NCBI RefSeq assembly: GCF_020193655.1
Contig: NZ_JADYVE010000001.1
Location: forward strand, 124,001 to 188,000
DNA from: Ensifer sp. IC3342
Lineage (GTDB): Bacteria > Pseudomonadota > Alphaproteobacteria > Rhizobiales > Rhizobiaceae
Reading direction: 5' to 3'
Length of the DNA stretch: 64,000 nt
Part shown: positions 1 through 64,000 of the stretch, in pieces
How the letters are laid out: the number at the start of each line of letters is the position of its first letter
Numbering within the stretch: position 1 is the stretch's first letter
Notes under the pieces: model-generated
Seen by the model: the letters and a program-made list of their open reading frames with translations, nothing else
Database searches by the model: none
Told to the model about the DNA's origin: nothing
Made by a program: the position numbers and the translations under genes

Positions 1-195
1 ATGATGATCGGCAAGCCAGTTCTCACCGAACCGCTCCGTTCCAGATTTCCTCGAATTGCCCAGCCAATCTCCACCCTTGAGGGCGCATCCGCAACGTAAA
101 CCATTTGTTAAGGTTAATATTCACAGGCGAGGTTCGGCTTGCGAGCGGCCATGCTGCGAACTATGCGTAGGCCCTTCCCTGTGCATGGACCCGTT
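1..195. other. Window edge, no confident gene
   Basis: The left edge holds no gene I can support. A minus-strand frame is open from an ATG at 102-104 to the window edge (about 34 codons) and could be the start of a divergent gene, but it has no visible Shine-Dalgarno sequence. A short plus-strand frame runs from 1 to 99. The stretch at about 100-125 is AT-rich with two close GTTAA-type words, as expected of a promoter region. Confidence 0.3.
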
Positions 196-1127
196 ATGAT
201 CGTCATCTTCGAGAGCGTTCTGCCCATCTTCCTCCTGGTGCTTCTTGGAGTGGCTTCGACGGTCGAAGCTCATTGATCAAAGGCTTTGGATCGGGCTTGA
301 GCAGTTCGGCTACTATCTTCTTTTTCCGGCGCTGCTCTTCTCGACCTTGGCCGAGGCGGACTTCACCGGCATGAAGGCCGATGCAACGGCGATTGCGACT
401 ATCGGCAGCGTTGCGGCGATGTCGGCCGCACTCCTTCTGAGTTGGCCGCTCTTGCGCAGCCGCCAGACCTCCGGCGCCACCTTCACCTCGATCTTTCAGA
501 CGGCGACGCGCTGGAAGGCCTTCATTGCGCTCGCCGTTGCGCAAAAGCTCTACGGCGAGCTCGGCCTCAGCCTGACCGCGCTGGTGATGACGCTGATCAT
601 CATCCCGATCATTTCTACAATGTCGCCGTGCTCGTGTGGTTCGGCAGCGGCAGCCGCGGCCCCGGGCTCTTCTTCTTGAAGATCATCACCAATCCTTTGA
701 TCATTCGTCGGCGCTTGGCATATCGTTCAACATCAGCGGGATCGAGCTCTACACACCGGTGATGACGGCGATCGACATGCTGGGGACGGCCTCGCTCAGC
801 CTCGGCCTCGTCATGGTCGGCGCCGGGCTCAAGATCGCCGATGCATTGAGGCCGAGCGGCGCGGCGCTGCTAGCGGTCGCGCTCAAGCTAATCGTCATGC
901 CGGCCCTTATGGTCGGAGCAAGTGCGCTGCTCGGCATTCGCGGGGACGCATTACTCGTCATCGCGCTCGGCGCGGCAGTGCCGACAGCCATGAACGGCTA
1001 CCTTCTTGCCAAGCAGATGGGGGGAGATGCAGAACTCTATGCCGCAGTCGCGACGATTCAGACCGCAGTATCCTTCTTCACGATACCCCTCGTCCTTATC
1101 GCCACCCGCTACGTCGCCGCTGGATAG
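196..1127 (+). pseudogene. AEC-family (auxin efflux carrier-like) transporter, broken by three frameshifts
   Basis: The pieces together spell an AEC/malonate-type permease of about 310 residues with many hydrophobic helices. The ATG at 196 opens frame 1 (MIVIFESVLPIFLLVLLGVA), which hits a stop at 274-276. The homologous text resumes in frame 2 near 250 (LRRSKLIDQRLWIGLEQF), moves back to frame 1 near 610 (FYNVAVLVWFGSGSRG), and moves to frame 3 near 705 (ALGISFNISGIELYTPV), which runs to the TAG at 1125-1127. No continuous reading frame exists, so no full-length permease can be made without recoding. The 3' end overlaps the convergent acyl-CoA dehydrogenase by 19 bases. Sequencing error is the main alternative, because three indels sit in one gene while neighbouring genes are intact. 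Confidence 0.75.
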
Positions 1128-2761
1128 AGCAGATCGAGGACGTAGGCAGAATCGAAGCGCGAATCGAGCATGCCGTAAGTCGACCGCCAGCCCGCCGCCA
1201 GGCGCGACTCCAGAAATGCGTCGGCGATGCGTCCCGCGCCGAGCCTGTAGAGTTCGGCGGCCGCGGCCGCGAGCGCGAGCTGTTCGACCAGCACGCGCGC
1301 CGCGCCTTCGTCGCGCTCGCAAAGCGACATCGCCGCACGCAAAACGTCGATCGTCTTGCGACCGGAGGGGCCAAGATCGCGGCTGAAGATTCCGAAAAGC
1401 TGTTCGAACAGCTCCTTGCGGCGCCCAAGCACGCGCAGCACGTCGAGAGCCATGACGTTGCCGGATCCCTCCCAGATGGCGTTGACCGGCGCCTCGCGAT
1501 AGTGCCGGGCGAGCGCGCGCTCCTCGACATAGCCGTTGCCGCCGAGGCATTCCATTGCCTCGTAGATCAAGCCGGGAGCGATCTTGCAGCACCAGTATTT
1601 CGCGACCGGCGTCATGATGCGGGCATAGGCGGCATCCTCGGCACTGCCATGCGCTTTGTCGAAGGCATCGGCAAGACGGAACGACAGCGCGCTCGCCGCC
1701 GCGACGTCGAGCGCCATGTCGGCCAGAACTCGCGTCATCATCGGCTGGCTGATCAGCACCTTGCCAAAGACCTTGCGGCCGCGCGTGTGGTGAACAGCTT
1801 CGGCGAGCGAGGCACGCATCATGCCAGCGGAAGCGAGCGCGCAGTCGAGCCGCGTCAATGTCACCATGTCGAGAATTGTGCGGATGCCTGCGTCGGGCGT
1901 TCCGAGGACGAAGCCGAACGTATCGGAAAACTCCACCTCCGACGAAGCATTGGAGCGATTGCCGAGCTTGTCCTTCAGACGCTGGAAGCGCAGTCCGTTG
2001 GCGGAACCGTCCTCGAGCAGGCGCGGCACCAGGAAGCAGCCGAGCCCGTCGCGCGTCTGCGCGAGCATCACGAAAGCATCGCTCATCGGCGCGGACATGA
2101 ACCACTTGTGGCCATTCAGACGGTAGATGCCCTCCCCCACGCGCTCCGCGGTCGAGGTGTTGGCCCGGACGTCGGTGCCGCCCTGCTTCTCCGTCATGCC
2201 CATGCCGATGGTGACGGCGCTCTTCTGCATCCATGGGCGGTTGGAGGAATCATATTTGCGCGAAAGGATCTTCGGCGCCCATTCCTTCTGGACCGCCGGA
2301 GACGCGGTGATGGCGGCGACCGACGCACTGGTCATCGTCAGCGGGCAGAGATGGCCGCATTCGAGCTGTGCCGTCAGGTAGAAGCGGATCGCCCTCGCCT
2401 TGTGCGAGCGGCCTCTTTCATCCGCCAGGTTCTCCCAGGCGGATGAATGCAGGCCCGTCGTCATCGACCGGCGCATCAGTGCGTGCCAGGCCGGATGAAA
2501 CTCGACGACATCGAGGCGCTCACCGCGCGGGCCGTGGGTCTTCAGCTTCGGCACGCCCTCGTTCGCCATGCGCGCCAGTTCCTGCGCTTCCGGCGAAGTA
2601 ACATAACGCCCGAGTACGTCGAATTCGTCACGCAACGTCTTCGGCATGCTCGACGTTATATCGACGACAAGAGGATCGGAGCGATAGGCGTTGACACCGG
2701 ACCAGGGTTTTGGCTGGTTCAGCTCGGCGAGTTTCTGTTCAGTCCGGTTCATCTGATTCAT
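1109..2761 (-). CDS. Acyl-CoA dehydrogenase, AidB-like
   Basis: A 550-residue FAD-dependent acyl-CoA dehydrogenase-fold protein of the AidB subgroup. The length, the N-terminal extension ending in HPAWHALMRR, the flavin-site motif GMGMTEKQGGTDVR in the middle domain, and the C-terminal block YEAMECLGGNGYVEE followed by HYREAPVNAIWEGSGNVMALD are typical of AidB and its homologues. E. coli AidB is induced during the adaptive response to alkylation and binds DNA, but whether this copy acts in alkylation protection or in acyl-CoA metabolism cannot be told from sequence. It is monocistronic, convergent with the broken transporter and divergent from pyrB. The start at 2761 gives a clean N-terminus; MNRTEQKLAEL, four residues later, is an alternative. 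Confidence 0.85.
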   Translation of the reverse strand: MNQMNRTEQKLAELNQPKPWSGVNAYRSDPLVVDITSSMPKTLRDEFDVLGRYVTSPEAQELARMANEGVPKLKTHGPRGERLDVVEFHPAWHALMRRSMTTGLHSSAWENLADERGRSHKARAIRFYLTAQLECGHLCPLTMTSASVAAITASPAVQKEWAPKILSRKYDSSNRPWMQKSAVTIGMGMTEKQGGTDVRANTSTAERVGEGIYRLNGHKWFMSAPMSDAFVMLAQTRDGLGCFLVPRLLEDGSANGLRFQRLKDKLGNRSNASSEVEFSDTFGFVLGTPDAGIRTILDMVTLTRLDCALASAGMMRASLAEAVHHTRGRKVFGKVLISQPMMTRVLADMALDVAAASALSFRLADAFDKAHGSAEDAAYARIMTPVAKYWCCKIAPGLIYEAMECLGGNGYVEERALARHYREAPVNAIWEGSGNVMALDVLRVLGRRKELFEQLFGIFSRDLGPSGRKTIDVLRAAMSLCERDEGAARVLVEQLALAAAAAELYRLGAGRIADAFLESRLAAGWRSTYGMLDSRFDSAYVLDLLYPAAT

Positions 2762-2888
2762 GGGCCGGTTCTAGCGCAAGTTTCGCAGGCGCGAAACAGG
2801 CGCGCCCTGGGGCCGACGCAAGTTTTCTGCGGAACGGGTGGCGCACCGCTTGCCCGGCCCGGGGCCACGCTTTATAGAGCGGGCCAAT

Positions 2889-2991
2889 CTACAGCGCCGC
2901 GCGTCTCATCAGACGCGCAAAGGTCGCTGTAGCATTTTGAATTGCTGCGTGTTTTTTCCTTAAATCGAGGTCGATTTAAGGAGACATGCAG
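2889..2991 (+). repeat. Rhizobial intergenic palindromic mosaic element, full copy 1
   Basis: A two-part palindromic unit. Part one has outer arms CTACAGCG (2889-2896) and CGCTGTAG (2925-2932) enclosing inner arms GCGCGTCT (2899-2906) and AGACGCGC (2911-2918). Part two has 11-base arms CCTTAAATCGA (2958-2968) and TCGATTTAAGG (2971-2981) inside imperfect CTGCGTGT/ACATGCAG arms. Near-identical units occur at 31163-31266, in part at 50655-50720, and in reverse at 20469-20520. The layout matches the short mosaic palindromes (RIME/A-B-C type) known from Sinorhizobium intergenic regions. It ends about 20 bases before the pyrB start. Confidence 0.85.
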
Positions 2992-3012
2992 TAGAGAGTG
3001 CAAGGGCGGCTC

Positions 3013-3954
3013 ATGATCACTTTCCCGCATCGCCACCTGCTCGGCATCAAGGGCCTCACGGAACAGGATATCACGCTCCTGCTCGATCGCGCCGACGAAG
3101 CCGTCAAGATCTCCCGGCAGAGGGAGAAGAAAACCTCCTCACTGCGCGGGCTGACGCAGATCAATCTCTTCTTCGAAGCCTCGACCCGGACGCAGTCCTC
3201 GTTCGAACTGGCGGGCAAGCGTCTCGGTGCCGATGTGATGAACATGTCCGTCGGCAATTCCTCGGTGAAGAAGGGCGAGACGCTGATCGATACGGCCATG
3301 ACGCTGAATGCGATGCATCCCGACGTGCTGGTCGTGCGCCACTCTTCGGCGGGTGCGGCGGCACTGCTTGCCCAGAAAGTTTCCTGCTCGGTCGTCAATG
3401 CCGGCGACGGTCAGCACGAGCACCCGACCCAGGCGCTGCTTGACGCACTGACGATCCGCCGCGCCAAGGGCAAGCTCTCGCGGATCATCGTCGCGATCTG
3501 TGGCGACGTCCTGCATTCGCGCGTCGCCCGATCCAACATTCTGTTGCTTAACCAGATGGGAGCGCGCGTGCGCGTTGTCGCCCCGGCGACACTGCTCCCC
3601 TCCGGGATCGCGCAGATGGGCGTCGAGGTCTATCACTCCATGGCGGAAGGGTTGAAGGACGCGGATGTCGTCATGATGCTGCGGCTGCAGCGCGAGCGCA
3701 TGGCCGGCTCTTTCGTGCCCTCGGTGCGCGAATATTTCCACTATTACGGCCTCGACGCCGAAAAGCTGAAAGCGGCCAAGGACGATGCGCTGGTGATGCA
3801 CCCGGGCCCGATGAACCGAGGCGTCGAGATCGCTTCCGAAATCGCCGACGGTCCGCAGAGCGTCATCGAACAGCAGGTCGAGATGGGCGTTGCCGTGCGC
3901 ATGGCCGTGATGGAAACGCTTCTCCTTTCGCAGAACCAGGGGCCGCGCCTATGA
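3013..3954 (+). CDS. pyrB: Aspartate carbamoyltransferase catalytic subunit
   Basis: PyrB condenses carbamoyl phosphate and aspartate to carbamoyl aspartate, the committed step of de novo pyrimidine synthesis. The 313-residue protein carries the carbamoyl-phosphate loop [10 protein letters not shown], the block [16 protein letters not shown], the substrate motif HPTQALLD, and [11 protein letters not shown] near the C-terminus. I chose the ATG at 3013, with AAGGGCGG about 8 bases upstream; a GTG at 2998 would add five residues. The stop overlaps the next gene by four bases (ATGA), implying translational coupling to the dihydroorotase-like partner. No separate PyrI regulatory gene is present here. 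Confidence 0.96.
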
Positions 3955-5243
3955 CCAGACCACTCGTTCTGAACAACCTGCGCATCGTCGATCCTTCGCG
4001 CAATCTCGACGAAACGGGTACGATCATCGTCGGCAGCGACGGCCGCATCCTTGCAGCCGGCAGCGACGCCCAGAACCAGGGCGCGCCGGACGGCGCGTTC
4101 GTCAAGGACTGCGCCGGCCTTACGGCAGTCCCGGGCCTTGTCGATGCACGCGTCTTCGTCGGCGAGCCCGGAAGCGAGCATCGCGAGACGATCGAGTCCG
4201 CCTCCCGCGCGGCAGCGACAGGCGGCGTCACTTCGTTCATCGCCATGCCCGACACAGATCCGGTCATCGACGAAATCGCCCTCGTCGAGTTCGTGCAGAA
4301 GACCGCGCGCGACAAGGCGCTCGTCAACATCCATCCGGCTGCAGCCCTCACCAAGGGGCTGCTCGGGGAAGAGATGACCGAAATCGGGCTGCTTCGCGAC
4401 GCGGGCGCCGTCTGCTTCACCAACGGACGGCAGCCGGTTCACGACACGCTGGTTCTGCGCCGCGCCATGACCTACGCGCGCGAATTCGGCGCGGTCGTCG
4501 CGCTTGAGGCCCGCGACAAATATCTTGGCGCCAACGGCGTCATGAACGAGGGCTTGCTCGCAAGCTGGCTTGGCCTTCCGGGCGTGCCGCGCGAAGCGGA
4601 GATCATTCCGCTCGAACGCGACCTTCGCATCGCCGGGTTGACCAGGGCCGCCTACCACGCCGCCGAGATTTCCGTGCCGGAGTCGGCAGACGCCGTGCGA
4701 GTCGCGCGGGAGCGCGGAACCAACGTCACCTGCGGAATCTCGATCAATCATCTGACGCTGAACGAAAACGACATCGGCGAATATCGGACGTTCTTCAAAT
4801 TGTCGCCTCCGCTGCGCGGCGAAGACGATCGCGTTGCGATGGCCGAGGCCCTTGCAAACGGCACGATCGACATCATCGTATCGTCGCATGATCCACAGGA
4901 TGTCGACACCAAGCGCCTGCCCTTCTCCGACGCGGCTGATGGCGCGATTGGTCTTGAAACCCTGGCGGCTGCGGCCCTTCGGCTCTACCACAGCGGTCAG
5001 GTGCCGCTAATGCGGCTGATCGATGCGATGTCCACGCGCCCGGCCGCGATCTTCGGCCTCGACGCGGGCACGCTGAAGCCGGGCGCGAAAGCCGATATCA
5101 CCGTTCTCGACCTCGAGGAACCCTGGGTCCTATACGAGAAAGCGTTGGTTTCCCGCTCGAAGAACACGCCTTTTGAAAATGCCCGCTTTACCGGACGGGT
5201 CGTCCAAACTTATGTTGCGGGCAAGCTGGTGCATTCAGCGTAA
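3951..5243 (+). CDS. pyrC: Dihydroorotase-like protein (PyrC/PyrX) lacking metal ligands
   Basis: A 430-residue amidohydrolase-fold protein coupled to pyrB by an ATGA overlap. It aligns with class I dihydroorotases, but the zinc site is degraded. The DxHxH motif reads D65-A-R-V-F69, so both histidines are gone. The segment normally reading SDDG(R)P reads TNGRQP (around 157-162). The HxED segment reads VALEARD (183-189). The TDHAPH segment reads SSHDPQ (311-316). In Pseudomonas-type ATCases an inactive PyrC' is needed structurally for PyrB assembly, and the gene pair here looks the same. I infer a structural ATCase partner; the true dihydroorotase would then lie elsewhere. The symbol follows common annotation and does not imply activity. 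Confidence 0.9.
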
Positions 5244-5273
5244 GACCGGAGCTGTTAGGCGGGGGAGGAACCG

Positions 5274-5885
5274 GTGGAGTTATTATCCTGGCAGCTCGGG
5301 CTGCCCGCGACGTTCGCATGTCTCGTCTTCGGCTATCTTCTGGGGTCGATCCCCTTCGGCCTCATTCTCACCCGCATGGCAGGCCTCGGTGACGTCCGCC
5401 AGATAGGCTCGGGCAACATCGGCGCAACGAACGTGCTTCGGACCGGCAACAAGAAGCTTGCCGCGGCGACCCTCCTCCTCGATGCGCTCAAGGGCACGGC
5501 AGCTACCGCCATCGCCTCTCTTTGGGGCCTCGAGGCTGGCCTTGCCGCCGGCCTTGCCGCTTTCCTCGGACATCTCTATCCGGTCTGGCTCTCGTTCAAG
5601 GGCGGCAAAGGTGTGGCAACCTATATCGGCGTGCTGCTGGGCCTGGCACCGGTGATGGTGCTCATCTTTGGTGCAATCTGGCTCGCTATGGCCAAGATCA
5701 CGCGTTACTCGTCGCTGAGCGCCCTCACTGCCACCGTCATCACGCCAGTTGCACTCTATGCGACCGGATATGGAAAAGTGGCCCTGCTGTTCGCAATCAT
5801 GACCGTTATCACCTGGATCAAGCATCGCACCAATATCCAGCGACTGCTCAGCGGCACGGAAAGCCGGATCGGAGAAAAGGGATAA
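5274..5885 (+). CDS. plsY: Acyl-phosphate:glycerol-3-phosphate acyltransferase PlsY
   Basis: PlsY transfers an acyl group from acyl phosphate to glycerol-3-phosphate, the first committed step of phospholipid synthesis, in the inner membrane. The 203-residue protein is mostly hydrophobic with about five membrane spans and shows the family loops [27 protein letters not shown] and [13 protein letters not shown]. The start is GTG at 5274, placed by a strong GGGGGAGGAA five bases upstream. It lies 30 bases after pyrC and its TAA overlaps the dprA ATG (TAATG), so it is probably cotranscribed with the pyrimidine genes although its function is unrelated. Confidence 0.93.
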
Positions 5886-7036
5886 TGTTGAACGTCAGCG
5901 CCCAACGCACAGGAATCGCGCTGACGGAACGGCAGAAAATCGCCTGGCTCCGGCTGATTCGCAGCGACAATGTCGGTCCCGCCACCTTCCGGGATCTGAT
6001 CAATCACTTCGGCACGGCAGAGGCGGCGCTTGAAGCGCTGCCCGACCTTTCCCGGCGCGGCGGCTCGGATCGAACATTCCGCATTGCGACGGTCGCGGAT
6101 GCGGAACGGGAGCTCGAGGCGGCGCACCGGTTCGGCGCCGTCTTCGTCGGGATCGGCGAGCCGGACTATCCGCCGGCATTGAGGGAGATCGATGGCGCTC
6201 CGCCGCTGCTTGCCATGAAGGGCAATATCCGAACGGCAACGCGCCCTTCCCTCGGCATTGTCGGTTCGCGCAATGCGTCCGTGAGCGGAGCGAAGTTCGC
6301 CGCCATGATCGCGCGCGATGCCGGGACGGCGGGCTATGTCATCACTTCGGGGCTTGCCCGTGGCATCGATACCGCCGCCCATCGCGCAAGCCTCCGAACC
6401 GGCACGATCGCGGCACTCGCCGGCGGCCTCGACCAGCCCTATCCGCCGGAGAATATCGGGCTGTTGCAGGAGATGACATCCGACGAAGGATTGGCGATCA
6501 GTGAAATGCCCTTCGGCTGGGAACCCCGGGCGCGCGATTTTCCGCGGCGAAACCGGCTCATCGCCGGCATCAGTCTCGGGGTCACCATCGTCGAGGCGGC
6601 CAATCGGTCCGGTTCGCTGATTACCGCCCGCTATGCCGCCGATTTCGGCCGGCTGGTCTTCGCCGTTCCCGGATCGCCACTCGATCCGCGCTGCCATGGC
6701 ACGAACGATCTCTTGAAACAAGGCGCGACGGTTACGACGTCTTCAGCCGATGTTCTGGAGGCACTGGCGCCGCTCACGCGAGACGACCTCCTGACCCGTC
6801 TGGACATCAAGGAGCCGACGATTGAAAACACGCGGGCAGCACCTGCGGCACCGGACGACAGCGAGCGCAATCGCATCATCGAGGCGCTCGGGCCGACGCC
6901 GGCCGAAATCGACGATATCATCCGCCACACTGCGCTCTCGGCGTCGCAGGTTCACCTCGTGCTTCTTGAACTGGATCTCGCGGGCCAGCTCTGCCGGCAT
7001 GGGACAAACATGGTGTCTCTTGTCCCCAAAGAATGA
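5885..7036 (+). CDS. dprA: DNA-processing protein DprA (DNA protecting protein)
   Basis: A 383-residue DprA/Smf protein, which in competent bacteria binds incoming single-stranded DNA and loads RecA; its role in rhizobia is unclear. An N-terminal SAM/HhH-like region (LRLIRSDNVGPATFRDLI) is followed by the Rossmann-like core with GIVGSRNASVSGAKFA, TSGLARGIDTAAHRASL, SEMPFGWEPRARDFPRRNR and EAANRSGSLITARYA. A C-terminal winged helix (IIRHTALSASQVHLVLLEL) ends the protein. The ATG overlaps the plsY stop by one base (TAATG). The open frame extends upstream into plsY, but that part is only a shadow. A 229-base gap follows before topA. Confidence 0.93.
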   Translation: MLNVSAQRTGIALTERQKIAWLRLIRSDNVGPATFRDLINHFGTAEAALEALPDLSRRGGSDRTFRIATVADAERELEAAHRFGAVFVGIGEPDYPPALREIDGAPPLLAMKGNIRTATRPSLGIVGSRNASVSGAKFAAMIARDAGTAGYVITSGLARGIDTAAHRASLRTGTIAALAGGLDQPYPPENIGLLQEMTSDEGLAISEMPFGWEPRARDFPRRNRLIAGISLGVTIVEAANRSGSLITARYAADFGRLVFAVPGSPLDPRCHGTNDLLKQGATVTTSSADVLEALAPLTRDDLLTRLDIKEPTIENTRAAPAAPDDSERNRIIEALGPTPAEIDDIIRHTALSASQVHLVLLELDLAGQLCRHGTNMVSLVPKE

Positions 7037-7265
7037 CCTGCCAGTGCAGGCAGTCGCACACCGTCGAAACACACGCAGACTTGCAGAGAGAAACGACCCT
7101 CGGTTGAAAAAACTCGGAAATTGCCGTTTGGTTGCGGTCTGTGGCGATATTGCTATTTTCAATGAAACCCCTTGACCGCGCCCGAATCCCTGTCCATTTC
7201 GTGGCGTCAATATCCGGCGCGCCGCATTTGCGCTCTGCCAAAAGAGATTGTCTCAGAGAATGACG

Positions 7266-9941
7266 ATGAATGTTGTAGTGGTGGAATCGCCTTCCAAGGC
7301 CAAGACGATCAACAAGTACCTGGGCCCGGGCTACAAGGTGCTTGCTTCGTTCGGCCACGTGAGGGACCTGCCGGCCAAGGATGGATCGGTGCGGCCGGAC
7401 GAAGACTTCGAGATGTCCTGGGAGGTCGACGGCGCTTCAGCGAAACGCATGAAGGATATCGCAGACGCCGTGAAATCGTCGGACGGCCTGATTCTCGCAA
7501 CCGACCCGGATCGCGAGGGTGAGGCAATCTCCTGGCATGTGCTGGACCTTCTCAAGAAGAAGAAGGTCATCGGCGACAAGCCGGTCAGGCGCGTCGTCTT
7601 CAACGCGATCACGAAAAAGGCCGTGCTCGATGCAATGGCCGAGCCTCGCGATATCGATATCTCGCTGGTCGATGCCTATCTCGCCAGACGCGCCCTCGAC
7701 TATCTCGTCGGCTTCAATCTTTCCCCCGTCCTCTGGCGCAAGTTGCCGGGCGCGCGCTCGGCCGGCCGTGTGCAGTCCGTGGCGCTGCGTCTCGTCTGCG
7801 ATCGCGAAGCGGAAATCGAACGTTTTGTCACCGAGGAATACTGGAACATTTCGGCGCTCTTGAAGACGCCGCGCGGCGACGAATTCGAAGCGCGTCTGGT
7901 CTCGGCCGACGGCAAGCGGCTGCAGCCGAAAGCGATCGGCAATGGCGACGAGGCTAATCGGCTGAAGGCCCTGCTCGATGGCGCGAGCTATGTTGTCGAG
8001 AGTGTCGAGGCAAAGCCGGTCAAGCGCAATCCGGCGCCGCCCTTCACCACCTCGACGCTGCAGCAGGCGGCCTCTTCCAAGCTCGGCTTCTCCGCCTCGC
8101 GTACGATGCAGGTAGCGCAGAAGCTTTACGAGGGCGTCGACATCGGCGGAGAGACTGTCGGTCTCATCACCTACATGCGTACCGACGGCGTGCAGATGGC
8201 GCCCGAGGCGATCGACGCTGCGCGCCGGGCGATCGGCAGCCAGTTCGGTGAACGGTATTTGCCGGAGAAACCCCGGTTTTACGCCACCAAGGCGAAGAAC
8301 GCCCAGGAAGCGCACGAGGCCATCCGCCCGACGGATTTCAACCGTGTGCCCGACCAGGTGCGCCGCTTCCTCGACGGCGACATGCTCAAGCTTTACGACC
8401 TCATCTGGAAGCGCGGCATTGCGAGCCAGATGGCTTCGGCCGAAATCGAGCGGACGACCGCCGAGATCATTGCCGACAACGGCGGCAAGAAGGCAGGCCT
8501 CAGGGCCACCGGTTCGGTGATCCGTTTCGACGGCTTCATCGCGGCCTATACCGACATGAAGGAAGACGGCGAGCAGACCGATGACGGCGACGAGGGCGGC
8601 CGGCTGCCGGAGATCAACGCGCGGGAGAACCTCGCCAAGCAGAAGATCAACGCCACCCAGCACTTCACCGAGCCGCCGCCGCGCTACTCGGAAGCGACGC
8701 TGATCAAGAAGATGGAAGAACTCGGCATCGGCCGTCCTTCGACCTATGCCGCAACCGTCACGACACTCCTCGACCGGGACTATGTGACGACCGACAAGCG
8801 CAAGCTGGTGCCCCAAGCCAAGGGCCGCCTTGTAACAGCCTTCCTGGAGAGCTTCTTCACGCGCTATGTGGAGTATGACTTCACGGCGTCGCTCGAGGAG
8901 AAGCTCGACCAGATTTCCGCCGGCGACCTCAACTGGAAGGACGTCCTGCGCGAGTTCTGGAAAGACTTCTTCTCCCAGATCGAAGACACCAAGGAGCTGC
9001 GCGTCACCAACGTGCTCGATGCCCTCAACGAGGAACTGGCACCGCTCGTCTTCCCGAAGCGTGAGGACGGCAGCGATCCGCGCATCTGCCAGGTCTGCGG
9101 GACCGGAAAACTCTCGCTGAAACTCGGGAAATACGGTGCGTTCGTCGGCTGCTCCAATTACCCGGAGTGCAACTACACGCGCCAGCTTTCTTCCGAAAGC
9201 AACGGCGACGCGGAAGCATCGGTATCGAACGAGCCGCAGAGCCTCGGCAAGGATCCGCATACCGGCGAGGAAATCACGTTGCGCAGCGGGCGGTTCGGTC
9301 CCTATGTCCAGCGCGGCGAAGGCAAAGACGCAAAGCGCTCCAGCCTGCCGAAGGGCTGGACGCCGGCATCGATCGACCATGAAAAGGCCATTGCACTGCT
9401 GTCGCTGCCGCGCGACATCGGCGCGCATCCGGAAACCGGCAAGATGATCTCCACCGGTCTCGGCCGCTACGGACCCTTCGTGCTGCACAACGGCACCTAC
9501 GCCAATCTGGATTCGATCGAGGATGTCTTCGCGATCGGGCTCAACCGCGCGGTTTCGGTGCTCGCGGACAAGCAGTCGAAGGGCGCCAACGGCTCCCGCG
9601 GGCGTACCGCGGCCGCGGCGCTCAAGGAACTCGGTGAACACCCGGACGGCGGCCCGATCACCGTGCGCGACGGGCGGTTCGGCCCCTATGTAAACTGGGG
9701 TAAGGTCAACGCCACGCTGCCGAAGGGCAAGGACCCGCAATCCGTGACCGTCGAGGAGGCGCTGGCGCTCATTGCCGAACGAGCCGCCAAGGGCGGCACG
9801 ACGAAAGGCAAGGTGACCAAAGCCAAGTCAACGACGGCAAAGACCGCCAAGACTGCAACGAACGGCGTGGCAGAGACCGCCAAGCCGAAGACCGTCTCCA
9901 AGGCGAAATCGAAAACGGCCGCGAAGGCCAAGAAGGACTGA
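7266..9941 (+). CDS. topA: DNA topoisomerase I
   Basis: TopA is a type IA topoisomerase that relaxes negative supercoils. The 891-residue protein starts with the Toprim domain (VVVESPSKAK at 4-13, DPDREGE at 80-86). The active-site tyrosine is Y303 in LITYMRTDG. One four-cysteine zinc finger lies near 607-635 (CQVCGTG, then GCSNYPEC), followed by three topo C-terminal repeats marked GRFGPYVQRG, GRYGPFVLHN and GRFGPYVNWG. The tail is Lys/Ala-rich (KAKSKTAAKAKKD), as in many alphaproteobacterial TopA proteins. I chose ATG 7266 (MNVVVVES); ATG 7260 and TTG 7248 are in frame, and the Shine-Dalgarno is weak for all. rnr starts 2 bases after the stop. Confidence 0.95.
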   Translation: MNVVVVESPSKAKTINKYLGPGYKVLASFGHVRDLPAKDGSVRPDEDFEMSWEVDGASAKRMKDIADAVKSSDGLILATDPDREGEAISWHVLDLLKKKKVIGDKPVRRVVFNAITKKAVLDAMAEPRDIDISLVDAYLARRALDYLVGFNLSPVLWRKLPGARSAGRVQSVALRLVCDREAEIERFVTEEYWNISALLKTPRGDEFEARLVSADGKRLQPKAIGNGDEANRLKALLDGASYVVESVEAKPVKRNPAPPFTTSTLQQAASSKLGFSASRTMQVAQKLYEGVDIGGETVGLITYMRTDGVQMAPEAIDAARRAIGSQFGERYLPEKPRFYATKAKNAQEAHEAIRPTDFNRVPDQVRRFLDGDMLKLYDLIWKRGIASQMASAEIERTTAEIIADNGGKKAGLRATGSVIRFDGFIAAYTDMKEDGEQTDDGDEGGRLPEINARENLAKQKINATQHFTEPPPRYSEATLIKKMEELGIGRPSTYAATVTTLLDRDYVTTDKRKLVPQAKGRLVTAFLESFFTRYVEYDFTASLEEKLDQISAGDLNWKDVLREFWKDFFSQIEDTKELRVTNVLDALNEELAPLVFPKREDGSDPRICQVCGTGKLSLKLGKYGAFVGCSNYPECNYTRQLSSESNGDAEASVSNEPQSLGKDPHTGEEITLRSGRFGPYVQRGEGKDAKRSSLPKGWTPASIDHEKAIALLSLPRDIGAHPETGKMISTGLGRYGPFVLHNGTYANLDSIEDVFAIGLNRAVSVLADKQSKGANGSRGRTAAAALKELGEHPDGGPITVRDGRFGPYVNWGKVNATLPKGKDPQSVTVEEALALIAERAAKGGTTKGKVTKAKSTTAKTAKTATNGVAETAKPKTVSKAKSKTAAKAKKD

Positions 9942-9943
9942 CG

Positions 9944-12313
9944 TTGACCAGAATCCCGCGCGACCCGACCGAACGGCCCGGAAAGGGCGCAGGCAAGAAG
10001 AACGGCCGCGCGGCCAAGGCGGCACCTGACGCCGAAAGGGAGACGATCATTCATGGGGCGGTTCCGTCGCGCGATGTGCTGATGCGCTTCATCGCCGAGA
10101 ACCCGCAGCAGGCCTCGAAGCGGGAAATCGCCAGGGCCTTCGGCCTCAAAGGAGAGGCACGCGTCGAACTGAAGGCACTGTTGCGCTCGCTGGAAGAGGA
10201 TGGGCTGGTCGAGAAAAAACGCAAGTCCCTCGTCCGCCCGGGCGGACTGCCGCCAGTGACGGTTCTCGATATCACGATACGCGACATCGATGGCGAATTG
10301 ATCGGTCGACCGGCGGAATGGCTGGATGACGACGGCGTCGCGCCCGCCGTCCTTATCAAGCAATCCGCTGTCGGCAAGGCAAAAGGCAAGGCTCCAGTCG
10401 GCGGTCTCGGCGACCGGGTGCTGGCGAAGATATTTCCCTCGAAGGATCGCGGAGGTCCCGCCTATACGGCGCGCATCATCAAGGTCCTCGACAAGCGCAA
10501 GGATGCCGTGCTCGGCGTCTTTCGCCCCACACCTGGCGGCGGTGGGCGGCTGATGCCGATCGACAAGCGCGGCGAAGAAATCCTGGTCGATCCGGATTTC
10601 ACCGGCAGCGCCAAGGACGGCGATCTTGTGGAGGTGCATCTTGCCCGCATCGGGCGATATGGCCTGCCCCGTGCCCAGATACAGAACGTCATCGGCTCCG
10701 TGGCGTCGGAGAAGGCGATCTCGATGATCGCCATCCATGCGCATGGAATTCCCCACGTCTTTCCCGAGCGCGTGCTGAACGAGGCCGAGGCAGCACGCCC
10801 GGCGACGATGGAGCACCGCGAGGACTGGCGCTCGCTGCCGCTGATCACCATCGATCCGGCCGATGCCAAGGACCATGACGACGCCGTCTACGCGGAACCC
10901 GATCCGTCACCCGAAAATCCGGGCGGCGTGATCGTCACCGTCGCGATCGCCGACGTTTCCTGGTATGTGCAGCCGAAGTCCGCTCTCGACCTCGAAGCGT
11001 TGAAACGCGGAAACTCGGTCTATTTTCCCGACCGTGTCGTGCCGATGCTGCCCGAGCGCATTTCCAACGACCTCTGCTCGCTGAAGGAAGGCGTCGATCG
11101 CCCTGCGCTTGCTGTCCGGATGCGCTTCTCGAAAGAGGGTCGCAAGGCCGGACATACGTTCCACCGCATCATGATGCGCAGCGCCGCAAAGCTTTCCTAC
11201 AACCAGGCCCAGGCCGCGAGCGACGGAGCGCCGGACGACAAGACCGGTCCGATTCTGGAAACGATCCTCAAGCCGCTCTGGGAGGCCTACCGCATACTCA
11301 CGCACGGACGCGACCGGCGTCAGCCGCTCGAGCTCAACATGCCGGAGCGCAAGATTATCCTGAAGCCGGACGGCACCGTCGATCGCGTCTTCGTGCCGGA
11401 ACGCCTCGACGCGCACAGGCTGATCGAGGAAATGATGATCCAGGCCAATGTCGCCGCGGCAGAGACGCTGGAGCAGAAGCAGCAGGCGCTTATCTATCGC
11501 GTTCATGATCAGCCGTCGCTTGCAAAGCAGGAGACGCTTCGCGAATTCCTCGCGACGCTTGACATCTCGCTCGTCAAGGGCGGCAACATGCGGTCGAACC
11601 ACTTCAACGGGGTTCTCTCCAAGGCGGAGGGCAAGCCTTTCGAGACCATGGTCAACGAAATGGTGCTGCGGTCGCAAAGCCAAGCGATCTACAGCCCGGA
11701 GAATATCGGCCATTTCGGCTTGAACCTAATGAAGTATGCCCACTTCACCTCTCCCATTCGCCGCTATGCCGATCTGGTCGTGCATCGCGCCCTGGTGACC
11801 GCGCTGGGCCTGGGCGCGGGTGGCACGACGCCGCAAGAGGAAGGTGCGCTCGACGATATCGCCGCCGAGATTTCCACCTTCGAGCGGCGCGCGATGGCGG
11901 CCGAGCGCGACACGATCGATCGGTTGATCGCGCATCACCTGAACGGACGCATCGGTGAGGAATTCGACGGTCGCGTCTCCGGCGTCACCAAGGCGGGACT
12001 TTTTGTCACTCTTCCCGCCTATGGCGCCGACGGCTTTATCCCTATATCTACGCTCGGACGCGACTATTACATCTACGACGAGGCACACCAGGCCCTGTCC
12101 GGTGAGAAGTCCGGGCTCGGCTATCGTCTCGGAGATCCGGTGCGCGTCAAATTGGAAGAGGCCGTGCCACTCGCCGGTGCGCTCCGCTTCGAGATGTTGA
12201 GCGAAGGGCGAAAGATGCCGACCGCAACACGCTCCTTTCATAAGGCCGGCCGCCGCGATCGACCGGGCGCACGCAAGCGACCGGGAACGCGGGCACCGCG
12301 AGGCAGGCGATAG
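9944..12313 (+). CDS. rnr: Ribonuclease R
   Basis: A 789-residue 3'-5' exoribonuclease of the RNase II/R family that degrades structured RNA. An N-terminal winged-helix region (SRDVLMRFIAENPQQASKRE) precedes cold-shock domains. The RNB catalytic core contains the metal-binding cluster IDPADAKDHDDAVYAEPD and FTSPIRRYADLVVHRAL. An S1 domain (IGEEFDGRVSGVTKAGLFV) and a basic tail (RKRPGTRAPRGRR) follow. The start is TTG at 9944, with AGAAGGA inside the last codons of topA, so translation is probably coupled. The family usually carries this K/R-rich tail, which argues for a full-length protein. Confidence 0.94.
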   Translation: MTRIPRDPTERPGKGAGKKNGRAAKAAPDAERETIIHGAVPSRDVLMRFIAENPQQASKREIARAFGLKGEARVELKALLRSLEEDGLVEKKRKSLVRPGGLPPVTVLDITIRDIDGELIGRPAEWLDDDGVAPAVLIKQSAVGKAKGKAPVGGLGDRVLAKIFPSKDRGGPAYTARIIKVLDKRKDAVLGVFRPTPGGGGRLMPIDKRGEEILVDPDFTGSAKDGDLVEVHLARIGRYGLPRAQIQNVIGSVASEKAISMIAIHAHGIPHVFPERVLNEAEAARPATMEHREDWRSLPLITIDPADAKDHDDAVYAEPDPSPENPGGVIVTVAIADVSWYVQPKSALDLEALKRGNSVYFPDRVVPMLPERISNDLCSLKEGVDRPALAVRMRFSKEGRKAGHTFHRIMMRSAAKLSYNQAQAASDGAPDDKTGPILETILKPLWEAYRILTHGRDRRQPLELNMPERKIILKPDGTVDRVFVPERLDAHRLIEEMMIQANVAAAETLEQKQQALIYRVHDQPSLAKQETLREFLATLDISLVKGGNMRSNHFNGVLSKAEGKPFETMVNEMVLRSQSQAIYSPENIGHFGLNLMKYAHFTSPIRRYADLVVHRALVTALGLGAGGTTPQEEGALDDIAAEISTFERRAMAAERDTIDRLIAHHLNGRIGEEFDGRVSGVTKAGLFVTLPAYGADGFIPISTLGRDYYIYDEAHQALSGEKSGLGYRLGDPVRVKLEEAVPLAGALRFEMLSEGRKMPTATRSFHKAGRRDRPGARKRPGTRAPRGRR

Positions 12314-12354
12314 CAGCCGACAGGACTGCGGCGTCGGACAAGAAGGATATCGAT

Positions 12355-12810
12355 ATGAAGACAGCGGCCACCGAAGAGCTCCAGCTCGGGGGAATGCAGG
12401 ACGGAGACCGTCCCGTGATGCGCTCGATCAAGCGCGGTTTCCTCGGCCGGTGCCCTGGCTGTGGCGATGCGCGCCTGTTCCGGGCCTTCATCAAGTCTGT
12501 CGATGCCTGTGCTGCGTGCGGCGAGCGCATGGATCATCATCGCGCCGATGACTTCCCGCCCTATATCGTCGTCACGATCGTCGGCCATGTCGTGCTCGCA
12601 GGCTACATGATGACCGATCTCGTGCTCCCGCTTTCGACCTGGCAGCATCTGGCGATCTGGGCACCGGTCACGCTTGCCAGTTCCGTTGCGCTGCTGCAGC
12701 CGGTCAAGGGTGCGGTCATCGGACTGCAATGGGCTCTCAAGATGCATGGTTTCGGAGGCAAGGAGGATACCCCGGAAGACGTCCTTCCGGCGCGAGACGC
12801 CTCGGCATGA
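12355..12810 (+). CDS. DUF983 family small membrane protein
   Basis: A 151-residue protein with a four-cysteine zinc-ribbon-like motif (CPGCG and CAACG, 20 residues apart) followed by two hydrophobic spans (YIVVTIVGHVVLAGYMM and LAIWAPVTLASSVALL). This is the DUF983 layout; the function is unknown. The start is supported by AAGAAGGATATCGAT directly upstream. Its stop overlaps the NUDIX gene start (ATGA), so the two are probably translated together. Confidence 0.85.
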   Translation: MKTAATEELQLGGMQDGDRPVMRSIKRGFLGRCPGCGDARLFRAFIKSVDACAACGERMDHHRADDFPPYIVVTIVGHVVLAGYMMTDLVLPLSTWQHLAIWAPVTLASSVALLQPVKGAVIGLQWALKMHGFGGKEDTPEDVLPARDASA

Positions 12811-13523
12811 CGTCGGAGCGCCACAGCGGCTGCGCTGTTTCGCCGCAATCGGAATACCCGAGAAGCCGGCCCGTAAGACCCCGGGACGCCGCTTCCATCA
12901 TGGTCCTCGACCGGTCAGGCGCGCGTGTTCGTGTGCTCATGGGAAAACGCCACAGCGCCCATGCCTTCATGCCCGACGTTTATGTCTTCCCTGGCGGCCG
13001 GCGCGATCCCTCCGACCATCGCCTGGCTTTTGCGGGCGATCTCGATCCAGCCGTTCTGCAATCGCTGAAGTCGGTCGAAGGGCAACCGCTCACCGAAACT
13101 CGAGCACGCGCGCTTGCTCTGGCCGCCGTGAGGGAACTTTACGAAGAGGCTAGCGTCCGTATCGGCAAGCCGTGCGTCGAGCCCAGCGCCGGACTTCCCT
13201 TCCTTCCCGATCTCGCAAACTTACGCTATATGGCTCGGGCCATCACTCCTCCGGGACACTCGAGGCGGTTCGACACACGTTTCTTCGCGGTTTTCGCGGA
13301 TGAGGCCGACATCGACGCTTCGCTGATTCTGGAAAGCCGGGAGCTTCAGGATTTGCAGTGGATCGATGTGAACGACCTTCCGCCCCTCCGGATACCGGAG
13401 ATCACCGTCACGATCCTTGCGGACCTGAGGAGCAGCCTCGAATCGGATCCCTCCCTTCCTCGTGAAAGGTCGGTGCCGTTTTACTTCATGCGCCGTGGGC
13501 GCTTTGTCCGCACGCTCCTCTAA
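12807..13523 (+). CDS. NUDIX hydrolase
   Basis: A 238-residue NUDIX-fold protein. NUDIX enzymes hydrolyse nucleoside diphosphates linked to another moiety; the substrate cannot be told here. The box is recognisable but lacks a canonical opening glycine: LALAAVRELYEEASVRIG carries the RExxEE core. VYVFPGGRRDPSD precedes it, and a C-terminal block HSRRFDTRFFAVFADEAD resembles CoA-pyrophosphatase-like or large NUDIX proteins. I placed the start at ATG 12807, four bases inside the DUF983 gene, rather than at an earlier in-frame codon at 12729 that would translate out-of-frame DUF983 sequence. Confidence 0.85.
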   Translation: MTSERHSGCAVSPQSEYPRSRPVRPRDAASIMVLDRSGARVRVLMGKRHSAHAFMPDVYVFPGGRRDPSDHRLAFAGDLDPAVLQSLKSVEGQPLTETRARALALAAVRELYEEASVRIGKPCVEPSAGLPFLPDLANLRYMARAITPPGHSRRFDTRFFAVFADEADIDASLILESRELQDLQWIDVNDLPPLRIPEITVTILADLRSSLESDPSLPRERSVPFYFMRRGRFVRTLL

Positions 13524-13536
13524 GGGTTCTTTTCGA

Positions 13537-14721
13537 ATGTCAAAGCCGCCGTCCGGTACGCCTGCACCGGTTGACGAAATTCACTGGCTTTCGCTGATTG
13601 CGGCCGTAGCCGCAATTACGGCGGTCGGCATTGCCATCGGCCTGGGGCTCCCGCTGCTCAGCATCATCATGGAGAAGCGCGGAATTCCCTCGACACTGAT
13701 CGGGTTCAACTCGGCAATGGCGGGTTTCGCGTCCATGGCGGCCGCCCCGTTCACGACGAAATTCGCGCACCGTCACGGTGTCGCGCCGACCATGCTCCTG
13801 GCGATAGTGTTTGCCGCGGTGAGCGCGCTCGGCTTTTTCTACATCACGAATTTCTGGCTGTGGTTTCCCTTGCGCGTCATCTTCCACGGCGCGATCACCG
13901 TGCTTTTCATCCTCTCGGAATTCTGGATCAATGCTACGGCACCGCCCAACCGGCGCGGTTTCGTGCTCGGTATCTACGGCACGGTGCTTTCGCTCGGTTT
14001 TGCGAGCGGTCCCCTGCTCTTTTCGATCCTCGGCAGCGAGGGGATATTGCCCTTCGCCGTTGGCGCCGGCGTAATCCTGCTTGCGGCCATACCGATCTTT
14101 CTGGCGCGCAACGAAAGCCCCGTCCTCGACGAGAAGCCCGAGCGCCATTTCATGCGCTATGTGTTCCTCGTGCCCACGGCAACCGCCGCGGTCTTCATTT
14201 TTGGCGCCGTCGAATCGGGCGGCCTCTCGCTGTTCCCGATTTTCGGCACGCGGGCAGGCTTTACCGAATCGCAGGCAGCGCTGCTGCTGACGGTCATGGG
14301 AGTCGGGAACTTCATCTTCCAAATCCCGCTCGGGATGCTGTCCGATCGCGTGAAAGATCGCCGTACGCTCCTATCCGCGATGACACTGATCGGCCTCATC
14401 GGCGCCCTCTGTCTCCCAATGCTGGTCGAAAGCTGGGTCCTGATGGCCCTTGTTCTGTTGTTCTGGGGCGGATGCGTTTCCGGCCTCTATACGGTCGGGC
14501 TCAGCCACCTGGGTTCCCGGCTTCAGGGCGCCGACCTCGCTGCAGCCAATGCGGCCTTTGTTTTCTCCTACGCCGTCGGCACCGTTGCCGGCCCGCAGGT
14601 GATTGGTGCCGCGATGGACGTTACCGGCAACAACGGCTTCGCTTGGGCGATCGCAGCATTCTTCGGGCTTTATGTTGCGCTTTCGGTGGTTCGGATCGTT
14701 TTGAATCCAAAACGGCCTTGA
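13537..14721 (+). CDS. Major facilitator superfamily transporter
   Basis: A 394-residue polytopic inner-membrane protein with about 12 hydrophobic helices in two halves. The second half carries the typical MFS loop GMLSDRVKDRRTLL between helices. Similar proteins are often annotated as YcaD/CynX-like or sugar/drug permeases; no substrate can be assigned. It begins 13 bases after the NUDIX stop with AAGGG upstream, so it may be the last gene of the DUF983-NUDIX-MFS run. The final codons overlap a CTTGAC word at 14717-14722 that may serve rpmG. Confidence 0.85.
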   Translation: MSKPPSGTPAPVDEIHWLSLIAAVAAITAVGIAIGLGLPLLSIIMEKRGIPSTLIGFNSAMAGFASMAAAPFTTKFAHRHGVAPTMLLAIVFAAVSALGFFYITNFWLWFPLRVIFHGAITVLFILSEFWINATAPPNRRGFVLGIYGTVLSLGFASGPLLFSILGSEGILPFAVGAGVILLAAIPIFLARNESPVLDEKPERHFMRYVFLVPTATAAVFIFGAVESGGLSLFPIFGTRAGFTESQAALLLTVMGVGNFIFQIPLGMLSDRVKDRRTLLSAMTLIGLIGALCLPMLVESWVLMALVLLFWGGCVSGLYTVGLSHLGSRLQGADLAAANAAFVFSYAVGTVAGPQVIGAAMDVTGNNGFAWAIAAFFGLYVALSVVRIVLNPKRP

Positions 14722-14745
14722 CTTTTCGGTCGCGATTTGTAGTTT
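14717..14745 (+). promoter_or_regulatory. Candidate sigma-70 promoter for rpmG
   Basis: CTTGAC at 14717-14722 matches the rhizobial -35 consensus, with a 17-base spacer before TAGTTT (14740-14745), a weak -10 match. It overlaps the MFS stop codon and lies 70 bases upstream of the rpmG start. The assignment is by pattern only. Confidence 0.35.
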
Positions 14746-14814
14746 CGCGCCAACCTTGTCCGTGGCCCGCAACCGGTTGTCCACGGCTTTCATTTTTATA
14801 AAGGCAGGACGACC

Positions 14815-14982
14815 ATGGCGAAAGCTACCACCATCAAGATCAAGCTGCTGTCGACAGCCGACACGGGTTTCTTTTACGTCACGACCAAGAACAGCCGTAC
14901 GATGACGGAGAAGATGACGAAGACCAAATACGACCCGATCGCGAAGAAGCACGTCGAGTTCAAGGAAACGAAGATCAAGTAA
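14815..14982 (+). CDS. rpmG: 50S ribosomal protein L33
   Basis: A 55-residue basic protein of the large ribosomal subunit. The translation begins [20 protein letters not shown] and ends [10 protein letters not shown], typical of the cysteine-free L33 form, which does not bind zinc. AAGGCAGGA lies just upstream of the ATG. It is followed by a strong intrinsic terminator at 15005-15040, so it is probably a single-gene transcript. Confidence 0.97.
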
Positions 14983-15004
14983 GATCAGCGTTCCAGTCAG
15001 TTTT

Positions 15005-15040
15005 AAGGCGCCGTGCCGCGAGGTCCGGCGCCTTTTCTTT
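15005..15040 (+). terminator. Intrinsic terminator of rpmG
   Basis: Perfect nine-base arms AAGGCGCCG (15005-15013) and CGGCGCCTT (15026-15034) with a 12-base loop, followed by a T-rich stretch, 22 bases after the rpmG stop. Confidence 0.85.
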
Positions 15041-15117
15041 GGTCGTGTTGCCTTCGACAGCGGCCTCAACGATGCGCCGTTCCCGACGCCGGACAGCTCT
15101 ATCTAGCTGAACTGGAA

Positions 15118-15222
15118 CGAAAAACGCCGCCTCGTGCGAAGCGGCGTTTTGAAAGGGGGTCGGCTGGCTTCCGACTGCGGCACGAGGAATCCGCGAACAT
15201 CGAGAACCAGCCGACCGACCCC
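15118..15222 (-). ncRNA. Candidate structured RNA or 3'UTR on the minus strand ending in a terminator
   Basis: Read on the minus strand, ten-base arms GGTCGGCTGG and CCAGCCGACC (15207-15216 with 15158-15167) form a long hairpin. It is followed by a perfect terminator, AAAACGCCGC (15121-15130) with GCGGCGTTTT (15141-15150), and on the minus strand a run of five T then CGTTCC. It lies about 300 bases downstream of pleD, so it could be the divK-pleD 3'UTR or a separate small RNA. A 61-codon minus frame (15099-15284) runs through the terminator and is unlikely to be a protein. Confidence 0.4.
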
Positions 15223-15535
15223 ACGACCCAGGAGATGCGGCGGACCTGAGCATCATGGGGTAACCGATGGGTGATGGAAGTCACGCTTCCATGCGTATCA
15301 GCATTGCCTGAAAATAAAAAAAAATCAACGAATTCTTAATCGCCGGAGCAAGGTTGCTCGGCGTTTGGTTAATTCTGTCTCATATTCGGACAAGGCCGAA
15401 TCTGCCGCTTATGGAAATGCTTTGCCCCAGCACCAGCGACGCAGCGGAGAATACAACTTTAAAGAAACTTAACAAGGGCCTGAAAAGAGCATTCTAATCG
15501 CGGTCGAGTGACCGCATTACTTGCAGTCCTCAAGG
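15223..15535. other. Non-coding gap downstream of pleD
   Basis: No gene is visible. The stretch contains an A/T-rich run (15311-15325), a hairpin with one bulge (15341-15363, CGCC/GGCG flanking AGCAA/TTGCT) and a short hairpin GCGGTC-GAGT-GACCGC (15500-15515) just after the pleD stop that could terminate or stabilise its transcript. Confidence 0.4.
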
Positions 15536-16903
15536 TTAGGCGGCCGCCGCCACCACCCTGTTGCGCCCGTCGTTTTTCGCCTGATAGAGCGCCATGTCGG
15601 CGCGCTTCAACAGAGCTTCTGGCGTATCACCCTCCGCTCTCAGGCTGGAGATGCCAAGGGAGGCGGTGACGGGCTGAACCGTATCGGCCTGGGGAATGGC
15701 GAATGCTCGGCTCTCAACCATCAGACGAAGGCGTTCGGCGACGATTGCCGCCATTTCCGGGGTGGTGTCCGGCATGACGATCACGAATTCCTCGCCACCA
15801 AACCGGCACGCGAGATCCGCACCCCGAACAGTTGCACGCACGCGGTTGGCAAATTCGCGCAACACTTCGTCGCCCGCGTCGTGGCCGTAGGTATCGTTTA
15901 TGTGCTTAAAGCGGTCGATATCGGTAATGCAGATGGAAAGCGGACGACCGCGGGCGACGGCGCGGTCCATCAGCAGCTTCAGGTGATTGTCCAGGTAGCG
16001 CCGATTGTGCAGGCCCGTAAGATCGTCAGTGATCGCCAGTTCGATCGTCTGCTGGACGCTGGCCCGCAGCCGGTCATTGCAATGTTTGCGACGGATCTGC
16101 GTGAGCGAGCGAGCCACAAGCTCATTGGGATCAACGGGGCGCATGACATAGTCTGTAACGCCAAGTTCGAGCGCCCGAACGACTACCTCGTCACGCCCCT
16201 GCTCCGTCACCAGCAGGATCGGTATGAAGCGTGTGCGCTCCAGCGAACGCAATTGCGAGCACAAGCGCAGCGGATCGTAGTCATCAAAGTTCGCGTTGAC
16301 GATGACGAGATCAAAATTGTTTTCGGCTGCCTCGAACAAGGCCGCCTGCGGATCCGAAATGACCGAGACGTCGGCGATCGGTTTCAGCGCACGCAGAAGC
16401 CGCTCCTGCGACGAGGCGCGCGCGTCGACAAGCAAAATGCTACCCGGCTCATCCGGGCGATCTGGGCGGGCTAGGTCCTGCAGACCGATCGTGTGTGCCG
16501 TTTGCGCGCGAAGGCGTAATTCATCACTGACATTCTTCAAGCGCACCAGGCTCTTGACGCGCGACATCAGTTGCAGATCGTTGACCGGTTTGGTGAGGAA
16601 GTCGTCGGCCCCGGCCTTCAGTCCGCGCACCCGATCGGACGGCTGGTCGAGCGCCGTCACCATCACCACCGGAATATGCGCGGTTCGGCTGTTGGCCTTC
16701 AGCCTCTCGCAGACCTCGAACCCATCCATGCCCGGCATCATGATGTCGAGCAGCACGAGGTCTACGGCCGTCTTTTCGCAGATCGCCAAGGCAGATTGCC
16801 CGTCCCCTGCCGTCAAGACATCGAAATATTCAGCCAGCAGCCGCGCCTCAAGGAGCTTCACATTGGCAGGTACGTCATCGACGACGAGGATGCGTGCAGT
16901 CAT
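15536..16903 (-). CDS. pleD: PleD-type response regulator and diguanylate cyclase
   Basis: A 455-residue protein with two receiver domains and a GGDEF domain, making cyclic di-GMP when phosphorylated. The first REC has the acidic pair VVDD (7-10), phospho-acceptor D53 in LVLLDIMMPGMDG, and the FLTKP lysine. The second REC lacks the acceptor (LVIVNANFDDYD), as in Caulobacter PleD, where it serves as a dimerisation adaptor. The output domain has GGEEF at 369-373 and the product-inhibition I-site RGAD at 360-363, the canonical five residues before it, so it should be an active, feedback-inhibited cyclase. It follows divK by 17 bases on the same strand; both belong to the DivJ/PleC cell-cycle phosphorelay. 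Confidence 0.95.
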   Translation of the reverse strand: MTARILVVDDVPANVKLLEARLLAEYFDVLTAGDGQSALAICEKTAVDLVLLDIMMPGMDGFEVCERLKANSRTAHIPVVMVTALDQPSDRVRGLKAGADDFLTKPVNDLQLMSRVKSLVRLKNVSDELRLRAQTAHTIGLQDLARPDRPDEPGSILLVDARASSQERLLRALKPIADVSVISDPQAALFEAAENNFDLVIVNANFDDYDPLRLCSQLRSLERTRFIPILLVTEQGRDEVVVRALELGVTDYVMRPVDPNELVARSLTQIRRKHCNDRLRASVQQTIELAITDDLTGLHNRRYLDNHLKLLMDRAVARGRPLSICITDIDRFKHINDTYGHDAGDEVLREFANRVRATVRGADLACRFGGEEFVIVMPDTTPEMAAIVAERLRLMVESRAFAIPQADTVQPVTASLGISSLRAEGDTPEALLKRADMALYQAKNDGRNRVVAAAA

Positions 16904-16920
16904 CTCAAGTTTCCCGCCGC

Positions 16921-17292
16921 TCAGGCATCACCCAGATAGGTCTTGATTGTTTCGATGAATTTCGGAACCGAAATCGGTTTGGAGACATAGGCTTCGCAAC
17001 CGCCCTGGCGAATACGCTCCTCATCGCCCTTCATTGCGAACGCGGTTACGGCGATAACCGGAATCACGTGCAGCTCATCGTCTTCCTTGAGCCACTTCGT
17101 GACCTCCAAGCCGGAAACTTCGGGCAACTGGATGTCCATCAGGATCAGGTCGGGCCGGTGCTTGCGCGCAAGCTCGAGCGCCTCCATGCCGTTCCGCGTC
17201 TGGATCGTCTGATAGCCAGAGGCCTCAATCAGGTCGCGGAAGAGCTTCATGTTCAGCTCGTTGTCCTCAACAATCATCACCTGTTTGGGCAT
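16921..17292 (-). CDS. divK: Single-domain response regulator DivK
   Basis: A 123-residue stand-alone receiver domain. [19 protein letters not shown], phospho-acceptor D53 in [13 protein letters not shown], the switch region [16 protein letters not shown] and the conserved lysine in YVSKPIS are all present. In alphaproteobacteria DivK is phosphorylated by DivJ, dephosphorylated by PleC, and lowers CtrA activity; in Sinorhizobium it is essential. Its position directly before pleD is the conserved arrangement. The upstream 230 bases hold a mosaic repeat (17342-17412) rather than an obvious promoter. Confidence 0.96.
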
Positions 17293-17341
17293 GTCGATAC
17301 CTTACTGTCCGCCGCCGCCTTGCAAGTCCACGAGATCACGA

Positions 17342-17412
17342 TGTGATCGATTCTAATAGGTGAGAGCGGGATGCGAGCGGAAAACCGCAAACACTTTTCC
17401 TCATCCCGCTCT
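17342..17412 (+). repeat. RIME-type nested palindrome upstream of divK
   Basis: Eleven-base arms AGAGCGGGATG (17363-17373) and CATCCCGCTCT (17402-17412) enclose a small GCGG-AAAA-CCGC hairpin (17377-17388) and the word ACACTTTTCCT. The preceding ATCGATTCTAATAG is part of the same unit. This layout matches the larger palindromic mosaic elements of rhizobial intergenic regions. A decayed relative lies at about 26617-26689. Confidence 0.75.
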
Positions 17413-17526
17413 GGACATATAAGTTGCACAATCAACGACTCGGCCCATTTCCTCAGTCGCGAGGCTAGCGCTATTTGGTTGAAAAATAGGTAATTCCGGT
17501 CGCAAGATGACGAGAGGTTAGACACC

Positions 17527-17799
17527 ATGAAGCGCGCTGACGAAACGGCAATCGCCATCCTCGCCTGGCTCGCCGACGAACCGGAACTTCTGTCACGTTT
17601 CCTCGCCCTGACCGGCACCGACCCCGGCTCCCTGCGCGCGGCAATCGGCGAGCCGGGTTTCATGGGCGGCTTGGTCGCTTTCCTCATGGACCACGAACCG
17701 ACGCTGATGGCCTTTTGCGAGGCGACGCAAACGCGGCCGGAAGAAGTGGTTCGGGCGCACCAGCTTCTCTCCGGCGCGTCGGATTTCGAGGATAGCTGA
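17527..17799 (+). CDS. DUF3572 family protein
   Basis: A 90-residue acidic helical protein (begins MKRADETAIAILAWLADEPE, contains RFLALTGTDPGSLRAAIGEP and ends GASDFEDS) of the alphaproteobacterial DUF3572 type. No function is known. AGAGG lies about 9 bases upstream of the ATG. The next gene starts 2 bases after its stop, so the two form a small operon divergent from divK. Confidence 0.75.
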   Translation: MKRADETAIAILAWLADEPELLSRFLALTGTDPGSLRAAIGEPGFMGGLVAFLMDHEPTLMAFCEATQTRPEEVVRAHQLLSGASDFEDS

Positions 17800-17801
17800 G
17801 C

Positions 17802-18455
17802 ATGGCCGCCGACCGACCCGACGACGTCGTTCGTCTGGGGCATAGACCCCTGATCGTCAGCGATATCGATGAAGTCGTCCTTGAATTCCTGACGCCGTTC
17901 AAACGCTTCCTCGAAAGCCGTCAGCACAGGCTGTTGCCCAGTTCGTTCCGTCTGACCGGCAACATCGTCGATCTGCAAAACGGCGAAGCAGCGAGCGAGG
18001 CCAGTGTGAAGGCTCTGCTCGATGCCTTTTATGATGCGCAGGAGCAGTGGCAGACTCCGGCCGCGCTGGTGGTCAAAACACTTGCGGAACTCTCCGCCGA
18101 GGCGGACATCGTGTTTCTGACCGCGATGCCACCGCGGCACGCCGCCAGGCGGCGTGCGCTGCTCGATGCCCACGCCCTGCCCTATCCGCTGCTCGCCTCC
18201 GAGGAACCCAAGGGCCCGCTTGTAAACCACCTGCACGGCGGTCGGGAACTGCCTATCGTCTTCATCGACGACATCCTGCGCAATCTCCGCTCGGTAAGGG
18301 ATCACGCACCTTCCTGCCTTCTTATAAACCTGATGGCGAACGCCGAATTTCGCGCTCTCGCCCCGGCGCCCGATGCCGGCATCCATGCCGTAGCGACTTG
18401 GCCGGAGGCGGCACGCCTTATCCGCACGCACTTGCGCGCGGCTATGAATGGCTGA
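17802..18455 (+). CDS. HAD-like conserved hypothetical protein
   Basis: A 217-residue protein without clear membrane segments. Three blocks resemble haloacid dehalogenase-superfamily motifs: LIVSDIDEVVLEFL near residue 18 (motif I, DxDxx), IVFLTAMPPRHAARR in the middle (motif II), and LPIVFIDDILRNL (motif IV, DD). The usual motif III lysine is not obvious, so phosphatase activity is only inferred. It is translationally close to the DUF3572 gene upstream and convergent with the GNAT gene downstream (48 bases apart). Confidence 0.7.
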   Translation: MAADRPDDVVRLGHRPLIVSDIDEVVLEFLTPFKRFLESRQHRLLPSSFRLTGNIVDLQNGEAASEASVKALLDAFYDAQEQWQTPAALVVKTLAELSAEADIVFLTAMPPRHAARRRALLDAHALPYPLLASEEPKGPLVNHLHGGRELPIVFIDDILRNLRSVRDHAPSCLLINLMANAEFRALAPAPDAGIHAVATWPEAARLIRTHLRAAMNG

Positions 18456-18502
18456 ACCGCACTTTTGCCGCAGCTCCGCGGACTGAAGATCGAACGGCGC
18501 CA

Positions 18503-19090
18503 TCATTGCCTCAGATCCAGTCGCATCAGCGGCCGTCCGTCCTTGCGCCGAGCGACCATCTCGAAGCCCGCAGCATTGAAGATCGCCGTCGAGCCGATAC
18601 AGAGCGTTACCGATTTCGGCTGTTTGGTATGGTCGATCGGGCACGCATCGAGATAGCCTGCACCTCCCTTTCGTGCGTGATCGATCGCGGCTGCAAGCAT
18701 GCGGTGGCTCAACCCCTTGCCGCGCAGCGGCGACGACAGGAAGAAGCAACTCACTGCCCAGACGCTTGCGTCCTCCGCCTCACTCTCTTCGAGCGGCCGC
18801 GAGCACGTCCGCGGCGAATTGAACTGCGGCACGTCATGACGCGGCCCGACCTGAACCCAGGCGACAGGCTTTCCCTCTGAGTAGCCGAGGATACCCGGCG
18901 GCGGCCCGGCTTCGATTCGCGCGCGCATGACGTCCTTTCGCTGGTCGATCGTCATATTGCCGCGGATCGCATAGGGCAGACGCAAGGCGACGCACCAGCA
19001 GCCGCAGAACGCCCCCTTCGGACCGAAGAGGGTCTCGAAATCAGGCCAGCGATCGGCCGTGACCGGCGCAAATTGCAGGACGATATCCAA
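18503..19090 (-). CDS. GNAT family N-acetyltransferase
   Basis: A 195-residue acetyltransferase-fold protein. The acetyl-CoA region is visible as WAVSCFFLSSPLRGKGLSHRML (motif A with the R-G-K-G loop) followed by AAIDHARKGGAGYLDACP and FNAAGFEMVARR near the end. The N-terminal CGCWCVALR is typical of a subgroup of uncharacterised GNATs. The start codon is TTG at 19090, supported by GGAGG about 6 bases upstream. It is divergent from the Pol IV gene, with 75 bases between them that include the LexA box at 19146-19160. The substrate is unknown. Confidence 0.82.
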   Translation of the reverse strand: MDIVLQFAPVTADRWPDFETLFGPKGAFCGCWCVALRLPYAIRGNMTIDQRKDVMRARIEAGPPPGILGYSEGKPVAWVQVGPRHDVPQFNSPRTCSRPLEESEAEDASVWAVSCFFLSSPLRGKGLSHRMLAAAIDHARKGGAGYLDACPIDHTKQPKSVTLCIGSTAIFNAAGFEMVARRKDGRPLMRLDLRQ

Positions 19091-19110
19091 AGTAGCCTCC
19101 GAGTGCCGCC

Positions 19111-19139
19111 TTGAGACTCAGTAGCGTAGAGCGTAAAGT
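19111..19139 (+). promoter_or_regulatory. Candidate promoter of the Pol IV gene
   Basis: TTGAGA (19111-19116), a 17-base spacer and TAAAGT (19134-19139) form a plausible sigma-70 promoter. The start of transcription would fall at or just before the LexA box at 19146-19160, giving a leader of about 20 bases. Confidence 0.5.
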
Positions 19140-19145
19140 CGCCGC

Positions 19146-19160
19146 GTTCAACATTTGTTC
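19146..19160 (+). promoter_or_regulatory. LexA (SOS) box of the Pol IV gene
   Basis: A perfect alphaproteobacterial SOS box, GTTC-AACATTT-GTTC, ending five bases before the ATG of the Pol IV gene. It lies over the predicted transcription start and ribosome-binding region, a position that would block initiation when LexA is bound. Confidence 0.85.
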
Positions 19161-19165
19161 CGGAT

Positions 19166-20458
19166 ATGCCCGACAGAGCTGCATCGATTCCTGGCTTCTG
19201 CCGAGACTGCCTCAAGGAGCAGGCCGCCGAGGCGCGACGGTGCCTCGCCTGCGGCAGTCCGCGGCTTCTGCGCCATTCTGAGCTCTACAAGCTGACGCTC
19301 GCGCATATCGACTGCGATGCCTTCTATGCGTCGATCGAGAAGCGTGACGATCCGGAGCTTGCCGACAAGCCGGTGATCATTGGCGGCGGCAAGCGCGGCG
19401 TCGTTTCGACCGCCTGCTACATCGCCCGCATTCACGGTGTTCGCTCCGCCATGCCCATGTTCAAGGCGCTGGAAGCCTGTCCGCAGGCGGTCGTGATCAA
19501 GCCGAACATGGAGAAATATTCGCGCGTCGGGCGCGAAGTACGGTCGCTGATGCTGGAACTGACGCCGCTTGTGCAGCCGTTGTCGATCGATGAAGCCTTC
19601 CTCGATCTCAGCGGCACTGAGCGGCTCCATCACGATCCCCCGGCCCGCACACTTGCCCGGTTCGCGAGGCGGGTGGAGAAGGAAATCGGCATCACCGTCT
19701 CGGTCGGTCTGTCCTACTGCAAGTTCCTCGCCAAGGTTGCGTCCGATCTCCAGAAACCACGTGGTTTCTCTGTTATCGGTCAGGCCGAGGCCGTGGACTT
19801 CCTTAAGGGGTGTCCGGTCACACTGATCTGGGGTGTCGGCAAGGCCTTTGCCGCGACACTCGAACGGGACGGCATCCGCACCATCGGTCAGTTGCAGATG
19901 ATGGAGGAGGCCGACCTGATGCGCCGCTACGGTACGATGGGCGAAAGGCTCTACCGCCTCTCGCGCGGGCAGGACGAGCGGATCGTGGAGACGGACGCGG
20001 AAGCCAAGAGCGTGTCGTCGGAAACCACGTTCAAGGACGACCTCTCACGCCCGGAGGAACTGGTCCCGCATCTACGGCGGCTCAGCGAACAGGTGGCGCT
20101 GCGTCTACGCAAGGCGGAGCTTGCCGGACAAACCGTTGTGCTTAAGCTCAAGACCGCCGACTTCAAGATTCGCACGCGCAACAGGCGGCTTGATAGCCCG
20201 ACACGTCTGGCAGATCGTATTTTCCGCACCGGTCTCCAGCTTCTGGAAAAGGAAGTCGATGGTACGCGATACAGGCTGATCGGCATCGGCGTCAGCGACC
20301 TGTCCGATCCCGGTCTCGCCGATCCGCCGGATCTGGTGGACCCGGCAGCAACGAGGCGCGCGGCTGCCGAGGACGCCATCAACAAGCTGCGCGACAAGTT
20401 CGGCAAGACGACCATCGAGACCGGCTATACCTTCGGCCAGCGGCGTCGCGATCAGTAA
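19166..20458 (+). CDS. dinB: DNA polymerase IV (Y-family, translesion)
   Basis: A 430-residue Y-family polymerase. Catalytic motifs are [14 protein letters not shown] (D49) and [12 protein letters not shown] (D142, E143); [17 protein letters not shown] and the HhH segment [12 protein letters not shown] follow, then the little-finger domain. Unlike E. coli DinB there is an N-terminal extension of about 40 residues holding C12-x2-C15 and C26-x2-C29, a probable four-cysteine zinc module. The C-terminus (TFGQRRRDQ) shows no obvious beta-clamp peptide. The perfect LexA box immediately upstream makes it an SOS gene. The start at 19166 is the only one that keeps the cysteine module. Rhizobia usually carry more than one dinB, so paralogue numbering is left open. 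Confidence 0.93.
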
Positions 20459-20468
20459 TGCGGTCGCC

Positions 20469-20520
20469 TGCTGGATGTTTCCTGGGAGCGATTTAAGAAA
20501 ACATCCAGCAATTCAGAGTG
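20469..20520 (-). repeat. Partial palindromic mosaic element, reverse orientation
   Basis: Ten-base arms CTGGATGTTT (20470-20479) and AAACATCCAG (20499-20508). Read on the minus strand, the stretch aligns with the second half of the elements at 2889-2991 and 31163-31266 (GAATTGCTGxATGTTTT, then CTTAAATCG). It lies just after the Pol IV stop. Confidence 0.7.
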
Positions 20521-20641
20521 CCACACGCGACCTGCGTGCTTCTTTCGGGGCGCACGGTGCTGAAGTCTCACTCGCAGTGATCGAATTCCTTAAATATTGG
20601 CGGATACGCTCATTCGACAGTTCTTGCGTTGGAATGAGAGT

Positions 20642-21874
20642 ATGGTTTTGCGTTTCACTCTCGGAGGCGGGTTCGCCCTCCTGCTGGCGTCGGCGTCGTC
20701 CGTCACTGCCGCCAGCGATGCACCGCTGCAGGTGATCGTCTCGACGCAGCAGCAATCAATCGTCGTCTATGACGGCAATGCCGTCGTAGCCAGTTCGAAG
20801 ATATCGACCGGGAAAGCTGGCCATTCGACACCGACGGGCATTTTCTCGATTCTCGAAAAGCGCCGCCACCACAAGTCCAACATCTATTCGAACGCGCCGA
20901 TGCCATTCATGCAGCGACTGACCTGGTCCGGAATCGCCCTCCATGGCTCAAACCACGTACCGAAATACCCTGCCTCGCACGGTTGTGTGCGGTTGCCCAG
21001 CCAATTTGCGGCGAAACTGTTCAAGATGACCAGGCACGGAATGCACGTTCTGATATCTGATCGACAGGTGGTTCCCGCCGAAATCTCAAGCGTTGCGCTT
21101 TTCCAACCGAACCAAACACTTGAGGAAAAGCCGGCGCCGCTTTCGGACGTTCCCCTGCGTCCGGCGCTCAGCCAGAAGGAGAACAATCCACTCGAGGTGG
21201 CAATGATCAAGACGGCCTCCGTGCCGGCCGCTTCCGCCCAATCGCCGGCACCGATCCGCATCTTGATCACGCGGCGCAGCACCCGCGACATCATCCGCGA
21301 GCTACAGATGCTGTTAAGCAGCCTCGGCTTTGATGCCGGCGTTCCGGATGGATGGACCGGTCCGGCCACGTCTGACGCCGTACGCGCCTTCCAGTCGGCC
21401 GAAGGCCTTCCACCTGACGGCAAAATTACGCCGGAACTGATCGACAGGGTGTTCCGCAAGGCCGGCCGCGAAAAGCCGTCGAACGGCATCTTGCTCGTGC
21501 GTCAACGGTTCCAGCCGCTCTTCTCGGCCGACATCGACATCGGGCAGCCGGAAGTCGCGTTGGGAACGCATTTCCTGCAGTTCCAGGACCACCATCCCGC
21601 GGACGGCACCGGCAAATGGTTTGGCGTTTCCTTGGAAAATTACCTGTCCGCATCGATGAAAAAACGTCTCGGCATTTCCGTCGACGCTGATCCTTCAGCG
21701 TCCGATGCGCTTCAGGCAATGCTGGACCGGATCACCGTGCCCGATGACGTGCGGGCGCGGATCGCAGGTCTTCTCGTCAACGGATCGTCGTTGTCGATCT
21801 CCGATTCGGAGAGCGGACAGGAAACCGGCGAGGGAACGGATTTCATCACCATCACACGCTCGCTGCCGCACTGA
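20642..21874 (+). CDS. Periplasmic L,D-transpeptidase with peptidoglycan-binding domain
   Basis: A 410-residue exported protein. The N-terminus (MVLRFTLGGGFALLLASASS, cleavage likely after VTAA) is a signal peptide. A YkuD L,D-transpeptidase domain spans about 27-150, with active-site H101 and the catalytic motif SHGCVRLP (H113, G114, C115). After a Pro/Ala linker a peptidoglycan-binding domain (IIRELQMLLSSLGFDAG, TSDAVRAFQSAEGLPPDG) follows at about 215-275. The C-terminal 130 residues are not recognised. Such enzymes form 3-3 crosslinks or attach proteins to peptidoglycan, which is prominent in Rhizobiales. The start was chosen at ATG 20642, with GGAATGAGAG upstream, so that the signal peptide is N-terminal. 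Confidence 0.88.
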   Translation: MVLRFTLGGGFALLLASASSVTAASDAPLQVIVSTQQQSIVVYDGNAVVASSKISTGKAGHSTPTGIFSILEKRRHHKSNIYSNAPMPFMQRLTWSGIALHGSNHVPKYPASHGCVRLPSQFAAKLFKMTRHGMHVLISDRQVVPAEISSVALFQPNQTLEEKPAPLSDVPLRPALSQKENNPLEVAMIKTASVPAASAQSPAPIRILITRRSTRDIIRELQMLLSSLGFDAGVPDGWTGPATSDAVRAFQSAEGLPPDGKITPELIDRVFRKAGREKPSNGILLVRQRFQPLFSADIDIGQPEVALGTHFLQFQDHHPADGTGKWFGVSLENYLSASMKKRLGISVDADPSASDALQAMLDRITVPDDVRARIAGLLVNGSSLSISDSESGQETGEGTDFITITRSLPH

Positions 21875-21906
21875 CAGCGCCCCGCCGCACGTCTTTGAAG
21901 CTGCGC

Positions 21907-22100
21907 AGTTCCGGACGGAAAACCGTGCATACTTTCCTGGAATTGCTCTAATGCATGTCGCCCAAAAGTGTGCAGCGGTTTTGGGACAACGACATGCATA
22001 AAAAGAAGGACATAAAGCGCGTCGCATGAGTCCGATTGAACGCGACGCGCTTTATGCCTCCGCTATTCCGGAGACCGTGGACACTTTTCCTGGAATTGCT
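21907..22100 (+). repeat. Composite rhizobial intergenic mosaic element abutting dnaE
   Basis: Three nested units. First, a word pair CCGTGCATACTTTCCTGGAA (about 21923-21942) recurs as CCGTGGACACTTTTCCTGGA (22075-22094), flanking the whole block. Second, arms ATGCATGTCG (21951-21960) and CGACATGCAT (21990-21999) enclose CCCAAAA/TTTTGGG. Third, perfect 15-base arms CATAAAGCGCGTCGC (22011-22025) and GCGACGCGCTTTATG (22042-22056). The block fills the gap between the convergent transpeptidase and dnaE genes and touches the dnaE stop. The words match RIME-type repeats common in rhizobia. The long stems could act as bidirectional transcription barriers. Confidence 0.8.
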
Positions 22101-25595
<3,495 letters not shown>

Positions 25596-25748
25596 CGTTG
25601 CACTCCGATTCCCGTTCGGAGCAGAGGATATCCCGTTTCCGGTCCTTGATGTCCAGCACAACAGCCGGAGCCACCGTCTTTTTTCAACATTGCATCCGAA
25701 GAAGCACAGGTCCACGCGGCCATGCGAAGCCGCACCGGCGCAGAAGGA

Positions 25749-25835
25749 TCACAATCCGAGCGCAATCACCGAAATGCTGGCGATGAACAGGCTCATGGAG
25801 GCGAAGGCGGCGAGATCACGAACGAAATCAGTCAT
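25749..25835 (-). CDS. 28-residue single-span membrane peptide under an SOS box
   Basis: On the minus strand an ATG at 25835 opens a 28-codon frame beginning MTDFVRDLAAFASMSLFIAS and ending ALGL, with one continuous hydrophobic helix from about residue 9 to the end. A strong GAAAGGAGCC (AGGAG 7 bases from the ATG) shows it is meant to be translated. A perfect LexA box GTTC-N7-GTTC lies 34 bases upstream (25869-25883), with a TTGACT -35-like word just beyond (25887-25892). Size, single span and LexA control match Caulobacter SidA, the SOS-induced division inhibitor, and are analogous to E. coli TisB. Homology is not established; function as a damage-induced inner-membrane peptide is inference. 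Confidence 0.7.
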   Translation of the reverse strand: MTDFVRDLAAFASMSLFIASISVIALGL

Positions 25836-25868
25836 AATATGGCTCCTTTCCGCTATTGTTTTTCTTTT

Positions 25869-25883
25869 GTTCTTTTTTTGTTC
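25869..25883 (-). promoter_or_regulatory. LexA (SOS) box of the 28-residue peptide gene
   Basis: A perfect GAAC-N7-GAAC on the minus strand (GTTC-TTTTTTT-GTTC on the plus strand). It sits between a TTGACT -35-like element (25887-25892) and the strong ribosome-binding site at about 25842-25847, the classical position for LexA repression. Confidence 0.85.
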
Positions 25884-25892
25884 CATAGTCAA

Positions 25893-26061
25893 GCAAGCCC
25901 ACATAAAAAGATCCCGCAATTCAAAGGTCATGGTTAACGCGCTGTGGCCGGGCGCCGCGGTCGCAACGCTCAAAAACCGTATGCAGCGAGTGAATCGCGG
26001 AGGCTATTCAAAATGCCTGTGAGACAAATGCCAGCAGTTCGGAGGTCGACAATCAAGCTTT
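25893..26061. other. Divergent control region between two SOS genes
   Basis: No gene is visible. This stretch separates the SOS box of the minus-strand peptide from that of the plus-strand DUF5680 gene. An open frame on the minus strand (25749-25973) is only the upstream extension of the 28-residue peptide frame and crosses its promoter, so I do not use it. Confidence 0.5.
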
Positions 26062-26076
26062 GTTCGCTTTTTGTTC
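26062..26076 (+). promoter_or_regulatory. LexA (SOS) box of the DUF5680 gene
   Basis: A perfect box GTTC-GCTTTTT-GTTC, 54 bases upstream of the ATG at 26131. It is the third exact GTTC-N7-GTTC match in this window; all three fall in 19.1-26.1 kb. Confidence 0.85.
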
Positions 26077-26130
26077 TTTACAAGCTGGCGATGTTGCGGC
26101 ATCCTCGCTCACGAAAATGGGAGCACGCTC

Positions 26131-26598
26131 ATGTTCAGCATCGAGGAACTCACCGACTTCATCGTCGAGGCGAAATCGAGGACCTATGTCGGCGGCGGCG
26201 CGGCGCTGCCCGCCTGCAGGCCCGGCTCGCGCGATCTCGGTCACCAGCGCGGCGCGTGGCGCTATCTCGACAGCTATTTTGGCGGAACGGATTTTGCTGG
26301 CCAGGAAACTGTCTGGCATGACGGCAACCCGCGCTGGGCGATGAACTACTTCGGTCGCATTATCCGTCGGGACTTGATCGATGCGGAACGAGCCGGCGCC
26401 GTCATCAAAGCTGCCCTCCAGACCATGTATCGCGACAAGCGCCATTTCCTCGGCGGCACGGAGTATCAGCACGCCTACGGTTGTTACGTCGACAGCAGCC
26501 GCGGCGCGATCGATCATTTCTCCGGACGCGAGGTCATTTTCGTCGATGGCGAAGAGGCCTACGAGCTCGATTATCGCGGCGGGCTCATCGTTCCCTGA
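26131..26598 (+). CDS. DUF5680-type protein, SOS-regulated
   Basis: A 155-residue soluble protein. Recognisable blocks are FIVEAKSRTYVGGGAA, SRDLGHQRGAWRYLDSYFGG, FAGQETVWHDGNPRWAMNYFG and VIFVDGEEAYELDYRGGLIVP, which I associate with DUF5680, a family of unknown function sometimes fused to helix-turn-helix domains. No catalytic motif is evident. The start at 26131 has GGGAG about 8 bases upstream. An upstream LexA box (26062-26076) implies induction by DNA damage. A perfect nine-base-arm palindrome (26598-26616) overlaps the end of the gene. Confidence 0.72.
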   Translation: MFSIEELTDFIVEAKSRTYVGGGAALPACRPGSRDLGHQRGAWRYLDSYFGGTDFAGQETVWHDGNPRWAMNYFGRIIRRDLIDAERAGAVIKAALQTMYRDKRHFLGGTEYQHAYGCYVDSSRGAIDHFSGREVIFVDGEEAYELDYRGGLIVP

Positions 26599-26616
26599 TG
26601 GGTCGAATCGACCCAT
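26598..26616 (+). terminator. Palindrome at the end of the DUF5680 gene
   Basis: ATGGGTCGA and TCGACCCAT are perfect arms around a single A, beginning at the last base of the stop codon. There is no T-run, so it may be a weak terminator, an RNA-stabilising hairpin or a protein-binding palindrome. Confidence 0.4.
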
Positions 26617-26689
26617 GTGATAGATATAATCAATTCTAACACGCTGAGACGCGGGCGAAAACGCACAGGTTCCGCGCCCAGCTCTGCAA
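26617..26689 (+). repeat. Decayed relative of the 17342 mosaic element
   Basis: The order of words (a GTGATAGAT-like start, CAATTCTAA, CTGAGACGCGGG, CGAAAACGCA, then GGTTCCGCGCCC) parallels 17342-17412 but the arms are diverged. It fills the gap between the DUF5680 gene and lolD. Confidence 0.4.
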
Positions 26690-26692
26690 CGC

Positions 26693-27379
26693 CTATTTCA
26701 GTTCCACGACCTTGCCGTCCTCGATCGTTACGCGGCGATCCATCAAGGAGGCGAGCTCATGGTTGTGCGTCGCAATCAATGCGGCGAGGCCCGACTGACG
26801 TGCTAGTGCCTCCATCGCCTCGAACACGTAGCCAGCGGTTTCGGGATCGAGATTGCCGGTCGGCTCGTCGGCCAGGAGAACGAGCGGCGCATTGGCCACG
26901 GCGCGGGCGATCGCGACGCGCTGCTGCTCGCCGCCGGAAAGCTCGGCCGGCCGATGGCTGGCACGGTGGCCGATGCGCATATAGTCGAGCAGAGCGGCGG
27001 CCCTCTCCGCTGCTTCCGCCTTCGGAAGGCCGGCGATCAGTTGCGGCATCATGATGTTTTCGAGCGCGGAAAATTCCGGCAGCAGGTGGTGGAACTGATA
27101 GACGAAGCCGATCTCCTTGCGCCGGATCGCCGTGCGCCGGTCGTCGCTGAGCCCGTTGCAAGCCAAGCCGTTCACGGCGACTTCGCCCGCGTCCGGATGT
27201 TCGAGCAGGCCAGCGACATGCAAGAGCGTCGACTTGCCAGTTCCCGAAGGCGCCACGAGCGCGACGGTCTCGCCGCTTCGCAGCGTGAAATCGACGCCCT
27301 TGAGGATCGGGAGGTAGGTGTCGCCTTCTCCGTAGTGCCGCTCTATGCCGGAGAGCTGCAGTGCCACACGCGCATTCAT
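26693..27379 (-). CDS. lolD: Lipoprotein-releasing ABC transporter ATPase LolD
   Basis: A 228-residue ABC ATPase driving release of lipoproteins from the inner membrane to LolA. Walker A is APSGTGKST (43-51), the Q-loop lies in [20 protein letters not shown], the signature is [14 protein letters not shown], Walker B is [13 protein letters not shown] and the switch histidine is in [17 protein letters not shown] is a LolD-type feature. It follows the LolC/E gene by 17 bases on the same strand, forming a two-gene transport operon downstream of proS. Confidence 0.92.
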
Positions 27380-27396
27380 TTGCGTTCTTGTCCTTG

Positions 27397-28707
27397 TTAT
27401 TCGTACCGCAGGGCCTGCACCGGATCGAGGCGCGAGGCGCGCCAGGCTGGAAAGATCGTGGCAAGGAAGGAAAGAGCAAGCGCCATGATGACGACTGCGA
27501 TCGTCTCGTCGGCATTCATGTCCGCAGGAAGCTGACTCAGGAAATAGAGTTCCGGGTTGAAGAGGGTCGTCCCCGAAACCCAGGAGAAGAACTGGCGGAT
27601 CGACTCGACGTTGAGGCAGACGACGACACCAAGGAGCACGCCGGCGATCGTGCCGGCGACCCCGATGGCGGCGCCGGTCATGAAGAAGATGCGCATTACC
27701 GATCCGGACGTCGCGCCCATTGTTCTCAGGATCGCGATGTCGCTGCCCTTGTCCTTCACCAGCATGATGAGGCCGGAAATGATGTTCAAGGCCGCCACCA
27801 GCACGATCAGCGTCAGGATCATGAACATCACGTTGCGCTCGACCTCGAGCGCGGAGAAGAAGGTTTTGTTGCGGTCGCGCCAGTCCGTGATGAAGATCTG
27901 TCGGCCCGCCGCATCCTCAATGGGCTTGCGCAGGGAATCGACCGCGTCCGCGTGCTCGGCGAAAATTTCGATCGATTGGACCAGGCCCTCGGCATTGAAG
28001 TAAAGCTGCGCCTCCTCGAGCGGCATGAAGACGATCGTTGCGTCATATTCCGACATGCCGACTTCGAAGATCGCCGAGACGGTATAGGCCTTGACGCGCG
28101 GATTCATGCCCATCGGCGTCACATCGCCGTTCGGCGAGGTCAGCGTGATCGTGCCGCCGACACGGATCCCCAATTGTTCGGCCATGCGCGAACCGATTGC
28201 GACACCGCTTCCGGACGCAAAGCCGACCAGATCGCCGGACTGGATGTGCTCGGAGATGGACTTCAACTTCGAGAGGTCGTCGGCACGGACCCCGCGAACA
28301 AGGGCCCCTGTCGACGCGTCACCGTAGCCCTGGGCGAGAACCTGTCCCTCGACCATCGGAATGGCCATGGTTACGCCAGGTACCGCCGAAAACTTGTTCG
28401 CCAGCTCGGCGTAGTTGGTCAGCGGGCCATCGAGCGGCTGCACGATGATATGGCCATTCATGCCGAGAATGCGGGAAATGAGCTCGGTGCGAAATCCGTT
28501 CATGACCGCCATGACGATGATCAACGTCGCGACACCCAGCATGATGCCGATGAAGGAAAAGCCGGCGATGACCGAGATGAAGGCCTCCTTCCGTCGCGAG
28601 CGCAGATAGCGCCAGGCCACCATGCGCTCGAACGCGGAAAAGGGGCGGCTGGAAGGCACACCAGACTGAGCGGCAGCCTGCACCTGGTCTTCAGTCGCCG
28701 CGGTCAT
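27397..28707 (-). CDS. Lipoprotein-releasing system permease LolC/LolE
   Basis: A 436-residue inner-membrane protein with one N-terminal span ([21 protein letters not shown]), a large periplasmic domain and three C-terminal spans, the MacB/FtsX-type topology of LolC/LolE. The conserved start of the family is visible in [20 protein letters not shown], and the C-terminal signature in [20 protein letters not shown]. Only one permease gene is present, as expected for alphaproteobacteria, where a single LolC/E-type protein (LolF-like) probably forms a homodimer with LolD. It starts 18 bases after the proS stop, so coupling with proS expression is likely. Confidence 0.9.
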
Positions 28708-28725
28708 CTTCGCTTCCTTCGTCCT

Positions 28726-30054
28726 TTATCTCGTCGCAACCAGCTTGTTGATCGCGGCTTCGATCGTCATTGTCTCGCGCTCGCCGGTCGTGCGGTCCTT
28801 GACCTCGACTTCGCCGTTCGCAACCGAACGCGGTCCGACGATGATCTGTACCGGCACACCAATGAGGTCGGCGGTCGCAAACTTTGCGCCGGCGCGATCA
28901 TCGGTATCGTCCAGAAGCACGTCGAATCCAGCCTTCCCGAGTCCTGAGTAGAGCGTGCCGCTGGCCGCCTCGCAAGCGGCGTCACCCGCTTTCATGTTGA
29001 TGACGACGACGTCGAACGGGGCGATCGACTTCGGCCATATGATGCCGTTTTCGTCGTGCGACGCCTCAATGATCGCCGGCACGAGACGGGTCGGGCCGAT
29101 GCCGTAGGAACCCATGTGCACGGTGTGCTCCTTGCCGTCCGGCCCGAGCACCTTCGCGCCCATCGCTTCGGAATATTTTGTGCCGAAGTAGAAGATGTGG
29201 CCGACCTCGATGCCGCGCGCCGACAGGCGTTCGTCCTCGGGAATAGCGTTGAACGCCGCCTCATCATGCATTTCCGAGGTCGCCGCATAACGCGAGGTCC
29301 ACTTCTCGAAGATCGCCTTCAGCCCGGCGACATCGTCGAAGTTCGTGTCCTCTCCCGGAATGTCGAAACCGAGGAAGTCCTTGTGGCAGAAGACTTCGGA
29401 CTCACCCGTGTCGGCAAGGATGATGAACTCGTGGCTGAGATTGCCACCGATCGGACCGGTGTCGGCGCGCATCGGGATGGCACGCAGGCCCATGCGGGAG
29501 AAGGTGCGCAGATAAGCGGCGAACATCCGGTTATAGGCGTGCTCCGCCCCTTCGCGATCGAGATCGAAGGAATAGGCGTCCTTCATCAGAAACTCGCGCG
29601 AGCGCATCGTGCCGAAGCGCGGACGGATCTCGTCGCGGAACTTCAACTGAATATGGTAGAGATTGAGCGGCAGGTCGCGATAGGACTTCACGTAGGAGCG
29701 AAACACATCCGTGATCATCTCCTCGTTCGTCGGGCCATAGAGCATCGGCCGGTCCTGCCGGTCCTTGATACGCAGCATTTCCTTGCCATACGCATCGTAG
29801 CGTCCGCTCTCCTGCCACAACTCCGCCGACTGCAGCGTTGGCATCAGTAGTTCGATCGCACCGGAACGGTTCTGCTCTTCGCGAATGATCGCATTGACCT
29901 TGTCAAGCACGCGCTTGCCAAGCGGCAACCAGGTATAGATGCCGGCAGATTGCTGGCGGATCATGCCCGTCCGCAGCATGAGGCGGTGGGAAACGATTTC
30001 CGCTTCCTTCGGATTTTCCTTCAAGATGGGCATGAAAAAGCGGGACAGGCGCAT
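28726..30054 (-). CDS. proS: Prolyl-tRNA synthetase (short alphaproteobacterial type)
   Basis: A 442-residue class II synthetase. Motif 1 and its flank ([23 protein letters not shown]), the proline-site [11 protein letters not shown], motif 2 ([29 protein letters not shown]), motif 3 ([17 protein letters not shown]) and the anticodon-binding domain ([27 protein letters not shown]) are all visible. The length is about 130 residues below the E. coli enzyme because the editing domain inserted between motifs 2 and 3 is missing, as is usual in this group, where Ala-tRNA(Pro) clearance depends on a free-standing ProXp/YbaK-type deacylase elsewhere. Confidence 0.95.
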
Positions 30055-30426
30055 GACGGGTTCCGGAACTTGGTGGACTTCGCACTATCGGCGGATTCGG
30101 GCGAAATGACGTTGTGCTTCGGCCGCCGTCTTCGCCTGAGCAAGGAGGAGCGGCTTAGCCTTGTTGCGATCGTACTCTTGAATTTCTCCTCCGACACGGG
30201 CGGCGGAAAGCATTTCGAGTTCAGCGTTCATAACCGCTTCGCGCGCGGATGAAAACCCTGCCGCAGCGGGAAGAAAACCACATAACAGATGGCATTTGAC
30301 AGGAAATGCGCAGGATTGGCCTGCGTCAAAAGAGCACGGTAGTAACAGGACAAGGGCGGCTCCTGTCAATGGAAAAAAATTGCCGGACTGTAGCAAAAAT
30401 GCAAAAAAAGCAGATGACAGCGCCCA
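30055..30426. other. Gap upstream of proS
   Basis: No confident gene. A minus-strand frame of 103 codons (30085-30396) exists, with an internal ATG at 30231, but neither start has a good ribosome-binding site. This stretch probably carries the proS leader and promoter, and near its right end the promoter of the plus-strand RNA candidate. Confidence 0.4.
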
Positions 30427-30599
30427 ATGTTTGAGCTAATTTCGGCTCACAAAACAGGCAAGAAGACCAAATTCTTGCCGAAATTCGCGGTCAAGTCTTG
30501 GGAGGATAAGATCTTAGGCGCGCTCGTTCGCTGCCGCCGGAAACGGATTAAAGATCACGCGAAACTTAAAAAACAAGGCTTTACGCCTTGTTTTTTTTT
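30427..30599 (+). ncRNA. Candidate intergenic small RNA with intrinsic terminator
   Basis: A plus-strand segment between genes that all read minus. It contains a perfect hairpin GGCAAGAA (30457-30464), 7-base loop, TTCTTGCC (30472-30479), and ends in a textbook intrinsic terminator: AACAAGGC (30572-30579), loop TTTAC, GCCTTG then nine further T residues (30591-30599). No plus-strand gene lies upstream to use this terminator. A 69-codon frame starting at 30427 runs through the terminator stem and is not protein-like. The 5' end is approximate because no convincing promoter was found. Confidence 0.55.
30571..30599 (+). terminator. Strong intrinsic terminator, plus strand
   Basis: Stem AAACAAGGC/GCCTTGTTT with a 5-base loop and an uninterrupted T-run of eleven; it ends the small RNA candidate. 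Confidence 0.85.
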
Positions 30600-30861
30600 G
30601 CTTTTCACGATCTTCCCTTCACCGAAGCACTCTTGAAATATGTCAATTCTCTGGCTGTCAAGGCGAGAACTTTCCGGTGCCGCCGAGGTGCTGGCGCGAA
30701 TGCCGCCTGCGCCTCCTCGAAATGGCGAGAAGACAATTATCCGGCTGCAAATTCAGTGGTGGGCTTTTGCTCGATGGCACGATTTTTGCCCCCCGTTAGC
30801 GACCCAAGTGCCACAGAGTCCTTTGCAAGTCTGCGAGCTGCGCAGTAGGGGTGGCGGCCGC
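30600..30861. other. Gap downstream of the DUF1467 gene
   Basis: I see no gene, repeat or clear hairpin here. It separates the small-RNA terminator from the 3' end of the DUF1467 gene. Confidence 0.4.
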
Positions 30862-31131
30862 TCAGTAAAATTTCGGTGCGAAACGCGGGATGGAATCGAT
30901 CCCGTATCCCAGTTTGACCGAAACGACGTACCAACCGAGATGAATGACAACAGCGATGGCGGTCGTCAGCAGCACGACGCGCAGGGCGCGAAACCGCGCC
31001 GGAGCGCTTTCGACACTGCCGGGCACGACATCGTTTTCCTCCGCTTGCGTGCGCACTCCCAGCGGTAGAACGGCAAAGAGCGTGAGCCACCAGATGATGA
31101 AGTAGATGGCAAGGGTCGAAAAAACGGACAT
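30862..31131 (-). CDS. DUF1467 family small membrane protein
   Basis: An 89-residue protein with two predicted membrane spans, STLAIYFIIWWLTLFAVLPLG at the N-terminus and VVLLTTAIAVVIHLGWYVV towards the C-terminus, linked by an acidic loop (QAEENDVVPGSVESAP). This is the DUF1467 pattern, a conserved alphaproteobacterial membrane protein without known function, commonly found next to mce and proS. I chose the ATG at 31131 (MSVFSTLAIYF) rather than the TTG four codons upstream. Confidence 0.82.
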   Translation of the reverse strand: MSVFSTLAIYFIIWWLTLFAVLPLGVRTQAEENDVVPGSVESAPARFRALRVVLLTTAIAVVIHLGWYVVSVKLGYGIDSIPRFAPKFY

Positions 31132-31162
31132 TGCGGGTCTCAATTGTTATCGCTGGATGGAC

Positions 31163-31266
31163 CTGCAGCGCCGCGCGTCCTATCAGACGCGCAAAGGACG
31201 CCGTAGCACTTTGAATTGCTGCATGTTTTTATTCCTAAATCGAGTACGACTTAAGGAAACATGCAG
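31163..31266 (+). repeat. Rhizobial intergenic palindromic mosaic element, full copy 2
   Basis: The same two-part architecture and orientation as 2889-2991: CTGCAGCG/CGCCGTAG outer arms around GCGCGTCC/AGACGCGC, followed by TTTGAATTGCTGCATGTTTT and an imperfect second palindrome ending GGAAACATGCAG. It lies between the DUF1467 gene and mce. Confidence 0.85.
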
Positions 31267-31360
31267 TGGCGCCGGCACGTCGCAATTACCGCAAGGCCAT
31301 GGCGTCCGCCTTATAACGCCACTCAGTCCGACCGGCAAACAAATGGGCCGCGCCCGACTG

Positions 31361-31765
31361 TCACACCTCTTCCAGTTCGATCAATGTACCTTGAAAGTCT
31401 TTGGGGTGCAGGAACAGAACCGGCTTGCCATGGGCGCCGATCTTCGGCGTCCCATCGCCCAGCACCCGCGCGCCCGCCTCCTTCAACCGGTCGCGAGCCG
31501 CTATGATGTCCGCCACCTCATAACAGATGTGGTGCATGCCGCCTGCGGGGTTTTTCGCAAGGAAGGCGGCGATCGGGGATGCCTCGCCCAGCGGCTCCAG
31601 CAGTTCCACCTTCGTGTTCGGAAGCGTAACGAACACGACCGTGACACCGTGTTCGGGAAGCGCCTGCGGCTCGGTGACGTTCGCACCGAGCATCGAACGG
31701 TAGCCTTCAGCCGCCGCTGCCAAATCCGGCACGGCGATCGCCACGTGATTCACCCTTCCCAACAT
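31361..31765 (-). CDS. mce: Methylmalonyl-CoA epimerase
   Basis: A 134-residue VOC/glyoxalase-fold enzyme interconverting (2S)- and (2R)-methylmalonyl-CoA in the propionyl-CoA to succinyl-CoA pathway. MLGRVNHVAIAVPDLAAAAE at the N-terminus supplies the first metal histidine (H7); KVELLEPLGEASPI, GGMHHICYEVADI and the final GTLIELEEV supply the remaining ligands (E, H, E). I chose ATG 31765, with GGGAG about 8 bases upstream; an in-frame codon nine residues earlier is not needed. It follows rnj by 73 bases on the same strand. Confidence 0.93.
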   Translation of the reverse strand: MLGRVNHVAIAVPDLAAAAEGYRSMLGANVTEPQALPEHGVTVVFVTLPNTKVELLEPLGEASPIAAFLAKNPAGGMHHICYEVADIIAARDRLKEAGARVLGDGTPKIGAHGKPVLFLHPKDFQGTLIELEEV

Positions 31766-31838
31766 CGAATGCTCCCTTCCCACGAGGACCAAGGCCGAGG
31801 CTTCGCAGTGATTTATGTCGCGTCCTTAGACGAGGAAA

Positions 31839-33506
31839 TCAGACTTTGGTAACAAAGACCGTGACGACCGGCTTCTTGCCCCACACCTGATTGGCGGTGC
31901 TGCGCACGGCGCGGCGAACCGCTTCCTGCAACATGGCGAGATCCTTCCGCTTTGCCCGAGGGATGCTTTCCACCGCGCCGAGCACGGCGTCGTAGAGCGT
32001 ATCGCCCATATCCTCGCCCTCGTCATCGAACTCCGGAAGTCCAATCGGCACGACGACCGGATCGCCGAGGAAATCATAACGGTTGTCGAGCACGACATTG
32101 ACCGAGACGTGGCCAGCGAAGGAAAGCTTCCGCCGCTCGCCGATGCCCATCTCATCGAAGTCGCCGATCAGCGTTCCGTCCTTGTAGATGCGACCATGCG
32201 GTGCCTCGTCGATCACCTCCGCAGGGCCGGGCGCCAGACGCAGGATTTGACCATTGCGCAGCCGCGGCACACTGGCGATCCCGGAGTGCAGCGCCAGCTC
32301 CGCATGTGCCGTCAGGTGGGCTGCCTCGCCGTGGACCGGCACGACGATCTGCGGCTTGACCCACTGATACATCTGCTGCAGCTCGTTGCGCCGAGGATGG
32401 CCGGAAACATGCACCAGCGCCTCGCTGTCGGTAATGATGTGAATGCCCTGCTCGATCAGACCATTCTTGATATCGTTGATCGCCTTCTCGTTCCCTGGAA
32501 TGGTGCGCGACGAGAACACGATCGTGTCACCGGCGGAAAAGGCCACATTGCGCATCTCATCCCGGGCAATCTTGGCAAGTGCTGCCCGCGGCTCCCCTTG
32601 GCTACCAGTCAGGATCACGACGACCTTATCGCGTGGAATATAGCCGAACTCGTCCTCTGCGAGGAACGGCTTCAGCCCTTCCATCAGACCGAGATCCCTC
32701 GCCACGTCCACGACGCGCTTCATCGAACTGCCGAGCAGCAGAACCTCACGGCCCGCCGCCTCCGCCGCTTCGGCGACGGAGCGAATGCGGCCGACATTCG
32801 AAGAGAACGTCGTGATGCCGACACGACCCTCGGCATTCGCAATGATTTTGGCCAGACTTTCGGAAACCTGCTGTTCGGACGGCGAAACACCGTCGCGAAG
32901 TGCGTTGGTGGAATCGCAGACGAGCGCCAACACGCCCTCTTCGCCAACCTGGCGGAAACGCGCCTCGTCCGTGATCGGACCGAGCGACGGTTCGAGATCG
33001 ATCTTCCAGTCGCCGGTGTGCACGACGGTGCCGAGCGGCGTTTGGATGATGAGCGACATCGGCTCAGGGATCGAGTGGTTGACCCCGACCGCCTCAATGC
33101 TGAAGGGGCCGATATTGATCCGGTCTCCCTGCTTGAAGATCGTGACCGGAATTTCGCCGCGGCTCTTTTCGAAATCACGCTTCGCCTCGAGCATGCCGGC
33201 TGTGAAGGGCGAGGCATAGACCGGAACGTTGAGGCCCGGCCAAAGGTCGTTCAAGGCACCATAGTGGTCCTCATGCGCATGCGTAATGATGATCGCCTTC
33301 AGATTGCGGCGCTCTTCAGCGAGGAAGGCGATATCCGGCAGGACCAATTCGACGCCAGGCAGTTCCGGACCAGGAAAAGTCACGCCGCAATCGACCATGA
33401 TCCACTGGCGGTTGCCTGGCCGGCCATAGCCGTAAAGGCCGAGGTTCATGCCTATTTCGCCGACGCCGCCAAGCGGCAAGAACACTAGTTCTTCTTCCTG
33501 CGCCAT
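31839..33506 (-). CDS. rnj: Ribonuclease J
   Basis: A 555-residue metallo-beta-lactamase/beta-CASP ribonuclease with 5'-3' exonuclease and endonuclease activity in RNA maturation and turnover. It begins LVFLPLGGVGEIGMNLGLYGYG; the zinc motif is THAHEDHYGAL, followed by VVHTGDWKID, the beta-CASP region (VGITTFSSNVGRIRS, VVVILTGSQGEPRAALAKI), VHVSGHPRRNEL and VPVHGEAAHL. A C-terminal domain of about 100 residues follows. Many Rhizobiales have RNase J, and in Sinorhizobium it contributes to 23S rRNA 5'-end maturation. It is 25 bases downstream of birA, at the end of the nuo-birA array. Confidence 0.94.
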   Translation of the reverse strand: MAQEEELVFLPLGGVGEIGMNLGLYGYGRPGNRQWIMVDCGVTFPGPELPGVELVLPDIAFLAEERRNLKAIIITHAHEDHYGALNDLWPGLNVPVYASPFTAGMLEAKRDFEKSRGEIPVTIFKQGDRINIGPFSIEAVGVNHSIPEPMSLIIQTPLGTVVHTGDWKIDLEPSLGPITDEARFRQVGEEGVLALVCDSTNALRDGVSPSEQQVSESLAKIIANAEGRVGITTFSSNVGRIRSVAEAAEAAGREVLLLGSSMKRVVDVARDLGLMEGLKPFLAEDEFGYIPRDKVVVILTGSQGEPRAALAKIARDEMRNVAFSAGDTIVFSSRTIPGNEKAINDIKNGLIEQGIHIITDSEALVHVSGHPRRNELQQMYQWVKPQIVVPVHGEAAHLTAHAELALHSGIASVPRLRNGQILRLAPGPAEVIDEAPHGRIYKDGTLIGDFDEMGIGERRKLSFAGHVSVNVVLDNRYDFLGDPVVVPIGLPEFDDEGEDMGDTLYDAVLGAVESIPRAKRKDLAMLQEAVRRAVRSTANQVWGKKPVVTVFVTKV

Positions 33507-33531
33507 ATCGTTGCGCGCCCCTATTCTTCAA

Positions 33532-34296
33532 TCATCCAAAAAATACATCACCGGCGGCAATCGCCTGCGTGCCGGCGCCCGTGTCCAGCAACAACCGGCC
33601 ATCCTGATCAATACCGGCAAAGCGGCCCGAAAGCGACCGATCCGGCAGGTTGACGGTGATCGTTTCGCCGATCCCGCGCGCGGCCGCACGCCAAAGTTCG
33701 ATGATCTTAGCGATGCCCGCGCCGCGATCCCAGAGCGCGAGCATCTCGGCCACCGCGAGAAACAGGTGGGCAAACAGCTCTTCCGGCGACGCCGACGCTC
33801 CTTCAAGACGAAGAGACGTCGCGGGATAGAGCGCCCCCTCCGGCGCGACACCGACATTCACTCCGAAGCCGATGACCAGCGCCCGGCGGCCATCGGCAAG
33901 CTCTTCCCCCTCAAGAAGAATGCCGCAGACCTTCTTGCCATCAACGAGGATGTCGTTCGGCCACTTGATCTCAACCGGTGCTGCGGCCGGCGGCATCACC
34001 ATTCGGATCGCCCGATGCGCCGCTACCGCGACGGCAAGCGGCAGCGAATGCAGGTGGGCGATCGGCGCCGGATCGATGAGAAGCAGCGATGCGTAGAGAT
34101 TGCCGGGTTCGGAAACCCACGCTCGGCCACGACGGCCACGACCGCCCGTCTGACGCCCGGCAGTAATCCAGAGATTGCCCGGATCACCTTCCCGCGCCTT
34201 CTCCAGGCACTCGCTGTTGGTCGAGACGGTCTCGGCGAGCGCGACGTGCCGGAAGTCGTCAGGCGAAATCCGGCCGCCGCCCCTCCCGCCGGTCAA
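33532..34296 (-). CDS. birA: Biotin-protein ligase BirA, monofunctional
   Basis: A 254-residue biotin-[acetyl-CoA carboxylase] ligase attaching biotin to carboxylase carriers. The biotinyl-AMP loop [21 protein letters not shown], the catalytic [19 protein letters not shown] and VIGFGVNV are clear. There is no N-terminal helix-turn-helix, so unlike the E. coli protein it should not repress transcription. The best start is TTG at 34296, overlapping the nuoN stop by four bases (TTGA), which couples it to complex I genes. No good Shine-Dalgarno precedes the TTG, consistent with re-initiation after nuoN. Confidence 0.9.
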
Positions 34297-35738
34297 AAGA
34301 AGGTCCGGGCCGCAACTTCCGCGGCGCTTCCGAGCGGTCCGCCGATCAGCACGTATCCGAGAACGAACAGACCGGAGAGGCCGAAGACAAGGCGCAGTTC
34401 GCCGGCAGTGCGCGCGAATTCACCCTTGGCCTCATCGAACCACATGACCTTGATGACGCGCAGGTAATAATAGGCACCGACGACGGACGCGAGTACGCCG
34501 ATGATCGCGAGCGCGTAGAGATGCGCCTCGATTGCGGCGACGAACACGAAATACTTCGCGAAGAAACCTGCGAGCGGCGGGATGCCTGCCAGCGAGAACA
34601 TCAGGATCGTCAGAGCCGTCGCCATAAACGGATTGGTCTGCGAGAGCCCGGCGAGGTCATCGATATTCTCGACGTGCTCGCCTTCCTTGCGGCGCATGGC
34701 GAGAATGCAGGCGAAGGTGCCGAGCGTCATGATCATGTAGATCAGCATATAGAGGATCACGCCGCGCACGCCCGCCATCGAGCCAGCCGCAAGACCGACC
34801 AGTGCATAGCCCATGTGACCGATCGAGGAGTAGGCCATCAGCCGCTTGATGTTCCTCTGGCCGATTGCCGCGAAAGCGCCGAGCAGCATGGAAGCGATCG
34901 AAATGAAGACGACGATCTGCTGCCAATCGGCGACTACCGGTTCGAAGGCGTTGATGACGATGCGAACGAGGATCGACATCGCCGCGACCTTCGGCGCGGC
35001 TGCGAAGAAGGCGGTGACTGGGGTCGGTGCACCCTCATAGACGTCCGGCGTCCACATGTGGAACGGAACTGCGGAAATCTTGAAGGCGAGACCCGCGAGG
35101 ATGAAGACCAGGCCGAAAACGAGGCCCAGCGAGCGACCTTCCGTCGTCAGTGCCACGGCGATCTCGTCAAAGCCGGTATGACCGGTGAAGCCGTAGACGA
35201 GCGACATGCCGTAGAGCAGCATACCCGACGACAGGGCACCGAGAACGAAGTATTTCAACCCGGCTTCAGTCGAGCGGACGCTATCACGATTGATCGCAGC
35301 CACGACATAGAGCGCCAGCGACTGCAGCTCCAGCGACAGGTAGAGCGAGATGAGATCGTTGGCGGAGATCATCAGCAGCATGCCGAGGGTCGCCAGAACC
35401 AACAGCACCGGAAACTCGAAGCGATCGATCTGAGTCGAACGGGCATGGCCGACGGTCATCACCATCGCCGTAATCGAGCCGATCAGTGCCAGTACCTTCA
35501 TGAACTTGGCGAAGGGATCAGAAAGGAAGGCGCCGCCATAGGCCTCACCCTCGCCCGTCTTCAGGACGAGCCACAGCCCGGCAATGATCAGCAGTGCGAC
35601 AGCAAGTCCGGTTACGGTTGGCGTGGATGACCTTTCGCTCGAAAAGACACCAATCATCAACAGCACCATCGCGCCGGCCGCGAGGATCAGCTCGGGAACC
35701 GAGAGTTGCAGGCTTGCGAAGAGGGTTTCAGCAGTCAT
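34293..35738 (-). CDS. nuoN: NADH-quinone oxidoreductase subunit N
   Basis: A 481-residue antiporter-like proton-pumping membrane subunit of complex I, last of the canonical nuo genes. About 14 hydrophobic helices are seen. Family hallmarks are [54 protein letters not shown] (the conserved lysine region) and [16 protein letters not shown]. Its stop overlaps birA. Gap to nuoM: 19 bases. Confidence 0.96.
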
Positions 35739-35757
35739 GTCCAGTCACGTCCTGTGG

Positions 35758-37269
35758 TCATTGCACCGAAAGCGCAACGTCTTGCGCTGCCTGCAGGGCT
35801 GCGGAGTAGTTGTTGACGAGCAGATCCACGGAGGCCGCGGTCGCATCGAAGACCGGTGCCGGATACACACCGAAGAAGATCGTCAGGATCACCAGCGGAT
35901 AGAGGATAAGCTTCTCGCGTGCCGATAGATCAAGGAGCGCCTTCAGGCTTTCCTTCTCAAGCGCACCGAAAATCACGCGGCGATAGACCCAAAGAGCATA
36001 GGCCGCGGAGAGGATGACGCCGCTGGTCGCGAACAAGGCGACCCAAGTATTGGCGCGGAAGGCCCCCACCAGCGTCAGCACTTCGCCGACGAAACCCGAG
36101 GTTCCGGGAAGGCCGACATTCGCCATCGTGAAGACCATGAAGGCGACCGCGTATTTAGGCATGTTGTTGACGAGGCCGCCATAGGCCGCGATCTCGCGGG
36201 TGTGCAGGCGGTCGTAGACGACGCCGACGCAAAGGAAGAGAGCGCCCGAGACGACGCCGTGCGACAGCATCTGGAAGATGGCGCCCTGCACGCCCTGCGT
36301 ATTGGCGGCAAACGTGCCCATCGTCACGTAGCCCATGTGCGCCACCGACGAATAGGCGATCAGTTTCTTGATGTCCGTCTGCATCATCGCCACCAGCGAG
36401 GTGTAGATGATCGCGATGATCGACAGCGTGAAGACGAACGGCGCGAAATAATCCGAAGCGAGCGGGAACATCGGCAGCGAGAAGCGCAGAAAGCCGTAGC
36501 CGCCGAGCTTCAAGAGGATGCCGGCCAGAATGACCGAACCGGCGGTCGGGGCCTGAACGTGCGCGTCCGGAAGCCAGGTGTGAACCGGCCACATCGGCAT
36601 CTTCACCGCGAAAGAGGCGAAGAAGGCGAGCCACAGCCAGGTCTGCATCCCGCGCGGGAACTTGTAGGTGAGCAGTTCGGTAATGTCGGTCGTGCCGGCC
36701 TGCCAGTACATCGCCATGATGGCGAGCAGCATCAGCACCGAGCCCAACAGCGTGTAGAGGAAGAACTTGTAGCTCGCATAGACGCGATCCCGGCCGCCCC
36801 AGACGCCGATGATGATGAACATCGGAATGAGGCCCGCTTCGAAGAACACGTAGAAGAGCACGATGTCGAGCGAGACGAAGACGCCGAGCATCAGCGTTTC
36901 CAGGATCAGAAACGCAATCATGTATTCCTTCAGGCGCTTTTCGATCGTCAGCCAGCTCGCCAGCACGCAGAACGGCATCAAGAGCGCGGTCAGCGGCACG
37001 AACAGCACGGAAATGCCATCGATGCCCAGATGATAGGAAATGCCGGTGCCGAGCCACTCGCGCTTCTCAACCATCTGGAAGCCCGGGTTCGATGGATCAA
37101 ACTGGTACCAGATGTAGAGCGAGACGGCGAAAGTGAAGATCGTCGTCAGCAGCGATACGTTCAGGATGTTCCGGCGGCCGTAGACGCTGTCTTCCCTTGT
37201 CAGCAAGAGAAGCAGTACGCCGACGAGCGGCATGAAGGTGACCGCGGAAAGTACGGGCCAATCGGTCAT
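35758..37269 (-). CDS. nuoM: NADH-quinone oxidoreductase subunit M
   Basis: A 503-residue proton-pumping subunit. [36 protein letters not shown], the TM5-region glutamate, [20 protein letters not shown] and [18 protein letters not shown] are diagnostic. I chose ATG 37269 ([12 protein letters not shown]), whose A is also the last base of the nuoL stop (TGATG), rather than an in-frame codon 27 bases upstream. Confidence 0.96.
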
Positions 37270-39284
37270 CAGAAGGAACTCCCGAGCATCATCCATGTAA
37301 CGAGCGCAGCGATGCCGATCAGCATGGCGAACGCGTAGTGATAAAGGTAACCGGTCTGCATCCGCACGACGCGATCGGTCACATCGAGGACACGCGCAGC
37401 GACGCCATTCGGACCGAAGCCATCGATCACCCGGCCGTCACCCTCCTTCCAGAGGAAGGTGCCGAGGCGCTTGGCAGTACGGACGAACAGGAAGTCGTAG
37501 AGCTCGTCGAAGTACCACTTGTTGAGCAGGAACTGGTAGAGACCGCGGTGCTGGTTGGCGAGATACTTCGGCGTCTCCGGCGAGCGGATGTACATGTACC
37601 AGGCGGTGTAGAGGCCGAGCGCCATGGCCACGAACGGGCTCCACCGCACCCACAGCGGAACGTGGTGGTATTCCTCGAGAATCTCATTCTCCGGCAGCGT
37701 GAAGAGCGAACCCTGCCAGAACTCGACGTAGTGATGGCCGAAGAAATAGTCGTGGAACAAGAAGCCCGCCAAGAGCGCGCCGGCGGCCAGGATGTAGAGC
37801 GGCACCAGCATCACCTGCGGCGATTCATGGACGTGATGCATGACGTCCGACGAAGCCCGCGGCCTACCGTGGAAGGTCATGAAGGTCAGGCGCCACGAAT
37901 AGAAGCTCGTGAACAGAGCGGCGATTACCAGAAGGATAAAGGCGAAGCCGGAGACGGCACCGTGCGAGGCAAACGTGGACTCGATGATCGCGTCCTTCGA
38001 GAAGAAGCCGGCCGTGCCGATAACGGTTCCCGGGATCCCAACGCCGGTGAGCGCGATCGTGCCGATGAACATCATCCAGTAGGTGACCGGGATGTGCGTG
38101 CGCAAGCCGCCCATGTAGCGCATGTCCTGCTCGCCATCGACGGCGTGGATCACCGAACCGGCACCAAGGAACAGGAGCGCCTTGAAGAAGGCGTGCGTGA
38201 AAAGGTGGAAGATGGCGGCGCCATACGCACCGACGCCAAGTGCCACGAACATGTAGCCGAGCTGAGAGCAGGTCGAATAGGCGATGACGCGCTTGATGTC
38301 GTTCTGCACGAGGCCGACGGTCGCGGCGAAGAAGGCGGTGATCGCACCGATCAGCGTAACGACGGTCAGCGCATCCGGCGAGAGTTCGAACAGGGGCGAC
38401 ATGCGGGCGACGAGGAAGACGCCGGCGGTGACCATGGTTGCGGCATGGATGAGGGCCGACACCGGCGTCGGGCCTTCCATGGCGTCCGGCAGCCAGGTGT
38501 GCAGCAGGAACTGCGCCGACTTGCCCATCGCGCCCATGAAGAGCAGCAGGCAGGCCGCCGTCAGGGCGTGCGCTTTGTCGAGCTGCATGCCGAAGAGATT
38601 GATGACTGCCTCTCCTGCACCCGCCCCGGCTGCCGCTGCCGCGGCACCTTCAGCCGGCAGATAGCTCTGCGCGGCGGCAAAAACGGTCTCGAGGTTGATC
38701 GAGCCGAAAAGGACGAAGACCAAGAAGATGCCGAGCGAGAAGCCGAAGTCGCCGACGCGGTTGACGATGAAGGCCTTGATCGCCGCAGCGTTGGCCGAAG
38801 GCTTCTTGTACCAGAAGCCGATCAGCAGATAGGACGCAAGGCCCACGCCTTCCCAGCCGAAGAACATCTGCAAGAGGTTGTCGGCAGTCACCAGCATCAG
38901 CATCGCGAAGGTGAAGAGCGACAGATAGGCGAAGAAGCGCGGACGGTTCGGATCGTGGTGCATGTATCCAATCGAATAGACGTGCACCAGCGACGAAACC
39001 GTATTCACGACGACGAACATGACGGCCGTCAGCGTGTCGACGCGGAAAGCCCATTCGACATCGAAGCCACCGGACTGGATCCAGCGCAATACCGAAACCT
39101 TGATCATTTCTTCTTCGCCAAGCGCGACGTTGAAGAAAACGAGCCAAGAGAGCGCGAGCGCGATGAGCATCAGCCCGCTGGTCACGTATTCGGATGCTTT
39201 GGCACCGATCTGCGTGCCGAGGAGGCCGGCGATCAGGAAGCCGATCAGAGGCAGAAAGACGATAGCCTTGATGATGGTGTCCAT
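37269..39284 (-). CDS. nuoL: NADH-quinone oxidoreductase subunit L
   Basis: The largest antiporter-like membrane subunit (671 residues) with the long lateral helix at the C-terminal side. [61 protein letters not shown] and [20 protein letters not shown] identify it. A short Ala/Gly-rich insertion ([15 protein letters not shown]) lies in the loop before the [10 protein letters not shown] segment. It sits 7 bases after nuoK and overlaps nuoM by one base. Confidence 0.96.
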
Positions 39285-39291
39285 AGCCCTG

Positions 39292-39600
39292 TCAGCCCTT
39301 CATCGTGTTGATGTCTTCGACGTCGATCGAGCCGCGGTTGCGATAGAAGACGACGAGAATTGCAAGTCCGATGGCCGCTTCGGCGGCCGCCACCGTCAGA
39401 ATGAACAGCGCGAAGACCTGGCCGGTGATGTCATTCAGGAAGGCCGAGAAGGCCACCATGTTGATGTTGACCGCGAGCAGGATGAGCTCGACCGACATCA
39501 GGATGATGATGACGTTCTTCCGATTGAGGAAGATGCCGAAGACGCCGAACGTGAATAGAATGGCGCTAACGGTCAGATAGTGGGAAATTCCGATTTCCAT
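39292..39600 (-). CDS. nuoK: NADH-quinone oxidoreductase subunit K
   Basis: A 102-residue three-helix membrane subunit (MrpC-like). The family pattern [20 protein letters not shown], then [20 protein letters not shown] (carrying the essential membrane glutamate) and [20 protein letters not shown] (second glutamate) is intact. It lies between nuoJ (27 bases away) and nuoL. Confidence 0.96.
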
Positions 39601-39627
39601 GCGTTTAATCCTCGACCTAGCGTCCGA

Positions 39628-40242
39628 TTAGATGCCCTGTCCCGGCTTGACCGTGATCACCTCGACGGCGGTTTCGGGTGCGCGGGCGACCTGCCGCGGA
39701 ATGCTTTGGCGCTTGATGTTCTCGCGGTGGCGCAGCGTCAGCACGATGGCGCCGATCATGGCGACAAGCAGCACGAGCCCCGCGATCTGGAAGAAGTAGA
39801 TGTAATGGGTGTAGAGAACGTCGCCGAGTGCGGCCGTATTGGTCCGCTCGGTTACCGGCGGGATCGGCATCGCGATACCCTTGGCGATTTCCGGCGAGAA
39901 CGTCGAGCCGCCCACGACGATGATGAGCTCGGCCGCAAGGATCAACCCGATCAGCGCGCCGATCGGCGCATATTCAAGCACACCTGCGCGCAACTCCGCG
40001 AAATCGATGTCGAGCATCATGACGACGAACAGGAACAGCACCGCCACCGCGCCGACATAGACGACGAGCAGGATCATTGCGAGGAACTCGGCCCCCGTCA
40101 GCAGGAACAGCCCCGCCGCGTTGAAGAAGGTCAGGATCAGGAACAGAACCGAATAAACCGGGTTCTTCGATGCAATGACCATGAATGCCGATGCCACCGC
40201 AATGAAGGCAAAGAGATAGAAAAAAAGAACCTGCAGACCCAT
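39628..40242 (-). CDS. nuoJ: NADH-quinone oxidoreductase subunit J
   Basis: A 204-residue membrane subunit with about five spans. MGLQVLFFYLFAFIAVASAF, NPVYSVLFLILTFFNAAGLF and LLVVYVGAVAVLFLFVVMML (the pi-bulge TM3 region with the conserved tyrosine) mark NuoJ. I chose ATG 40242 because the upstream open frame (to 40311) adds non-conserved residues. The 145-base gap to nuoI is the longest in the distal part of the operon. Confidence 0.95.
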   Translation of the reverse strand: MGLQVLFFYLFAFIAVASAFMVIASKNPVYSVLFLILTFFNAAGLFLLTGAEFLAMILLVVYVGAVAVLFLFVVMMLDIDFAELRAGVLEYAPIGALIGLILAAELIIVVGGSTFSPEIAKGIAMPIPPVTERTNTAALGDVLYTHYIYFFQIAGLVLLVAMIGAIVLTLRHRENIKRQSIPRQVARAPETAVEVITVKPGQGI

Positions 40243-40387
40243 GATCGGTGCCTTTTTCGTCTTGCTCGGCGTGAAGGCGCCTGCCCCCACTCCACGGGCA
40301 ATGCCGGACACGGTCCGGCCAAATGCCCAGTATCTGTTTCACATGCACCGCTCTTGAGCGGCGCGATACAGCGACACGCAGATAGCC

Positions 40388-40882
40388 TCAGCGGTAGGGC
40401 GAGTCCATCGCGATATTGCGTGCGATTTCCCGTTCCCACCGGTCGCCGTTGGCGAGGAGCTTTTCCTTGTCGTAGTAAAGCTCTTCGCGCGTTTCGGTGG
40501 CGAATTCGAAGTTCGGTCCTTCGACGATGGCGTCGACCGGACAAGCTTCCTGACAGAACCCGCAATAGATGCACTTCACCATGTCGATGTCATAACGAAC
40601 CGTGCGGCGCGTGCCGTCGTTGCGGCGCGGGCCGGCCTCGATGGTGATTGCCTGGGCAGGACAGATCGCCTCGCAAAGCTTGCAGGCGATGCAGCGCTCT
40701 TCCCCGTTCGGATAACGGCGAAGCGCGTGCTCGCCGCGGAAACGCGGGCTGACCGGCCCCTTTTCGAAGGGATAGTTCACCGTCGCCTTCGGCGTGAAGA
40801 AATAGCGCATGGACAAGAAGAACGCGCCGACGAATTCCTTGAGGAACAGCGAGTTGACGGCTTGCGAGAGACCGGCCATCAT
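40388..40882 (-). CDS. nuoI: NADH-quinone oxidoreductase subunit I (two 4Fe-4S clusters)
   Basis: A 164-residue ferredoxin-like subunit carrying clusters N6a and N6b on the route to quinone. The cysteines are C64, C67, C70, C74 ([14 protein letters not shown]) and C104, C107, C110, C114 ([14 protein letters not shown]). A GGAGG lies 3 bases before the first ATG and 6 before the second (ATGATG), so translation may start one codon later than given. Confidence 0.96.
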
Positions 40883-40943
40883 TTACCTCCAAACTTGCCG
40901 GCCTCAGAGACGCCGGCGGTATGCAGCGAAGCTCGTGCGGACA

Positions 40944-41987
40944 TCAAGCCCACCCCATCAGCTTCAAAACGAATGCGACGATGACGACCATGGCGAGCGA
41001 GAGCGGAAGGAAGACCTTCCAGCCGAGGCGCATCAACTGGTCGTAGCGGTAACGCGGCACGAAAGCCTTGACCATCGCGAACATGAAGAACACGAACGAG
41101 GCCTTCAGCACGAACCAGACAATGCCCGGGACCCAGTTCAGGAACCACACGTCGAGCGGCGGAAGCCAGCCGCCGAGGAACAGGATCGTCGTCAGCGCAC
41201 ACATCAGGCAGATCGCCGCGTATTCGCCGAGCATGAACATCATATACGGAGTCGAGCCGTATTCGACCATGAAGCCGGCAACGAGTTCCGATTCAGCTTC
41301 GGGCAGATCGAACGGTGGACGGTTCGTCTCGGCAAGGGCCGAGATGAAGAACACGATGAACATCGGGAAGAGCGACAGCCAATGCCAGTCGAGGAACGAT
41401 GCCGGCAGGCCGATCATCGTTCCGAGGCCGTCGGTCTGTGCCGTGACGATATCCGTCAGATTGAGCGATCCGACGCAAAGCAGAACCGTCACGATGACAA
41501 AGCCGATCGAGACTTCGTAGGACACCATTTGCGCGGCAGAACGCAGGGCGCCGAGGAAGGGATACTTCGAGTTAGACGCCCAGCCGCCCATGATGATGCC
41601 ATAAACTTCGAGAGAAGATATGGCGAAGACGAAGAGGATGCCGACGTTGATGTTCGCGATCACCCAGTTTGCGTTGAGCGGAATGACCGCCCAGGCAGCA
41701 AGCGCAAGCGTCACCGAAACCAGCGGCGCAAGAAGGAAGATGGTCTTGTTCGCGCCAGCCGGAATGACCGGCTCCTTGAAAACGAACTTCAGAAGGTCGG
41801 CGAAGGACTGGAACAATCCCCAAGGACCGACGACGTTCGGGCCGCGGCGCAGTTGCACGGCAGCCCAGATCTTGCGGTCAGCGAGCAGAATGTAGGCAAT
41901 GAAGACCAGCAGCGCGACCAGCAGCAGCAACGACTGGGCGATCATGATGATCGCAGGCCAGAGATAGGTCGAAACGAAAGCGTCCAT
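40944..41987 (-). CDS. nuoH: NADH-quinone oxidoreductase subunit H
   Basis: A 347-residue eight-span membrane subunit forming much of the quinone chamber. [26 protein letters not shown], the acidic loop [27 protein letters not shown] and a late [20 protein letters not shown] are classic NuoH. It is 20 bases downstream of nuoG. Confidence 0.96.
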
Positions 41988-42007
41988 GATACTCTATTTC
42001 CTCGCGC

Positions 42008-44089
42008 TCATTCCGCCGCAGCTTTGAAATTGTTGCGTGCCAAAGCCGAACATTCGGCCATGACGGCGGATGCGCGCGCTATCGGGTTCGTCAAATAGAA
42101 GTCTTTGACCGGAGACGCAAACGCGGATTTCGCCATCTCACCTGCTTTTTGCGCGAGTGCGGCAATTTCATCGCTGTCGTCAGCTGCGATCGCGTCGATC
42201 TCGGCGAAATGTGGATGCGCCGCGTAGAGTTTTGCGCGCAATTCACCAAGCGAATCAAAGGGCAGCTTCCGGCCGAGCACGTCGGAAAGCGCGCGGATGA
42301 TCGCCCAGTCCTCACGCGCGTCGCCCGGGGCGAAGCCCGCGCGGCTGCCGACCTGTACTCGGCCCTCGGTGTTCACCCAGGTCCCGGACTTTTCGGTGTA
42401 GGTCGCGCCGGGGAGAATAACATCGGCAGCATGTGCGCCATTGTCGCCATGCGAACCAATATAGACGGTGAAGCCGGCTTTGCGCGTCGAAAGGTCGATC
42501 TCATCCGCGCCGAGCAGGAACAGCACGTCGGCGCCAGCGACCATTTCCGCGGCCGACTTGCCACCCTTGCCCGGAACGAAGCCAAGATCGAGACCGCCGA
42601 CGCGGGAGGCCGCGGTGTGAAGCACGGCGAAGCCGTTCCAGTCCGCACCGACCGCGCCAACCGCGAGCGCGAGCTTTGCCGCGTTGGCGAGGACAGCCGC
42701 GCCGCCCTCCCCTGCCAGCGCGCCTTGGCCGACGATGATCAGCGGCCGCTCGGTCTTCTTCAAGGTCGCGAAGAACTTGGCCTTGCCGGAAAGGAGCTCG
42801 GCGAGCGTTTCGCTGCCCGCGCCGAGATATTCATATTCGTAGCGCAGCTCGCTCTGTTCGCCGATCACCGCGATCGGGAAATTGCCCATGCGGTAGCGCT
42901 TGCGGATACGCGCATTGAGCACGGAGGCTTCGAAGCGCGGGTTGGAGCCGATGATAAGCAGCGCATCGGCGTTTTCGATGCCCTGGATCGTCGGGTTGAA
43001 GATGTAGCTGGCGCGGCCGAGCGACGGGTCGAGCGCGGCACCATCCTGCCGGCAGTCGATATTCTCAGAGCCGAGCGACGCGACGAGCTCCTTCAGAGCG
43101 TACATCTCCTCGACGGAAGCGAGGTCGCCGGCGATCGCACCGATCTTGTCGCCGGACGTGTTTGCTACGGCAGCCTTGATCGCCTGGAACGCTTCACTCC
43201 AGCTTGCGGGCTGAAGACGGCCATCCTTCTTGACGTAGGGACGGTCGAGGCGCTGTGTCTTGAGACCATCCCAGATGAACCGGGTCTTGTCGGAGATCCA
43301 CTCCTCGTTGATGTCCTCGTTGACGCGAGGCATGATGCGCATCACTTCGCGGCCGCGCGTGTCGACACGGATCGCCGAGCCGAGCGCGTCCATGACGTCG
43401 ATCGATTCAGTCTTGTTCAGCTCCCAGGGACGGGCCGTGAAGGCGAAAGGCTTCGAAGTCAGGGCGCCGACCGGGCAGAGGTCGACGACGTTGCCCTGCA
43501 GTTCGGAGGTCATCGCCTGTTCGAGATAGGTGGTGATCTCGGCGTCCTCGCCGCGACCGATGAGGCCGAGCTCGGCAATGCCGGCAACTTCCGTCGTAAA
43601 GCGGACGCAGCGCGTGCAGTGGATGCAGCGGTTCATCACCGTCTTCACCAACGGGCCGATGTACTTGTCCTCGACCGCGCGCTTGTTCTCCTGGTAGCGC
43701 GAGCTGTCGATGCCGAAGGCCATGGCCTGGTCCTGCAGGTCGCATTCACCGCCCTGGTCGCAGATCGGGCAGTCAAGCGGGTGGTTGATCAGCAGGAACT
43801 CCATGACGCCTTCGCGCGCCTTCTTGACCATCGGCGTGGTCGTGAAGACTTCCGGCACCTCGCCGTTCGGGCCGGGACGCAGATCACGCACGCCCATGGC
43901 GCAGGAGGCAGCCGGCTTCGGCGGTCCACCCTTCACTTCGACCAGACACATGCGGCAGTTGCCGGCGACCGAAAGCCGCTCGTGGAAACAGAAGCGCGGA
44001 ACCTCGGCGCCGGCCTCTTCACACGCCTGAAGCAGGGTGAAATGATCCGGAACTTCGATCTCTTTTCCGTCGACTTTCAGCTTTGCCAT
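42008..44089 (-). CDS. nuoG: NADH-quinone oxidoreductase subunit G
   Basis: A 693-residue peripheral-arm subunit. An N-terminal ferredoxin fold binds a 2Fe-2S cluster (C34, C45, C48, C63). The His/Cys3 motif (INHPLDCPICDQGGECDLQD) and a CIHCTRCVRF...VVDLCPVGAL block hold 4Fe-4S clusters. The remaining 480 residues form a molybdopterin-oxidoreductase-like domain with degraded cofactor sites. I chose ATG 44089 (MAKLKVDGKEIE); a TTG four codons upstream is open but unnecessary. A 114-base gap separates it from the preceding embedded gene. Confidence 0.96.
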   Translation of the reverse strand: MAKLKVDGKEIEVPDHFTLLQACEEAGAEVPRFCFHERLSVAGNCRMCLVEVKGGPPKPAASCAMGVRDLRPGPNGEVPEVFTTTPMVKKAREGVMEFLLINHPLDCPICDQGGECDLQDQAMAFGIDSSRYQENKRAVEDKYIGPLVKTVMNRCIHCTRCVRFTTEVAGIAELGLIGRGEDAEITTYLEQAMTSELQGNVVDLCPVGALTSKPFAFTARPWELNKTESIDVMDALGSAIRVDTRGREVMRIMPRVNEDINEEWISDKTRFIWDGLKTQRLDRPYVKKDGRLQPASWSEAFQAIKAAVANTSGDKIGAIAGDLASVEEMYALKELVASLGSENIDCRQDGAALDPSLGRASYIFNPTIQGIENADALLIIGSNPRFEASVLNARIRKRYRMGNFPIAVIGEQSELRYEYEYLGAGSETLAELLSGKAKFFATLKKTERPLIIVGQGALAGEGGAAVLANAAKLALAVGAVGADWNGFAVLHTAASRVGGLDLGFVPGKGGKSAAEMVAGADVLFLLGADEIDLSTRKAGFTVYIGSHGDNGAHAADVILPGATYTEKSGTWVNTEGRVQVGSRAGFAPGDAREDWAIIRALSDVLGRKLPFDSLGELRAKLYAAHPHFAEIDAIAADDSDEIAALAQKAGEMAKSAFASPVKDFYLTNPIARASAVMAECSALARNNFKAAAE

Positions 44090-44203
44090 CTTCGCACTCA
44101 ATCCTGTCTTCCGTCCGCCTGCCTCTCGGCGGCAAACAATTCCTTTACAGCCACGCCGCTTGCTGGCGATTGCCGCTGAGGGTCATCGCCTCTTAATCTT
44201 TCA

Positions 44204-44812
44204 TCACGCGCCCTTGAGCGCCTTCGCCTGCCTTACCCAATCGTCGCGCAGGATGCGGCCATCGAAGCCGAGCTCCTTGTCGAGCCGCGCCACGTCCGCG
44301 TCGCTCCAGGCAGCGATGTCGGCAAAGCGGCGAATGCCCCTGGCGTTCAAGACCTGCTCAAGCTTCGGACCGATGCCGGAAATCCGCTTGAGGTCATCGG
44401 CCGCAACCGGCTTTTCTGCCCTGGCCGGCGCCTTCGCTTTTGCCTTCGGCTTGGACACCTTTGAAGACCGCGCAACAACGGGAGCCGGCGAGGCTCCCGT
44501 AGCTTGCACCGCCCGCTTGGCCGGTGCAGCCGTTGGCTTCGGCGCGGTTGCCTGTGGCTGCTCAGGCGCCGAGATGCCTTTCTGCATCGCACCGACAGCG
44601 CCCTGCATGGCGCCGAACATGATACCGGCGATGTGGCTCGATACGCCGAAACCAAGCGCCGTTGCGGCCGCAACGGCCGCCGTCGGATGCGCCATCAGCG
44701 GATGCAGCGGAAGGTTCGGCATGTTTTTCATCCATTCGGCCATGCCAAACGGATCGGCGGGATCGACGCCGAGGGATCGCGCAAATGGAATGACTACGTC
44801 GGCCTTTTCCAT
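44204..44812 (-). CDS. Uncharacterised protein with helix-hairpin-helix-like module, embedded between nuoF and nuoG
   Basis: A 202-residue protein with three parts: an N-terminal region (MEKADVVIPFARSLGVDPAD) with a hydrophobic Ala/Gly-rich segment (AAVAAATALGFGVSSHIAGI) that could be a membrane span; a Pro/Ala/Lys linker; and a C-terminal module from residue 137 (DDLKRISGIGPKLEQVLNAR, later GRILRDDWVRQAKAL). The same module closes NuoE in this operon. ISGIGPK is a helix-hairpin-helix signature. AAGGAAGGAC precedes ATG 44812; an ATG at 44842 is an alternative. Gene order places it within the complex I operon, so a role as an accessory or assembly factor is inferred. Confidence 0.75.
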   Translation of the reverse strand: MEKADVVIPFARSLGVDPADPFGMAEWMKNMPNLPLHPLMAHPTAAVAAATALGFGVSSHIAGIMFGAMQGAVGAMQKGISAPEQPQATAPKPTAAPAKRAVQATGASPAPVVARSSKVSKPKAKAKAPARAEKPVAADDLKRISGIGPKLEQVLNARGIRRFADIAAWSDADVARLDKELGFDGRILRDDWVRQAKALKGA

Positions 44813-44848
44813 GCTCTGTCCTTCCTTACGTGTCCCGGCCATCGGGCG

Positions 44849-46153
44849 TTACTCCGCTGCTTCCAGCACCGCGCCGTGTGACGTCGCGTTGCGTGTGTAT
44901 TCGTCGATGCGCTTCTCAATCTCCGGACGGAAGTTGCGGATGAGGCCCTGGACCGGCCAGGCGGCCGCATCGCCAAGGGCACAGATGGTGTGGCCCTCGA
45001 TCTGCTTCGTCACGTCGAAAAGCATGTCGATCTCGCGCTTCTGCGCGCGGCCCTGCACCATGCGTTCCATCACGCGCCACATCCAGCCGGTGCCCTCGCG
45101 GCACGGTGTGCACTGACCGCAGCTCTCGTGCTTGAAGAATGCCGAGATACGGGCAATCGCCTTGATGATGTCGGTGGACCTGTCCATGACGATCGCGGCG
45201 GCGGTACCGAAGGACGACTTGACCTCGCGCAGGCCGTCGAAGTCCATCGGGCAGTCGATGATGTCTTCGGCCTTGACGACCGGGCACGACGCGCCGCCCG
45301 GGATCACGGCCAAGAGGTTATCCCAGCCGCCACGGATGCCGCCCGCATGCTTCTCGATCAGTTCGCGGAAGGTGATGCCCATCGCCTCCTCGACCGTGCA
45401 CGGCTTGTTGACGTGGCCGGAGATCATGAACAGCTTCGTGCCGACATTGTTCGGACGGCCGATGGAGGAGAACCAGCTGGCGCCGCGGCGCAGGATGGTC
45501 GGCGCAACCGCGATCGATTCGACATTGTTGACGGTGGTCGGGCAGCCGTAGAGACCCATGTTTGCCGGGAACGGCGGCTTCAGGCGCGGCTGCCCCTTCT
45601 TGCCCTCGAGGCTTTCGAGCAATGCGGTTTCTTCACCACAGATATAGGCACCGGCGCCGTGATGGACGTAGATGTCCATATCCCAGCCGTGCTTGTTGTT
45701 CTTGCCGAGCAGGCCCGCATCATAGCATTCGTCGATCGCCGCCTGCAGCGCCTCGCGCTCGCGGATGTATTCGCCGCGCACGTAGATGTAGGCGGTGTGG
45801 GCACCCATCGCGAAGCTCGCGACCAGACAGCCTTCGATCAGCGTATGCGGATCGTGGCGCATGATGTCGCGGTCCTTGCAGGTGCCGGGCTCCGACTCGT
45901 CGGCGTTGACCACCAGATAATGCGGCCGTCCGTCGCTTTCCTTCGGCATGAAGGACCACTTCAGCCCGGTCGGGAAGCCGGCGCCGCCGCGGCCGCGAAG
46001 GCCGGAAGCCTTCATTTCATTGATGATCCAGTCGCGGCCCTTTTCCAGGATCTGTTTGGTTCCGTCCCAATGTCCGCGCGCCATGGCGCCCTTCAGGGAC
46101 TTGTCCTTGAGGCCGTAGAGATTGGTAAAGATGCGGTCTTCATCTCTTAGCAT
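44849..46153 (-). CDS. nuoF: NADH-quinone oxidoreductase subunit F
   Basis: The 434-residue NADH-dehydrogenase flavoprotein binding FMN, NADH and the N3 4Fe-4S cluster. Glycine-rich [16 protein letters not shown] and [16 protein letters not shown] form the FMN/NADH site; [19 protein letters not shown] is conserved; the cluster motif is [15 protein letters not shown] with a later [11 protein letters not shown] cysteine. GAGGTGAACC lies just before the ATG. It is 11 bases downstream of nuoE. Confidence 0.96.
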
Positions 46154-46164
46154 GGTTCACCTCT

Positions 46165-47304
46165 TTACCGCGGCTTCTTGCCGAAAACCTTGATGTATTC
46201 GGCTTCGCCGCCCTTGGCGAGCGCCTTGGCCTGCTTGACCCAGTCGTCGCGCTCGATGCGGCCCTTCAAATTCAGATACCCATCGACCCATTCGCGCTCG
46301 GCCTCCTTCCAGGAGGCAACCTGCGCAAAGCTGTAGATGCCGATCTCGTTCAGCGTGCCTTCGATCTTCGGGCCGACGCCCGAGATTAGTTTGAGATCGT
46401 CAGCGGTCGCCGGCTTCTCGATGCTCGCAGGGCGGTTCTTATCTTCAAGTGACGGCCGGCCTTCTACTGCAGGCCTGGCGGGCTTGGATTTGTCAACGGT
46501 CTCGCCTTCGATCTTGGCAATGGCGGCCGCCTCTTTCCTCGCAGTCACCGGAGTCTTCAATGTCGGATTGGTAACGGCGCTTGCGGTCTTCGGCCTCGCC
46601 GCATTCGCCGGAGGTATGCTGACGGCCGGCTCGCTCGAGGCCTTCTTCCCCCGACCGGGGTTAGCCTGTGCGGCGCTGTTTTCCGTTACCACATCCAGCG
46701 TCAGCAATGTCGTCGGACCGCCGACGGGCGCGGAATAGACGCGATCGATCTGCGGGCCGGGGGTGACCTCTGTACCCTTGCCGGCTTCAAATTCGTCGAT
46801 GATCTGTTCCAAGCGCTCGGGTGTCAGGTCTTCGAATGTGTCCTTGAAGATCATCACCATCGGGGCGTTGACGCAGGCGCCCTGACATTCGACTTCTTCC
46901 CACGACAGGGTACCGCTCTCGTTCAGCGTGAAGGGCTCCGAGGCGATCTTGCTCTTGCAGACCTTGATCAGGTCCTCAGCGCCGCGCAACATGCACGGCG
47001 TTGTTCCGCAAACCTGCACATGCGCACGTGTACCGACGGGTTTCAGCTGGAACTGCGTGTAGAAAGTCGCAACTTCGAGAACGCGGATATAGGGCATGCC
47101 AAGCATGTCTGCTACCGACTCGATCGCTGCCTTCGTTACCCAGCCGTCCTGCTCTTGAGCGCGCATCAGCAAAGGAATGACCGCCGACTGCTCGCGGCCC
47201 TTCGGATATTTCTTGATCGTTGCCTTGGCCCAGGCAGCATTTTCTTTGTTGAACGCAAAGCTCGCTGGCTGGACAGTGTCTTCGGCTAGTCGACGAACGG
47301 ACAT
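46165..47304 (-). CDS. nuoE: NADH-quinone oxidoreductase subunit E with long C-terminal extension
   Basis: The thioredoxin-like 2Fe-2S subunit of complex I. The core (about 1-195) has C99, C104, C140 and C144 ([24 protein letters not shown]). At 379 residues it is about twice the usual length: a low-complexity Pro/Ala/Lys linker (about 205-300) leads to a module from 301 ([20 protein letters not shown], later [19 protein letters not shown]) clearly related to the C-terminus of the gene at 44204-44812. The start ATG 47304 ([13 protein letters not shown]) has AAGGTG 9 bases upstream; the longer open frame upstream is not used. Confidence 0.94.
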
Positions 47305-47320
47305 TCTAGTGGACACCTTA

Positions 47321-47575
47321 TCAGTTAATCGAACCGCACCGCGACTTCGCCACCGAGACGAATTCGCAGGCATAGGCTGACTGGTCTTTCTGCAAAAATA
47401 CGATGTAGCGCGTGCCGTTGGCGACCGCGGCCTTGATCTCATAGCCCTTCGACAGGAGCGCGGACATGGAGCCGCCGCGCAGAGCCTCGGACGACGCGCT
47501 GTTCACGTCCTCCTGGGCGAAAGCCGCAGAAGTGAACGCAAGAAGCCCGAGAACGGCAAGCGGCGCCAGACGCAT
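47321..47575 (-). CDS. Small exported protein embedded between nuoD and nuoE
   Basis: An 84-residue protein with a signal peptide ([20 protein letters not shown], cleavage before QEDV). The mature part of about 64 residues contains [20 protein letters not shown] and two cysteines (C70, C80) that could form a disulphide. Its ATG overlaps the nuoD stop by one base (TGATG), so it is translated from the nuo mRNA. No family is recognised; it resembles small periplasmic proteins of unknown function common in Rhizobiales. A periplasmic role connected with complex I is only suggested by position. Confidence 0.75.
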
Positions 47576-48765
47576 CAGCGGTCTACCTCGCCAAAAACGA
47601 TATCCAGGGAACCCAGCACGGCCGAGACGTCGGCGAGCTGGTGTCCGCGACAGATGAAGTCCATGGCCTGCAGATGCGCGTAGCCCGGGGCGCGGATTTT
47701 GCACCGGTACGGCTTGTTCGAACCATCGGAGACAAGATAGACGCCGAATTCGCCCTTGGGCGCTTCTACCGCGGCGTAAACTTCGCCCGCCGGCACGTGG
47801 TAGCCCTCGGTATAGAGCTTGAAGTGATGGATCAAGGCCTCCATCGAGCGCTTCATCTCGCCGCGCTTCGGCGGCACGATCTTGCCATCCATCGAAGACA
47901 CCGGCCCGGCCTTGGCGTCGCCGAGCAGGCGGTTCACGCACTGGCGCATGATTCGCGCCGACTGGCGCATCTCGATCATACGGATCAGGTAGCGGTCGTA
48001 GCAGTCACCGTTCTTGCCGATCGGGATATCGAACTCGAGATCGGAATAGCATTCATAAGGCTGTGCGCGACGCAGGTCCCAGGCGGCGCCAGAGCCACGC
48101 ACCATCACGCCGGAGAAGCCCCAGGCCCAGGCATCCTCCAGCTTGACGACGCCGATGTCGACGTTTCGCTGCTTGAAGATGCGGTTTCCGGTGAGGAGTT
48201 CGTCGATGTCGTCGACGGTCTTCAGGAAGGGGTCGATCCACTTGCCGATGTCTTCGACAAGCTGATGCGGCAGGTCCTGGTGCACGCCGCCCGGCCGGAT
48301 ATAAGCCGAGTGCATGCGGGCGCCGCAGGCGCGCTCGTAGAAGACCATCAGCTTCTCGCGCTCTTCGAAACCCCAGAGCGGCGGCGTCAGCGCTCCGACG
48401 TCCATCGCCTGCGTTGTCACGTTGAGGAGATGCGAAAGGATGCGGCCGATTTCCGAATAGAGGACGCGGATAAGCTGCCCGCGGATGGGCACTTCGGTGC
48501 GCGTCAACCTCTCCACGGCAAGCGCGAAGGCATGCTCCTGATTCATCGGCGCAACATAGTCGAGCCGATCGAAGTAGGGGATGGCCTGCAGGTAGGTCTT
48601 GGCCTCGATCAACTTCTCGGTGCCGCGATGCAGGAGGCCGATATGCGGATCGACGCGCTCGACGATTTCGCCGTCAAGCTCAAGCACGAGACGCAGAACG
48701 CCGTGCGCCGCCGGATGCTGCGGGCCAAAGTTGATGTTGAAGTTACGGACGTTATGTTCGGTCAT
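47575..48765 (-). CDS. nuoD: NADH-quinone oxidoreductase subunit D
   Basis: A 396-residue hydrogenase-large-subunit-like protein lining the quinone site. The N-terminal [54 protein letters not shown] and the C-terminal [12 protein letters not shown] are invariant hallmarks. It is separate from nuoC here (56 bases apart), unlike the fused nuoCD of E. coli. Confidence 0.97.
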
Positions 48766-48821
48766 ACCGATTGCTCCAGGCCGGATGGCGTCCTCGCCGG
48801 ACCGCCACGGGCCGACTTAAA

Positions 48822-49427
48822 TCACCGTGCCTTCGCCTTCTCGTCGCCGGGCAGGACGTATTCCGTCCCCTCCCACGGCGAAAGAAAATCGAAGTTACGG
48901 AATTCCTGCTTCAGCTCGACGGGCTCGTAGACGACCCGCTTGGCCTCGTCGTCGTAGCGCACCTCGACGAAACCGGTCAGCGGGAAGTCCTTGCGCAGCG
49001 GATGACCTTCGAAACCGTAGTCCGTCAGGATGCGGCGCAGATCCGGATGCCCGGTGAAGAGGATGCCATACATGTCATAGGCCTCCCGCTCGAACCAGTC
49101 CGCACCCGGATAGACCGAAGTGGCGGAAGGTACGGGGTCGCCGTCGGCTGTCGCGACCTTGACACGAACACGCAGGTTCTGGCGCGGCGACAGCAGATGA
49201 TAGACGACGTCGAAGCGATCCGGCCGCTGCGGGTAGTCGACACCGCAGACATCGATCAGGCTGACAAAACCGCACTGCACGTCGTCGCGCAGGAAACTCA
49301 GGAGCGCAATGAGGTGCTCGGCCTTCACCGTCAGGGTCAACTCGCCGTATTTGATCGCCGAATCGGCGATCAGCGCACCCCGCATCTCGCGCAGATAGGA
49401 GGCAAGCTCGTTCAGGGCTTCACTCAT
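48822..49427 (-). CDS. nuoC: NADH-quinone oxidoreductase subunit C
   Basis: A 201-residue peripheral-arm subunit. [64 protein letters not shown] and the ending [14 protein letters not shown] identify it. I chose ATG 49427 ([12 protein letters not shown]); the longer open frame overlaps nuoB out of frame. Confidence 0.96.
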
Positions 49428-49444
49428 CTTAAAGACTCCTGCCC

Positions 49445-50023
49445 TTAGCGCTCGATCGTGCCGGTGCGGCGGATCTTCTTCTGCAGCAGAAGAACGCCGT
49501 AGAGCAGCGCTTCTGCCGTGGGAGGACAGCCTGGCACGTAGATGTCGACGGGCACGACGCGGTCGCAACCGCGTACGACCGAATAGGAATAGTGATAGTA
49601 GCCGCCGCCGTTGGCGCAGGAGCCCATCGAGATGACATAGCGCGGCTCCGGCATCTGGTCGTAGACCTTGCGAAGCGCGGGCGCCATCTTGTTGGTGAGC
49701 GTGCCGGCGACGATCATGACGTCGGACTGGCGCGGCGAGGCGCGCGGCGCGAAGCCGAAACGTTCGGCGTCATAGCGCGGCATCGACATCTGCATCATTT
49801 CGACGGCGCAACAGGCGAGACCGAAGGTCATCCACATCAGCGAGCCGGTGCGGGCCCAGTTGATCAGCTCGTCGGTCGAGGTGACGAGAAAACCCTTGTC
49901 GGCGAGCTCGTTGTTAATCTCGCCGAAGAAAGCGTCATTGCTGCCGATCGGCTTGCCGGTCGAGGGATCGATGATCCCCTTCGGCTGCGGCGCAACGAGC
50001 GTGGTGCCGGATGTCAGTTCCAT
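49445..50023 (-). CDS. nuoB: NADH-quinone oxidoreductase subunit B (cluster N2)
   Basis: A 192-residue subunit carrying 4Fe-4S cluster N2, the immediate donor to quinone. The tandem cysteines in [13 protein letters not shown], then [21 protein letters not shown] and [18 protein letters not shown] supply the ligands. I chose ATG 50023 ([12 protein letters not shown]), with AAGGGAG upstream, overlapping the nuoA end by 10 bases; ATG 50044 is a less likely start. Confidence 0.97.
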
Positions 50024-50379
50024 TCCAGCGCTCCCTTCTTCCATTCATAGATAAAGCCGACCGTCAGCACCAGGAGGAAGACCATCATCGACCAGAAGCC
50101 GAACCAGCCCATTTCCCTGAACGAAACAGCCCAGGGGAAGAGGAACGCCACTTCCAGGTCGAAGATGATGAAGAGGATCGACACGAGATAGAAACGGACG
50201 TCGAACTTCATGCGGGCGTCGTCGAACGCGTTGAAGCCGCATTCGTAGGCCGACAGCTTTTCCGAATCCGGCGCTTTGAAGGCGACAGCAAAAGGGGCGA
50301 CCAAGAGTGCGAGGCCGATCACAAGCGCGATTCCAATGAAAATCGCGATCGGAACATAGGAACCGAGAAGTTCAGTCAT
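50014..50379 (-). CDS. nuoA: NADH-quinone oxidoreductase subunit A
   Basis: A 121-residue three-span membrane subunit, first gene of the nuo operon. [42 protein letters not shown] is the conserved block including the quinone-loop cysteine and the membrane acidic residues. The upstream region (50380-50650) should contain the promoter of the whole 18-kb array, though I cannot point to a convincing -35/-10 pair. Confidence 0.96.
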
Positions 50380-50654
50380 TGTTATCCGTCCCTGCCTGCG
50401 GGGGAGCGCCGGAGAAGCGCTAGAACAACAAACTCGCAGGCCGAAAAATATGTTGCAACGCCAGAGTGGTTAGCGCAGCCCGCGCCCGCGCGCAAGCCTT
50501 CAAGGGGCATTTAAACTGGTTCGTGACACAGGATAGAGCGGCATTATTCGGCGCAGAAGCGACAAAGCGCGCATTTGCGGGAACGGGCGAGCTTTGCTGC
50601 GTACGACGGCGCACCGAGACAGATTGCCGCAATGCGAAAACACCGAAATCCGCC
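50380..50654. other. Upstream control region of the nuo operon
   Basis: No gene is visible. Read on the minus strand it contains TTGCAA at about 50452-50457 and A/T-rich sequence after it, a possible but weak promoter for nuoA. Confidence 0.35.
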
Positions 50655-50720
50655 CTACAGCGCCGCGCGTCTAGCCAGACGCGCAAAGGACGCTGTAGCA
50701 CTTTGAATCGCGGCAGATCG
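50655..50720 (+). repeat. Rhizobial intergenic palindromic element, first half only
   Basis: Arms CTACAGCG (50655-50662) and CGCTGTAG (50691-50698) around GCGCGTCT/AGACGCGC, then CACTTTGAATCGCGGCAGAT. It matches the first half of 2889-2991 and 31163-31266; the second palindrome is absent. It lies just downstream of the tRNA-Asp pair. Confidence 0.8.
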
Positions 50721-50738
50721 CATCGAAAGACAGGAGAA

Positions 50739-50815
50739 TGGCGCGAGTGACGGGGCTCGAACCCGCGACCTCCGGCGTGACAGGCCGGCACTCTAACCGA
50801 CTGAGCTACACCCGC
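50739..50815 (-). tRNA. tRNA-Asp (GUC), copy 1
   Basis: A complete cloverleaf with encoded CCA (77 bases). Acceptor arms GCGGGTG/CACTCGC, anticodon arm CCGGC-CTGTCAC-GCCGG with anticodon GTC, and T-arm GCGGGTTCGAGCCCCGT. Identical in sequence to the copy at 50888-50964 over the whole tRNA. Confidence 0.96.
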
Positions 50816-50887
50816 GCACCATGGCCATGCGGCCATTATTACATCATCGGCACATCTTGAGAATGCCGCTGCTTTGCCTTTCAAGAG

Positions 50888-50964
50888 TGGCGCGAGTGAC
50901 GGGGCTCGAACCCGCGACCTCCGGCGTGACAGGCCGGCACTCTAACCGACTGAGCTACACCCGC
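50888..50964 (-). tRNA. tRNA-Asp (GUC), copy 2
   Basis: The same 77-base tRNA, anticodon GTC with encoded CCA, 72 bases upstream (in the minus reading direction) of copy 1. The spacer contains a small ATGGCC-ATGC-GGCCAT hairpin (50821-50836). The two probably form one transcript. Confidence 0.96.
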
Positions 50965-51417
50965 ATCATCTTGACTAGGCCGGAGCAACTTTCGTTCACC
51001 CCGCATCAAAGCGGCCCTGCCGTTCGATGAGCGGCTAACTAAGCGGTTCGCATTTGGGTGTCAAGCGTGTTTGAAGACAAATCCGTGACGGAGCGGATTT
51101 TGATCCACAGCCCGCTTGGCGATAGAAAATCATCTTCCGATCGAGACGCCATTGGGCAACCCTTCGCACGACATCTTTCCACGCTTTCTTTTATATTATC
51201 GCCACCCGCCTGCCGACGACGTGGGCGCCATGCCCTTAGCTGAAGTCTAACGTCCATCCGCGGAAAGTTGTCCACAAGCGATGGTAATATGCTCCAGTGC
51301 GAAACCCGGCGTTCACAAAAAAAATCGAAAAAACTCGCAAATGCTCTTGCGGTTTTTCCCGGTTGCGCATAGATCACGCCCACCGACGCGGCGGACACGC
51401 TTGTTCGAAACGCGAGA
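50965..51417. other. Gap between tRNA genes
   Basis: No gene, repeat or strong hairpin is seen. Open frames here (for example 51039-51398 on the minus strand) lack ribosome-binding sites and protein-like composition. The stretch should hold divergent promoters for the tRNA-Asp pair and the tRNA-Val gene. Confidence 0.45.
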
Positions 51418-51493
51418 GGGCGATTAGCTCAGTTGGTAGAGCGCCTCGTTTACACCGAGGATGTCGGGAGTTCGAGTCTCTCATCGCCCACCA
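51418..51493 (+). tRNA. tRNA-Val (UAC)
   Basis: A 76-base cloverleaf with encoded CCA. Acceptor arms GGGCGAT/ATCGCCC, D-arm TAGCTCAGTTGGTAGAGC, anticodon arm CCTCG-TTTACAC-CGAGG with anticodon TAC, and T-arm GGGAGTTCGAGTCTCTC. Confidence 0.96.
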
Positions 51494-51558
51494 CTTCAGC
51501 CGACTAAAACGGACGAGTTGAACACAGCGGCATTTGCCTCTCAAACCGCGTGACCTCG

Positions 51559-51957
51559 TCACGCCCCGCTGTATTGCTCAACCGTCACGTGTTCGAGCCA
51601 GTCAACGACTTTGCCGTCAAGCGCTTCCTGGATAGCGATATGGGTCATCGCCGTGTCCGGCCCGGCGCCGTGCCAGTGTTTTTCGCCCGGCGGAAACCAG
51701 ACGACGTCGCCCGTACGAATTTCACGCCGCTCCCCGCCCCAGCTTTGTGCCAATCCGCGGCCGGCCGTCACGATCAGGGTTTGGCCAAGCGGATGGGTGT
51801 GCCAGGCCGTACGTGCGCCAGGCTCGAAAGTCACCGTAACGACGCGAACACGCGCCGGTTGAGGTGCCTCCAGCACCGGGTCCTGCCGCACCGAGCCAGT
51901 GAAATACTCGGTCGCGCCGCGCACCGAAGGCCTCGATCCGCATTCCATGATTTCCAT
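51559..51957 (-). CDS. Cupin-domain protein
   Basis: A 132-residue single-domain cupin. Motif 1 is [20 protein letters not shown] (two histidines, with a following glutamine and threonine) and motif 2 is [19 protein letters not shown]. This subgroup is often annotated as (R)-mandelonitrile lyase-like or carboxymuconolactone-associated cupin; the substrate is unknown. GGAGG lies 8 bases before ATG 51957. It is 56 bases downstream of the YhaN-like gene on the same strand, but no functional link is evident. Confidence 0.82.
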
Positions 51958-52013
51958 CCGTGAGTCCTCCGTTGTAGATCCAAAGTCCAAGGCAGCGTGA
52001 AGCCGGCGCTTCG

Positions 52014-55000
52014 CTACAGCCTATGAATGGTTACCGACGGACAAGCGTACCGCGCGACGTCGCAAAGATGTTCATGGTGGGTAAGATAGATCACCTGTCC
52101 GACTCGCGCCATGTCGGCCATCAATTCGAAGGCACGACCGGCGCGATCGTCGTCGAAAGTTTCCATGATGTCGTCGGCGATAAACGGCAACGCCTCCCGG
52201 GCGGCGGCAACCTCGTGGTAGCCTGCGATTCTAAGAGCGAGATAGAGCTGGAACCGCGTACCCTTCGAAAGATCACCGGCGAGCTTCGATCCGCCCGAGG
52301 CGACGTTGGCAATGAGGAATTCCTGCCCCTTGTCCGCATGGGTGGAGAGGCCGGAATACTCGCCGCCGCTGATCTGCATGAACATCCGGGATGCCCGTTG
52401 CATCATGGCGCTGCGGTGGCGCTCGCGAAACAACCGTAGCGCCTGCTCCGCCGCAATCACCCCTGCCCTCAATCGCAAATAGCCGATCGCTTTGTTCTCG
52501 ATGTCGAGAAGCAGCGTTCGGCGCCGCTGCTCCAATTCGGCGACGCTGTCCCCGCCTTCGACGTTCGCAAGCGCCTTTTCCCGAGACCGAACCTCCGCAT
52601 GCAATTCGCTGACATCGCGATCAGCAGCCTCAATCGCCTCTTCCAACCTGGAGAGTTCGTGCCGCAGCGCCGTCTCGTCGACCGCTGCCAGCATCGCCTC
52701 GGCCTCATCACATGTTGCAACGCCGACCCGCGTGACAAGATCGTCCTCGAGTTCCGCGAGCCTTTGCCGCAACCTCTCCTGCTCGCGCACTGTGTCCAGG
52801 CAAGCGCCGACTTCATCGAGCGTGGCGCAGCCAAAGAAGTCGAGCATGATCTGCTTCGCGCACACATGCAGCCGCTCTTCCGCCTGCAGCCGTAGCAGGT
52901 CCGCTTCCATTCGCTCGATGCTGACGCTGGCCGCGTTGCGGCGCTCCTGCTGCTGATGAGCGATGCCGATCCGGTCGCGCAAGGCGGCAAAGAGCACCAA
53001 GGGGTCATCGGCGCCATCGCGCAACCCGAACGCTTCGGCCAAGTTCGAAACCGCCTCGGCGAACGCGGTCCGGTCGTTGCGCATGCCTGAGATTCGGTGA
53101 TCGAGATCAGCCTTGCGCTGCATCAGCTTGTCGAAGTCCTGCAGGACCGCGAGCATCGGCCCAATCTCTTGTGGATTTGGCTGCTCGATCTGCCCTGCGA
53201 GCCAAGTGCCCGCGAGCGCCTCGTGCCATTCACGCTGCCAGGCGGCCGTCTCAGCCTCTGCGATCCCGAGCGCGATCTCCCGGTTTTCAAGCGATTCCGA
53301 GGCCCGGCGATGCTGCTCAACAGCAGCACGATGGGCGGCGGCGGCCGTCTGCGCCTCGGAGACGACATGCTCCGTGACTGCGAGCAGGCCGTCGAGACGC
53401 GCCGGCAAGTTCTCGGTCACGCCAATGCGCGCTAGCTCGTCCTGCAGTGCGCGCACCATTGTCGCTTCTTCGCTGGCGGCCCGCTCGTGCTGCAGACGCG
53501 CCGCGCGCAAAGCCGCCCGGATTTCAAGCGCGGCCGCGCGTGTTGCCAACCAGGCTTCCAGTTGCGGCAACGGCGTGACGCACGGTAAGCCGCAGGCGCT
53601 CGCGGCTCTTCCCACCGCCGCGTCCAATTCCCCGCGCTCGCTGATCGCCGCGCGTCTTTGCTCTTCAAGCTCGCAGAGGCGGGCGCGCCGTTCGCTGATC
53701 GCACAGGTCAGGCCGCGCAACTCCGCTATCCGCTCCGCCTGCCCCAACCGGAACGTGATCGCCCGGTCGTCCTCCTTCAGCAGCGTTTCGAAGGCTGTCG
53801 CCGTGACGTCATCCAGCCGAAGCCGATGCTCCTGCCAGGCAAGATCGCGCCGCATGCGCAGTTCACTTGCGGCCGCGTCGTCCACCGCGCCGCCGAAGGA
53901 GTTGAGCGCCGCAAGACGCGCTTCGTCTCCGGCCTGGCGTTCGCTCTCGTCTGCAATCCTGGCATCGAGACGCAGCCGTCGCTCCGCCTGCAATGCTGCT
54001 TCGGCCCGCCAGGCCTCGACCACACCGGGCGCCGGGACGCAGCCCGCCGCAAGCTCGTCGGCGCTTCCCTCGAACGGCCGCAAGCCGTCGAGCTTGTCAG
54101 AAAGCTCCGCCTCCAGCCGATCGATCTCTCGGCTGGCCGCCTCCTGCCGAAGCAGGCAGTCGCTCTGTCGCGCCAGCCGCAGGCGCTCCGTGAGAGGGCT
54201 GAGATCTCTCCCGTTTCCATCGAGCCGGGCGAGATCCCGGTCAGCCTCCTGCCACAGCCGCTTTGCTTTCCCAGCCTCCTCGCGCGCGGATGAAAGCCGC
54301 TCGGCGAGTGTAGCGTGACGCTGCGCGAGGTCCTGCAGCCGGGCGCCGGCTGCTGCGGGCAGAAGAAGGGCGACAGGATCGGGATGGTCCTTTTGACCGA
54401 GGCGGACGAGACAGGCTTCAATACCGACTGACGTGACGGCAAGCTCCTCGATGCGAGACGGCATGTCGCGCGCCGCTGTCAGATAGCGGGCGTCGAGCGC
54501 CGTTTCGCGGAGCATGTCAAATCGCTCGGCAAGCGTCAGCGCCAGTTCGTCCAGAGGCAGGCCCTCCAGTTCCTCGCGTCGGCGGCGCAATTCCTCGTTC
54601 AGTTGCGAAAACCGGGCAGCGATTTCCGTTTCCGTTTTGCGGAGCGCCGGAAGGTCGCTCCACCATTGCGAAGGCGGCAGCGGTAGAGCTTCCTGGCGGG
54701 CGAGTTCTTCCCGCACGCTGCGAAGCCGACCGAGAAGCGGCATGCAGTCAAGCTGCGCGCGCGTCCGGTCCCGGACAACGCGCAGCTCTGCGCGCCGCGC
54801 CGACGCGCCATCGTGGCGCTCACGGGCAGTTGCCAGCGTCTTGCGAAGCGACGCATATTCGCGGGCGTTGATGTCGATCGCGCCACGCTCGGCCTTCAGC
54901 GCTTCCAGCGCACCCCTCAATTCGGCAAGTTCATGCTTGCGTCCTTGCGGCTTGTAGAAGGCATCTGCCTCGGCCCGCAGCGTCGCCAATACGGCACTGC

Positions 55001-55478
55001 TGTCCGGCAGGCCGGAACTCGCAGAAAACAGAAGCGAACCAAGCTCGCCCTCGCTCTTCAGAATGCTTTCACCGCCCTCTTCGATGCTGTCATCGTCCAG
55101 CGAAAACATCATGCGATAGGTTGCGCGATCGATGGAACCGAGAGCAGCCGAGAAGAGATTGTCCGGCAATGGCTGCTCATCGGGACCGATCAAGCTATTT
55201 GCGTTGCGCTTGATGCGATAGGCGTGATGTCGCCGGCCCACGGTTTCCACGATGCCACCCACGCGCATCGTCTGATAGGGGTGCAGGAAGCCATAAGGGC
55301 TGACGCGCTCAATCCCGAAAAGCAGATCGAGGAAACCGGAAAACAGGGTCGACTTGCCAGCCTCGTTCGGACCGTAAACCAGATGAAAATCCGGTTGCCC
55401 TGGATTGGCAATGCCGAAATCGAGGCTGCGCGCGGTGAATTTTCCGTAGCGCACTAGATCGAGCTGCTGAAGCCGCAT
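52014..55478 (-). CDS. Large AAA/SMC-like ATPase, YhaN/SbcC type
   Basis: A 1154-residue protein with split ABC/SMC-type ATPase ends around a very long, Glu/Arg/Ala-rich coiled coil. The Walker A motif lies near residue 34 ([20 protein letters not shown]). The C-terminal half-site has the signature [18 protein letters not shown], Walker [18 protein letters not shown] and a following histidine loop [12 protein letters not shown]. This is the YhaN family rather than classical SbcC. The start ATG overlaps the stop of the upstream metallophosphoesterase by one base (TGATG). The pair should work as a Mre11-Rad50/SbcCD-like DNA-end processing complex, with this protein as the ATP-driven clamp. Confidence 0.88.
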
Positions 55479-56752
55479 CACACGCCACCCTTAGCGGCGG
55501 CGCCGTGGAGGTGCGCCAACACATCCGCACTCCCCATCAGACTGGCATTCGTCGCCAGTTCTTCAAGAGCGTCTTCATCGGGCACCAGCATCTGCCGCAA
55601 CTCAGGCGGCAGTTGTTGTAAGAGTTCTTCGGCGACAGCCCTTATTTCCGCACGAAAGCCGAAGGCCGGCAGGACTTCTGTTTCGACGAGGGAGGAAAGT
55701 TCCTCCACCGGTTCCCGGGATTGTCGATCCTGCGCCCGCGGCTCCCTGCAGAGTAGGTCGACTTTCTCCAGCCAGCATCCACTGAGCCCCGCAGAAATGT
55801 TCGTGAGCTCCGTTTGCAGGAGATCGGCATCCCTTCTCAGACGCCAAGCAAGTGCAGAGGTGCCCGTCAGCGATAAACGCAGAATGAGGTTCTGCGCAGC
55901 GCACTCGTGCCGAATGCGGGTGAGTGCGCGGGCCGCCAGATCCAGCACGTCGCGCCACTCCATCGCGCCCGTGATATCGACCGACAGTCGCTCGAACACG
56001 GCCACGCCGATCGGGCGCTCCTCTATTTCGACACGTCCGTCATCGTCGATCGTGACCACGGTGACGCCTTTGGCACCCGCTTCGTTGATATCGCGGCCCT
56101 GCGGCATGCCCGGCATGACGATGAACGGCTGCTCGCTGTACACCTGGCGCTGGTGGACGTGGCCGAGCGCCCAATAGTCGAAGCCGTGCCGTTGGAGTTC
56201 GGCGACGCTGCAGGGCGCGTAGCGATCATGTCCCGGCGAGCCGGAAAGGCTCGTATGCAGCATGCCGATGTTGATCGCGTCGGCGACCGGCGGGTGAAAT
56301 GACGGCAGCAGACTCTCTGGGGCATGCGGATTGGCGAAGCTCACCCCGTGAATATGAACCGTTCTGCCGCTTGCCAGTGTCTTGGCGAGCATGGGCTTGT
56401 TTCGCCCCTGGAAGACGTGAACCGACGGGGGCAACGTCAACTCGCGCGTTACCTGGGACTGGGCGTCGTGGTTGCCGCGAATGAGGAACATCCGGATGCC
56501 GGCTTCGTCCAGGCGACGCAGTTCGCCGGCGAGGAACAGCGCAGTGTTCATGGAGGTCTGGCTACCGTCATAGAGGTCGCCGGCGATCAACAGCGCGTCG
56601 ACGCTTTCGGCGATACATAGGTCGACGATGCTTGTCAGCGCGCCACGGGTGGCTCCGCGCACGAGGTCGGCGAGCTCGGCATTTCTGAGAGCCAGGCTGC
56701 GCAAGGGTGAATCGAGGTGGAGGTCTGCGGTGTGGACGAAGCGGAAGGGCAT
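55478..56752 (-). CDS. DNA repair exonuclease-type metallophosphoesterase, YhaO/SbcD type
   Basis: A 424-residue calcineurin-like phosphoesterase. Five metal motifs are intact: HTADLHLD (D10, H12), LLIAGDLYDGS, LIRGNHDAQS, NIGMLHTSL and ALGHVHQRQV. The C-terminal 170 residues form the accessory region that in YhaO/SbcD-type proteins contacts the ATPase partner. I chose ATG 56752 (MPFRFVHTADLHLDSPL); an upstream in-frame codon at 56809 adds 19 unconserved residues. It is the first gene of the nuclease-ATPase pair. Confidence 0.9.
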   Translation of the reverse strand: MPFRFVHTADLHLDSPLRSLALRNAELADLVRGATRGALTSIVDLCIAESVDALLIAGDLYDGSQTSMNTALFLAGELRRLDEAGIRMFLIRGNHDAQSQVTRELTLPPSVHVFQGRNKPMLAKTLASGRTVHIHGVSFANPHAPESLLPSFHPPVADAINIGMLHTSLSGSPGHDRYAPCSVAELQRHGFDYWALGHVHQRQVYSEQPFIVMPGMPQGRDINEAGAKGVTVVTIDDDGRVEIEERPIGVAVFERLSVDITGAMEWRDVLDLAARALTRIRHECAAQNLILRLSLTGTSALAWRLRRDADLLQTELTNISAGLSGCWLEKVDLLCREPRAQDRQSREPVEELSSLVETEVLPAFGFRAEIRAVAEELLQQLPPELRQMLVPDEDALEELATNASLMGSADVLAHLHGAAAKGGV

Positions 56753-57057
56753 GGCCGACCATGGCCCGACGCCGCCTCGCCCGTCAATGGCGCCCAACTG
56801 GTCGGCCACAGGTGATCACACTGCCAATATCGTCGGCGTGACCAGCGATAATCACTTCCCTGTGGAGCGACTGCGCCAAACCTGCACGATCCGGCCGGCA
56901 GTTCCCCGGCTGACCACACAAACGCCTCGACAACGGGACCGTTTCCTATTGCTGAACAAGGACGCCTTAAGAATTAGGAGGTTTTTGTCGACAAATGTGC
57001 GAATTGTAACTATCAATAGTGTTACTGCCATTTGACATGGCACCTCAACATATACCT
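56753..57057. other. Divergent control region, with candidate MarR operator
   Basis: Contains the divergent promoters of the nuclease gene and the MarR regulator. The palindrome ACTAT-CA-ATAGT (57009-57020), inside a wider GTAAC...GTTAC frame (57006-57025), lies directly before TTGACA (57032-57037) and is a candidate autoregulatory operator. Confidence 0.45.
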
Positions 57058-57540
57058 ATGAAAGTCATGAAGAAGACATTCGAAGTTTCCGACAAGCTGT
57101 TCGAACTTTATCATCGCGTTCATCGACTGGTGAACGAGTCGATGACGGAGGAAGGCGTATCGCTTGCCCGAAGCAAGTTCCTGTTCTTTCTGAGCAAGCT
57201 GGGGCCTTGCCGATCCACGGACATCGCCTGTGCGCTCAACTTCGCGCCGAGGACTGTCACCGAGGCGATCGACGGACTTGAGCGCGACCGTCTGGTGATG
57301 AGGAAGCCCGACCCCGAGGACCGCCGCGCGAAAATCGTCTCGATCACGGAGACGGGCCGGGTCGTGCTCGAAGCGGCCGAACATCCGCGCAAGCAACTTA
57401 TCGAGGAAATCTTCTCGGCGCTCGACGACGAACAACTCGACCAGCTTTACGACATCGTCAGCAAGCTCGTGGAAAAGACCGACGAAATCCGCAAACGCAA
57501 GGAAGAGGCCGAACAGGCAGAAGTGGCCGTCGCCCGCTAG
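57058..57540 (+). CDS. MarR-family transcriptional regulator
   Basis: A 160-residue winged-helix dimer. The recognition region CRSTDIACALNFAPRTVTEAIDGLERDRLVMRKPDPEDRRAK has the typical MarR wing (D-P-x-D-R-R), and the flanking helices FELYHRVHRLVNESMTEE and LDQLYDIVSKLVEKTDEI form the dimer interface. The tail is charged (RKRKEEAEQAEVA). The start is uncertain: ATG 57037, 57058 and 57067 are in frame and none has a clear Shine-Dalgarno. It resembles the LdtR regulators of Rhizobiales, which control L,D-transpeptidase genes; that identity is not proven, so no symbol is given. Confidence 0.85.
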   Translation: MKVMKKTFEVSDKLFELYHRVHRLVNESMTEEGVSLARSKFLFFLSKLGPCRSTDIACALNFAPRTVTEAIDGLERDRLVMRKPDPEDRRAKIVSITETGRVVLEAAEHPRKQLIEEIFSALDDEQLDQLYDIVSKLVEKTDEIRKRKEEAEQAEVAVAR

Positions 57541-57573
57541 ACGACACGCGACGCTGAAAAGTCGAAGAATCAG

Positions 57574-57612
57574 AAGGGGCCGGGACGTCATGTCCTGGCC
57601 CCTTCCGTTTCT
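57574..57612. terminator. Bidirectional terminator between the MarR and phytase-like genes
   Basis: A 13-pair stem with one G-T pair: AAGGGGCCGGGAC (57574-57586) and GTCCTGGCCCCTT (57592-57604), loop GTCAT, followed by CCGTTTC on the plus strand. It lies 33 bases after the MarR stop and 15 bases beyond the convergent gene's end. Confidence 0.8.
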
Positions 57613-57626
57613 CCTGGCGTTTGCGC

Positions 57627-59822
57627 TTACATCGCGTCGATGGCGCCTATGGAGAAGAACAGGGTCTCGCCGGAGGAGTCGTCGACGCCATCGTTGTCCG
57701 TGACGACATAACCGTTTCCAGCCGCGTCGACGGTAAAGCCCTCGACCTTGTCAACGACGTAGCCGTTCAGCGCCTTGAGGTCCGGGATGAGATCACGCAC
57801 CTCTTCCTTGTTGACGACCGGCAGATCGCCGCCGAGTGCAGCCGGCTTCAGGTCGGCGAGCGCGATGCGGTAGAGCTTCTTGAGCTTGGCCGCTTGCCCG
57901 ATCAGGTTGTCGCGCTCGGTAATATAGGCGTAGTTGCCATGGACCGAGATCTCCGAAAGACCGACCCAGCCTTCTTCCGACTTGTCGAGCGGATAACGCA
58001 CGGCGCCCCACTCCTTGCTCGCCGGCCTGTAGGAGACCAGTTTGACGAAACCTTTCTCGTCATCCTTCCATTCGCGCTGAACCGCCATCCAGAGAACTTG
58101 GTCGTCGCCCTCCCCGACCGTGGCTATGCCCTCGAAGCCATAACGGATCTCGTTAGCGCGCAACTCTTCCGGCAGTGCGATCTCTTCCTTCACCTCGCCC
58201 TTCTTGTTCACGTGGAAGATCGCGTGGCTGTAAAGCTTGTCCGAGTTGCCTTCGGACGCGAGCCAGAAGCCACCCTTGCCGTCATTGGCGATGCCTTCGA
58301 TGTCGAGCTTCTGGGCCGCCATACCGTCACGGGTGATCGGCAGTGCTTCGGTGATCACTGCCGGCTTCTGCGAGGCGTCGATGGTGTAGATCATCGGCTG
58401 GGACGCAAAGACCGAATCGTTGACCGCGCGTAAGAAACCGGGCTTGTCATCGACCGCAGCGAGCCCCGAGAGCGCGCCGAAGCCGATGGGCAGCCCATCC
58501 TTCTCAGCGGAGCGGATCTGCGGATAGACGGCGTCGCCTTCCGTCCGTTCATAGATCATGACATGGGCGCGCGCACCACCGTCCTCAACGAGATCGACCT
58601 CGTTTGCCGTTGCGAATAGGTTACGATCCGGAATCGCGACTGCGCCTTCGGGAGATACGCCGGAGGGGAGAAGCTGGAGCAGCTCGGGTTCCGTGCCGGT
58701 ATCCTTGTAAACGCCAACGATCGAGGCGCGTTCCGAGAGCAGGAAGAAGAGATTGTCGTCACCGAAACGCGCCGCTTCGAGGCCTTCCGGCTCGACGCCT
58801 TTCGCAGACGATCTTTTGTCCGGATAGTGGCCGATCGCCGCGATCGCATGTTCGAAGGCTGCACCGGATTCGAACAGTACCTTGCCCGTCGTATCGAAGA
58901 TCGTGAAGCCGCGCGCGCCGCCCTCATAGTCGCCCTCGTTGGCGACGACTAGGCGGTTATCGTCGAGCCATTTCACCGCGTCCGGCTCACGTCTGCGGCC
59001 GGCCTGGTCGCCGGTGAACGAGATGGCGCCGTCGCGCTTGGCGTCGATGTTCTTGAGATCGACCGCGCCGGCCGAGAAATGCGTCTTCACGGCAGCGGAT
59101 TTGCCGTCGATGATGACGACGTGGTTATTTTCCTGCAGCGTAAGCGCAATTTCGTCCTTGCCGTTGAAGGCGACGAATTCTGGCTCCGGGTCCTCCCCGG
59201 CTATTTCGGCGAGCCCGGTCAGGGCAACATGCTTGATGCTCGAGCAATCGGCGACACCATCCTTCAACGAGAGGATCACCAGATCACCGGCCGGCAATTG
59301 CGGAATCTGCCCGTCGTTCACCTCCTCGTCGCGCTCGTTTTCGATCGCGATCGTGGCGAGCGTCTTGTCCTTGTTGATCGCAATCGAGTCCGGCTGGCCG
59401 CCAAGGTCGCAAGTCGCATCGATCTGTTTCGTCGCGAGATCGACCACAGCAACGAGGCCGGAGGGCTTGGTAAAGCTTTCGCGCGTGTTGACGGCAACAA
59501 GCGCCTTCGCGTCGGCAACTGCAACCGAAGTCGGCTCGCCATCGAAAGATACGATGCCGCCCGCCTTCGGTGCCCTGGCATCGGTGATATCGATAAAGCC
59601 GACGCGCTTTCCGGGGCTGTCGGAATAGATGAGCGTGTTGCCATCTTCGCTTGCCGTTATGATTTCGGCCGAGGTCGCGGCTTTGCGGTCCGCGCCTTCC
59701 GGCAGATTGTCCACGACGGCAAAGGATGCAACCCGGTTGAAAACCTGTTCTGCATGCGCGGCTGATGCCGTCGATGCGGCGAGCGCTGCCGCCAATGCTG
59801 TGGTGATTGAAAATGTCTTCAT
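57627..59822 (-). CDS. Exported esterase-like phytase-family protein
   Basis: A 731-residue exported protein. The signal peptide MKTFSITTALAAALAASTAS ends at AAHA before EQVF. The mature protein is built of beta-propeller-like strands: an N-terminal half with repeated DG/VAV units (SVAVADAKALVAVNTR, IAINKDKTLATIAIEN) and a C-terminal half that matches the esterase-like activity of phytase family (GVEPEGLEAARFGDDNLFFL, LDIEGIANDGKGGFWLASEG, YGFEGIATVGEGDDQVLWMA, DKVEGFTVDAAGNGYVVTDN). A role in phosphate release from organic phosphoesters is a guess. GGAGGGACAC lies before ATG 59822. Ends near a shared terminator with the MarR gene. Confidence 0.85.
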   Translation of the reverse strand: MKTFSITTALAAALAASTASAAHAEQVFNRVASFAVVDNLPEGADRKAATSAEIITASEDGNTLIYSDSPGKRVGFIDITDARAPKAGGIVSFDGEPTSVAVADAKALVAVNTRESFTKPSGLVAVVDLATKQIDATCDLGGQPDSIAINKDKTLATIAIENERDEEVNDGQIPQLPAGDLVILSLKDGVADCSSIKHVALTGLAEIAGEDPEPEFVAFNGKDEIALTLQENNHVVIIDGKSAAVKTHFSAGAVDLKNIDAKRDGAISFTGDQAGRRREPDAVKWLDDNRLVVANEGDYEGGARGFTIFDTTGKVLFESGAAFEHAIAAIGHYPDKRSSAKGVEPEGLEAARFGDDNLFFLLSERASIVGVYKDTGTEPELLQLLPSGVSPEGAVAIPDRNLFATANEVDLVEDGGARAHVMIYERTEGDAVYPQIRSAEKDGLPIGFGALSGLAAVDDKPGFLRAVNDSVFASQPMIYTIDASQKPAVITEALPITRDGMAAQKLDIEGIANDGKGGFWLASEGNSDKLYSHAIFHVNKKGEVKEEIALPEELRANEIRYGFEGIATVGEGDDQVLWMAVQREWKDDEKGFVKLVSYRPASKEWGAVRYPLDKSEEGWVGLSEISVHGNYAYITERDNLIGQAAKLKKLYRIALADLKPAALGGDLPVVNKEEVRDLIPDLKALNGYVVDKVEGFTVDAAGNGYVVTDNDGVDDSSGETLFFSIGAIDAM

Positions 59823-60141
59823 GTGTCCCTCCGTGTCGCGACACATGGCAAATAGCCCCTGCGCTGTGCCGCTGTTGGCATCCGGAATCGCTGGATCGTT
59901 TCACGCGCCGGATGGGAGGCTTTTGCAACCGTCGTGTAACAGCTCAATGACACGGTGGTAGAAACGAAAAGAGGCCCGGACGAACCGGGCCTCAAGTGAC
60001 CTGCTTGCTTGCCTCCGCGATAAAGCGGCGCCGCGGCAGATGAAACATGAACCTCTCTGCTGCCTATATTCTCACAAGGGAAACGGCAAGACAGGGTGCA
60101 ATGAGATGTTCGCTCGGGTTCTGAAACCCGCAAACACCAGA
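59823..60141. other. Promoter of the phytase-like gene and hupB 3' end
   Basis: No gene is visible. It holds the upstream region of the exported phytase-like gene (minus strand) and the 3' untranslated region of hupB, which ends at the hairpin 59971-59993. Confidence 0.5.
59971..59993 (-). terminator. Terminator of hupB
   Basis: Perfect nine-base arms GAGGCCCGG (59971-59979) and CCGGGCCTC (59985-59993). On the minus strand the stem is followed by TTTTCGTTTC. It lies about 150 bases after the hupB stop, implying a long 3' untranslated region. Confidence 0.75.
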
Positions 60142-60414
60142 TTAGTTGACAGCGTCCTTGAGGCCCTTGCCGGCCGTGAACTTCGGCACGTTGCGGGCCG
60201 GGATGTCAACTTCCGCGCCCGTGGACGGGTTGCGGCCCTTCGAGGCTTCGCGGCGGGTCACGGAGAAGTTGCCGAAGCCGACGAGGCGGATGTCGCCACC
60301 GTTCTTCAGTTCAGCCTGGATGGTCTCGAAAACTGCATCAACTGCAGAAGACGCATCGGTCTTGGAAAGTCCGGCCTTCTCAGCAACGGCAGACACGAGC
60401 TCATTTTTGTTCAT
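60142..60414 (-). CDS. hupB: DNA-binding protein HU
   Basis: A 90-residue histone-like DNA-bending protein. It begins MNKNELVSAVAEKAGLSKTD; the conserved GFGNFSVTRREASKGRNPSTG and the DNA-intercalating beta-arm with the RNP triad (GRNPSTGAEV) are intact. Monocistronic, between terminators at 59971 and 60552. The lon-hup order is common in proteobacteria. Confidence 0.96.
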   Translation of the reverse strand: MNKNELVSAVAEKAGLSKTDASSAVDAVFETIQAELKNGGDIRLVGFGNFSVTRREASKGRNPSTGAEVDIPARNVPKFTAGKGLKDAVN

Positions 60415-60544
60415 GTTTCCACCCCTTTCATTTGGTTCGAAACGACTGTCTTGTTAAGCCGGGGCGGTTTGCGCATCGCCCACGTCTTGCCATTCCCAAT
60501 TGCGCCTAATCCCTTGGAATGCAAGGCTTGCGGAGAGTTTTTAC

Positions 60545-60574
60545 AACAAAAAAGACCGGCAAAGTGCCGGTCTT
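60545..60574 (-). terminator. Terminator of lon
   Basis: Ten-base arms AAGACCGGCA (60552-60561) and TGCCGGTCTT (60565-60574) with a 3-base loop; on the minus strand the stem runs into TTTTTTGTTG. It lies 62 bases after the lon stop. Confidence 0.85.
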
Positions 60575-60635
60575 CCTTGTTTTTCTGGCGAGGGGCGCAA
60601 GCGGGACACAGTCCCACGCCCCTTCCGGGACTTGA

Positions 60636-63056
60636 TCAGTGCGCGATCGAAGCGCCCGCTTCGTCTTGCGAATCGACCGCTGCGACCGGAGACGGCTGGT
60701 TCGCCGGGTCCCATTCGATCGGTTCGGGGCGACGCGTCAGGGCATGTTCGAGCACCTCACCCATCCGCGAAACCGGGATGATTTCGAGGTTGTTCTTCAC
60801 ATTGTCCGGGATCTCGGCGAGATCCTTGGCGTTCTCCTCGGGGATCAGCACCTTCTTGATGCCGCCGCGCAGAGCTGCCAGCAGCTTTTCCTTCAGGCCG
60901 CCGATCGGCAGCACGCGACCGCGCAAGGTGATCTCGCCGGTCATCGCCACATCCTTGGAGATCGGAATGCCAGTCATCACCGAGACGATGGCCGTTGCCA
61001 TTGCAACACCCGCCGACGGGCCGTCCTTCGGCGTCGCACCCTCGGGCAAATGCACGTGGATGTCACGCTTGTCGAAAAGCGGCGGTTCGATGCCGAAATC
61101 GATCGCACGCGAACGGACGTAGGACGCTGCCGCCGAGATCGATTCCTTCATGACGTCGCGCAGGTTGCCGGTCACCGTCATGCGGCCCTTGCCGGGCATC
61201 ATGACGCCTTCGATCGTCAGCAATTCGCCGCCGACCTCGGTCCAGGCCAACCCCGTGACCACGCCAACCTGATCGTCCCGCTCGGCCTCGCCGTGGCGGA
61301 ACCGCGGCACGCCGAGATAGTCGGCGATGTTTTGCGCCGTCACCTCGACCTTCTTGGACTTGCCCTTCAAGATCTCGGTCACGGCCTTGCGGGCGAGCTT
61401 CATCAGTTCGCGCTCGAAGTTACGGACGCCCGCCTCACGCGTGTAGGTCTGGATGACAGCCATCAGCGCATCGTCGGTCACCGAAAATTCCTTCGGCTGC
61501 AACGCGTGGTCGCGTATCGCCTTCGGCAGCAGGTGCCGCTTTGCAATCTCCAGCTTCTCCTCTTCGGTGTAACCGGCGATCCGGATCACCTCCATACGGT
61601 CCATCAGCGGCGCCGGAATATTCAGCGTATTCGCGGTGGTGATGAACATCACGTTCGAGAGGTCATATTCGACTTCCAGGTAGTGATCCATGAAGGTCGA
61701 GTTCTGTTCTGGATCCAGCACTTCGAGAAGCGCCGATGACGGGTCGCCGCGGAAGTCCTGGCCCATCTTGTCGATCTCGTCGAGCAGGAAGAGCGGGTTG
61801 GACTTCTTGGCCTTTTTCATCGACTGGACGACCTTGCCGGGCATCGAGCCGATATAGGTCCGGCGGTGGCCGCGGATCTCAGCCTCGTCGCGAACGCCAC
61901 CGAGCGCCATGCGAATATATTCGCGGCCCGTTGCCTTCGCGATCGACTTGGCGAGCGAGGTCTTACCGACGCCGGGTGGGCCGACGAGGCACAGGATCGG
62001 GCCCTTGATCTTCGCCGAGCGCGCTTGTACCGCCAGGTACTCGACGATGCGTTCCTTGACCTTGTCCAAGCCGAAGTGGTCGGCATCGAGCACCTTCTCG
62101 GCGTGGTTGAGGTCGGTCTTGATCTTGGACTTCTTGCCCCACGGCATACCGAGCAGCCAGTCCAGATAATTGCGCACGACGGTCGCTTCCGCCGACATCG
62201 GGCTCATCTGGCGCAGCTTCTTCAGTTCCGCATCAGCCTTCTCGCGCGCTTCCTTGGAGAGCTTGGTCTTTGCAATGCGCTCTTCGATTTCGGCCATCTC
62301 GTCGCGGCCGTCCTCGCTGTCGCCAAGCTCCTTCTGGATCGCCTTCATCTGTTCATTGAGGTAGTACTCGCGCTGGGTCTTCTCCATCTGCCGCTTGACG
62401 CGCGAACGGATGCGCTTTTCGACCTGCAGGACCGAAATCTCGCCTTCCATGAAGCCGAGCGCCTTCTCGAGGCGCATCTTCACGCTCGTCGTCTCCAGCA
62501 TCTCCTGCTTTTCGACGATCTTGATGGAGAGGTGCGATGCGACCGTATCGGCAAGCTTCGAGTAGTCTTCGATCTGGCTTGCGACGCCGACGACCTCGGG
62601 AGAAATCTTCTTGTTGAGCTTAACGTAGCTCTCGAACTCGGACACCACCGAGCGGCTCAGCGCTTCGATCTCGACCGGATCTTCCTCCGGCTCGTGGAGC
62701 ACATGCGCCTGCGCTTCATAGAATTCCTCGCGCTGCGTATAGCGATCAATCTCCGCACGCGCACGGCCTTCGACGAGAACCTTGACCGTTCCGTCGGGAA
62801 GCTTCAGCAGTTGCAGCACGTTGGCGATGGTTCCGACATGATAGATGGCGGAAGGTTCCGGATCGTCGTCGGTGGCGTTGATCTGGGTGGCAAGCATGAT
62901 CTGCTTGTCGGTCCCCATGACCTCTTCCAGCGCGCGGATCGACTTTTCCCGCCCGACGAAGAGCGGCACGATCATGTGCGGGAAGACTACAATGTCACGC
63001 AGCGGCAGAACCGGATACGTCGCGCTTTCAGTCGCCGAGGACGTTTTATTCGTCAT
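60636..63056 (-). CDS. lon: ATP-dependent protease Lon
   Basis: An 806-residue AAA+ serine protease. The N-terminal domain starts [20 protein letters not shown]; Walker A is [20 protein letters not shown], Walker B is [10 protein letters not shown], and the protease domain has the catalytic serine in [15 protein letters not shown] with the lysine in [16 protein letters not shown]. In Sinorhizobium, Lon limits exopolysaccharide synthesis and cell-cycle regulators. I chose ATG 63056 with GGAAAGGAAA upstream; the longer frame adds 22 unconserved residues. A TTGCAC-N17-AATATG promoter and a CTTGAA heat-shock-like word lie upstream at about 63125-63165. Confidence 0.96.
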
Positions 63057-63380
63057 GTCATTTCCTTTCCGTCCCGTTTTCGGGCCCGTTCCCGGGAGCC
63101 CTATGGCACTCCCGGCTGTCATATTTTCTACAAGAAAGTGGAGTGCAAGAACGGCCTTTTCAAGGTACGGCGCAGCCTCCCCCTTTCTCGGGAAGTTCCA
63201 GATCCCTATGCCCGGACGCTGTTGTGGACCTTGCGAGGGATCGCAGAAACATCAACGACAGGCAGCAAACGAGCCTTCACTGAATCGTCGCATCATCGCG
63301 TTGTTGCCGCGGTTTAGCAACAAGCGTTTCATTAAATCGAGCGGGCAGCCGCCTCATCTCAACAGCTATGTGCACGATGC
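63057..63380. other. Intergenic region between clpX and lon
   Basis: No gene is visible. On the minus strand a possible sigma-70 pair (TTGCAC then AATATG, 17 apart, about 63124-63150) and a sigma-32-like CTTGAA word (63159-63164) lie upstream of lon; both are by pattern only. The left part of the region looks featureless. Confidence 0.4.
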
Positions 63381-63409
63381 TGAAAAGCCCGCGCGCGGCG
63401 GGCTTTTCA
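63381..63409 (-). terminator. Terminator of clpX
   Basis: Perfect 12-base arms TGAAAAGCCCGC (63381-63392) and GCGGGCTTTTCA (63398-63409), loop of 5, ending 21 bases after the clpX stop in the minus direction. Confidence 0.85.
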
Positions 63410-63430
63410 AACAATCGTGAAAGACAGCAA

Positions 63431-64000
63431 CTAGGCCGAAACGTTGGTCTTCTCCTCGGACCGTTCCGAGTAGATGTAGAGCGGCCGCGCCGTTCCCTTG
63501 ACTACTTCGTCCGAGATCACAACCTCGCGAACGCCTTCGAGCGTCGGCAGTTCGAACATCGTGTCGAGCAGGATCTTTTCCATGATCGAGCGCAGGCCGC
63601 GAGCACCGGTCTTGCGCACGATGGCGCGTCGAGCGATTTCGCGCAGAGCGTCCTCGTGGAAGGTCAGCTCGACGTCCTCCATTTCGAACAGACGCTGATA
63701 CTGCTTGACCAGGGCGTTCTTCGGCTCCGAAAGAATCTGGATCAGTGCATCCTCATCGAGATCCTCAAGCGTCGCCAGAACCGGCAGACGGCCGATGAAC
63801 TCGGGGATCAGGCCAAACTTGACGAGATCTTCGGGCTCAAGCTCACGCAACACCTCGCCGACGCGGCGATCTTCCGGAGCGCGAACGGTGGCGCCGAAGC
63901 CGATCGACGTCTTTTCACCACGGGCCGAAATGATCTTGTCGAGGCCCGCGAACGCCCCACCGCAGATAAAGAGGATGTTCGTCGTGTCCACTTGCAGGAA
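63431..64000 (-). CDS. clpX: ATP-dependent Clp protease ATP-binding subunit ClpX, C-terminal part
   Basis: The last 189 residues of ClpX; the N-terminal zinc domain and Walker motifs lie outside the window. Seen here are [17 protein letters not shown] (the region after Walker B), the [28 protein letters not shown] block with sensor elements and the pore-adjacent IPEFIGR, and the small AAA+ domain [21 protein letters not shown] (sensor 2 arginine in GARGLR). ClpX unfolds substrates for ClpP, including cell-cycle regulators such as CtrA in alphaproteobacteria. It is followed by a strong terminator, so lon is transcribed separately. Confidence 0.95.

Follow-up and report, generated by a model that had tools for sequence, protein, structure and literature searches.

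The window analysed here, a 64,000-nucleotide stretch of the genome of Ensifer sp. IC3342, carries on its minus strand a gene for a 28-residue, SidA-like peptide (MTDFVRDLAAFASMSLFIASISVIALGL) at 25749-25835, with its ATG at 25833-25835 and its stop codon at 25749-25751 as placed by translation. The gene is followed, after 153 nt and on the same strand, by dnaE, which encodes the replicative DNA polymerase III alpha subunit (22101-25595; Pfam PF07733, PF17657, PF02811 and PF14579). A Shine-Dalgarno motif (AAAGGAG, 25843-25849, minus strand) stands 7 nt before the ATG, and a similar motif is present before the start in most of the relatives printed. Positions 8-26 of the peptide (19 residues) have a mean hydropathy of 2.2, which predicts one span, and Asp, Glu, Lys, Arg and His are absent after position 8 in 80 of 81 distinct peptides; with 28 residues and one predicted inner-membrane span, the product has the build of a peptide of the SidA kind (about 29 residues, one span). 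A preliminary description of this DNA had drawn attention to the 28-codon frame (25752-25835 without its stop), its ribosome-binding site and its hydrophobic span, all of which are present as described; the interval that it gave, 25749-25892, does cover the stretch from the stop codon to the -35 word, but the gene itself occupies 25749-25835 only.

Read along the minus strand, the genes run from a frame for a LolE-type permease (27397-28707; the name is the one given to the matching neighbour in the S. meliloti annotation) through an ABC ATPase gene (26693-27379) and the peptide gene to dnaE, with a DUF5680 gene on the plus strand (26131-26598) separating the ATPase and peptide genes. S. meliloti Ak57 has a frame of 93% identity between the ATPase gene and dnaE; its peptide is identical to that of a genome of the window's own genus (G257, locus L008), which makes it very probable that the window comes from Sinorhizobium. 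The Ak57 gene table, which is known to be incomplete, has no annotated feature over this frame and lists no DUF5680 gene between the ATPase gene and dnaE. The Ak57 record itself (CP090106.1, pSymB) is 3.7 Mb long and contains dnaE and proS, and so looks like a chromosome filed as a plasmid. Searches of Pfam (at E 1), NCBIfam and PHROGs gave no match for the window peptide. A membrane peptide of 28 residues is the kind of gene that annotation tends to miss, as had been suggested for this frame.

A LexA box and a TTGACT -35 word had also been reported upstream of the frame, and both are there. The box, GAACAAAAAAAGAAC, was found by pattern search as a direct repeat GAAC-N7-GAAC at 25869-25883 (minus strand), with 33 nt between it and the peptide ATG; the -35-like TTGACT, read from the sequence, lies at 25888-25893 (minus strand). 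On the strand of the peptide gene, a scan for the sigma-70 consensus detected no promoter, and there is no clear -10. A degenerate AAAC at 25858-25861 (minus strand), phased 11 bp after the second GAAC, may serve as a third half-site. Two further boxes of this pattern deserve mention: GAACAAATGTTGAAC at 19146-19160 (minus strand, pattern search), and GAACAAAAAGCGAAC, on the minus strand at 26062-26076, on the side of the divergent DUF5680 gene, to which it probably belongs rather than to the peptide gene. A strict box precedes the ATG of the DUF5680 gene by 67-70 nt in all six loci read, and this gene, a candidate by virtue of its own LexA box, is probably another SOS gene.

The pattern GAAC-N7-GAAC is not rare by itself (the window has four occurrences where shuffling predicts 2.5, and the genome has 234, compared with 202 of a reversed control pattern), so the significance of the box comes from its position and conservation. 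Among the 30 best matches of a single-sequence search, the window's own included, every one has a strict box, 47-52 nt upstream of its ATG; and in the 101 loci where the peptide gene is linked to dnaE (see below), a strict box lies within 90 nt of the start in 88, and the other 13 have a box with one degenerate half-site. Alignment on the box by script retained 100 of these 101 loci: in 78 of them the box is preceded, at 9 or 10 bp, by TTGAC, and 11 bp after the second half-site there is AAAC in 52 and GAAC in 22, so that many of these promoters (74 of 100) would have three half-sites phased 11 bp apart. A LexA box is thus predicted in the promoter of the peptide gene.

The preliminary description had proposed that rhizobial genomes be searched for the frame together with its box, and such a search recovered both. 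Of 297 Rhizobiaceae genomes, 160 were matched by the single sequence at E 10 and 162 by a 27-member profile at E 0.1, both counts including the window genome, weak rows and paralogues; the remaining 135 genomes had no profile match at E 0.1, and when the dnaE locus was inspected in 20 of them, a diverged copy was visible by eye in six and none in 14. We read 117 loci, consisting of the best 30 single-sequence matches, seven others, and 80 picked by hand from the profile lists (all but three at E 0.001 or better; L195 and L197 were excluded as repeats of L025 and L027). In 101 of the 117, including all 30 of the best matches, dnaE lies just downstream on the same strand, at a spacing of about 77 to 656 nt (median 145). 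The other 16 lack dnaE in the stretch read: seven of them have a strict box (two with dnaE within 6 kb, five without), and nine, which we regard as paralogues, have no box. One genome (G280; loci L394, L395 and L397) holds three 44-residue peptides that start MIRDLAALASI, have neither box nor dnaE, and resemble a dispersed repeat family.

Selection acts on the encoded amino acids. Between the window sequence and seven relatives, 8, 2 and 20 of 27 sites vary at the first, second and third codon positions, the pooled pN/pS over the eight sequences is 0.16, and none of 1000 simulations gave a nonsynonymous share as low as that observed; the purifying selection whose absence would have counted against the frame is therefore present. 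It could be held that a chance frame merely sits beside a chance LexA-like match, given how common GAAC-N7-GAAC is in this genome and how close its count comes to that of the control, but this explanation, whose probability we regard as negligible, is refuted by the selection test (0/1000) and by the fact that frame, start, length, box and spacing are all conserved in 101 of the 117 loci, those linked to dnaE. The peptide gene is real, conserved and under purifying selection.

The same place in the genome is occupied in Caulobacteraceae by SidA. MipZ served to identify a first set of Caulobacteraceae, theirs being 66% identical to the PDB chain from C. crescentus (16 of 40 genomes had a match, and the next-best MipZ was 51% identical). 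A peptide of about 29 residues lies upstream of dnaE in 26 of the 30 loci read from this set, as judged by script and by eye, mostly behind LexA-type boxes. Another MipZ route to the family (53 genomes, 30 loci) was rejected, the chains it reached being at most 49% identical to that of C. crescentus. Among named Caulobacteraceae and relatives, a script found a 29-residue peptide upstream of dnaE in 76 of 80 loci, including those of Caulobacter vibrioides OR37 and DSM 9893, with a strict box within 90 nt in 65 of the 76. All 16 Caulobacteraceae peptides tested match the NCBIfam model NF033228 (cell division inhibitor SidA; cut-off 35 bits), the first member tested with 72.7 bits and the OR37 copy with 1.6e-20; SidA thus occupies the position immediately before dnaE that the rhizobial peptide has, and the two families share an orthologous locus. 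The locus tags cited for Caulobacter, CCNA_02004 for sidA (PMC10769358) and CC1926 for dnaE (PMC1839093, in a table), as given in the portions of these papers used here, would make the two genes neighbours in NA1000 as well if the tag offset near recN (CC1983 = ccna_02062) holds.

The peptides of the two families are themselves alike. Besides their length (28 versus 29 residues), single span, LexA box and place upstream of dnaE, they align without gaps from the start Met and agree at R6, D/E7, A10, F/L11, S13, F17 and V/I18. The ungapped score is 23.4 at shift 0 versus at most 3.4 at other shifts up to 6, and permutation of columns gives p 1.1e-4 (8.6e-4 with the head and the span permuted apart). 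A comparison of the rhizobial profile with the SidA profile by hhalign gives E 3.2e-6 and a probability of 88% over columns 1-19. Profile searches succeed in both directions. When 9904 frames from 110 Caulobacteraceae loci were searched with a profile built solely on Rhizobiaceae and other Hyphomicrobiales, 98 matches were obtained at E 1, all of them this peptide: 97 are on the dnaE strand and end within 600 nt before the DnaE match (L232 by strand only), and the remaining one (L245) shares 4 nt with the beginning of the DnaE match. Conversely, a Caulobacteraceae profile run on 5719 frames of 117 rhizobial loci found 55 true and no false matches at E 0.1, 91 and one at E 1, and 108 and 12 at E 10. 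The window peptide scores 6.5 bits (E 0.54) against a Caulobacteraceae-trained HMM, yet ranks first of the 1446 frames of the window. By profile comparison the rhizobial peptides are thus homologous to SidA, and the candidate identity first put forward for the frame, including the proposed alignment to SidA, has gained a shared locus, an ungapped alignment and reciprocal profile matches in its favour, though no match to NF033228.

That model does not match the window peptide or any of 27 rhizobial members at E 10, and likewise none of 10 peptides from other families and genera and none of four paralogues. Unlike Caulobacter SidA, the rhizobial peptides have a diverged C-terminal half from which W19-M20-x-C22 is missing, so the contact with the target may have changed; together with the lack of a rhizobial NF033228 match, this points to an unrecognised orthologous branch. 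The periodicity of conservation is helical over positions 5-26 (p 0.04 and 0.02) and is not significant over positions 9-28 (p 0.22 and 0.14).

Beyond Rhizobiaceae, dnaE lies downstream in 21 of 24 loci from other Hyphomicrobiales, and in 16 of these 21 the match is preceded by a strict box at 32-98 nt (L052 was read at the wrong offset for boxes). A class-wide search with the rhizobial profile was set aside: it matched 111 of 337 genomes at E up to 1, with a best match beyond the window genome of E 0.008, and none of nine matches read (L059-L067) lay before dnaE. Since these matches looked like chance, we searched by the dnaE locus instead. Among 106 dnaE loci across the class (29 and 77), about 16 show by eye a LexA box followed by a single-span frame of 28-47 residues, often with the motif (K/R)-D-x-A-(A/G)-(L/F), and the remainder show none. 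Two of these 16 (L101 and L104) are from the order to which the window belongs. The loci read were taken from the higher-scoring entries of the dnaE list and so are an uneven sample.

SidA-like peptides are also found away from dnaE. Of the nine paralogue loci without box and dnaE, five have genes for phage recombination or SSB close by and one has a repressor gene nearby: by PHROGs, the neighbours are Erf and an exonuclease at L431, RecT and exonuclease VIII at L434, SSB at L433 and the repressor at L430, while L432 was assigned by its Erf and L435 by its likeness to L434. Of 59 viral contigs that we collected through their Erf or RecT genes, eight have a SidA-like frame upstream of that gene (E up to 5e-5). 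Three of the eight (L439, L441 and L481) carry peptides that had been part of the training set and that derive from the prophages already represented there, or from close copies of these; the remaining five comprise the near copies L485 and L442 and the more distant L482, L483 and L484. These prophage-type peptides have 29-36 residues, lie upstream of Erf, RecT or exonuclease genes, and possibly are phage-borne division inhibitors. A scan of a viral collection with the peptide alignment gave 22 pattern matches and no confirmed relative, and a phage protein search with one prophage peptide returned only phage Lu11 at E 3.

The constant neighbourhood of dnaE invites the explanation that the frame is a leader, or its SOS promoter a device, tuning the level of dnaE after DNA damage, with a peptide product that is otherwise idle. 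The gene is directly upstream of dnaE, our scan found no terminator-like site between the two, and sORF25, a short frame that is translated in S. meliloti, is described in the 5'-UTR of dnaE1, with uORF roles suggested by the authors (PMC10117765, in the passages relied on here, which give it no SOS link or function). sORF25 is probably this frame, and translation in that 5'-UTR, with the lack of a terminator-like site, makes read-through from the SOS promoter into dnaE plausible. A pure leader role is nevertheless unlikely, because selection acts on the amino acids of the membrane helix, the spacing to dnaE varies widely (as given above for the 101 loci), and SidA-like peptides occur apart from dnaE, some of them in prophages; moreover, SidA, encoded at the equivalent locus, reportedly works as a protein (PMC4211646, in part).

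A LexA-controlled, tiny and hydrophobic product would also fit a membrane toxin of the TisB/DinQ type (TisB is itself LexA-controlled), which would lower the membrane potential and cause dormancy. The window peptide is of the matching size class, with one hydrophobic span and a LexA box, and DinQ is described as a single-span toxic peptide of the SOS response (PMC3567139, as far as excerpted). We nevertheless regard such a toxin as very improbable, since the charged, conserved N-terminal half of the window peptide and its homology to SidA are not expected of a generic pore, and since neither a TisB-type family model nor a known paired antisense RNA was found. The Pfam search at E 1, in a library that presumably holds TisB, gave no match, nor did Rfam at E 1 in 25300-26800, a search that an undescribed antisense RNA would escape.

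Other SOS-induced blocks to division are formed by YneA of Bacillus, SosA of Staphylococcus and SulA of E. coli. SosA is not known to be a related gene; SulA differs from the present peptide in acting on FtsZ and is absent from the window genome (no match to PF03846 at E 1). YneA and SulA are likewise described as unrelated genes, and Caulobacter DidA, although a small single-span inhibitor of the late divisome, is set apart by its description as a 71-residue, SOS-independent protein that binds the SPOR domain of FtsN (both in the portion of PMC4211646 drawn on here).

Taken together, we conclude that the gene is, very probably, orthologous to Caulobacter sidA and represents it in rhizobia, encoding a presumably LexA-repressed membrane peptide that would hold the septal complex after DNA damage. 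This reading is supported both as orthology and as likely function, and we infer from the analysis that division would be inhibited through FtsW, FtsI and FtsN. In Caulobacter, SidA is SOS-induced, resides in the inner membrane, interacts with FtsW and FtsN, and is suppressed by mutations in ftsW or ftsI (PMC4211646, in the same portion). By the proposed mechanism, LexA bound between the -35 word and the start would keep the peptide gene off until DNA damage led to RecA-assisted cleavage of LexA and hence to derepression; the good ribosome-binding site would then allow a burst of the 28-residue, single-span inner-membrane peptide, whose N-terminal half would most likely dock on the FtsW/FtsI/FtsN complex of septal wall synthesis, with R6-D7 placed at the edge of the membrane and A10-S13-F17 lined up on one face of the helix, and constriction would be held until the DNA was mended. 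The N-terminal half being kept between the families, a shared divisome contact is suggested, while the C-terminal half may have adapted to the partners of each lineage.

New here are the conserved link to dnaE, the spread beyond Caulobacteraceae and the SidA-like peptides in prophages; in the open-licence literature, to which the search was confined, we found among the papers listed no report of SidA outside Caulobacter and none of a rhizobial SOS division inhibitor. Tentatively, and at somewhat short of an even chance, we suggest that SidA is an old alphaproteobacterial SOS brake that has long formed one transcription unit with dnaE, and that rhizobial temperate phages took copies of it into their recombination operons, where these would stop host division during lytic replication. 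The Kil protein of phage lambda is a comparable case of a phage stopping the division of its host. If this is true, DNA damage would raise the replicative polymerase and halt the septum together. The conserved arrangement also prompts one to ask why the gene of the main polymerase and a division brake stay together. Rhizobia grow from one pole and become filamentous, polyploid bacteroids, so that the halting of division matters to them both for the survival of DNA damage and for symbiosis; for the SOS control of that division, a specific candidate gene can now be named.
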